A DNA stretch of 35,941 nt. It comes from an uncultured Flavobacteriaceae bacterium. Lineage in GTDB: Bacteria; Bacteroidota; Bacteroidia; Flavobacteriales; Flavobacteriaceae. Shown here in pieces: positions 1-35,941 of this stretch; position 1 is the stretch's first letter; each line of letters begins with the position of its first letter. Below the pieces are notes generated by a model that worked only from the letters and a program-made list of their open reading frames with translations, was not told the DNA's origin and made no database searches. The translations under genes were made by a program, and so were the position numbers. Location of the stretch: positions 1-35,941 of the forward strand of contig CALDUF010000113.1 of assembly GCA_937923515.1 (NCBI GenBank), given 5' to 3'.

Positions 1-855
1 ATTTCTTCCAGAAATACGCTCCACTGTAGCAGTAAGAGAGCTTTTGTCTGTTAATTTATAAGCAGCAGCTAAACTCGCTAAAAATGCACCTTTAACATCA
101 ACACCGCCTAATCGCTCACCTTCTTGAAGAAATAAGTTAGACGTTAACGTTAACGCACCCAATTTATAATCTGCATGAATACCTGCTGTAATTAAACTAG
201 ATTTATTAGAGCCATCTACATTTGAATCTTGAAACGTATTCACCAAACCTAAGAATGAAAAATTCAATTTCTCACCCTTACTATTTGCTCTTACAAATAC
301 CATATCTCTATACGAAAATAGTGCCGAGGTGTTGTATACTTCATCTACCGTAGTATTTAAAGCACCACCTAGGTCTAAGCTAAATTTGTTTTTCTTGTAT
401 TTATAAACCGCAGCATCATGCGTTCTTGCTTGTTGTGCCCATCCTAATCCACCAAGAATCCTTTGGTCATCATAAGATAATTGCTGGCGTCCTAATTTTA
501 AACTAGAAGATGCCCCTAATTTTAAATCTGCCCAAGCTTCTTGAACTCTAAAGTTTCCGTTTCCGGCAGTAGCAATTTGCGGTCTGTCACCAAATGCAAA
601 TACTTCTTGAAAGTTAATAAAAGCAGTATACGTTTCTGCTGTATATTTAGCTTTTATTGCTGCTCTCACCGTGGTTCTTAAAAAGCCTTCATCGGCATCA
701 GTAGCAGTTTGTGCAGGAAATGTACCTCCTGTAAAATTACCACCATTACCAAAGTATTCGCTACGTGGTCTAAATTCACCTTCTAGTGTAAACTGCGCTT
801 GTGCAAATTGAACCATCAATGCCATCAAGCCTATTAAAACATATTGCTTCTTCAT
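1..855 (-). CDS. Outer-membrane porin, alginate-export-like family (3' part outside window)
   Basis: The reading frame is open from an ATG at 855 to the window edge, giving 285 residues without a stop, so the C-terminus is missing. It begins with a signal peptide (MKKQYVLIGLMALMVQFAQA, then QFTLEG) and continues with EFRPRSEYFGNGG and many alternating polar/hydrophobic strands such as LKLGRQQLSYDDQRILGG, typical of beta-barrel proteins of the alginate-export type found in flavobacteria. It lies 146 bp downstream of the last nitrate ABC-transporter gene on the same strand, so an outer-membrane entry route for nitrate or nitrite is a reasonable inference; the substrate is not shown by the sequence. 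No convincing promoter was seen in the gap, so it may be read through from the nrt operon. Confidence 0.75.
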   Translation of the reverse strand, partial: MKKQYVLIGLMALMVQFAQAQFTLEGEFRPRSEYFGNGGNFTGGTFPAQTATDADEGFLRTTVRAAIKAKYTAETYTAFINFQEVFAFGDRPQIATAGNGNFRVQEAWADLKLGASSSLKLGRQQLSYDDQRILGGLGWAQQARTHDAAVYKYKKNKFSLDLGGALNTTVDEVYNTSALFSYRDMVFVRANSKGEKLNFSFLGLVNTFQDSNVDGSNKSSLITAGIHADYKLGALTLTSNLFLQEGERLGGVDVKGAFLASLAAAYKLTDKSSLTATVERISGRN

Positions 856-1001
856 TTCTTAATTGTTTTTACGTTTAAATTGAGTTTTAGTTTTTAATTT
901 ATTGTTTGTTATTTTTAGGCTGTAGTTTGCCTAGGCTTGTGAAATTTCATCAAGTTCACAAACTATTTATATGTATTTATTTTTCTGATTAGTGCTGCTT
1001 T

Positions 1002-1826
1002 TTAGTGCTCTAAAAAGTCTATCAAATGCTTTCTGTATTTATAATAATCGTCATGTTCTAAAACCGATTTTCGAGTACGTGGCCTCTCAAAATCAATATC
1101 TAAAACATCACCAATTTTAGCACGCGGCCCACTAGTCATCATCACCACACGGTCTGCTAAGAATATAGCTTCATCAACATCGTGGGTTATCATTACAGCA
1201 GTAATTTTTTCTTTATTCCAAATATCAATTAGGGTATCTTGAAGCTCGCCACGTGTTAAAGAATCTAACATGCCAAACGGCTCATCAAGCAGCAATACTT
1301 TTGGTTTAATAGCAAAAGCTCTTGCAATACCCACACGTTGTTGCATCCCTTGAGATAAATCTGCCGCACGTTTGTTAAACGCATCTTCTAAACCTACTTT
1401 TTGTAAATAATATTTTGCAATATCATTACGTTGTGCTTTTGTAGCATGCGGAAACACTTGGTTTACACCCAACATTACGTTTTGCAATGCCGTCATCCAA
1501 GGCATTAAACTAGGTGCCTGAAATATAACACCTCTATCTGGTCCAGGCCCTTTGATATGTTTTCCTAGCACAGAAATATTACCTCCAGAAATCGGGTTTA
1601 ATCCAGCAATCATACTAAGCATGGTTGTTTTACCACAACCAGAATGCCCAATAATAGTAACAAATTCCTCTTTTTTAATTTGAAGATTTAAATGTTCTAG
1701 CACCACATAATCGCCATTTGGTGTTGGGTATACCTTTTTTAAATCCTTTAAATCTAGCATCACTTCATTTGATGGAAAAATGCCATTATGTGTTGCTTTT
1801 GCTGTATCTGTTATAATAGTACTCAT
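1002..1826 (-). CDS. nrtD: Nitrate ABC transporter ATP-binding subunit (NrtD-like)
   Basis: ATPase of the nitrate/sulfonate/taurine importer family, 274 residues. Visible motifs are Walker A GHSGCGKTT, signature LSQGMQQRV (Q in place of the second G of LSGGQ), Walker B VLLLDEPFG and the switch histidine in MITHDVDEA. It begins 8 nt after the stop of the other ATPase gene, so the two are certainly cotranscribed and probably form a heterodimer under the permease encoded upstream. The protein ends soon after the nucleotide-binding domain, so it has no regulatory tail. Assignment as NrtD rather than NrtC is by gene order only; the family itself is clear. Confidence 0.85.
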   Translation of the reverse strand: MSTIITDTAKATHNGIFPSNEVMLDLKDLKKVYPTPNGDYVVLEHLNLQIKKEEFVTIIGHSGCGKTTMLSMIAGLNPISGGNISVLGKHIKGPGPDRGVIFQAPSLMPWMTALQNVMLGVNQVFPHATKAQRNDIAKYYLQKVGLEDAFNKRAADLSQGMQQRVGIARAFAIKPKVLLLDEPFGMLDSLTRGELQDTLIDIWNKEKITAVMITHDVDEAIFLADRVVMMTSGPRAKIGDVLDIDFERPRTRKSVLEHDDYYKYRKHLIDFLEH

Positions 1827-1834
1827 AGTGCTGC

Positions 1835-2683
1835 TTATTTAAATTGATTTACAAAATCTTTTGGTGTTACATCTGGAAGCACAAATTCTTCCGATGCTTG
1901 AGATTTTCGCTCTTCCCCAATATCCATCAAATACTCAATAATAGCATTTCTGGTTTTTTTATAGTTGGGGTTATCATTCATTTCGGTTTTATCTCTAGGG
2001 CGTTCAATATCAATTTTAAACTCAGGCCCCAAAGTAGCATTTGGTCCTGGCCGTAGCGGAATAATACGGTCTGCCATATAAATCCCTTCATCCACATCGT
2101 TAGTAATCAATAATGCTGTACGCTTATCTTTACCCCAAATATTTAAAATTTCATCCTGTAACGTACCACGCGTTAATGCATCTAGCGCGCCTAAAGGCTC
2201 ATCCATAATAATCATTTCAGGTTTCATAGATAAAGCTCTTGCTACAGATACACGCTGGCGCATACCACCAGATAATTCCTTTGGTCTTTTATTAATAGCA
2301 GGCGTTAAACCCACCATATCCACATAATCTGCCACAATAGCATTTAGCTCGTTTTTTGTTTTTTTTGGAAACGCCTCTTTCACCGCCATAAACACATTTT
2401 GCCCAACGGTTAACCACGGTAATAACGAGTAGTTCTGAAAAATCACACCACGCTCATGGCTCGTCCCCACAACAGGCTTTCCTTTAAATAACACCTCGCC
2501 TTTAGTAGGTTCTAGCAGCCCATTTATTAAGTTTACCAACGTAGTTTTACCACTACCAGTAAACCCTACAATAGCTACAAATTCGCCCTCTTCAATCTCC
2601 AAATTAATGTTAGATAGTACCTCGGTAGCATTCTCGTCTGTACCGTAAGTTTTATAGATGTTTTTTAATTCTAAATATGCCAT
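1835..2683 (-). CDS. nrtC: Nitrate ABC transporter ATP-binding subunit (NrtC-like, short form)
   Basis: Second ATPase of the importer, 282 residues, with Walker [10 protein letters not shown], signature LSGGMRQRV, Walker [10 protein letters not shown] and a modified switch region [10 protein letters not shown], where asparagine replaces the usual histidine. That substitution suggests this subunit may be the catalytically weaker half of the ATPase dimer (inference). In cyanobacteria NrtC carries a second, NrtA-like domain that senses nitrate; here it is absent and only a short tail of about 40 residues follows the ATPase domain. It is separated from nrtB by 170 bp that hold repeats, and from nrtD by 8 nt. 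Confidence 0.85.
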
Positions 2684-2700
2684 AATATTTTATTTTATTT

Positions 2701-2732
2701 GGGCGTTCCCCTATCGGGTCGGGCTTATCTGC
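2701..2732 (-). repeat. Dispersed GCGTTA/TAACGC element, truncated copy A
   Basis: Read on the minus strand this is GCAGATAAGCCCGACCC followed by GATA and GGGGAACGCCC, the right-hand end of the element seen more fully at 5915, 27889 and 30839. It sits between nrtB and nrtC. The CCC/GGG arms can form a small hairpin. Only the terminal part is present. Confidence 0.6.
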
Positions 2733-2803
2733 TAATAATCTTTATAATCAGTATTGCTTTCATTCTTGCAATAGTCATTGCCTTTATTGTTGATACGTTT
2801 ATG

Positions 2804-2850
2804 CGTTAAACTGTTTAACCGATTACACGATTCAACACATCAACAATTCA
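2804..2850. repeat. Degenerate AACAATTCA-type short tandem repeat
   Basis: The nrtB-nrtC gap contains imperfect 7-9 bp units resembling ATTCAACA and ATCAACA (for example ACGATTCAACACATCAAC). Similar runs occur at 12140-12180 and 13107-13155. No coding function is seen. Confidence 0.45.
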
Positions 2851-2853
2851 ACA

Positions 2854-3960
2854 TTATATCGCATCAGTTTTCTCAAAAGACACCCAGTTTTGTATCGATA
2901 ACATTAAACGGTCTAACAAGAAACCAATGATACCAATAACAAACATCGCCACAATTATTTTTGCGTTAGAGTCGTTTGCACCATTCTGGAATTCTTCCCA
3001 AACAAACAACCCTAAACCAGGACTTTGTGCTAATAATTCAATAGCAATTAAAACCATCCACGCTACCGATAATGTAATTTTTAAACCAGTAAAAATTAAA
3101 GGTAAAGACGATGGTAATACCACTTTAAAAACCTTTTGAAAATTCCCTAGTTTTAAAACCTTAGCAACGTTTATATAATCTTTATCTACCGATGATACAC
3201 CCATAGCCGTATTTACCAAAGTAGCCCACATAGAACATAAACCAACACTTATAAACGATATGGTAAACGAGCTATCCTCGCTAGAATCAATCAATAATGT
3301 TTTTACAATCATAAACACCAACAAATACCACACTACTGGCGATACTGGTTTGAAAATTTGTATAAACCAATTAAACGCACTTTTTAATGTAGGACTTAAT
3401 CCTATAAAAATACCAAGTGGCACTGCTATTAATAATGCTAGAAAGAAACCAGCAAAAACTGTTTTTAAACTTCTAAAAATTTGATCAACAAATGATGGGC
3501 GACCTGTATACACAATAGGATCTTGTCCTTTAGCTACACGTGTTTCGTTTAGCGCTGCAGTTTTTTCAATAAATGCAGCCTTATCTGCACTAATTAAAGC
3601 ATGATCTTTTAATAACGATTGAAACGATGCCCATACTTTACCTGGAGACGGTAAGGTATTAGGTTGGCAACTTACCTCACCAGCAGCAATACAAGCAGCC
3701 ATTTCATCTGCTGCAACTTGCCCTTGCTCTTCTAAAGCTTTATTAATTCTAAAATCTGCTTCAATGTTGTAAAGCGCCTTAGCACCCAAATGCCATATAC
3801 CAATAAATAAGAGTATGGAAGCTATTGGTACAATTACTTTACGTAAAAATATTTTAAAATCATCTTTATCTAATTTCCCAGTAAATAGATCTTTAAACGT
3901 GCTTAAAAAACCTAACCCCATGAATTTGGTTACTTTTCCTAGTGTTATACTTTGCTTCAT
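2854..3960 (-). CDS. nrtB: Nitrate ABC transporter permease (NrtB-like, with enlarged periplasmic segment)
   Basis: Inner-membrane permease of the BPD-transport family, 368 residues. A first membrane helix lies at about 42-59; the conserved LPSPGKVWASF follows at 103-113, the remaining helices start near 167, and the cytoplasmic EAA-type loop is around IELLAQSPGLGLFVWEEF near the C-terminus. It is roughly 90 residues longer than cyanobacterial NrtB (comparison from memory); the excess is in the segment 62-160 between helix 1 and helix 2, which contains two cysteines (C90, C98) and should be periplasmic. It follows nrtA by 137 bp and precedes nrtC by 170 bp on the same strand. Family certain; nitrate as substrate follows from the neighbours. 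Confidence 0.85.
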   Translation of the reverse strand: MKQSITLGKVTKFMGLGFLSTFKDLFTGKLDKDDFKIFLRKVIVPIASILLFIGIWHLGAKALYNIEADFRINKALEEQGQVAADEMAACIAAGEVSCQPNTLPSPGKVWASFQSLLKDHALISADKAAFIEKTAALNETRVAKGQDPIVYTGRPSFVDQIFRSLKTVFAGFFLALLIAVPLGIFIGLSPTLKSAFNWFIQIFKPVSPVVWYLLVFMIVKTLLIDSSEDSSFTISFISVGLCSMWATLVNTAMGVSSVDKDYINVAKVLKLGNFQKVFKVVLPSSLPLIFTGLKITLSVAWMVLIAIELLAQSPGLGLFVWEEFQNGANDSNAKIIVAMFVIGIIGFLLDRLMLSIQNWVSFEKTDAI

Positions 3961-4018
3961 TATACTTTGTTTATTTAGTGTATTTAGTGTGTATATGTTT
4001 GCTATTGCGAGCGCGCGA

Positions 4019-4077
4019 TGAACGAGTGATGAGAAATCTCAAACCTAACGTTGAGATTTCTCGTCATACGTCGTTCA
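4019..4077. repeat. Long hairpin of the GAGAAATCTCAA repeat family between nrtA and nrtB
   Basis: Inner arms GAGAAATCTCAA (4031-4042) and TTGAGATTTCTC (4051-4062) are perfect complements with an 8-nt loop; outer arms TGAACGA (4019-4025) and TCGTTCA (4071-4077) extend the structure with a small internal loop. In the minus-strand mRNA it lies about 20 nt after the nrtA stop. There is no adjacent T-run, so it looks like a dispersed palindromic repeat that could protect the nrtA message rather than a classical terminator. Confidence 0.7.
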
Positions 4078-4097
4078 GGCTAATAAAAATTTTTAGT

Positions 4098-5489
4098 TTA
4101 CTGTACCGCTTTTTCTTTATTACCAATTTTAAAACTGTTAATATATCCTATAGGATCTTTTGCATCATAAGTTGTACCGTCAATAAAATCGGCAGTTGCT
4201 GGCTTGTAACCATCGGTAGTTGGAATATCGCTTGCAGGAATCTTACCTTCAGCTACCAGTAATTTTGCAGCTTTTGTCCAAATATCAGGACGGTAAATAT
4301 CTTTAATAGTTGAAGCGTACCAATCTGCTGGTTTAGACTCAGGAATTTGTCCCCATCGTCTCATTTGCGTTAAAAACCAAATACCATCAGAGTAAAACGG
4401 ATATGTTGCGTTGTACTTGTAGAATACGTTAAAATCTGGCATTTCGCGCTTATCGCCTTTTTCAAATTCAAATGTACCAGTCATAGAGTTTGCTAATACA
4501 GCTTCGTCTGCGCCTACATATTGAGACATCGATAAGATTTTTACAGCCTCTGCTCTATTTCCTGGCTCGTCTAACCATTTTCCTGCTCTAATTAAGGCTT
4601 TAGTTACAGCAGTTGCAGTGTTAGGATATTGCTCCACAAATTTCTTTGTCATTACAAATACTTTTTCTGGGTTGTTTTTCCAAATATCATAGTTGGTTGT
4701 AACTGGCACACCAATACCTTTAAATACAGCTTGCTGGTTCCAAGGCTCACCCACACAGTAACCATAGATGGTACCTGCTTCTAAAGTTGCTGGCATTTGT
4801 GGCGGCGGCGTTACAGATAATAAAACCTCTGCATCAATTTGCCCTTGTACGTTATCGGCAGTATACATACCTGGGTGAATACCCGCTGCCGCTAACCAAT
4901 ATCTTATTTCGTAATTATGTGTAGATACAGGGAATACCATACCCATTTTAAAGGCTTTACCAGAATTTTTATACTCTGTAATAACAGGCTTTAAAGCCTC
5001 AGCTTTTATAGGGTGAATTGGCTTACCATCTGCACCTTTTGGTACATTTGGCTTCATTTTACTCCAAACATCGTTTGAAACTGTAATACCATTACCATTT
5101 AAATCCATAGAAAATGGTGTTACCAATTCAGCTTGACGACCAAAACCTGCACCAGCAGCAATTGGCTGTCCCGCTAACATATGAGAACCATCTAATTGAC
5201 CATCGATAACACGATCTAAAACGTTTTTCCAGTTAGATTGCGCTTCAACAGAAACAAACAAACCTTCATCTTCAAAAAATCCTTTTTCTTTAGCGATAGC
5301 TAAAGGTGCCATGTCTGTTAATTTTATAAAACCAAATGATAATTGAGGTTTTTCTATTTCTAGTGTTTGTGTTGTGCTTGATGCTGCAGCAGTATCGGCA
5401 GCAGCTACTTTTTTCTTTTCACCACCACAAGCAAATAATAATGCTGCTACAGGCAAAATCCAAGTTGTGCGTTTTAATAGAGATTTCAT
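4098..5489 (-). CDS. nrtA: Nitrate-binding lipoprotein of the ABC importer (NrtA-like)
   Basis: Periplasmic solute-binding protein, 463 residues. It starts with a lipoprotein signal (lipobox LFAC, lipidated C21), followed by GGEKKK and a flexible Ala/Thr-rich linker to about residue 45, so it should be tethered to a membrane. It has no acidic run after the cysteine, which argues against surface export. Motifs of the NrtA/CmpA family include [20 protein letters not shown]-type N-lobe sequence, [15 protein letters not shown] and [13 protein letters not shown]. It is the first gene of the nrt operon. A TATATTTG promoter element and a perfect TAAGTA-N4-TACTTA dyad lie just upstream. Nitrate, rather than bicarbonate or nitrite, is inferred from linkage to nasA and nirBD. 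Confidence 0.9.
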
Positions 5490-5511
5490 GTTATGAGTTT
5501 TTTTAGATTAC

Positions 5512-5527
5512 TAAGTATAAATACTTA
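5512..5527 (-). promoter_or_regulatory. Perfect TAAGTA-N4-TACTTA dyad in front of nrtA (predicted operator)
   Basis: The 16-bp dyad has perfect 6-bp arms and TAAA in the centre. It ends 22 nt before the nrtA start codon and lies 8 nt downstream of the TATATTTG element, i.e. around the expected transcription start. The same motif occurs at 6793 and 30624 (perfect) and at 20824 and 22901 (one mismatch each). Confidence 0.7.
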
Positions 5528-5535
5528 TTTTTTGA

Positions 5536-5543
5536 CAAATATA
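5536..5543 (-). promoter_or_regulatory. nrtA promoter -7 element TATATTTG
   Basis: On the minus strand TATATTTG matches the Bacteroidetes TAnnTTTG consensus and lies 46 nt upstream of the nrtA ATG. No clear -33 TTG was found at the usual spacing, as often seen at regulated promoters. Confidence 0.55.
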
Positions 5544-5690
5544 TAAGTACATATAATTTTCGGGGATGATAATCCGCATAAACCAACCTCTTTTTACGCA
5601 TAACAAAACATGCTAAAACGCAGTTTTTGGTCATAAATATTTTATTTAAAGGCATTTAAACTACTTATTACAGTATATAGAACTACGTAA

Positions 5691-5738
5691 AACAATACGT
5701 ATAAACACAGGATTATTACTACTATTTTACGTATTGTT
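5691..5738. promoter_or_regulatory. Inverted repeat AACAATACGTA ... TACGTATTGTT upstream of nrtA
   Basis: Perfect 11-bp arms at 5691-5701 and 5728-5738 are separated by 26 bp. A further ACGTA lies at 5685. The 528-bp gap 5490-6017 otherwise holds the nrtA promoter on its left and repeat copy B on its right, with no gene. ACGTA pentamers recur upstream of nasA, nirB and the response regulator, so a regulator site is possible. Confidence 0.4.
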
Positions 5739-5858
5739 ATAGTGTAAATGGCACATATTAAACAGAAAATGAAGGTGTTTTAAAAACTAGGTAATTTTTT
5801 TGTGACACATTTATAGATATGCGGTTGCACAGGTTATTAAAAAAATGGGTTTACAAAA

Positions 5859-6003
5859 GCGTTTACAGATTACCGCGCAGTAAACGCATAGCAATACCTT
5901 TGGCGGATGGGTTTGCGTTAGGGATTGCAGTGGATAGCCCACAGCGAGGCACGAGCGAGGACTTGGAACGTAAAGCCCGACCCGACCTAAGGAGGGTAAC
6001 GCC
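5859..6003 (+). repeat. Dispersed GCGTTA/TAACGC element, copy B, with adjoining hairpin
   Basis: The element proper runs from GCGTTAGGGATTGCAGTGG (5915) to GGGTAACGCC (ending 6003), with GCGTTA and TAACGC as inverted ends and GCCCGACCC before the right end. To its left is a separate hairpin, GCGTTTAC (5859-5866) and GTAAACGC (5880-5887). The right end is only 14 nt past the stop codon of the minus-strand crp/fnr gene, so the element may act as that gene's terminator. Short open frames here on both strands are not genes. Confidence 0.65.
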
Positions 6004-6017
6004 AAAAAAAAATAAAG

Positions 6018-6758
6018 CTAGCTATCTAAAAAGTAGTTGTGTTCGCTAATTTCTTTTTTAAGTAAATTAACATCGGTAATACCAATTTTTTTGCCCTTGG
6101 CAGAAATAAGCTTTTCCTTTTTTAAAGCAGAAAATACACGAATTACCTGCTCTTCTGTAGTGCCAGCATAATCGGCATATTCTTTTCTACTTAGCGGTAA
6201 ATTTATAAAGCCTCTTAAGTCGCCAAATTTGCGGTGAATATATAGTAAGGTGTCAATAACACGTTCACGAACCGTCATTTGAGAAATGGATTTTACTTTG
6301 TTTTCGCTTCTATTAAGTTCGTTGGCATAAAACAACATCATCTCGTAGGCAAACTTTGGGTTATGCATTAAAACGTCTTGCATATGCTCTTTAGAAAAGT
6401 AATGTAACTCGGTATTTTGAAGTGCAATTGCACCTATAGAATAATACTCTTGGGTGCCAAAACCTCGATGCCCTATAATTTCGCAAGGTTTTGCGAAACG
6501 TACAATTTGCTCACGACCGTTAATACCGGTTCTAAAAACTTTTACTGTACCACTTTTTATAAAAAAGAGTCCGTTTACTGGCGCCCCTTCTATAATAAAT
6601 TGCTGCCCCTTTTTACACTTTATTACGGTACTAACTTGTGTAGATTTAGTGTTAAAAAGTGTGTCATAATTATTATGAATTAAACAACGTTTACTTTTGC
6701 AAACACCACAAACTACATCTAAGGATGCTTTAGTTTCAAAACTTTTTGGTGTAGGCAT
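6018..6758 (-). CDS. Crp/Fnr-family transcription regulator with N-terminal cysteine cluster
   Basis: Regulator of 246 residues: an N-terminal cysteine segment (C17, C20, C25 in VCGVCKSKRC), a cyclic-nucleotide-binding-like beta-roll (about 45-150), a long dimer helix and a C-terminal winged helix (about 170-240) whose recognition helix TTEEQVIRVFSALKK keeps the Glu and Arg used by CRP and FNR to read DNA. Further cysteines are C48 and C92. The C-x2-C-x4-C spacing is close to FNR's C-x2-C-x5-C, so an oxygen- or NO-sensitive iron-sulfur cluster is possible but unproven. It stands between nrtA and the Moco operon, and a perfect TAAGTA-N4-TACTTA dyad overlaps its own promoter, which suggests autoregulation and control of the nitrate genes. 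Confidence 0.85.
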   Translation of the reverse strand: MPTPKSFETKASLDVVCGVCKSKRCLIHNNYDTLFNTKSTQVSTVIKCKKGQQFIIEGAPVNGLFFIKSGTVKVFRTGINGREQIVRFAKPCEIIGHRGFGTQEYYSIGAIALQNTELHYFSKEHMQDVLMHNPKFAYEMMLFYANELNRSENKVKSISQMTVRERVIDTLLYIHRKFGDLRGFINLPLSRKEYADYAGTTEEQVIRVFSALKKEKLISAKGKKIGITDVNLLKKEISEHNYFLDS

Positions 6759-6786
6759 TGTTTGTATTGAGATATTAGATTAAAAT

Positions 6787-6808
6787 CAAAAATAAGTAAT
6801 AATACTTA
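6787..6808 (-). promoter_or_regulatory. Composite operator/promoter of the crp/fnr gene
   Basis: On the minus strand TAAGTA-TTAT-TACTTA (6793-6808) runs straight into TATTTTTG (6794-6787), a TAnnTTTG -7 element that shares the last TA of the dyad. It ends 28 nt before the ATG at 6758. The divergent moeA gene starts 183 nt away. Same architecture as at nirB and nasA. Confidence 0.65.
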
Positions 6809-6959
6809 GTTACATGAGTTGTTTACGTATTTTTATCATGTTACTAAATTCTAACACCTTTTAATTTGAATATCTTAATTTTTATATTCTTATAGTTTTC
6901 TTTTATTAATTTTTGATATTTCTGTTATATAGATAAAATATATATGCAAACAGATTCGC

Positions 6960-6967
6960 TATATTTG
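6960..6967 (+). promoter_or_regulatory. Putative -7 element TATATTTG of the Moco operon
   Basis: TATATTTG matches TAnnTTTG and lies 23 nt before the moeA ATG. No -33 motif at the expected spacing and no TAAGTA dyad directly beside it. Confidence 0.45.
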
Positions 6968-6990
6968 TTAGGATATAACGAAAAAGATAT

Positions 6991-8169
6991 ATGATTTCTA
7001 TTACCGAAGCTATTTCTACAGTTAAAACTAACGTAAAACCATTATTACAATCTACTACTAAAAAGGTTGAAAAAGCTGGTGGCTACCTTTTATTTAATGA
7101 TGTGCATTCACCTATTAATATGCCGCCGTTTAGGCAGTCGGCTATGGATGGTTACGCTTTAAATTTACATGACGATTTATCATATACATTACTTGGTGAA
7201 GTTAAAGCTGGCGATGGCGATACATTTGTTTTAAAAAAAGGAGAGGCTGTTAGAATTTTTACGGGTGCACCTGTTCCTGATACTGCAAATGCAATTATGA
7301 TGCAGGAAAAAGTAGCATCAAAAGGAAAAACGATAGCGATAAAGGAACAAATTCCTCAAAATCATAATATTCGTCCTTTGGGAGAGCAAGTTAAAGCCGG
7401 AGATATCGCTTTAAAAAAAGGCACAAAATTAACGCCTGCTGCTATTGGGTATCTTATATCTTTAGGTATTACTCAAGTATCAGTTTTTAAAAAACCTAAC
7501 ATAGCCATTGTAACTACAGGCAACGAATTGGTTGACCCCGGAGCAGATTTGCCCTTTGGTAAAATTTACGAGAGCAACTCTAAAATGCTACTGAGTGCTT
7601 TATATAATTTGAAGTATTACGATGTTACGCTTTACAAAGTAGAAGATGATTACAACAAAACCGTAAATACTTTAAACACGGCAATTAATGCTAACGATTT
7701 AGTGATGATTACTGGTGGTATTTCGGTTGGTGATTATGATTTTGTTGGAAAAGCGTTAAAAGAACTACAGGTTTTTGAGCTATTTTATAAAGTAAAGCAA
7801 AAACCCGGAAAGCCGTTATTTTATGGTAAAAAAGAGGATACACAAATATTTGCCTTACCAGGAAATCCTGCTGCTGCATTGTCTTGTTTTTATGTGTATG
7901 TGTATATCGCACTGCAAAAATTGATGCATAGGAATGATATAGAACTGCCGCGTATTAAAGCTAAGTCTATTTCAGCTTTTGAAAAGAAAGGCGATCGTCC
8001 ACAATTTTTAAAAGGCATTTATACGGATGGCAACATTGAAATTTTAGATGGCCAAAACTCATCAATGTTACAAACTTTTGCTTTGTCTAACGCTTTGGTT
8101 TACGTACCAGAACACGTTACAAATATTGAAAAAGGAGCTGTTACTGAAGTGATACAATTACCGGTTTAA
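6991..8169 (+). CDS. moeA: Molybdopterin molybdotransferase MoeA
   Basis: Inserts molybdate into adenylylated molybdopterin in the cytoplasm, the metal-insertion step of Moco synthesis. The protein is 392 residues, a normal length, with the family motifs PPFRQSAMDGYAL near the N-terminus, IFTGAPVPDTANAIMMQE, the MogA/MoaB-like domain with TTGNELVDPG, TGGISVGDYDFV and KPGKPLFYG, and the LPGNPAAALSCF loop, then the C-terminal beta-barrel domain. It is the first gene of the plus-strand Moco operon, reading towards the ModE-like gene 9 nt downstream. The start is the first ATG after the TATATTTG element. Assignment is secure. Confidence 0.95.
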   Translation: MISITEAISTVKTNVKPLLQSTTKKVEKAGGYLLFNDVHSPINMPPFRQSAMDGYALNLHDDLSYTLLGEVKAGDGDTFVLKKGEAVRIFTGAPVPDTANAIMMQEKVASKGKTIAIKEQIPQNHNIRPLGEQVKAGDIALKKGTKLTPAAIGYLISLGITQVSVFKKPNIAIVTTGNELVDPGADLPFGKIYESNSKMLLSALYNLKYYDVTLYKVEDDYNKTVNTLNTAINANDLVMITGGISVGDYDFVGKALKELQVFELFYKVKQKPGKPLFYGKKEDTQIFALPGNPAAALSCFYVYVYIALQKLMHRNDIELPRIKAKSISAFEKKGDRPQFLKGIYTDGNIEILDGQNSSMLQTFALSNALVYVPEHVTNIEKGAVTEVIQLPV

Positions 8170-8178
8170 AAGATTATT

Positions 8179-8517
8179 ATGGAATACAAAATAAAAAGTA
8201 GAATTTGGATTGAATCTAACGAAAACGTATTGCTTGGAGAAGGCCGCGTGCATTTATTAAAGGCCATTCAAAAAACGGGGTCGCTTTCTAAGGCTGCAAA
8301 ATCATTACATATTTCTTATAAGAAAGCGTGGCAGTTATTAGACTCTGTAAACAAATCGGCTAAAAAACCTGTTACTATAAATAGTATTGGTGGTAAAGGT
8401 GGCGGTGGCGCAGAATTAACGGATTATGGAAAATCTTTGGTTAAGGCTTTTGATGAGATTAATAGAAATTGTTGGGCGTTTTTAGATAATGAATTAAAAA
8501 AGATTGAAAGCATATAA
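8179..8517 (+). CDS. ModE-like winged-helix regulator lacking the molybdate-binding domain
   Basis: A protein of 112 residues that corresponds to the N-terminal DNA-binding half of ModE: GEGRVHLLKAIQKTGSLSKA followed by AKSLHISYKKAWQLLDSVN (LysR-type helix-turn-helix) and the wing segment INSIGGKGGGGAELTDYG. The two molbindin (TOBE) domains that bind molybdate in full ModE are missing, so it cannot sense molybdate in the usual way; it might use another signal or partner, or simply act as a DNA-binding dimer. Its stop codon is immediately followed by the ATG of the TSUP permease gene, so the two are tightly coupled. Likely role: control of Moco or oxyanion genes (inference). Confidence 0.85.
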   Translation: MEYKIKSRIWIESNENVLLGEGRVHLLKAIQKTGSLSKAAKSLHISYKKAWQLLDSVNKSAKKPVTINSIGGKGGGGAELTDYGKSLVKAFDEINRNCWAFLDNELKKIESI

Positions 8518-9258
8518 ATGCTACAAACCGAAAACATATATATATTTCTACTAATTCTACCTATAGTTTCATTTCTGTATTCTAGTGTAGGACATGGCGG
8601 TGCTAGTGGCTATTTAGCGCTTATGGCCTTATTTTCGTTTGCACCAGAAACTATGAAACCTACAGCGTTGTTGCTTAATATTTTTGTTGCTGGTATTTCA
8701 TTCTATTACTACTTCAAAGCAGGGCATTTTAATAAAAAACTCTTTTTAGTTTTTGCGTGTGCATCTGTACCGTTGTCGTTATTAGGTGGGAGATTTGATA
8801 TTAATGCGTCGCTATACAAAAAAGTGTTAGCCATTCTATTGGTGTTTGCTATTTTAAAAATGCTAAATGTATTTGGAAAAGAAAGTGAGACAACAAAAGA
8901 CATAAAACTTTGGCAAGGACTTTTAATTGGTGGCATCATTGGGTTCTTTTCAGGATTAATTGGCATTGGCGGCGGTATTATATTAACCCCGCTAATTTTA
9001 CTATTCCATTGGGGTAAAATGAAGGAAGCCGCGGCTGTCTCTGCCTTATTTATTTGGGTAAATTCTGTTGCAGCATTGGTAGGCCAATTTAGTATTGGTG
9101 TTACACTTGAAACAGCATCTTTTGCTTTGGTAGCTATAGCACTAATTGGCGGTATTTTGGGTGGGTATTATGGCAGCAAAAAAATAAACAACCAAAAACT
9201 GAGATATATTTTAGCGGTTGTATTAATCATAGCTTGCGCTAAATTGATATTGACATAA
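8518..9258 (+). CDS. TSUP-family membrane permease (TauE/SafE type) in the Moco operon
   Basis: A membrane protein of 246 residues with seven to eight hydrophobic helices and the two repeated family motifs, SVGHGGASGYLALMAL near the N-terminus and FFSGLIGIGGGIILTPLIL in the middle. TSUP proteins move sulfite, sulfoacetate, thiosulfate or other small anions across the inner membrane. Here the gene begins at the base after the stop of the ModE-like regulator and its own stop is directly followed by the mobA ATG, so it belongs to Moco metabolism by context. No ModABC molybdate importer is present in the window; a role in molybdate, sulfite or nitrite movement is possible. The substrate cannot be read from the sequence. 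Confidence 0.85.
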   Translation: MLQTENIYIFLLILPIVSFLYSSVGHGGASGYLALMALFSFAPETMKPTALLLNIFVAGISFYYYFKAGHFNKKLFLVFACASVPLSLLGGRFDINASLYKKVLAILLVFAILKMLNVFGKESETTKDIKLWQGLLIGGIIGFFSGLIGIGGGIILTPLILLFHWGKMKEAAAVSALFIWVNSVAALVGQFSIGVTLETASFALVAIALIGGILGGYYGSKKINNQKLRYILAVVLIIACAKLILT

Positions 9259-9843
9259 ATGACTCATAAAAAAAACATAACAGGTATTATTTTGGCTGGC
9301 GGCAAAAGCTCCAGAATGGGCACAGATAAAGGTTTTTTAGAGTTAAATAATAAGCCCTTTGCACGCTATAGCATTGAAGCATTACAACCTTTGGTTTCAA
9401 AAATTTTAATTGTTTCAGATGATGCTAAATACGACACTTTTGGATTAAAACGCATTACTGATTGCACTAAAAATGCTGGCCCTGTTGCTGGTATTTATTC
9501 TGGATTGGAAGCTTCAAAAACCGAATGGAATTTGATTTTAAGCTGTGATATTCCTTTAATCACTTCACACGTTTTACAAAAGCTTATTATTGCGGTTGAT
9601 GATGCGTCAGATATTATTCAAGCTGAAAGTAATGGTAAAACCATGCCGCTCATTGCGCTTTACAAACGTAGCGTGAAAACTAAATTTTTGGAGCTATTAC
9701 AAAATGACGAACGCCGATTGAGAATAGTCGTTAACCAATGTAGCTTTAAAAATGTAGCGTTGGATAAAGTTAATATAGATGCTACAATGAATATAAATAC
9801 TAAAGAAGATTTTAAACATATATTGAATGCGTATAACACTTAA
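9259..9843 (+). CDS. mobA: Molybdenum cofactor guanylyltransferase MobA
   Basis: Transfers GMP from GTP to Mo-molybdopterin, making the MGD form used by nitrate reductase and formate-dehydrogenase-like enzymes. It is 194 residues, the usual size, with the nucleotide-binding signature ILAGGKSSRMGTDKGFLEL at the N-terminus, NAGPVAGIYSGL and the metal-binding region LSCDIPLI. It starts at the base after the TSUP stop codon and its last 17 nt overlap the start of moaD, showing a compact operon. It is more similar to MobA than to the MocA-type protein encoded at 34420, mainly by the GTDK motif and by context. Confidence 0.92.
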   Translation: MTHKKNITGIILAGGKSSRMGTDKGFLELNNKPFARYSIEALQPLVSKILIVSDDAKYDTFGLKRITDCTKNAGPVAGIYSGLEASKTEWNLILSCDIPLITSHVLQKLIIAVDDASDIIQAESNGKTMPLIALYKRSVKTKFLELLQNDERRLRIVVNQCSFKNVALDKVNIDATMNINTKEDFKHILNAYNT

Positions 9844-10060
9844 ATATTTCGGACAAATTGCAGAGGTAACCGAGAAACAGGAAGAGCAAATTGACATTGA
9901 AGCACAGGTAATTGCTGAACTATTAGAACTATTATATTCAAAATATGAAGGTCTAAAATCGAAAGATTTTCAAGTGGCCCAAAATCAGGAATTGGTAATT
10001 AATACAGCAGAAATAACGGGTGCAGAAATTGCATTATTGCCGCCTTTTTCAGGAGGCTAG
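9827..10060 (+). CDS. moaD: Molybdopterin synthase sulfur-carrier subunit MoaD
   Basis: Small ubiquitin-like protein of 77 residues that carries the thiocarboxylate sulfur for molybdopterin synthase. It has the MRITLKYFGQIAEVT start, the LLPPFSGG end and the obligatory C-terminal Gly-Gly. The start codon lies inside the 3' end of mobA (17-nt overlap), consistent with translational coupling. MoaE and the MoeB-like activating enzyme, its two partners, follow in the same operon. Identification is firm despite the small size. Confidence 0.93.
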   Translation: MRITLKYFGQIAEVTEKQEEQIDIEAQVIAELLELLYSKYEGLKSKDFQVAQNQELVINTAEITGAEIALLPPFSGG

Positions 10061-10074
10061 TCAAATAGGCCTAA

Positions 10075-10112
10075 AGGAGAAATCACATAATTTTGATGAG
10101 ATGTCTCTATTG
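10075..10112. repeat. Degenerate copy of the GAGAAATC repeat
   Basis: GGAGAAATCACATAATTTTG followed by ATGAGATGTCTC resembles the hairpin at 4019-4077, with imperfect arms (GAGAAATC against GAGATGTCTC). It lies in the 137-bp moaD-moeB gap, immediately before the second repeat at 10169. Confidence 0.4.
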
Positions 10113-10168
10113 CAGACGCAACAAAAAGAAATTTAAAAAAATTAGTTTATAATATAGAATTCACAATT

Positions 10169-10203
10169 GGCAGGATGAGATTCCTGCCTTCGCAGGAATG
10201 ACA
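10169..10203. repeat. Dispersed CAGGAAT hairpin repeat overlapping the moeB start codon
   Basis: Three related arms follow each other: GGCAGGA (10169-10175), its complement TCCTGCC (10182-10188), and GCAGGAAT (10192-10199), which pairs with ATTCCTGC (10180-10187) across a CTTC loop. The two hairpins exclude each other. The A and T of the ATG at 10198 lie in the last arm. Repeats of this look (TTCCTGCCTTCGCAGGAATGAC) are familiar from other genomes. Confidence 0.7.
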
Positions 10204-11277
10204 AATAGATATAACAGACATATCATTTTATCAGAAATCGGGCAAGCTGGTCAGGACAAAATTTCTAATGCCAAAGTACTAGTAATTGGTGCTGGTGGTT
10301 TGGGCTGTCCAATTTTGCAATACATTACCGCGGCTGGCGTTGGCACTGTGGGCATTATAGATTTTGATGTTGTAGAATTATCCAATTTACAGCGTCAAGT
10401 TTTATTTGGTAAATCGTCTCTTGGAAAAAATAAAGCCATAGCTGCTAAAGAACGGTTAGAGGATTTAAACGACGCTATCTCAATAATAGCGTATCCAGAG
10501 CCACTCACCTATCAAAATGCCATTACACTATTTGAGCAATATGACGTTATTGTGGATGGTAGTGATAATTTTGAAACGCGCTACTTAGTAAATGATGCCT
10601 GTATTATAACAAAAAAACCTTTGGTGTTTGGCGCTATTTATAAGTTTGAAGGTCAGGTTTCTGTATTCAACTATAAAAACGGACCAAGTTATCGGTGTTT
10701 GTTTCCTAATCCGCCAGAGCAAGGTAGCGTCCCTAATTGTTCAGAAATTGGTGTGTTGGGCGTATTACCTGGTATTATTGGTAGCATGCAAGCTAACGAG
10801 ATATTAAAAATTATATTAAATTTAGGTAAAACCCTATCAGGTAAACTCCTTTTTTATAATGCGTTAAATTCAAAAACCTCAACCTTAAACATCAAGAGAA
10901 ATGACGCAGTTATTAATGAAGTTTTAAGTGCTGAACACAATTTTTCAGCCAAATCATTCACTAGTAGTTGTGAGCAGAATATAGCAGTTTCAATTCAAGA
11001 TATAATTCAAAAGGAAACTATTCAAATCATTGATATTAGAGAACCTCACGAGCTTCCTAAAGTTGATGAGTTGTCTGTAATTTCAATACCCCTAAGTACA
11101 CTAGAATATAAATTAGACTCCTTAAATACAGACAAAGCGATTTATGTGTTTTGTCAATCAGGAATTCGCAGTAAAAAAGCTGTTCAATTCCTAAAAGAAA
11201 AAGGTATTACAAATTGCTACAGTATTAAGGAAGGTGCTTTAGAAATTAAACGGACCTGTCAGGTTTTAAAAACCTGA
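10198..11277 (+). CDS. moeB: MoeB/ThiF/HesA-type MoaD-activating enzyme with C-terminal rhodanese domain
   Basis: Adenylylates the MoaD C-terminus and, through its rhodanese domain, probably supplies the sulfur. It is 359 residues: an E1-like ATP-binding domain (RYNRHIILSEIGQAGQ, nucleotide loop VIGAGGLGCP, DFDVVELSNLQRQ, DGSDNFETRYLVND, YRCLFPNPP) to about 245, then a rhodanese domain from about 265 with active-site loop CQSGIRS (C319). The only in-frame start is the ATG at 10198, which lies in a dispersed hairpin repeat, and the final residues RTCQVLKT and the TGA come from a 31-bp palindrome, so both termini are repeat-derived. A thiamine role (ThiF) is the alternative but the operon argues for Moco. 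Confidence 0.88.
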   Translation: MTNRYNRHIILSEIGQAGQDKISNAKVLVIGAGGLGCPILQYITAAGVGTVGIIDFDVVELSNLQRQVLFGKSSLGKNKAIAAKERLEDLNDAISIIAYPEPLTYQNAITLFEQYDVIVDGSDNFETRYLVNDACIITKKPLVFGAIYKFEGQVSVFNYKNGPSYRCLFPNPPEQGSVPNCSEIGVLGVLPGIIGSMQANEILKIILNLGKTLSGKLLFYNALNSKTSTLNIKRNDAVINEVLSAEHNFSAKSFTSSCEQNIAVSIQDIIQKETIQIIDIREPHELPKVDELSVISIPLSTLEYKLDSLNTDKAIYVFCQSGIRSKKAVQFLKEKGITNCYSIKEGALEIKRTCQVLKT

Positions 11278-11283
11278 CAGGTC
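11253..11283. repeat. 31-bp palindrome with GACCTGTCAGGTTTT arms, overlapping the moeB stop
   Basis: Left arm 11253-11267 and right arm 11269-11283 are perfect reverse complements around one central base. It encodes the last residues of the MoeB-like protein and its TGA (11275-11277) and ends 16 nt before the moaE ATG. It resembles a common Bacteroidetes dispersed palindrome; it can form a strong hairpin in the mRNA between the two genes but lacks a following T-run. Confidence 0.8.
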
Positions 11284-11299
11284 TACAAAAAACATATAT

Positions 11300-11743
11300 A
11301 TGCAAAATAAAAAACCAAAAAACGTATTCCAACAAGGTGCAATTTCCTCAGAATTTATTGGAAACTCCATCTACAAACACCAAACGAAAACAAGCATTGG
11401 TGCCCATAATATTTTTCTCGGACAAGTGAGAGCAGATGAGATTGATGGCAAAACGGTTGCAGCTATAGAATATACCGCTTACGAAGCTATGGCAAATCAA
11501 AAATTCCACGAGATAAGAGAATCGGCTTTTGAAAAATTTGATTTAACCTGTATGCATATTTACCACAGTTTAGGCGCTGTAAACGTTGGAGAAATATGTT
11601 TATTTGTTTTTGTATCATCACCGAGAAGAAACGTGGTTTTTGAAGCTTTAGAATTTATTGTTGAAGCTATAAAAGCTGATGTTCCTGTGTTTGGAAAAGA
11701 GATTTTTGAGGATGAAAGTCATCAATGGAAAGTTAATAGTTAA
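11300..11743 (+). CDS. moaE: Molybdopterin synthase catalytic subunit MoaE
   Basis: Large subunit of molybdopterin synthase, which with MoaD converts cyclic pyranopterin monophosphate to molybdopterin. It has 147 residues, the normal length, and the family motifs FLGQVRADEIDGKTVAAIEY, IYHSLGAVNVGE and, near the C-terminus, PVFGKEIFEDESHQWK, with the lysines that bind substrate and contact MoaD. It follows moeB after the 31-bp palindrome and precedes an unrelated four-helix-bundle gene by 49 bp. Secure assignment. Confidence 0.94.
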   Translation: MQNKKPKNVFQQGAISSEFIGNSIYKHQTKTSIGAHNIFLGQVRADEIDGKTVAAIEYTAYEAMANQKFHEIRESAFEKFDLTCMHIYHSLGAVNVGEICLFVFVSSPRRNVVFEALEFIVEAIKADVPVFGKEIFEDESHQWKVNS

Positions 11744-11792
11744 AACGTTTAACTGTTGATTTGTACAACTATTTAATTGTAAAAAAGAAACA

Positions 11793-12158
11793 ATGGCATA
11801 TATATTTTCATTTGAAAAATTGAATGTTTGGGTTGACTCAAAAGAGTTGGTAAAATTAATTTACTTGACTACTAAAACATTTCCGATTGAAGAAAAATTT
11901 GGACTTACAAATCAGTTACGACGAGCTTCCATTTCAGTTGCTTCAAACATAGCTGAAGGTACTTCAAGAATCACAAATAAAGATAAAGCTCACTTTTCAA
12001 CTATGGCTTTTAGTTCGCTAATGGAAGTTTTAAACCAAATCATTATAGCAAGAGAATTAAATTTTATTCAAGAAGCAGATTATCATTTAGTAAGACTAGA
12101 AATTGAAAAAATATCTAACAAATTAAATGCATTACGCAAATCACAATTAAACAATTAA
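11793..12158 (+). CDS. Four-helix-bundle protein of the 23S rRNA intervening-sequence (S23) family
   Basis: A protein of 121 residues with the hallmark pattern of the S23/IVP family: FEKLNVWVDSKELVKLIYL, TFPIEEKFGLTNQLRRASIS, VASNIAEGTSR and FSTMAFSSLMEVLNQI, forming four helices. Homologues are encoded in 23S rRNA intervening sequences and as free-standing genes in many Bacteroidetes; their molecular role is unknown. It interrupts the Moco operon between moaE and moaCB, flanked on both sides by short AT-rich gaps with AACAATTAAAC-like repeats, which looks like an insertion. No link to Moco synthesis is apparent. It is read in the operon direction, so it should be cotranscribed. Confidence 0.88.
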   Translation: MAYIFSFEKLNVWVDSKELVKLIYLTTKTFPIEEKFGLTNQLRRASISVASNIAEGTSRITNKDKAHFSTMAFSSLMEVLNQIIIARELNFIQEADYHLVRLEIEKISNKLNALRKSQLNN

Positions 12159-12180
12159 ACAATCCAACGCATCCACATCA
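12140..12180. repeat. Degenerate ACAATTAA short tandem repeat
   Basis: Between the four-helix-bundle gene and moaCB the units CACAATT, AAACAATT, AAACAATCC and AACGCATCC follow each other. It resembles the runs at 2804 and 13107. Confidence 0.4.
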
Positions 12181-12181
12181 A

Positions 12182-13093
12182 ATGATCGATATAACACATA
12201 AAAATACCACATTACGAACTGCCGTGGCACAAGCCATAGTAAAAGTTAGTAAACCCGAAACTATTACAGCTATTGAAAATGATACTGTACCCAAAGGTAA
12301 TGTGTTTGCAATGAGTAAAGCCGCGGGCTTATTGGGTGTAAAACGCACCCCAGATATTTTACCAGATTGCCACCCCTTACCTATTGAGTTTACAGGTGTT
12401 GCGTATAAAATTGATGGCTTAGAAATTACAGTACTTTTTACGGTAAAAACCATCTATAAAACAGGTGTTGAAGTAGAAGCAATGCATGGTGCTAGCGTGG
12501 TAGCTCTAAACATGTACGACATGCTAAAACCTATTGATAAAGGCATTGAAATTCATGCTATTAAATTACTAAACAAAAAGGGTGGAAAATCTGATTTTAA
12601 AGATACGTTTAGAAAAGATTTAACCGCTGCAGTTGTTGTGTGTAGCGATACCATTTCGGCAGGACAAAAAGAAGACAAAGCTGGAAAAGCAATTATTACC
12701 AAGCTTGAATCTTGCAATGTAAAAATCTCTGAATATGTAATCATTCCTGATGAAGTTGATGACATCCAGCAAAAAGCGAAACACTACCAACAACAGGGTA
12801 TTGATATGGTAATTTATACGGGTGGCACAGGCTTATCTGCAAGAGACGTTACGCCTGAGGCGTTACTGCCAATTTTAGACCGCCGTATTCCTGGAATTGA
12901 GGAAACCATTAGACATTACGGACAAGGCCGTATGCCGTTTGCAATGCTTTCGCGAAGTGTGGCTGGCACACTTGGAGACACTTTAGTTTTAGCATTACCT
13001 GGTTCTACAAATGGCGCGAAAGAATCTATGGATGCTATTTTTCCTGCAGTGTTACATAGTTTTAGAATTTTGAAAGGGGCGCGACATGATTAA
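12182..13093 (+). CDS. moaCB: Bifunctional MoaC-MoaB fusion (cyclic pyranopterin monophosphate synthase / molybdopterin adenylyltransferase-like)
   Basis: A fusion of 303 residues. The MoaC part (about 1-140) contains PDCHPLPIEFTGVAY, TGVEVEAMHGASVVALNMY and DMLKPIDKGIEI, with the catalytic Asp and Lys of MoaC kept, and ends in LLNKKGGKSDF. The MoaB/MogA part (about 147-303) contains VVCSDTISAGQKEDKAG, YTGGTGLSARDVTPEA, SRSVAGTLGDTLVLALPGS. It thus couples formation of cPMP to the later adenylylation of molybdopterin. Such MoaC/MoaB fusions are known in Bacteroidetes. The next gene, moaA, makes the substrate of the MoaC step. Confidence 0.93.
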   Translation: MIDITHKNTTLRTAVAQAIVKVSKPETITAIENDTVPKGNVFAMSKAAGLLGVKRTPDILPDCHPLPIEFTGVAYKIDGLEITVLFTVKTIYKTGVEVEAMHGASVVALNMYDMLKPIDKGIEIHAIKLLNKKGGKSDFKDTFRKDLTAAVVVCSDTISAGQKEDKAGKAIITKLESCNVKISEYVIIPDEVDDIQQKAKHYQQQGIDMVIYTGGTGLSARDVTPEALLPILDRRIPGIEETIRHYGQGRMPFAMLSRSVAGTLGDTLVLALPGSTNGAKESMDAIFPAVLHSFRILKGARHD

Positions 13094-13106
13094 AATGGTT
13101 GTACGT

Positions 13107-13155
13107 GGAATCGTTAAATCGTTTGGTCGATTAAACAATTTAACGATTTAACAAA
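13107..13155. repeat. Hairpin-forming GTTAAATCGTT repeat between moaCB and moaA
   Basis: Perfect 11-bp arms GTTAAATCGTT (13113-13123) and AACGATTTAAC (13142-13152) enclose 18 nt containing GATTAAACAATT. It lies in the 70-bp gap, 11 nt before the moaA ATG, and may affect moaA expression. Related in flavour to the repeats at 2804 and 12140. Confidence 0.55.
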
Positions 13156-13163
13156 GTGAAGAT

Positions 13164-14171
13164 ATGAGCGAAAACAAAAAAATACTCCAAGACACCCACG
13201 GCAGAGACCATGCGTATTTAAGGATTTCACTAATAGAGCGCTGTAATTTACGATGCACGTATTGCATGCCCGAAGAAGGTGTAAAACTGTCTCCCAAAAG
13301 TCATTTAATGACCTATGAGGAGATTTACGCTATTGCAAAAACCTTTGTAAAACATGGTGTTACCAAAATTAGATTAACAGGTGGCGAACCCTTAATTAGA
13401 AAAGATATTCCTGTTATTTTAGAAAAATTGGCAACACTTCCTGTGGAACTGTCCATTACATCAAACGCTGTAATTATTGACAAGTTTATCGATGTGCTTA
13501 AAGCCAACGGTGTTAAAAAAATTAATGTAAGCTTAGATTCTTTAGATGCTACAAAGTTTAAACACATTACGCGCCGTCATGAATTCCAAAAAGTATATGA
13601 TAACATTCTTTTATTAGTTAAAGAAGGGTTTACTGTAAAGGTAAACGCTGTTTTAATGAAGGGATTTAATGATAATGAAATTATTGATTTTATAAACTTC
13701 ACCAAAGATTTACCAATATCTGTACGCTTTATAGAATTTATGCCGTTTGATGGCAACAAATGGGATATGAGCAAAATGGTATCTTACGCTGAAGTAATGC
13801 AATATGTAGACAAGGCATTTGATAAAAATGATATAGTACGCTTAAAAGATGCAGCTAACGACACTTCAAAAAACTATAAAATAAAAGATTATAAAGGCGC
13901 TTTTGCTATTATAAGTTCTGTAACTAATCCGTTTTGCGATTCTTGCAATCGGTTACGTTTAACCGCCAATGGGCAATTAAAAAATTGTTTATTTTCATCT
14001 ACTGAATCAGATTTGTTAACCACGCTAAGAGCTGGAAAACCCATTGAACCTATCATTAAAAAAGCGGTACAAGCAAAATTTAAGGTGCGTGGTGGTATGG
14101 ATACTTTAGAGAAATTACAAGAACCCAAACTACATACCAACAACCGCAGTATGATTACTATTGGCGGATAA
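13164..14171 (+). CDS. moaA: GTP 3',8-cyclase MoaA
   Basis: Radical-SAM enzyme for the first step of Moco synthesis, acting with MoaC. It is 335 residues. The SAM cluster motif ERCNLRCTYC (C27, C31, C34) and LTGGEPLIRKDI lie at the N-terminus; the second 4Fe-4S cluster motif CDSCNRLRLTANGQ with a third Cys 13 residues after the second (C-x2-C-x13-C) lies near the C-terminus; the protein ends in Gly-Gly, needed for GTP binding. It is the last gene of the plus-strand operon. Its stop is only 4 bp from the stop of the convergent htrA-like gene, leaving no room for a separate terminator. Confidence 0.95.
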   Translation: MSENKKILQDTHGRDHAYLRISLIERCNLRCTYCMPEEGVKLSPKSHLMTYEEIYAIAKTFVKHGVTKIRLTGGEPLIRKDIPVILEKLATLPVELSITSNAVIIDKFIDVLKANGVKKINVSLDSLDATKFKHITRRHEFQKVYDNILLLVKEGFTVKVNAVLMKGFNDNEIIDFINFTKDLPISVRFIEFMPFDGNKWDMSKMVSYAEVMQYVDKAFDKNDIVRLKDAANDTSKNYKIKDYKGAFAIISSVTNPFCDSCNRLRLTANGQLKNCLFSSTESDLLTTLRAGKPIEPIIKKAVQAKFKVRGGMDTLEKLQEPKLHTNNRSMITIGG

Positions 14172-14175
14172 TTTT

Positions 14176-15285
14176 TTAGTTATTGTTTTTATTTAAAAAA
14201 TTATGACGCGTTCCTGTAACATCCACAACTACGTCGTATACTTTACCTTCTCTTAGGTATTGTATTTCAATTTTATTTTGGTCTAAGCTCATCATCCCAG
14301 ATTTTTCGATGCATCCTGAATGACACGCCACTTGGTTGCCTACTTTTAAAATAATATCGCCACCAAATAAAACTTCTCTACCGGTAATATTTGCAGGTAT
14401 AAATCCGCCGCGTAAGCCTGCTTTTTCGGCAGGACTATTAGCTGCTACATTTTGTACAAGTAAACCGCCATTAGCAAGGTTTATATTGAATAGCACTGCA
14501 TAATCTTCTTGTGTTAAAAAAATACTATTAATGCCAACCCACGGTCGGTTATCAAACGCTAAAAGCGACTTTGCCGTATTTATAGCTACCACCATACCAA
14601 TACCTTGAGATCCGCCAGAGACTGTTAAGATGCTTGATGCAATACCTATAACTTCGCCTTTTGAATTGAATAATGGCCCGCCACTATTTCCTGAGTTTAT
14701 AGCGGCATCAGTTTGTATAAAATCTACATTTACAGAACCGTTATACAACATATCTTTACCTCTAAATGCTGATATGATTCCTGATGAAAACGAATTTTCT
14801 AGACCGTAAGGACTTCCTATTGCATACACATTTTGTCCTACTACCAAATTATCTGAATCGCCTAATGTTGCATGTGCTAAGGTATTATCTAAAACGTCGA
14901 GTTGCAGTAAGGCAATATCGGCAGTTTTCTCACTAAATATAATGGATGCTTTACGCATTTTACCATCTTGAGTTTTAACAATAATATCTGTAGAACCATC
15001 AACTACATGTGCTGCCGTAAGAATGTAACAATCGTGAGATACTAAAACTCCAGAACCTAGGCCTTGATTTTTTACTGCGCCTTTACCCGTTAGTGTTTTA
15101 GACTTTGTAAATACCGTAACTACGCTAGGAATTACTTTTTTATAAATGTTTGCAACATTAGCTTCGTTTTTGCTTAAATAGTTAGGTGTTGTTCTAACTT
15201 TTGCTGGTGCATGCTCCATATGTTGTGCAAGCACGATATTTGAAATAATTAGCATACTGATACAAAGAAGCGACTTAATTTTCAT
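14176..15285 (-). CDS. HtrA/Deg-type periplasmic serine protease with one PDZ domain
   Basis: A trypsin-like S1C protease, 369 residues. A signal peptide (MKIKSLLCISMLIISNIVLA) is followed by the protease domain with the full triad: His93 in LTAAHVVDG, Asp in KTADIALLQLD and Ser201 in GNSGGPLF. One PDZ domain covers roughly 250-360; it contains an unusual cysteine pair in VACHSGC. It should act in the periplasm in protein quality control. It lies between moaA and the nitrate-reductase genes, 401 bp downstream of the rubredoxin-tailed gene, so probably has its own promoter. Why it sits in a nitrate island is unclear; maturation or turnover of exported redox proteins is one possibility (inference). 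Confidence 0.88.
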   Translation of the reverse strand: MKIKSLLCISMLIISNIVLAQHMEHAPAKVRTTPNYLSKNEANVANIYKKVIPSVVTVFTKSKTLTGKGAVKNQGLGSGVLVSHDCYILTAAHVVDGSTDIIVKTQDGKMRKASIIFSEKTADIALLQLDVLDNTLAHATLGDSDNLVVGQNVYAIGSPYGLENSFSSGIISAFRGKDMLYNGSVNVDFIQTDAAINSGNSGGPLFNSKGEVIGIASSILTVSGGSQGIGMVVAINTAKSLLAFDNRPWVGINSIFLTQEDYAVLFNINLANGGLLVQNVAANSPAEKAGLRGGFIPANITGREVLFGGDIILKVGNQVACHSGCIEKSGMMSLDQNKIEIQYLREGKVYDVVVDVTGTRHNFLNKNNN

Positions 15286-15524
15286 GAGTTTTGATTTTGG
15301 TTATGGTTATTGGCTTAAATACGGTTGCCTTGAAAATGAGTCGTAAAAAACAAGTACACTTATCAAAACCTCAATTAAATTTATATTTCATGGGTATTTA
15401 TTACCTTAAGGATAGGGCGTAGAGTATTACAACATTTAAGCTGTGAACAACCTGTGTTATTCTTTTTTTGAAAGTACTGTGGCCTTTAAAAATTGTCTAT
15501 AAACTTAGTGATTTAAAGCACCTT
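15286..15524. other. Intergenic stretch upstream of the htrA-like gene
   Basis: AT-rich and non-coding on both strands. No TAnnTTTG promoter element was recognised for the htrA-like gene. The rest of the 401-bp gap (15525-15686) is repeat copy C. Confidence 0.5.
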
Positions 15525-15676
15525 GGCAGATAATTTAGCCCTGATAGTAGCGGCATCCTTTTTTGTGTAAATTATGCCTGTATTGCCTTAAATAGATTGT
15601 ATTAACAACACATTACTACATGTTAACACTTATACCAATTACACAAAAAAGATATAGCGGATAGCAGGTTTCTGCT
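15525..15676 (+). repeat. Dispersed GCGTTA/TAACGC element, copy C (diverged ends)
   Basis: GGCAGATAATTTAGCCCTGA followed by TAGTAGCGGCATCC matches the left end of copy E, and GATATAGCGGATAGC matches its right half. CCTTTTTTGTGTAA (from 15557) and ACACAAAAAAG (near 15642) are complementary, giving a long hairpin. The usual GC hairpin is replaced by AGCAG-GTTT-CTGCT (15663-15676), which lies about 11 nt past the stop of the minus-strand gene at 15687 and is followed by a T-run on that strand, so it may serve as terminator. Confidence 0.6.
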
Positions 15677-15686
15677 TCTAAAAAAA

Positions 15687-17120
15687 TTAATTTTGTTTTA
15701 CGAGAATCTTCTTCTCAAAATTACTTTTTGGTGCTTCGCAGAGTGAACATTGGTAAGTGTCTGGAAGTGTTTTAAAGGGTGTGTTGGGTGCTATGTTTTG
15801 AGTGATGTCGCCATAAACTTCGTTATACACCGTCATACAATCTGTGCATTGGTAAACTTCTTCTTCTGCGGTTTCGGCTTGTGTTTTTTTATGTGATTCT
15901 GCCTCGCGCTCTGAGCCTAATTGCTCGAAATATAGCTGACTGAGTTCCATAAGCAGTCCTGGAAGTTCTACCTTATCTACGTCTTGCACATGCATAATAT
16001 AGTCTCGGGTGTTGGGGTCGAAATTTTTAGCGTATAGCAAATTATACGTGTCTCTTATTTTAAAATTACTAACGGATGCCGGTTGCCTATTTTTTTCTAT
16101 AACGATGGATGTGAAGTTATACGTATCGCTATCATAGCTTGTGATGCCAAATGTGAGTCCGTAAGTACTGATATCGTTTTGATCGAAATTGGATACTAGG
16201 TATTTTTTCAAACTTAAAGCTTCCTCATCGTTTACCGGCACGTGCCAATTCATTTCTAACATAGAATGGCGCACGTTTATACCAAATTTACCTAATAGTT
16301 TTTCCCATTGTAATTTTGCGTTTTGCGGTATGCCTTTGATGATGAACGATTTCCAAGGTGTTATGGAAATTTTACCGATTTTATTCTCAGAACACATATC
16401 GCACATGGCTTTTAGAAATGGCAAATCGTACCGGTTATTGCGCCAATACAGCCCTAACCAATAACGGTCTGTACCAATTCTATTCATCCCTTCGTAATAC
16501 GGAAATGGGTAAAATGGTACTTCTAAAGGCTTATCTACAGTGCGGTTATTTGTATCTATAGCATCACTTACCAAATCGAAAACGGTTTGGATAGTTTCTG
16601 GCTCTTCTATTAAAATATTTTCTATGGCTAGCTCTACTTTATCCATATCCCAACTGTAAATTAATGCAGGATACATTTCGGTAGTAGACCACCCTGGAAG
16701 CCTTAAATAAAGGTACCAATAATCTTCGTGCTTTGATGCTATAAAATTAACATTACCCGTAAATAAAGGCACTAAGCGTTGTTGCGGATCTATAACATTT
16801 ATACGCAATTTGTTTTTGTGCTTAAATTGCTCTAAAACATACAAATACCTATCGCTGGTAAGCCAAGAGGTGCTTGGTAATATTTCGGCAGAAACGTAAG
16901 ATGATGCTATATTTTCAATACCATCTTTTTTGGGTTGTACGAATTTGATTTTATCGAATTGACTAAATTTTGCCTCATCTATTTCCTCTGGAAAAATGAT
17001 ATCTTGTCGCGACCCAAACGAAATAGCATCTAACCCCAAACCTTCTGCAGCTTCACAAATATATTTTAGTTCTCCTGGTGATAATACACCGCCGTTTATC
17101 ATTAATCTGTATGGTTCCAT
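15687..17120 (-). CDS. Nitrite/sulfite reductase half-domain protein with C-terminal rubredoxin domain
   Basis: A protein of 477 residues. Two segments resemble the ferredoxin-like half-domain of nitrite/sulfite reductases: INGGVLSPGELKYICEAAEG at the N-terminus and CSENKIGKISITPWKSFIIK in the middle. The siroheme/4Fe-4S motifs (C-x5-C and C-x3-C) that follow such half-domains in real reductases are absent. The last about 60 residues are a rubredoxin: YQCTDCMTVYNEVYGD, then LPDTYQCSLCEAPKSNF, i.e. two CxxC iron ligands. Its ATG overlaps the nasA stop (TAATG), so it is translationally coupled to nitrate reductase. Probable role: electron carrier or assembly partner of NasA in the cytoplasm (inference). 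No signal peptide. Confidence 0.8.
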   Translation of the reverse strand: MEPYRLMINGGVLSPGELKYICEAAEGLGLDAISFGSRQDIIFPEEIDEAKFSQFDKIKFVQPKKDGIENIASSYVSAEILPSTSWLTSDRYLYVLEQFKHKNKLRINVIDPQQRLVPLFTGNVNFIASKHEDYWYLYLRLPGWSTTEMYPALIYSWDMDKVELAIENILIEEPETIQTVFDLVSDAIDTNNRTVDKPLEVPFYPFPYYEGMNRIGTDRYWLGLYWRNNRYDLPFLKAMCDMCSENKIGKISITPWKSFIIKGIPQNAKLQWEKLLGKFGINVRHSMLEMNWHVPVNDEEALSLKKYLVSNFDQNDISTYGLTFGITSYDSDTYNFTSIVIEKNRQPASVSNFKIRDTYNLLYAKNFDPNTRDYIMHVQDVDKVELPGLLMELSQLYFEQLGSEREAESHKKTQAETAEEEVYQCTDCMTVYNEVYGDITQNIAPNTPFKTLPDTYQCSLCEAPKSNFEKKILVKQN

Positions 17121-20100
17121 TATGCTAAAACTTTAGAATTATGAAGTATTTCGCGTACCTCGGTTTTACAACTTCCGCAACCTATGCCTGCTCCCGTTTT
17201 ATTACAAAGCGCTGTAAAATCGGTACAGCCTTTTGCGATAGCTTCTTCTATATTTCCTGCGCCCACTTGACTGCAGGAACATACCAATTTGCCTAATACA
17301 GGAACATCGTTTGCTGAACCTCGTAACAACGTATCGCGCTTATCGGCCATTTCAATTTTACTTTCTATCATGGTTTTAAATTCAGCAAATTCATTTTTAT
17401 CGCCCATTAAAACTGCACCAATCAACAAATCATCTTTTACGATACATTTTTTATAGTAGCGTTTTTTGATATCGGTGAAAATAATTTCTTCATAACTCAA
17501 ATCGTTTTCAGGTACGTTAATATCGCCAATGCTACATAAATTCAAATCGTTGAATTTTAGAATATTCATTAATACTGAACCGTTATACGCTTCACTAATA
17601 TCGCCTGCTATAAAATTGGCAAGTATTGTAGCTTGCTCCTCAGCAGCTGATGTAATACCAAATAATTGATTGTTAAACTCTGCTATTTCACCAATTGCAA
17701 AAATATCTGGATGCGAGGATTGTAAATGTTGGTTTACTATTACACCGCGTCTACATTTTATACCGTTTTCTCTTGCAATATCAACATTAGGAATTGTACC
17801 TATGGCGTAAACAATGGCATTTGCGGTAATAAATTTTCCACTTTTTAAAGTGATGTTTAATGCACCTGTATCATCATCATCAAAAACGGTACTTACCTCG
17901 TTATCAAAATAAATTTGAATACCACGCTCTTGCACATCTAATGCCAATAGTTTACTAGACACCTTATCTAATTGACGTTCCATTAAACGTGATGCTCTTT
18001 GCACAATTGTAATTTTTGCATTTTTGTGTTTCATGGCCGCTGCTAGTTCTAAGCCTAACAATCCACCACCAACTATAACAACATGCTGCTCTTCTGGAGG
18101 TAATCCTGTGGCGTCTAAATGTGCCTTAAATTCGTCGGCATCTACTTTATTACGCATTGTAAAACGCCCTGGTAAATCTATTTGTACATCTTTAGGTACA
18201 AAGGCGCGACTGCCTGTTGCTAAAATAAGTTTATCAAATGCATGTGTAGCACCGTTGCTGTCTTTTACTACTTTTTTATCCTTATCTATTTCCGTTATTA
18301 TAGTTTCTGGATGTAAGTGTATATCTAGCTTACTTAATTCCTGCTCTTTAATTTTTAATAGTTGTTCCCAAGTTAATTCTTCAGTAACATACTCTGGCAA
18401 TAATACCCTATTATAAAATAAGTTAGGTTCTTTAGAAAATACATGAATTTCATCAACGCCATTATTTTCTCGGTAGTTTTGCACAAACCTAAATGCAGCT
18501 GCTCCTGCGCCTGCAATTATAATTTTTTCGGTTGGTTTTTTATATTTTGAAACCGCAACACGTGTAAATTTAAAATCTGGTTCTTTTGAAACAGGATCTA
18601 CATGTGTATTGGTTAAATTATTGGCTCTGTTTAAGTTACTTTGCAAACGTTTACCCCAATGCATTGGTAAAAACACCACGCCTTTTTTAATGGTATCTGT
18701 AACTTTAGCTCTTACACGTACTTCGCCATTTTCGCCTTTTATTTCTGTAATATCGCCATCTTTAATATGGTATAAATAGGCATCTACAGGATGAATTTCT
18801 AAAACAGGCTTGGGATAATGCGTTTTTAGTCGCGACACTTTTCCTGTTTTTGTCATAGTATGCCATTGATCTCGCACACGACCTGTTGTTAAAATTAAAG
18901 GAAAATCGTTATTGGTTGGTACTGATGTATTTTGAATAGTGCTTGGATTGTTAAACTGTGCCTTTCCTGATGGTGTATAAAACTTTTTATCGCTAAACAA
19001 TCGCGGTGTACCTTGATGCCTATGCGCTGGCACTGGCCATTGAAATGTGCCTTCGGTTTTTAAGCGGTTGTAATTTAAATGGGACACATCGATGTTTGTG
19101 CCTTTTGTCATTAATGCGTATTCATCATAAATCTCGCTAGCACTATTAAAATTAAAGCCTCTAAAGCCCATACGTTGCGCAAAATCACAAAATATTTCTA
19201 CATCTGGTCTGGCTTCTCCAGGTGCCTCTATTTCTTTTGGTAAGTATGAAATTCTACGTTCAGAATTTGTCATCGTACCCTCTTTTTCTAACCAAGCTGC
19301 TGCTGGTAACACTAAATCGCCAAACGCTACAGTATCCGACTTATGAGAAATATCTTGAACCACAACAAACTTTGCATTTTTCATGGCCTTCTCAATCCTA
19401 TTTAAATTAGGTAAACTTACTAATGGATTTGTACAGGCAATCCAAACAGCTTTCATTTTGCCACTTTCTAAGGCATCAAACATTTCGGTAGCTGTAAGTC
19501 CTGGTTTTGGATTTATTTTATCCACGCCCCAAAATTGTGCTACTTCACGGCGGTGTTCTTCGTTCATTAAATCTTTATGAACGGCAAGAAGATTTGCCAT
19601 TCCGCCTACTTCTCTACCACCCATAGCATTAGGCTGCCCTGTTAACGAAAATGGCCCTGAACCTGGTTTACCAACTTGCCCAGTTATTAATGATAAATTT
19701 AATAAGGATACATTTTTATCGGTACCTACAACACTTTGGTTTAGGCCCATGGCCCACATACTAATAAAGCCTTTTGAAAGCCCTATCATATCCGCTGCCT
19801 TTTGAATATCTTTTTCTGGAACGCCACATAATTTAGAGGCTTGCTTTAAAGATGTTTTAAGTATAAGCTCTTTATAGGCTTGAAATCCTTCGGTGTGATT
19901 ATTAATAAAATCTTCATCAATTAAACCGCGCTTATACAAACAACGCCCTATGGCATTTTGCAAAACAACATCAGTACCAGGTAGTAATTGTAAATGTAAA
20001 TCTGCAAAATTTGCAGTATCTGTTTTTCTTGGATCTACTACAATAATTTTTACATTGGGGTTTTCCTCTTTATGCTTTTCTAATCGCCTGAATAAAATAG

Positions 20101-20641
20101 GGTGACACCACGCTGGGTTTGCACCTGTAATTAAAAACGTGTCTGCCAATTCTATATCTGCGTACGCCACTGGCACACTATCTTCACCAAATGTTTTTTT
20201 ATAGCCCACAACAGCAGAACTCATACATAGGCGTGAGTTTGTATCGATATTATTGGTACCCAAAAAGCCTTTGGTGAGTTTATTTGCAATGTAATATTCT
20301 TCGGTTAAGCTTTGTCCAGAAACGTAAAAACCAACACTATCTGGCCCATGCTTTTTAATAATAGATTTAAAAACGCTAGCAGCTCTATCTAAGGCATCGT
20401 CCCAACTTACGCGCTCTCTTGGGTGCGATCTGCTCCAACGCATTTCTGGGTATAATATTCTATCAGAAGTATCATTCGCCACATAATGCAAGTTCATACC
20501 TTTAGAACATAGCATGCCTTTGTTTACAGGATGATCTTTATCGCCTTGTACCAATACTTTATTGTTAGCATCTTTTTTGACAATAATACCACAACCAACA
20601 CCACAATAAGAACAGGTTGTTTTAACTTCGTTTTTTATCAT
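17120..20641 (-). CDS. nasA: Assimilatory nitrate reductase with fused NirB-like FAD/NAD module and BFD domain
   Basis: A cytoplasmic molybdoenzyme of 1173 residues that reduces nitrate to nitrite. Domain order: 4Fe-4S motif (C10, C13, C17, C45); bis-MGD catalytic domain with the probable Mo-ligand Cys in NSRLCMSSAVVGYK (about 140); dinucleotide-binding domain to about 690 (TGRVRDQWHTMTKTGKVSRL); then an FAD/NAD(P) disulfide-reductase-like domain from about 700 (IIIAGAGAAAFRFVQ, VVIVGGGLLGLELAAAM, AIVYAIGTIPNVDIA); and a BFD-like [2Fe-2S] domain at about 1115-1165 (CSCSQVG, CNKTGAGIGCGSCK). Ordinary NasA ends after the Mo part or a BFD domain, so here the NADH dehydrogenase appears built in. 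Promoter: composite TAAGTA dyad/-7 element at 20818-20839 with a leader of about 170 nt. Confidence 0.93.
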   Translation of the reverse strand: MIKNEVKTTCSYCGVGCGIIVKKDANNKVLVQGDKDHPVNKGMLCSKGMNLHYVANDTSDRILYPEMRWSRSHPRERVSWDDALDRAASVFKSIIKKHGPDSVGFYVSGQSLTEEYYIANKLTKGFLGTNNIDTNSRLCMSSAVVGYKKTFGEDSVPVAYADIELADTFLITGANPAWCHPILFRRLEKHKEENPNVKIIVVDPRKTDTANFADLHLQLLPGTDVVLQNAIGRCLYKRGLIDEDFINNHTEGFQAYKELILKTSLKQASKLCGVPEKDIQKAADMIGLSKGFISMWAMGLNQSVVGTDKNVSLLNLSLITGQVGKPGSGPFSLTGQPNAMGGREVGGMANLLAVHKDLMNEEHRREVAQFWGVDKINPKPGLTATEMFDALESGKMKAVWIACTNPLVSLPNLNRIEKAMKNAKFVVVQDISHKSDTVAFGDLVLPAAAWLEKEGTMTNSERRISYLPKEIEAPGEARPDVEIFCDFAQRMGFRGFNFNSASEIYDEYALMTKGTNIDVSHLNYNRLKTEGTFQWPVPAHRHQGTPRLFSDKKFYTPSGKAQFNNPSTIQNTSVPTNNDFPLILTTGRVRDQWHTMTKTGKVSRLKTHYPKPVLEIHPVDAYLYHIKDGDITEIKGENGEVRVRAKVTDTIKKGVVFLPMHWGKRLQSNLNRANNLTNTHVDPVSKEPDFKFTRVAVSKYKKPTEKIIIAGAGAAAFRFVQNYRENNGVDEIHVFSKEPNLFYNRVLLPEYVTEELTWEQLLKIKEQELSKLDIHLHPETIITEIDKDKKVVKDSNGATHAFDKLILATGSRAFVPKDVQIDLPGRFTMRNKVDADEFKAHLDATGLPPEEQHVVIVGGGLLGLELAAAMKHKNAKITIVQRASRLMERQLDKVSSKLLALDVQERGIQIYFDNEVSTVFDDDDTGALNITLKSGKFITANAIVYAIGTIPNVDIARENGIKCRRGVIVNQHLQSSHPDIFAIGEIAEFNNQLFGITSAAEEQATILANFIAGDISEAYNGSVLMNILKFNDLNLCSIGDINVPENDLSYEEIIFTDIKKRYYKKCIVKDDLLIGAVLMGDKNEFAEFKTMIESKIEMADKRDTLLRGSANDVPVLGKLVCSCSQVGAGNIEEAIAKGCTDFTALCNKTGAGIGCGSCKTEVREILHNSKVLA

Positions 20642-20711
20642 TTTAGACTACCCTTTTTACGAATTAAATCAATAATCATTTATTAATCAAGCTTCTAGTT
20701 TACTATTCTTG

Positions 20712-20791
20712 ATACTTCAAAAAAGACCCGATAAATTTTTAATTTGATAATAAATTCACGTAAAAATTTTGTCTTTGATGTTTTAAAGTAT
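20712..20791 (-). promoter_or_regulatory. Possible leader hairpin upstream of nasA
   Basis: Segments ATACTTCAAAAAAGAC (20712-20727) and GTCTTTGATG-TTTTAAAGTAT (20771-20791) are complementary apart from internal loops, and lie in the untranslated leader between the predicted promoter and the ATG at 20641. Also here: AAGTA-TGG-TACTT (20786-20798), a variant dyad with 3-bp spacing. No gene is seen in the 407-bp gap 20642-21048. Confidence 0.35.
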
Positions 20792-20817
20792 GGTACTTAG
20801 AATACGTAACTTGATCT

Positions 20818-20839
20818 CAAATCTACGTATTAATACTTA
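20818..20839 (-). promoter_or_regulatory. Composite operator/promoter of nasA
   Basis: On the minus strand TAAGTA-TTAA-TACGTA (20839-20824, one mismatch to the perfect dyad) continues into TAGATTTG (20825-20818), a TAnnTTTG -7 element sharing the final TA. This is the architecture found at nirB and crp/fnr. It lies 176 nt upstream of the nasA ATG. Confidence 0.6.
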
Positions 20840-21048
20840 ATTTTTGTAGTTAAATTTTACGTACTATTATATTTATGTGAAGTTGATAATTAGATCCTGT
20901 AGATTTTAAGGATTTTACAATTACAGTTAAGAAATCTAAAATTGATTTAAGAGATTGATAAAACGTAAATACAGAACGTTACTGAATAGTATATAAAGTA
21001 TTGTAACGCTTGGTGCTAATTACAGCAAAACACGTATAATCCTTTAAA

Positions 21049-22137
21049 TTATGGCGCTTTCTGATTAAGTGCATCTTTAATATCAATTTCATCATCTACT
21101 TTACCCGTAAACGCTTTTACCCAAGCATTTTCAAAAATATTAAACACTGTAGGCCATACGCCACCAGAAACATTATTAAGGTCACCTTCTAAGGGTACTT
21201 TAGTAGCAATAGTATCTGTTTTTTGATTTTTCAAAACAAATTTAAAAAAGCCCACAAAGCCTTCCCATAATTTTCCCAGAAAGCCATCATCTTTACCTAT
21301 TAATTTAGTATCAGATAATAATGGCTTAACATATCCTTTTAAAAAACCATCTGCAATAGCTACTTCGCAATAAAGGTTTAAATTTCCAGCTTCAAAATCT
21401 AAACCAGAGTAGTGCCTTGTAAAATTATTAAGTGCTACTATATTAGTATTTTCTAGTGCAAACGATATATCCATATCTGGTATTTGCTTTATCAAATTAA
21501 TATTACCATCTAAACGCACGCTACCGCCACCAATTGAACGTGCTGTGGCGTGAAGTGGTGATGGTAAAGCACCTGTTTTAGATACCACATTCCTTAAATT
21601 TGTAGCTGTTAGCTCTAGATTATCAAAATTTAAATCTATATTAGGTTCAGTAGATAACTCAACATAAGCAAGCTTTCCATTTTTTACAGTTAATTTATTA
21701 ATATCAATAGGTATAATATTAGTTAACGCTTTACTCCAATCATCAACATCTGTTGTTGTGCTATCAAGGTTTTGATCTTCAACCACGTAGATAATCTCGG
21801 GATTATGCATTACAATTTCACTTACAATTTCACCTTTTAAAAGCGATTTCCACTCTATTGAAATATTGCTTTTTGGAAAATTAAGGTAAGGGACTTGAGT
21901 TTTAGCTTCAACCTTATTTAAATATAAACTATCCAAAACATAAGCACCTTTATAGAGCGCAATATCAACGTCTTTAACCTCACCGTAAAATCCAGGAATA
22001 TTAGCGAGCGATGTATTTATTTGTCCTTTTACATACGTTGGTAAATACATTCTTAAAAGCAGTAATACTACAATTATTGTAACGGGAACTGCGTAGCGCT
22101 TTTTCTTGTATTTTTTTCGTTTTTTTATGGCTTGCAT
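21049..22137 (-). CDS. AsmA-like / DUF748-type envelope protein
   Basis: A protein of 362 residues with a basic N-terminus and one membrane anchor (about 15-30: YAVPVTIIVVLLLLRMYLP), then a periplasmic region beginning YVKGQINTSLANIPGFYGEV and DIALYKGAYVLDSLYLNK, a pattern of AsmA/DUF748 proteins, which are beta-rich bridges or lipid-transport-related proteins of the envelope. No catalytic motif is visible. It lies 65 bp downstream of the response-regulator gene on the same strand, so may be cotranscribed with it, and 407 bp upstream of nasA. A link to nitrate use is not evident. Family assignment is from the N-terminal pattern only. Confidence 0.6.
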   Translation of the reverse strand: MQAIKKRKKYKKKRYAVPVTIIVVLLLLRMYLPTYVKGQINTSLANIPGFYGEVKDVDIALYKGAYVLDSLYLNKVEAKTQVPYLNFPKSNISIEWKSLLKGEIVSEIVMHNPEIIYVVEDQNLDSTTTDVDDWSKALTNIIPIDINKLTVKNGKLAYVELSTEPNIDLNFDNLELTATNLRNVVSKTGALPSPLHATARSIGGGSVRLDGNINLIKQIPDMDISFALENTNIVALNNFTRHYSGLDFEAGNLNLYCEVAIADGFLKGYVKPLLSDTKLIGKDDGFLGKLWEGFVGFFKFVLKNQKTDTIATKVPLEGDLNNVSGGVWPTVFNIFENAWVKAFTGKVDDEIDIKDALNQKAP

Positions 22138-22202
22138 CTTCTCTACTTTAACTAAAACTGTTATTCTTTACTATTACTGTTACATTAAATCGCTAACTTA
22201 AT

Positions 22203-22868
22203 TTATAGCAAAGCATGGCTTTTTGCTTTATCTATCAATTCCTTTAAGTTAGATACTTCTAACTTTTTCATCAAATTAAAGCGATGCACTTCTGCCGTTC
22301 GTTTGCTTATTTGTAGCTCATCAGCAATATCCTTATTGTTTTTAAATTCTAAAACTAAACCAAGGATTTGCTTTTCGCGTTTGGTGAGATTGAAGACACT
22401 TTCTTTTAAGACAATTTCAGGACTTACAGCAGTATTTGTATTGCCATTCACAAAATTTTTCATAATAATAGCAGATACATCACCTGTAAAATACTTGCCG
22501 CCAGAAGCTACTTTTGTTACTGCCTTTAAAAACTCCTCTTTACTAGCACCTTTTAGTAAATACCCATCTGCTCCTGCTTGTATGGCTTGCACTACGTATT
22601 CTTCAGAATCATGCATAGACAACACCAATGTTTTTACCTCTAAATTTAACTTACTAATTTCACCTACAACCTCAATACCATTCATTTCAGGCATTCTAAT
22701 ATCTACTATTAGTACGTGCGGTTTACTATTAGCAATTAGTGATAAGGCTTCTTTTCCGTTTGATGCTTCATCAATCACTTCAATACCTTCTTGATCTTCT
22801 AAAAGTGCCTTAATACCATCGCGAACTAAAACATGATCATCAGCAAGTACAACATTAATTTTATCCAT
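22203..22868 (-). CDS. NarL/FixJ-family response regulator
   Basis: A two-component regulator of 221 residues: receiver domain (1-120) with the acidic pair D10/D11, phosphoacceptor D56 in LIVDIRMPEMNG and the conserved Lys in YLLKGASKEE; LuxR-type helix-turn-helix at the C-terminus (LTKREKQILGLVLEFKNNKD, ISKRTAEVHRFNLMKKLEV). Its probable partner is the NarX-like kinase at 24724-26541, two genes away. In E. coli NarL the recognition helix has Lys188 and Lys192; at the matching places this protein seems to have Glu and Phe, so it should not read the classic NarL heptamer. Its own promoter region carries a near-perfect TAAGTA dyad (22901-22916). Confidence 0.92.
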   Translation of the reverse strand: MDKINVVLADDHVLVRDGIKALLEDQEGIEVIDEASNGKEALSLIANSKPHVLIVDIRMPEMNGIEVVGEISKLNLEVKTLVLSMHDSEEYVVQAIQAGADGYLLKGASKEEFLKAVTKVASGGKYFTGDVSAIIMKNFVNGNTNTAVSPEIVLKESVFNLTKREKQILGLVLEFKNNKDIADELQISKRTAEVHRFNLMKKLEVSNLKELIDKAKSHALL

Positions 22869-22886
22869 AATTTACTATTATTCAAA

Positions 22887-22916
22887 CAAAAGTAATAAAT
22901 TAAGTAATACTACGTA
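22887..22916 (-). promoter_or_regulatory. Promoter and TAAGTA-type dyad of the response-regulator gene
   Basis: TACTTTTG on the minus strand (22894-22887) fits TAnnTTTG and lies 18 nt before the ATG. The dyad TAAGTA-ATAC-TACGTA (22901-22916, one mismatch) is 6 bp upstream of it. Read on the plus strand the same dyad runs into TATTTGTG, one base off TAnnTTTG, so it could also serve the divergent cytochrome gene at 23007. Confidence 0.5.
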
Positions 22917-23006
22917 TTTGTGACTGCATTCACTTATAAATTCTAACTAGAATTAAATAACAAAAGATATTATTATGGATAACACTTCAATTTTGTATAT
23001 TTAAAA

Positions 23007-24278
23007 ATGATGAAAAAAATCATGTTTTTTATCCTAATTCTTATCGCTGTTTTTGTTGTTTATGTTTGGCAAAAAAAATCTATTGGTACATACGAGTATT
23101 TTGAAAAAGGACAACAACTAGAACATTTCAATGGCTTAACATTTTCAGGCTCTGACGCTTGTATACCTTGTCATGAAGATATTTATAAGCAACATATAAC
23201 GTCTGCTCATTTTTTAACCTCTACACTGCCTTCTGATAATACTCTAAAAGGAATTCACCAGGCAATTTCTGATGGTTTCAAGATAGGAAAACATCATAGT
23301 TATGCTATTGATAAAAAATGGAATGGCTTTTTTCAAATATTAAAAAATGATTCTCTCAATGAAATTATAAGGCAGGATAAAATTGATATTGTAATTGGAT
23401 CGGGTGTAAAAGGACAATCTTTTTTTAGTTGGGAAAATGATAAGTTATTTCAACTGCAAACCTCATATTTTGTTCCTAGTAAAAAATGGATAAATAGTCC
23501 TGGTTATAAAGAAGAGTTAGCAGCTAAATTACGACCAATTTCAGTAAGCTGTTTAGAGTGTCATGCTACTTTTGCTCAAACAACACCTCATAAACAAACC
23601 AAATATGAATTTAATAAAGTTAAAAATAAGTTTAATAAAAAAAGTATTATTTGGGGTGTAGATTGCGAACGTTGCCATGGGCCAGCCGCAAAACACGTGG
23701 CATACCAAAATAAGTTTCCAAAGGATACTATCGGAAAACATATTGTAAAACAAAACCAATTATCGCGCCAGCAAAAAATGGATATGTGCGCGTTGTGCCA
23801 TTCTGGGTCTCACAGAAAAAAAACTAATAAAGAATTTCATTTTGTGCTAGGTGATACATTAGATAATTTTGTCTATAAAGATTTTAAAAGCTATTATAAA
23901 TCTAAGTATAAAGCTGCCGCAGATGTTCATGGAAATCAAGTAGAACTTTTAGAGGCTAGTAAATGTTTTGAAAAAACAGCAACTATGGATTGCACAACCT
24001 GCCATGATGCGCATGCAAAGGAAAGAGGAAATTTAGCTAGTTTTAACGCCAAATGTATAAACTGCCACAAAGGTCAAGATATTAGTTGTGGTTTACCCGC
24101 CACTTCTACAGCACATAACACTAACAATTGTGTTGATTGCCACATGCCACTATCAAAATCTAATGCAATGAAAATTCAAGATAACGATAGTTTGGTGCAA
24201 GTTGAAGTGCGCAGTCATCTCATAAAAATATATGAACCTACAACGGATAAACTAAATAAGTATATAAACAACTTATAA
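23007..24278 (+). CDS. Seven-heme c-type cytochrome
   Basis: A protein of 423 residues with an N-terminal membrane anchor or signal (about 4-21) and seven CxxCH heme motifs: CIPCH (52), CLECH (182), CERCH (220), CALCH (261), CTTCH (329), CINCH (350) and CVDCH (375). It should be periplasmic. The first motif, SDACIPCHEDIYKQHITSAH, resembles cytochrome c554-like multiheme proteins; it lacks a CxxCK motif, so it is not a standard NrfA nitrite reductase. It is the only plus-strand gene in this part of the island and sits between the NarL-like regulator and the kinase genes. A respiratory or redox-sensing role with nitrogen oxides is possible but not shown. Confidence 0.85.
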   Translation: MMKKIMFFILILIAVFVVYVWQKKSIGTYEYFEKGQQLEHFNGLTFSGSDACIPCHEDIYKQHITSAHFLTSTLPSDNTLKGIHQAISDGFKIGKHHSYAIDKKWNGFFQILKNDSLNEIIRQDKIDIVIGSGVKGQSFFSWENDKLFQLQTSYFVPSKKWINSPGYKEELAAKLRPISVSCLECHATFAQTTPHKQTKYEFNKVKNKFNKKSIIWGVDCERCHGPAAKHVAYQNKFPKDTIGKHIVKQNQLSRQQKMDMCALCHSGSHRKKTNKEFHFVLGDTLDNFVYKDFKSYYKSKYKAAADVHGNQVELLEASKCFEKTATMDCTTCHDAHAKERGNLASFNAKCINCHKGQDISCGLPATSTAHNTNNCVDCHMPLSKSNAMKIQDNDSLVQVEVRSHLIKIYEPTTDKLNKYINNL

Positions 24279-24297
24279 ATTAAATATTTAGTTAGTA

Positions 24298-24678
24298 CTA
24301 TGCTTTTAAAGCAGTTACCTGTATTTCAATTTTCATCTTTTTATCTGCAAGTCCTGCAGAAAACATAGTTGCAGCAGGTTTTATAGTGCCTAAATATTTT
24401 CTCAAAACTGGCCAACATGCTTCAAAATCATTAGCATCTGGCAAAATATAAGTAATTCTAACAATATCAGACAAACTAGCATTGGCCTGTGCTAAAGCGT
24501 GTTTAATATTTAGAAAACATTGCTCTGTTTGTGCTTCAACTGCATCGCTAATGGTCATTGATTCATAATTGTAACCTGTAGTACCAGAAACAAACACCCA
24601 ATTACCTTGAACTACTGCTCTAGAATATCCAATCTTTTCTTCAAATGTAGATTTAGAACTTATTAATTTTCTTTGCAT
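24298..24678 (-). CDS. RidA/YjgF-family protein lacking the catalytic arginine
   Basis: A protein of 126 residues with the Rid fold signature: YSRAVVQGNWVFVSGTTGYN, NIKHALAQANASLSDIVRIT and DANDFEACWPVLRKYLG, ending in KIEIQVTALKA. In deaminating RidA the stretch reads RPAR with the arginine binding the imine acid; here it is KPAATMFSAG, so that arginine is replaced by alanine and imine deaminase activity is doubtful. It follows the kinase gene by 45 bp on the same strand, probably in one operon with DUF4202 and the kinase, and is convergent with the cytochrome gene (19 bp between stops). Confidence 0.85.
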   Translation of the reverse strand: MQRKLISSKSTFEEKIGYSRAVVQGNWVFVSGTTGYNYESMTISDAVEAQTEQCFLNIKHALAQANASLSDIVRITYILPDANDFEACWPVLRKYLGTIKPAATMFSAGLADKKMKIEIQVTALKA

Positions 24679-24723
24679 TATTCTTAATTAAAATAAAATT
24701 TCAACATAAAAAATTAGTACTAA

Positions 24724-26541
24724 CTAATTACTATTAAGGGGTATATTTAAGGTTACTCGAGTACCCTTGCCTTGCTCTGACGTTAAAAATAAACGGCCTT
24801 CTATATATTTAATACGTTCTTTCATAAACGTCATACCCATACCGCCTTCGCCAGTTTTTACGTGTTTAATTTTATCGGGATCAAACCCTTTACCATTATC
24901 ATCAATAACGATACTTAACAGATTTTTACTGTGTGATAGAGACACTATAATATGCGTAGACTCAGCATATTTTATAGCGTTGTTAATAGCCTCTTGGGTA
25001 ATGCGGTAAATATTTATTTCAGCAAGAGAATCTAAGCGCTGATTAAAATCAGATTTATTAAAAAGTACAATTTCTTTACCCGTAAGTTTTGCGAGTTCCT
25101 GCACTAATTTTGTTAAAGCTGGTACGATACCATGATCGGTAAGTTCTGGTGGTGTTAAGTTAAACGTTGCCGCACGTACACCCTTTATTATATCGGTAGT
25201 TAATACTTTTAAATGCTCAATTTTAGAGTTTGCCTTTTCAACATTATTGGTATCAATACTTTCTAAATTATACTTTAAACCCGTTAGCATTTGCCCAATA
25301 CCATCATGCACATCTTTAGCAATACGGTTTTGTTCTTTCTCTTGGTTTTCAATAATTTTACTGGAGATGATTTTTTGCTGATTCATCTTCTCCTCAAAAC
25401 TTTCAGCCGTTAACCTATCTATCTCCAATTGTGCTACTTTACGCTCTGTAATTTCTGAAGCTATAATCAATAATTCAGATCTATCACTTGTGGGACTATA
25501 AGGTATAATTGCCATTTCTAGCCATACATCTTTATGATCCTTACATGTGGCCTTTATTTCACCTTTCCACCCTGTTTTTTTATGTTTTGTTATAAGATCT
25601 TCAATATATGCCTGCTCGTTTTCTAACTGCGAAATGGCTTTCCAAAACGGCACAGCATCATTAAAATTTGAAAACTTAAATAATCGCGAAAACTTATTAC
25701 CCATATGCACTAGCGTGCCATCTGGTAAGGTTCTTGCAAAAAGTAATGTTTCATCCATAGCACGTGTTAATGTACTTAATTCTTGGATAGATTTTTCTCT
25801 GGCTTTACTTAATTCATCTGCCTCAAAAGCCATTTGTTTGGCTTGTTTTTCGGCAGATAATAATTCTGCCAAAGTATAACGTACAGACTTTGCTGCAGGC
25901 CAAAAAATAAACAGAAACTCACCAAGTAGAATTACCAATGTAAGTATGGTTAACCAAAATTCCAGCTTACGCAACCATGCTACTTTTTCCTCAGCTTCAG
26001 CATCATATTGATTCACAATAGCGTCCATTTGTTTTAAAAATGCACCTTCATTTGCTTTAACAATTGTAACATCGTTTATATAAGTATACGAATTTGCATC
26101 TGTATTCTCAATTTTAGTTATAATAGATTTTGAAGCTTTAGCAATGGTATCAAAAACAGGATTTAAAGCTGCGAATTTTACTGATATGGCATCGCTATTT
26201 GTTTGGGGCAACCCCAAACTATCGTTACCATTTTGAAGCGCATGATGAGAAAATTCCCAAACACGCAATGTTTCCTTTAAATTATTTTTAATTTTTTGTT
26301 GCTCTTCTATACTTGATGTAGAGGATAGAGACACCACATTTTTTGCCAATTGCTGACTCAACATACGTTGCCTACCAGCAATATTTATAACAGTAGAATC
26401 ACTTTCTTGTCCGCTAAGATGCGTGCGAATTAAAATTTGACTTACAAGAACAGATAATGCAATGGTACTAAAACCAATAATGTACAAACGGCGAAGTTTA
26501 TCAAAAGTGCGTTGATCTAACGAATTGCCGTTTTTTGCCAT
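24724..26541 (-). CDS. NarX-like sensor histidine kinase (PilJ-type sensor, PAS, HisKA_3, HATPase)
   Basis: A membrane kinase of 605 residues. TM1 (about 15-36) and TM2 (about 193-213) enclose a periplasmic domain with INIAGRQRMLSQQLAKNV, the pattern of the PilJ/NarX nitrate-sensor family, here in a P-box-like position. After TM2 come a linker, a PAS domain (about 255-370), the HisKA_3 dimer domain with phospho-His412 in KDVHDGIGQML, and an HATPase domain (NNAIKYAES N-box, DDNGKGFDP, GGMGMTFMKERI). This is the architecture of kinases that pair with NarL-type regulators; the one at 22203 is the natural partner. It likely senses nitrate or nitrite outside the inner membrane. The DUF4202 gene ends 12 nt upstream, so both are cotranscribed. 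Confidence 0.9.
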   Translation of the reverse strand: MAKNGNSLDQRTFDKLRRLYIIGFSTIALSVLVSQILIRTHLSGQESDSTVINIAGRQRMLSQQLAKNVVSLSSTSSIEEQQKIKNNLKETLRVWEFSHHALQNGNDSLGLPQTNSDAISVKFAALNPVFDTIAKASKSIITKIENTDANSYTYINDVTIVKANEGAFLKQMDAIVNQYDAEAEEKVAWLRKLEFWLTILTLVILLGEFLFIFWPAAKSVRYTLAELLSAEKQAKQMAFEADELSKAREKSIQELSTLTRAMDETLLFARTLPDGTLVHMGNKFSRLFKFSNFNDAVPFWKAISQLENEQAYIEDLITKHKKTGWKGEIKATCKDHKDVWLEMAIIPYSPTSDRSELLIIASEITERKVAQLEIDRLTAESFEEKMNQQKIISSKIIENQEKEQNRIAKDVHDGIGQMLTGLKYNLESIDTNNVEKANSKIEHLKVLTTDIIKGVRAATFNLTPPELTDHGIVPALTKLVQELAKLTGKEIVLFNKSDFNQRLDSLAEINIYRITQEAINNAIKYAESTHIIVSLSHSKNLLSIVIDDNGKGFDPDKIKHVKTGEGGMGMTFMKERIKYIEGRLFLTSEQGKGTRVTLNIPLNSN

Positions 26542-26553
26542 ATCAAAATTAGT

Positions 26554-27138
26554 TTATGAAATCGCCTGTTTCACTAAAGCCAAAGAGGTGTCAGAAAAGT
26601 TGAGTTTTAAGGCTTCTTGCTGCCCTTCATCACTCATCTTAACCCAAGTTTTTTGCAAAATATCAATTACCTTTTCGTCAGGATGTTTTTCTGCAAACTC
26701 ATCAAAATAATAATCTAAAAACACTAAGCATATTGTATCTTCTAAGGCTTGAGACTCCTCATTCTTCTTAATAAGTTTTTTTAGAATAATTTTTCTAATT
26801 CTATCATCAAATTGCGCATCATAACCTACTTTTTTTAAAATATCAGACGTTAAATCTGCATGCATTTTCTTTAAAGTTTCGCGCCATTTTAAATAACCAA
26901 CACGGTCCATTGGGTATGCGTCTCTAGGTATTTTCCATCGGCAAATGTGTTGTGCGCGTGCAGCAATTTGTAACGCCTTAGATGCGTCTGGTTTAAACTG
27001 TAATAACTTTCGTGTCATACGTTGCGAGTAGAGTAACTCTTTAGGATATTGTAATCCTGCAACCTCGTAGGTATTTGTGTCTTCTGAGTTTGCTTTGTCA
27101 ATAAGTGCAATAGCAGTTTCAAAACGTGTGGGCTTCAT
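26554..27138 (-). CDS. DUF4202-family protein
   Basis: A soluble protein of 194 residues without a signal peptide. It has the family features KANSEDTNTYEVAGLQYPKE, QIAARAQHICRWKIPRDAYP and GYLKWRETLKKMHADL, with several conserved His/Asp (QHICRW, KMHADL, DYYFDEF) that recall an HD-type metal site, although this is only a pattern guess. DUF4202 genes are often met beside nitrate-assimilation genes; the function is unknown. Here it opens the operon with the NarX-like kinase (12-nt gap) and RidA-like gene, so a role in nitrogen sensing or signalling is plausible. Confidence 0.85.
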   Translation of the reverse strand: MKPTRFETAIALIDKANSEDTNTYEVAGLQYPKELLYSQRMTRKLLQFKPDASKALQIAARAQHICRWKIPRDAYPMDRVGYLKWRETLKKMHADLTSDILKKVGYDAQFDDRIRKIILKKLIKKNEESQALEDTICLVFLDYYFDEFAEKHPDEKVIDILQKTWVKMSDEGQQEALKLNFSDTSLALVKQAIS

Positions 27139-27453
27139 AATTTATATAGAATTATATTCTGTAAAAGCCAATATACACAATTACTTTTTTTAATTTAAAA
27201 GTATTGTAAGTGTTTTTAATGGAAAAATAAAATAATCAATTTACCATCAAATTATTAAGTAATTACCAAAGCTTTTGCGATAAAATGTAGAACATTTAAA
27301 ATTTGTCTCAGTAAGTTAATAACCTTTTAAGTTAGCCCTTCAATAGTACCGCATGCTTTGGTATAACACTATTTCTATTAATCTCATAATTCAATATCTA
27401 ACTTTAAAAAAAACGATTACAAAGCCTATTTTAATTATAAATTTACGTTACTA
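27139..27453. other. Intergenic region between DUF4202 gene and nirD, nothing specific seen
   Basis: AT-rich, non-coding on both strands. TATATTGG upstream of the DUF4202 gene is one base off the TAnnTTTG element. No TAAGTA dyad, no copy of the dispersed element and no strong hairpin was recognised. Confidence 0.5.
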
Positions 27454-27831
27454 TTATTCCGTAAAACCTATATAAACACTGCCAGCATCAATTTTTACTG
27501 GATAGGTAGCAATAGCCTCTAAATCGCCATTTAAATTCTCACCATTTTCTAACGAAAAAGTTTTTTTATGCAACGGGCAAGCCACCTTTGGTACGCCCTT
27601 ATCATCACCAATCATACCGCGACTTAGCACCATTTCCATTTTATGCGGACAAAGGTTTTGGCACGCATACCACTTTCCTAATCTCGAAAAATTAAACACG
27701 GCAATTTGCTTGTTTTTATATTTAACGCACGCACCACCATCTACAGGAAAATCGGCTACAGATGCTGCTTTAAACCAAACGGTAACGTCTTCAATATTAG
27801 TAGCACAATACGTATCTAGAATATTTTCCAT
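27454..27831 (-). CDS. nirD: Nitrite reductase small subunit NirD (Rieske type)
   Basis: Small subunit of the cytoplasmic NADH-dependent nitrite reductase, 125 residues with a Rieske fold. Both cluster-binding boxes are intact: CPHKMEMVLSRG (Cys and His) and CPLHKKTFSLENG (Cys and His), so it can bind a [2Fe-2S] cluster, unlike enteric NirD proteins that have lost these ligands. It is downstream of nirB on the same strand, separated by 252 bp that carry a copy of the dispersed element, which is an unusually large gap for this gene pair. No separate promoter was identified, so it may depend on nirB transcription. Confidence 0.92.
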   Translation of the reverse strand: MENILDTYCATNIEDVTVWFKAASVADFPVDGGACVKYKNKQIAVFNFSRLGKWYACQNLCPHKMEMVLSRGMIGDDKGVPKVACPLHKKTFSLENGENLNGDLEAIATYPVKIDAGSVYIGFTE

Positions 27832-27888
27832 TTTAATTTATTTTAAGATATTAAAATTAGTATCATTTATTCGTTTTCTATAATTTGG

Positions 27889-27984
27889 ACGTTACCCCGC
27901 AAAAAAGCGGTGTCGGGCTTTCCGTTTGTAGTGTTGCGCTCCGCTTAGGCGAGCGCAAAAGCTATCACTGCAATCCCTAACGCG
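27889..27984 (-). repeat. Dispersed GCGTTA/TAACGC element, copy D, between nirB and nirD
   Basis: On the minus strand it runs from CGCGTTAGGGATTGCAGTG to CGCGGGGTAACGTC-like sequence, with GCGTTA and TAACG ends. It contains two hairpins: CCGC-(6 A)-GCGG in the plus reading at 27897-27910, and GCGCTC ... GAGCGC (about 27936-27956). Just right of it, 28029-28054 is a near-tandem duplication of AGCTTTAAGTCTT. Confidence 0.65.
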
Positions 27985-28083
27985 GGGGTATCTGCCAACT
28001 ACAAGCATACACTTTTCACCTATCTATCAGCTTAAGTCTCTAGCTTTAAGTCTTAACCAATACGTAAGGCCTTTAACGTACCA

Positions 28084-30600
28084 CTACGCCCAAGGCTCTG
28101 GCATTTTTTGATCGCGCATTGGCACAAAAACCAAGTTATCATCTTCATCCTCACTATTCACAAAATGGTTAAAACGTTTCATCATCTCTGGATCGTTAAC
28201 CGCTTGTGTCCACTCACACTCAAACTTATTAACTAAGGTTTGCATTTCCTTTTCCAAGTCGTCTGCAATTCCTAATTTATCATTTATAATCACTTCTTTT
28301 AAGTAATCTAAACCGCCCTCAAGTCGCTCTTGCCATGCGGCAGTACGTTGCAGTGGTTTTGCAGTTCTCATATAAAACATTAAATACCTATCTAAGTATT
28401 TTATAACCGTTGCGTTATCTATTTGTTCAGCAAATAATTCGGCATGCCTTGGGTTTGCACCACCATTGCCACCTACGTATAAATTCCATCCACCTTCTAC
28501 AGCAATTAAACCAAAATCCTTACCTCGTGCCTCAGCACATTCGCGAATACATCCAGATACACCACCTTTTATTTTATGCGGTGCTCTAATACCTCTATAG
28601 CGGTTTTCTAACTCTATACCAAAGCTTACACTCTCATCCATACCATAACGGCACCATGTAGAACCTACACAGGTTTTTACAGTTCTCAACGATTTTCCAT
28701 AAGCATGCCCGCTTTCAAAACCATGGCTAATTAATTCTTTCCAAATTAAAGGCAACTGGTTTAGCGTTGCACCAAATAAATCTATGCGTACACCGCCTGT
28801 AACCTTTGTATATAAATCGTATTTTTTAGCTATTTGGCCAAGAGCAATTAGCTTATCGGGTGTAATTTCACCTCCTGGAACGCGTGGTACAACAGAATAT
28901 GTACCATTACGTTGAATATTAGCCAAAAATCTATCGTTCGAGTCTTGGATAGCATATTCCTTATTGGCAGTATCGGCATGTATTGTTGCCATTAAAGATG
29001 CAATAAGTGGTTTACACAACTCGCAACCATGGCCACCATTGCCGTGATTATCTAAAACCTCGTTAAACGTGGTATAGCCTTTTACTTCTATAATTTTATA
29101 TAAATCCTGTCTGTTATAATCAAAATGCTCACACACCGAATCTTTAACTTCAATACCAAGCGATTTAAGCGTAGCATTTGTTAAATCTGCAACCATAGGT
29201 TTACAACCACCACAACCCGTACCAGCTTTGGTACAGCTTACAACGCTACCTAAATCTGTAGCTTCACCGCTTTCTATAACACCACATATTTGGCCTTTGG
29301 TAACACTCTCGCACGAACATATTTGTGCCTCGTCTGGTAAATCCATAACATCACCAAGCAATGCACCACCTTCGCTAGTAGGTAATATTAATTGCGCAGG
29401 ATCTTCTGGAATGGCCATACCGTTTAAATATACTTGATGCAACATACTATAATCTGCAGCATCACCAACTAGAATACCTCCTAGTAATTTTTTACCGTCA
29501 TGACTTACATTAATTCGTTTGTATAAATGCTGTGTTTTGTTTTCGAATATAATGGAGTGTCCTTTAGAGGCCGGCATAAACGGTTCACCAAAGCTTGCCA
29601 CATCTACACCAATTAATTTTAATTTGGTAGACATGTCAATATCTGCTGGCATTATTTTGTCGGTATTTCCAATAATTTGTTGCACAGCAACATCTGCCAT
29701 GTCGTAGCCTGGAGCTACCAAACCGTATATCATTTGGTTGTATAGTGCAATCTCACCAATGGCGTAAATATGCGCATCTGAAGTTTTCATGGTATTATCT
29801 ACCACAACACCACCACGCACGCCAACGTCTAGTCCGCATGCTCTAGCCAGTTCATCTCTAGGTCTAATTCCAGCAGAAACTATAAGCATATCAACATCTA
29901 GTACATCATCCTCACCAAACTCCATAGCCGTAATTTTGCCGTCGCCCAAAATTTGATTAGTAGCTTTACTTAAGTGAATATTTAACCCAATAGATTCCAG
30001 TTTTAATTGCAGCACTTGCGAGCTTCTAGAATCTAATTGCCTTGGCATAAGTTTAGAGGCAAACTCTACAACATGTGGTTCTAAACCCATGTCTAAAACT
30101 GCTTTTCCAGCTTCTAAACCTAATAAACCACCGCCTAAAATAGCGGCTCTACCATCTGGCTTTTCTGCATTAATTTTAGCAGCATAGGCTAACATGTCTT
30201 CTAAATCTTCAATGGTTCTGTACACAAACACGCCTTCTTTCTCTACGCCTTTTATTGGCGGTACAAAAGGAGACGATCCTGTTGCCAACACTAAATAATC
30301 ATAAGAAAACTCACGATCCTTAGCTGTGGTTATTGTTTTTGAGCTCCTGTTGATATCTGCAACACGCTCACCAGTAATTAAGTCAACATTATGTTCAGCA
30401 TACCACTCTGCTGGCGCCATTTCTAAAGCTTTAGCATCTTGGTTTTCAAAAAACTCACTTAAATGAACTCTATCATAAGCTGGCCTTGGTTCTTCACCAA
30501 ACACTGTGATTTTAAAATCTTTACTTTCGGCTTGTGCTACAAATTTTTCGCAAAATTTATAACCTACCATTCCATTTCCAACTACAATAACTTGTTGCAT
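28084..30600 (-). CDS. nirB: NADH-dependent nitrite reductase large subunit NirB
   Basis: Cytoplasmic enzyme reducing nitrite to ammonium, 838 residues, normal length. Order of domains: FAD/NAD reductase (VIVVGNGMVGYKFCEKF at the N-terminus, ILGGGLLGLEAGKAV near 160); BFD [2Fe-2S] domain with CSCESV and CTKAGTGCGGCK, then a second BFD-like segment HGCELCKPL; ferredoxin-like half-domain (RNGTYSVVPRVPGGEITPDK); siroheme/4Fe-4S domain with C-x5-C (TCVGSTWCRYG) and C-x3-C (GCIRECAEARGKDFGL). All cluster cysteines are present. A composite TAAGTA dyad/-7 element lies 17 nt upstream of the ATG. nirD follows. The FAD/BFD part is a paralogue of the C-terminal part of the nearby NasA. Confidence 0.95.
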   Translation of the reverse strand: MQQVIVVGNGMVGYKFCEKFVAQAESKDFKITVFGEEPRPAYDRVHLSEFFENQDAKALEMAPAEWYAEHNVDLITGERVADINRSSKTITTAKDREFSYDYLVLATGSSPFVPPIKGVEKEGVFVYRTIEDLEDMLAYAAKINAEKPDGRAAILGGGLLGLEAGKAVLDMGLEPHVVEFASKLMPRQLDSRSSQVLQLKLESIGLNIHLSKATNQILGDGKITAMEFGEDDVLDVDMLIVSAGIRPRDELARACGLDVGVRGGVVVDNTMKTSDAHIYAIGEIALYNQMIYGLVAPGYDMADVAVQQIIGNTDKIMPADIDMSTKLKLIGVDVASFGEPFMPASKGHSIIFENKTQHLYKRINVSHDGKKLLGGILVGDAADYSMLHQVYLNGMAIPEDPAQLILPTSEGGALLGDVMDLPDEAQICSCESVTKGQICGVIESGEATDLGSVVSCTKAGTGCGGCKPMVADLTNATLKSLGIEVKDSVCEHFDYNRQDLYKIIEVKGYTTFNEVLDNHGNGGHGCELCKPLIASLMATIHADTANKEYAIQDSNDRFLANIQRNGTYSVVPRVPGGEITPDKLIALGQIAKKYDLYTKVTGGVRIDLFGATLNQLPLIWKELISHGFESGHAYGKSLRTVKTCVGSTWCRYGMDESVSFGIELENRYRGIRAPHKIKGGVSGCIRECAEARGKDFGLIAVEGGWNLYVGGNGGANPRHAELFAEQIDNATVIKYLDRYLMFYMRTAKPLQRTAAWQERLEGGLDYLKEVIINDKLGIADDLEKEMQTLVNKFECEWTQAVNDPEMMKRFNHFVNSEDEDDNLVFVPMRDQKMPEPWA

Positions 30601-30617
30601 AATTACGTATTTGAAAA

Positions 30618-30649
30618 CAAAACTAAGTATTTATACTTATTTTTAAGTA
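30618..30649 (-). promoter_or_regulatory. Composite operator/promoter of nirB with three phased half-sites
   Basis: The perfect dyad TAAGTA-N4-TACTTA occupies 30624-30639; on the minus strand its last TA begins TAGTTTTG (30625-30618), a TAnnTTTG -7 element ending 17 nt before the nirB ATG. A third half-site TAAGTA follows at 30644-30649, so half-sites start every 10 bp, about one helix turn. No -33 TTG is present at the usual distance. Confidence 0.7.
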
Positions 30650-30838
30650 TAAAAAATTAATAAATTTACGTAGAATAGCGATTATTGAAGATTTCTCAAA
30701 TTGGTAGGTTGATAATTATCTTTTCAAAAATTTGATATTGATTTTTTACTGAAAATTTAAGATTTTAATGCGACGTATTTAAACCAATACTAACACGTAC
30801 AAACGATATTAACGGTTTGGCTATTACCATGCAGATAG

Positions 30839-30998
30839 GCGCGTTAGGGATAGTAGCGGTATCCTTTTGTTTTTTATTTTGAATTAGATTGTATTTGAAG
30901 TTTGCCAAAATTGAATTATTGATGCCTTACATGTAAAGGAATGATAAAACAAAAGATTTAGCGGATAGCCCGACCCCGCTTTTTTGCGGGGTAACGCC
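30839..30998 (+). repeat. Dispersed GCGTTA/TAACGC element, copy E (longest)
   Basis: Runs from GGCGCGTTAGGGATAGTAG to GCGGGGTAACGCC. Inner complementary segments (ATCCTTTTGTTTTTTATT near 30861 and AATGATAAAACAAAAGAT near 30940) can form a long hairpin; near the right end is a perfect CCCCGC-(6 T)-GCGGGG hairpin (30974-30991). The right end is about 19 nt past the stop of the minus-strand gene at 31018, so terminator function is likely. The remaining part of the 417-bp gap carries the nirB promoter at its left end and otherwise nothing recognised. Confidence 0.7.
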
Positions 30999-31017
30999 CA
31001 AAACAAAGCCAAAAATA

Positions 31018-33327
31018 TTATGCCTTTTGAACTGTAATGCGCACACTTTTTGATGCGGGCGTTTTGGCGGTATGCGCAAAACTATCTAACGGTACAAGCA
31101 CGTTGGTTTCTGGAAAATAGGTAGCGCAGCAGTTTTTAGGAATATCGTAACCAACGACCTTAAAAAATTTTGCCTCACGAATTACGCCGTTGTATTCGGA
31201 TTTTAGGTGTACTACATCTTCTGTTTTTAAACTACGTAGTTTCATGTCTTCACGGTTCATAAAAATTACGCGCCTTTCGTTAAAAACACCGCGATACCTG
31301 TCATTCAATCCATAAATGGTGGTGTTAAATTGGTCGTGACTTCTTACGGTCATCATAATTAGCTCATTGGCCTTTAAGGTCCAATTTGGTAATTTGTTTT
31401 TAGTGAAATTTGCTTTTCCTGTTTTTGTTTTAAAATCGCGAACTCGCGCTCCATTTGGCAAATAAAACCCCGATGGTTGTTTTAGTTTGGAATTGTAGTT
31501 TTCGAAACCTGAAACCACTTCGGCAATATCGTCGCGCACCAAGTTATAATCATCTTTATAAGCCAACCAATTAATTTTAGAACGCGCCTTTAGTGTGGCA
31601 TGGGCAATACCGCAAACCACAGCTACCTCGCTCATTAACTCGTTTGAACAGGGCTCTAATATACCTTTGGTAGACGATACAATACCCATAGAGTTTTCTA
31701 CACTTTGGGTTTGTACTCCTGTTTTTTGATAATCTTTTTCTGCGCGCCCCAAGCAAGGTAAAATTAATGCTTCTTTACCTGTTGCTAAATGCGACCGATT
31801 GAGCTTTGTACTTACGTGAACGGTTAAATTACATTGCGCCATAGCCTTGGCAGCGTAACCCGTATCTGGCACCGCAGAAATAAAATTACCGCCCAAACCA
31901 AAAAACACCTTGGCGTTTTGCTCGTACATGGCTTTGATGGATTCTATAACACTATAACCGTGTTTTGCGGTTGGCTTAAAGCCGTATTTTGCTTCTATTT
32001 TATCTAAAAATGCTTGTGGTGCCGCTTCCCAAATTCCAACAGTTCTATCGCCTTGTACGTTGGAATGCCCACGAACAGGACACGTACCAGCACCTTCTTT
32101 ACCAATACTGCCTTTTAACAATAACAGATTTACGAGTTCTCGAATATTATCTACAGCATTTTCGTGCTGCGTTAAGCCCATTGCCCAACAAATGATAATT
32201 TTATTGCTATTTAAAACCAATTGAAAAACATCATCAAATACCGCTTTAGATACGCCCGAAGCTTTTAAACACTCCTCAAAATTATAGGTTTTTAAATCTG
32301 AAATAAATGCATCAAGTCCGTTTGTGTATGTATCGATAAAATCTTTATCAAACACATTACCCGTTGCCTCTTCTTGAGCTAATAACTTTAATAATAAGGC
32401 TTTAAAAAAAGCGACATCGCCATTGATGGTAATAGGCACAAACACATCTGATAGTTTTGTGCCACCCGTTAGCATTTTTATGGGGTTTTGCGGATCTGTA
32501 AACTTCATTAATCCTGCTTCTGGCAACGGATTAATAGCTACAATTTTACCACCATTTTTTTTGGTTTTTTCTAAAGCAGACAACATTCTAGGATGATTTG
32601 TAGCAGGATTTTGCCCCACAACCATCACCAATTCTGCTTTGTACAGATCATCTAAAGTTACTGAGCCTTTGCCTATACCTAAAGTTTCAGATAGTGCACT
32701 ACCGCTCGCTTCATGGCACATATTAGAACAATCGGGTAAGTTTGATGTACCGTATTCTCTAACAAATAATTGGTATAAAAAAGCGGCTTCGTTTGTGGTG
32801 CGCCCAGAGGTGTAAAATACTGCTTCGTCTGGACTTTCCAAAGCATTTAAGTGGTGCCCTACCTTTTTAAAAGCGGCATCCCAAGAAATGGGTTGGTAGT
32901 GTGTAGCGCCTTTGGGCAAAAACATAGGTTCTGCTAAACGCCCTGATTTGCCAATTTCAAAATCAGATAATGCTGCCAGTTCATCAACAGTATGCGTTGC
33001 AAAAAACGCTCTATTAATGAGTTTATTTTGCATTTCTTCTGCCATGGCTTTTAACCCATTTTCGCAATACTCACCTAAAGACGAACGCTCATCATCAGGA
33101 TCTGGCCATGCGCAACCTGGGCAATCAAAACCACCTTTTTGGTTCATTTTTAAAGATACTTTAATAGCATCTTTGGTATTCATGTATTTGTTTGCATGAC
33201 TTAAAGCTGCCTTTACACCTCCAAAACCTGCACTATTTGTTGCTGGTGCTTTTAGCGTAAGCTTTTCAAATGTTTCGGGAGTTAAGGCTTTGTCTTTTGG
33301 TAGTTTACTCATGTTATTAAAATACAT
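31018..33327 (-). CDS. FdhF/YdeP-family molybdopterin oxidoreductase
   Basis: A cytoplasmic bis-MGD enzyme of the formate-dehydrogenase-alpha-like FdhF/YdeP family, 769 residues. Recognisable parts are FGGVKAALSHANKYMN, an iron-sulfur-type cysteine pattern in GFDCPGCAWPDPD with a third Cys in GEYCENGLKAM, SNMCHEASGSALSETLGIG where the Cys aligns with the Mo-ligand region of NasA, and the C-terminal dinucleotide-binding domain (MMTVRSHDQFNTTIYGLNDR, FNERRVIFMN). The physiological substrate of the family is not settled. An alternative start is the Met at 33312 (MSKLPKDKALTP), which fits the family better; I keep the longer form. It is upstream of nirB on the same strand but separated by 417 bp and repeat copy E. 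Confidence 0.85.
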   Translation of the reverse strand: MYFNNMSKLPKDKALTPETFEKLTLKAPATNSAGFGGVKAALSHANKYMNTKDAIKVSLKMNQKGGFDCPGCAWPDPDDERSSLGEYCENGLKAMAEEMQNKLINRAFFATHTVDELAALSDFEIGKSGRLAEPMFLPKGATHYQPISWDAAFKKVGHHLNALESPDEAVFYTSGRTTNEAAFLYQLFVREYGTSNLPDCSNMCHEASGSALSETLGIGKGSVTLDDLYKAELVMVVGQNPATNHPRMLSALEKTKKNGGKIVAINPLPEAGLMKFTDPQNPIKMLTGGTKLSDVFVPITINGDVAFFKALLLKLLAQEEATGNVFDKDFIDTYTNGLDAFISDLKTYNFEECLKASGVSKAVFDDVFQLVLNSNKIIICWAMGLTQHENAVDNIRELVNLLLLKGSIGKEGAGTCPVRGHSNVQGDRTVGIWEAAPQAFLDKIEAKYGFKPTAKHGYSVIESIKAMYEQNAKVFFGLGGNFISAVPDTGYAAKAMAQCNLTVHVSTKLNRSHLATGKEALILPCLGRAEKDYQKTGVQTQSVENSMGIVSSTKGILEPCSNELMSEVAVVCGIAHATLKARSKINWLAYKDDYNLVRDDIAEVVSGFENYNSKLKQPSGFYLPNGARVRDFKTKTGKANFTKNKLPNWTLKANELIMMTVRSHDQFNTTIYGLNDRYRGVFNERRVIFMNREDMKLRSLKTEDVVHLKSEYNGVIREAKFFKVVGYDIPKNCCATYFPETNVLVPLDSFAHTAKTPASKSVRITVQKA

Positions 33328-33375
33328 TTGTTGTTGTTACAACAAAAATTTTTGATGAAACTTACATCTATTTCA

Positions 33376-34245
33376 TTATTCTTCTATAGTTGTGCTTTCT
33401 ACATAAGTAGCTCTTACACCACCGTTAACTAAAGTGGCACGCATGCGCGCTTTTTGCCCTTTGGTAAACATTATTCTTGTATCGTCAAAAACGTTTTCCA
33501 TAAAATTCATAAACATATCTTTGGAATTACAAGAGCTACTATCTTGCTCTGGACGACCAAAATAAATGTCTTGACTATTAGGTGTATCATCAACACCATC
33601 ATCAAACTCACATCCACTAGTATCGTCTGTTAGACCTGGAAGATGAAACAGGTTGAAAAAATGACCAATTTCGTGAACCAACTGTTTGCCTTCATTACGA
33701 ATACCGATACCATTTCTAACACCAAAAGCACTCCGGTCTATATATACACCTTCTAAGAACAAATCTTCATCAGCTAAATCTTCTGGAAACGTAGAATCGC
33801 CATCTGCTCCATCTAGTACAGCTACCCAAATATTTAATATACTTCCAGTATCTGTAGCCTCTATACCAAGTGCTTCTCTGGCAATTTCTGCTGTGTCATC
33901 AAAACTATCTTTTGTTGTCTCTCTTTGCGCAATGCCCTCTAAAAAAAAGCGGATTTTTATATCTCCTGCTACTGTAGCCCTAAATTGCTCTGGAACATCA
34001 TCTAAATTTGTGGTTCTACCAGCGAAAACATCATTCAAAAATTGAATTTGATTTTCTATAACCTCCTCTTCTAATGGATTGTTTTTGTATACCACATTCA
34101 CAAAAACAGGCACGTTATAGATAACATCATCTAAGTTAATCGTTTCCTCCTCCTCTTCATCATCAGTAATATTGGTAGTATTTGTATCATTACAAGAAAA
34201 CAAGATTAGTAAACTTAAGCACAAAAATTTTAGCGTGTTTTTCAT
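33376..34245 (-). CDS. M43-type zinc metalloprotease lipoprotein
   Basis: A probable lipoprotein of 289 residues: signal MKNTLKFLCLSLLILFSC with the Cys as lipid site, followed by an acidic stretch (TDDEEEEET) that resembles the signal sending Bacteroidetes lipoproteins to the cell surface. The catalytic zinc motif is HEIGHFFNLFH (His191, Glu192, His195, His201), the metzincin pattern with Asn in place of the usual Gly, and MNFMENVFDDTRIMFTKGQ provides the Met-turn and end of the domain, as in the pappalysin (M43) family. Several cysteines (CEFDDG, SSCNS) can form disulfides. It has no evident link to nitrate metabolism and looks like a passenger. Confidence 0.85.
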   Translation of the reverse strand: MKNTLKFLCLSLLILFSCNDTNTTNITDDEEEEETINLDDVIYNVPVFVNVVYKNNPLEEEVIENQIQFLNDVFAGRTTNLDDVPEQFRATVAGDIKIRFFLEGIAQRETTKDSFDDTAEIAREALGIEATDTGSILNIWVAVLDGADGDSTFPEDLADEDLFLEGVYIDRSAFGVRNGIGIRNEGKQLVHEIGHFFNLFHLPGLTDDTSGCEFDDGVDDTPNSQDIYFGRPEQDSSSCNSKDMFMNFMENVFDDTRIMFTKGQKARMRATLVNGGVRATYVESTTIEE

Positions 34246-34419
34246 TTTATTTATTTCTTTTTCTAAAAATTAGATATTTTTTTTAGTGTAAAGTTAATGA
34301 CTTTAAAGTTATTGTAGTTTCATTTTATTTTGGCTTGCAGCAATTATTTTAATCTCTATAAATAAAGAAAACTTTGTACCATTAAAAGAAAGCTAAAAAA
34401 CCATATAATTACCATCTAA
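34246..34419. other. Intergenic gap upstream of the M43 protease gene
   Basis: AT-rich, no gene, promoter element or repeat recognised. Confidence 0.4.
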
Positions 34420-35028
34420 TTATTTGTGTAATCTAGCCAAAAGCGTGTTGTAATCGCCATTAGTATCTATATCTACATTATCAAAATTTGGAGTCAAAGT
34501 TTTTACAAAATTTGAATGGGATTTAATAATAGATTTTGCACCATCATCGCCTGTAATTTGTGATAAGGCTTTAAAGTATGTGTTATTAAAAAGTACAGGA
34601 ACACCTTTAACTTTTGAAGCATACTGCGTTGTAATAATATCAGGTTTTGTGGTTTGAAATTCATGAATCATACGGTTTAAGTAATGTGTTGTAACAAAGG
34701 GTTGGTCTGCCAAAACAATTAAAAGGCCGTCACTATTTTCGTTTGAATCTAAGCAATATTGCGCTGCACAAGCAATAGATTTTCCTAAACCTAATCGCCA
34801 ATGTTTATTAATGATTACACTAACTGATTCATCTTTAATTTCTGGAAAAATAGCATCCTGATTTGCACCTAAAACTACCATAGTTTCTTTCGCGGAAGTT
34901 GCATTACACACGTTAATACAATGCGAAATTAAAGTGGTATCACCCCACTTTAAAATTTGCTTGGGTTGCCCCATTCGTGAGGATGCGCCTGCAGCTAGAA
35001 TAGCGATTGCTATTTTTGATATTGACAT
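34420..35028 (-). CDS. MocA-type molybdenum cofactor nucleotidyltransferase
   Basis: A nucleotidyltransferase of 202 residues with the signature ILAAGASSRMGQPKQILKWG, the GLGKSIACAAQYC loop and LADQPFVTTHYLNRMI, typical of MocA, which adds CMP to Mo-molybdopterin to make MCD for xanthine-dehydrogenase-family enzymes. It differs from the MobA at 9259 (LAAG and PKQ instead of LAGG and DKG). I start at the ATG at 35028; a GTG one codon upstream is also possible. It follows the XdhC-like gene by 6 nt, a pairing usual for maturation of molybdenum hydroxylases. Confidence 0.85.
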   Translation of the reverse strand: MSISKIAIAILAAGASSRMGQPKQILKWGDTTLISHCINVCNATSAKETMVVLGANQDAIFPEIKDESVSVIINKHWRLGLGKSIACAAQYCLDSNENSDGLLIVLADQPFVTTHYLNRMIHEFQTTKPDIITTQYASKVKGVPVLFNNTYFKALSQITGDDGAKSIIKSHSNFVKTLTPNFDNVDIDTNGDYNTLLARLHK

Positions 35029-35034
35029 CACTAG

Positions 35035-35941
35035 TTAGTTTTTATGATGAATACGTCCTGTTTTTTGACTTAACGGCAGTCCGTTTCGGTTTCGCGTTAC
35101 AGTTAAAATCTCTGACATTATTGCTATTGCTATTTCTTGAGGTGTTTCTGAGCCAATATCTAAACCTGCTGGACCATGAATGATATTCAAAAAATTAACG
35201 GATAGTTCTGGGCAATATTCAATACATTGAGACAATAAATCTTCACGTCGTTTAGTTGGCCCTAAAAGCCCAATATAATTTGGAGTAGTGTGTTGTAATG
35301 CTACCAAATAGCGTAAATCGTAAGCAAAATTATGTGTCATTAAAACAATAGCTGTTTGATTGTCAATTTTAGATACGTCTAGATGTTCTGGTGTTGTTGC
35401 AATCAAATTTTGAGCACCTTCAAAATAATCTACGGTTTTAGCTTCTGAGAGACCTGCGACCATGGTAACTTCCCACCCTGTTAATGCCGCGTATTTACAC
35501 AATTGTACAGCATCATGTTCTGCACCAATAATTATTAATTTAAAACATGGCGGCATGTTTTGACGACATATTAAACCATCGCTGATCTCAGAATTTCGTT
35601 CTGAAATAGAAAAACTGTCGCCCCCAATATTTACTACAGAACCTATACCAGTAAAAACACCTGCTGCTTTTTTATAATAAGAAATAACCTCAAAAGACTT
35701 TCTGTCCTTCAAACAATTTAAAAAAGTAGTTTCAAAAGTTGTTTCAAATTTTAGTTCTTCTAACAGAATATACAAAACACCCTCGCAACCTAATCGGTAC
35801 CTACCATCGTAAGTCATCATTTTAGATTGCCCAGTCTTAAAAACGGATTGGGCTTGCAACACTATTTCTTTTTCAACACAGCCACCACTTACTGCGCCAA
35901 CCAGTACATTACCTTCTATAATAAGCATTCTAACGCCTGGT
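35035..35941 (-). CDS. XdhC-family protein (5' end outside window)
   Basis: The frame stays open to the window edge; upstream of the internal Met the codons read PGVR, and PGVRMLIIEGNVLVGAVSGG with CVEKEIV is the N-terminal XdhC motif, so the true start is outside. The C-terminal half has a Rossmann-type domain (LIIIGAEHDAVQLCKYAALT) and conserved LMTHNFAYDLRYL, YIGLLGPTKRRE and IHGPAGLDIGSETPQEIA. XdhC binds Moco and inserts or sulfurates it in xanthine-dehydrogenase-type enzymes. With the adjacent MocA gene it predicts a molybdenum hydroxylase encoded nearby, beyond the window. NasA does not need XdhC. Confidence 0.9.
   Translation of the reverse strand, partial: PGVRMLIIEGNVLVGAVSGGCVEKEIVLQAQSVFKTGQSKMMTYDGRYRLGCEGVLYILLEELKFETTFETTFLNCLKDRKSFEVISYYKKAAGVFTGIGSVVNIGGDSFSISERNSEISDGLICRQNMPPCFKLIIIGAEHDAVQLCKYAALTGWEVTMVAGLSEAKTVDYFEGAQNLIATTPEHLDVSKIDNQTAIVLMTHNFAYDLRYLVALQHTTPNYIGLLGPTKRREDLLSQCIEYCPELSVNFLNIIHGPAGLDIGSETPQEIAIAIMSEILTVTRNRNGLPLSQKTGRIHHKN

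Follow-up and report, generated by a model that had tools for sequence, protein, structure and literature searches.

A conserved dyad before nitrate-assimilation genes of Flavobacteriaceae, the likely operator of the NarL-type regulator narRR

A short inverted repeat, TAAGTA-N4-TACTTA, recurs ahead of nitrate-assimilation genes in a contig of an uncultured Flavobacteriaceae bacterium. The whole stretch of 35,941 nucleotides was analysed and is referred to as the window. A sequence-only reading had proposed that this dyad defines a nitrate-assimilation regulon and had likened its 4-bp spacer to FNR-type sites. The locus raises the questions of whether the dyad is a genuine and conserved signal, which regulator reads it and what binding would do to the promoters.

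The cluster and its repeated dyad

The genes and sites of the cluster are listed in Table 1. The response regulator consisted of a receiver and a LuxR-type (GerE) helix-turn-helix domain, as in NarL/FixJ response regulators. In the histidine kinase, a NarX-like/PilJ sensor preceded HisKA_3 and HATPase domains, which is the arrangement of the Bacteroidetes nitrate-sensing kinase class. HAMP, GAF and PAS domains were unmatched in Pfam at E 0.001, a threshold that may miss PAS or GAF. The P-box of the kinase, INIAGRQRM, contains G-x-x-R, the nitrate-binding motif of nitrate-sensing kinases according to the accessible part of PMC8199190. This motif was kept in the kinase at 97 of 98 homologous loci, a set in which some genomes occur twice.

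Other features of the cluster were noted alongside. The Crp/Fnr-type protein carries an N-terminal CxxCx4C motif (CGVCKSKRC), which might bind an iron-sulphur cluster in the manner of FNR. A DUF4202 protein (26554-27138) was encoded between nirD and the kinase gene in the window and in all 24 fetched clusters showing the region. The fused NADH/flavin and BFD part of the nasA product resembles the N-terminus of NirB. Three similar intergenic stretches (~5900-6005, 27880-27990 and 30800-30860; gcgttagggat... / ...cagtgatagc) looked by eye like a dispersed repeat.

A pattern scan of the window found the dyad exactly at 5512, 6793 and 30624 and with one mismatch at 20824 and 22901, as the sequence-only reading had listed. 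That reading had noticed no copies elsewhere; the five promoter copies stand, while an additional one-mismatch copy was present at 29957, inside nirB. The three exact matches compare with 0.01 expected, and none of 100 dinucleotide-preserving shuffles held three. The form TAMGTA-N4-TACKTA, which covers all five promoter copies of the window, matched five times against 0.04 expected, again with 0 of 100 shuffles reaching five. When up to two mismatches were allowed, 10 matches compared with 5.4 expected and 7 of 100 shuffles reached 10, an unremarkable count, so that only close matches stand out. The draft genome (2.71 Mb, 87.6% complete) contained three exact dyads, every one in the window, and a single match to the reversed control pattern. 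The relaxed form occurred seven times, five of them in the window (reversed control, 2). Its two copies outside the window lay in hairpin-like DNA just after an ORF (contig C14) and inside an ORF (C133). The dyad is genuine and greatly exceeds chance expectation; a chance motif was ruled out by the shuffle counts in the window and the draft-genome scan.

Table 1. Genes, dyads, half-sites and predicted promoter boxes of the window
Feature	Position	Strand	Basis or remark
NarL-type response regulator (narRR), P0002, proposed binder	22203..22868	-	Response_reg PF00072 and GerE PF00196; best PDB match NarL 1a04
Nitrate-sensor-type histidine kinase, P0005	24724..26541	-	PilJ PF13675, HisKA_3 PF07730 and HATPase PF02518
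Crp/Fnr-type regulator (crp), P0001; proposed target, not binder	6018..6758	-	Domain match and distribution
nirB, nitrite reductase large subunit	28084..30600	-	Domain/family matches
nirD-like Rieske protein	27454..27831	-	Domain match
nrtA-like substrate-binding protein	4098..5489	-	NMT1_2; ntrB-like permease adjoining
nasA-like molybdopterin oxidoreductase fused to flavin/BFD part	17120..20641	-	Domain/family matches
moeA, first gene of molybdenum-cofactor operon divergent from crp	6991..8169	+	Dyad upstream in 7/7 fetched copies
nirB dyad TAAGTATAAATACTTA	30624..30639	-	Exact; about -26 to -11 of predicted start site (scale in text)
Predicted nirB -7 box TAGTTTTG	30618..30625	-	TA common to box and dyad; read from sequence
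Half-site TACGTA just 5' of nirB start codon	30604..30609	.	Offset +30 from dyad start
Third nirB half-site of the sequence-only reading	30644..30649	+	7-2-7-like inverted pair with 30634-30639
Upstream half-site TACGTA at nirB	30667..30672	.	Offset -33
nrtA dyad	5512..5527	-	Exact; downstream of -7 box, about +4 to +20 of predicted start (scale in text)
Predicted nrtA -7 box TATATTTG	5536..5543	-	Sequence and relatives
Half-site TACTTA abutting nrtA -7 box	5544..5549	-	Sequence and nrtA-like relatives
crp dyad	6793..6808	-	Exact; between crp and divergent moeA operon
Predicted crp -7 box TATTTTTG	6787..6794	-	TA common to box and dyad
nasA dyad TAAGTATTAATACGTA	20824..20839	-	One mismatch; fits TAMGTA-N4-TACKTA
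Predicted nasA -7 box TAGATTTG	20818..20825	-	Sequence
Dyad TACGTAGTATTACTTA between response-regulator and cytochrome genes	22901..22916	-	One mismatch
Predicted response-regulator-gene -7 box TACTTTTG	22887..22894	-	By eye

Conservation and target genes

A survey of 149 genomes of the family comprised 31 that encode nirB (E ≤ 1e-100) and 118 without it. Exact dyads numbered 112 in the nirB-bearing genomes (3.6 per genome) against 56 in the nirB-free ones (0.47 per genome). A reversed bare-dyad control gave 51 and 96 matches, respectively. It was enriched in the nirB-bearing genomes too, though less so, and differs in composition, which makes the nirB-free genomes the better control. The composite of dyad and nnTTTG matched 62 times (60 distinct dyads) in 28 of the 31 nirB-bearing genomes and 5 times in the 118 others; its reversed control matched three times in each group.

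Named nirB loci were the best 80 of the pattern-scan matches, nearly all of Flavobacteriaceae; Chryseobacterium and Membranihabitans are among the 80. Among these 80, exact TAMGTAN4TACKTA lay within 200 bp of nirB at 76. Two loci without it (L221, L261) carried one mismatch and one (L230) three; the sequence of L237 contained undetermined bases.

Target genes were counted in 40 fetched stretches and the window, over a span reaching from 350 bp ahead of each BLAST-matched ORF to 60 bp into it; the rows include a few fragments or paralogues. An exact dyad preceded nirB in 24 of 25 cases, nrtA in 14 of 18, crp in 15 of 20, the response-regulator gene in 15 of 26, moeA in 7 of 7 and nasA in 13 of 27. 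The single nirB miss (G011) had its dyad after all, inside an over-long ORF start. Exact dyads were absent ahead of 11 of 26 response-regulator genes and ahead of 14 of 27 nasA genes, about half of the fetched copies. In the same stretches, no exact dyad preceded the internal operon genes nirD (0/25), that of the DUF4202 protein (0/25), the kinase gene (0/27), nrtB (0/16), nrtC2 (0/12), nrtC1 (0/10) and the rubredoxin-containing gene (0/16). Five genomes had additional dyads upstream of MFS transporter genes, six genes in all, and two porin-like genes were likewise preceded by dyads.

By this comparison of sequences, the dyad marks a conserved nitrate-assimilation regulon. The regulon proposed in the sequence-only reading thus gains support at nirB, nrtA and crp, with weaker conservation at the response-regulator and nasA genes. 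A motif equally common in intergenic DNA unrelated to nitrogen, or unconserved before orthologous genes, would have spoken against it; the dyad was rare in the nirB-free genomes.

Several further sites were recorded. Upstream of nasA in L156, L182, L185, L186 and others, the exact dyad was absent, and several of these loci shared a TTTTATGGTATTCAGAATAATAA-like stretch ~80-100 bp before the start. An exact dyad was located ~95 bp before a gene pair in similar context in two genomes (L298 2999 in G072 and L306 3105 in G019). The pair in L298, for which alone families were run, was fumarate-reductase/succinate-dehydrogenase-like and is possibly a further target. Dyads inside ORFs outside the clusters (G044 C3:24062, G049 C27 and G049 C14:266607) appeared chance-like.

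The probable binding protein

Of the transcription regulators in the window, two are conspicuous, the NarL-type response regulator and the Crp/Fnr-type protein. The 31 of 149 genomes with nirB were also those with the response-regulator orthologue (E ≤ 1e-60), a co-occurrence that is partly expected since the regulator gene sits in the nirB cluster. A close Crp/Fnr orthologue (at least 52% identity) was present in 23 of the 31. Sampling across the class brought in another 13 nirB-bearing genomes, for a total of 44. Four of the 13 (G418, G248, G413, G353) held the regulator orthologue, each with a dyad before nirB (one mismatch in G353). Of the other nine, two had a regulator homologue of 39-42% identity and seven no match at 1e-45. 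Within 200 bp of nirB, these nine had neither an exact nor a one-mismatch dyad; in one of them, G303, a one-mismatch dyad stood at -242, beyond the 200-bp limit. Altogether, the dyad preceded nirB in 35 of 35 genomes with the regulator orthologue, other families included (G413, G353), against 0 of 9 without it, although the lineages are related and these are not independent trials. The Crp orthologue was absent from 10 of the 35 dyad-bearing genomes (G001, G011, G024, G030, G082, G121, G129, G143, G413, G353). Because the dyad tracks the response regulator in this way and the Crp orthologue is missing from these ten, narRR is favoured as binder over an FNR-like protein. The dyad is thus most likely bound by narRR of Bacteroidetes, with the cluster's nitrate-sensor kinase as its partner.

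Binding by the Crp/Fnr protein, which would make the dyad an FNR-like site whose half-sites have changed, is improbable on these distributions. It has in its favour that the crp gene itself often bears a dyad, that the spacer is 4 bp as in FNR sites and that the recognition helix retains, by eye, the Glu and Arg of FNR. Contacts of the FNR recognition helix include Glu and Arg. Distant Crp paralogues (~30-36%) occur in many genomes and are possible binders. Against it, the ten genomes that lack the orthologue, of which two belong to other families, retain the dyad before nirB, and three genomes (G240, G303, G333) carry Crp relatives of 42-46% identity, yet have no dyad within 200 bp of nirB. 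The hint of an FNR-type site drawn earlier from the spacer did not hold up, as the dyad follows the NarL-type regulator. A third regulator encoded elsewhere seems slightly less probable still. Binding by narRR is itself proposed from sequence comparison, which leaves room for such a protein, but it would need to match narRR across all 44 compared genomes.

The recognition helix of the regulator covaried with the half-site. Helices with EVH and ETH were associated with TAAGTA/TACGTA half-sites at 59/16 against 1/18 among 94 rows (61/17 against 1/17 in an earlier count). Rows had been dropped where the stretch contained no regulator or readable helix or no exact dyad, and the later count excluded four duplicates. 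The helix changes once on the regulator tree, so the covariation is not independent evidence and was rejected as proof of the binder.

The dyad was compared with operators of known systems. NarL of E. coli was the best solved relative of the regulator, and the sensor of the kinase is NarX-like and contains G-x-x-R, as in NarXL/NarQP. The dyad resembles E. coli NarL sites in being 16 bp of inverted TAC-containing half-sites. In contrast, the engineered NarL 7-2-7 site in the accessible part of PMC4549865 has TAC at its outer ends (TACCCCTAAAGGGGTA), whereas the dyad has TAC inside (GTA-N4-TAC). A NarL 7-2-7 operator, with inverted heptamers, TAC outermost and a 2-bp spacer, was rejected, as the conserved dyad is TAMGTA-N4-TACKTA. 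Also unlike E. coli NarL, the targets here are assimilatory and the sites overlap the -7 box. ComA-type sites of the NarL family are 6-4-6, with two hexamers and a 4-bp spacer in 16 bp. The dyad resembles them in this geometry, but half-site and pathway differ. The FNR site is TTGAT-N4-ATCAA and the NtcA site GTA-N8-TAC. The dyad shares with them the palindrome and the nitrogen genes, and with NtcA also GTA/TAC, but it differs in sequence or spacing and does not track the Crp/Fnr gene. An FNR-type operator was rejected because the half-site is TAMGTA, not TTGAT/ATCAA-like, and because of the ten genomes without a Crp orthologue.

Promoter architecture and mode of action

In the accessible part of PMC9723704, the -7 box of F. 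psychrophilum is TAnnTTTG at -12 to -5. A Bacteroidetes sigma-A box of this form was present at nirB. On this scale, the dyads at nirB, crp and nasA in the window would span about -26 to -11 and share TA with the box. The sequence-only reading had mentioned neither this fusion of dyad and box nor the kinase that completes the proposed system. At the response-regulator gene, the dyad ended 6-9 nt ahead of the gene's own box where this was readable (by eye), and would lie around -28. Judged from the -7 box, the dyads probably lie within the region covered by polymerase. Among the best 80 nirB loci listed, the dyad was followed immediately by nnTTTG at 63 and by at least three of the four TTTG letters at 75. 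The 75 aligned nirB rows had been picked by dyad and box criteria, which inflates column scores; TTG at the -33 position occurred at 5 of them.

At nrtA, a TACKTATATATTTG-N7/8-dyad layout was shared by 11 of 18 nrtA-like genes, and two more had a spacing of 9-10 nt. Among the 18, one gene is cut and two, both of G127, are paralogues or distant. In G143, the nrtA dyad overlapped a -7-like box as at nirB, so that the downstream placement is not universal. An ATGG-N6-CCAT-like inverted repeat was seen upstream of nrtA at 5566-5579 and in relatives; its centre, near -41 of the predicted start, is a typical activator position.

Further half-sites surrounded the nirB dyad. In the best 80 loci listed, they clustered at offsets -33, -22, -12/-13, +10, +23 and +30/31 from the dyad, with 18 recurrences at -33. 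A half-site within 22 bp of the nirB start codon was found at 55 of these 80 loci against 4% in letter shuffles. The third half-site of the sequence-only reading is present in the window, but its position reads otherwise in the closest relative (G044, NirB 99% identical). Its conservation was therefore rejected, though roughly phased half-sites are common in relatives. Together with the second half-site, it forms a 7-2-7-like inverted pair at 30634-30649 (TACTTAT-TT-TTAAGTA) that is likewise not kept in that relative. A second conserved element, CAATTTGnGAAATTG-like and followed by AATAAT, was located at 30681-30706 and in many relatives, ~50-55 bp upstream of the nirB dyad. Another nitrogen regulator might use it as an activator site.

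We consider it quite probable that the dyad is the operator of narRR, with the cluster's kinase as partner, and that the effect is most likely an occlusion of RNA polymerase relieved by nitrate. Occlusion is the most likely effect because the dyads appear to lie inside the core promoter. A narRR dimer would read the two hexamers, one helical turn apart, and the spacing of the extra half-sites, close to multiples of 10-11 bp, points to cooperative binding on a single DNA face. At nirB, crp and nasA, the sites would lie over the upstream end of the -7 box; the site of the regulator gene would be at ~-28 and that of nrtA at ~+4 to +20. Bound narRR would occlude RNA polymerase until the kinase, sensing nitrate, relieves the occlusion. 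On relief, uptake (nrt, MFS), reduction (nas, nirBD), cofactor synthesis (moe) and crp would be switched on jointly.

Taken by itself, the sign of narRR at the dyads is somewhat more probably repression, and activation retains a substantial share. Since nrtA and nirB should be co-expressed under one regulator, a repressor at both is the simplest assumption. The sensor kinases of E. coli are turned on by nitrate, an analogy more in line with activation than with repression. Both signs are found for E. coli NarL-P in the accessible part of PMC4549865, where frdA is repressed from sites near its start and narG is activated from upstream sites. At nirB, crp and nasA, the dyad kept a fixed register to the -7 box, an arrangement that could suit an activator just as well.

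In a reading with the same binder as activator, phosphorylated narRR just upstream of the -7 box at these three genes would aid polymerase on promoters without a -33 element. We regard this as unlikely, while several observations agree with it: the -7-like box directly after the nirB dyad, the rarity of TTG at -33, the expectation that a nitrate-sensor kinase switches genes on, and the overlap of dyad and box at nrtA of G143. Classical activation is, however, unexpected from a dyad 7-8 nt downstream of a TATATTTG box, as in the 11 nrtA-like genes, and the dyad-to-box offset at the regulator gene varies. The missing -33 is uninformative and was dropped as proof of activation, since the available text of PMC7366714 reports no identifiable -33 in F. 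johnsoniae. It is very improbable that the dyad is merely an extended -7 promoter element of flavobacteria. It shares TA with TAnnTTTG, as such an element would, but the composite is nearly absent from the nirB-free genomes, the dyad has a matching left half 10 bp upstream and, at nrtA and the regulator gene, it stands apart from the box. Many composite sites before unrelated genes were looked for in the nirB-free genomes and were not found.

A more elaborate form of occlusion by narRR is tentative and rather doubtful. In it, narRR on half-sites phased by ~10-11 bp would bracket the -7 box and the start, wrapping or sealing the promoter cooperatively as a clamp until nitrate is sensed. The nirB and nrtA promoters would then be near mirror images, nirB with its dyad upstream and a half-site downstream, nrtA with a half-site upstream and its dyad downstream. 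Such a clamp, if true, would be a form of regulation suited to Bacteroidota promoters of the TAnnTTTG type.

The regulator pair itself is already known. In the accessible part of PMC8199190, the Bacteroidetes pair narHK/narRR was named from gene neighbourhoods, including accession JH651379 (Figure 3 legend), and the same kinase class adjoins nitrate genes as in the window. JH651379 is a locus of this comparison (L266, Galbibacter orientalis), with an exact dyad before nirB. The same part of PMC8199190 gives no operator, regulon or promoter arrangement for the pair, and the available text of PMC1274295, a comparative study of nitrogen-oxide regulons, no such motif. In a non-exhaustive search of the open-licence literature, no description of an operator, regulon or promoter embedding of narRR was found.

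As far as these sources go, the dyad provides a ready-made candidate operator and target list for a Bacteroidetes regulator pair previously recognised from genes only. Flavobacterial nitrate assimilation thereby becomes a testable regulon. The dyad is also a clear example in which to ask how response regulators might act on TAnnTTTG-type promoters.
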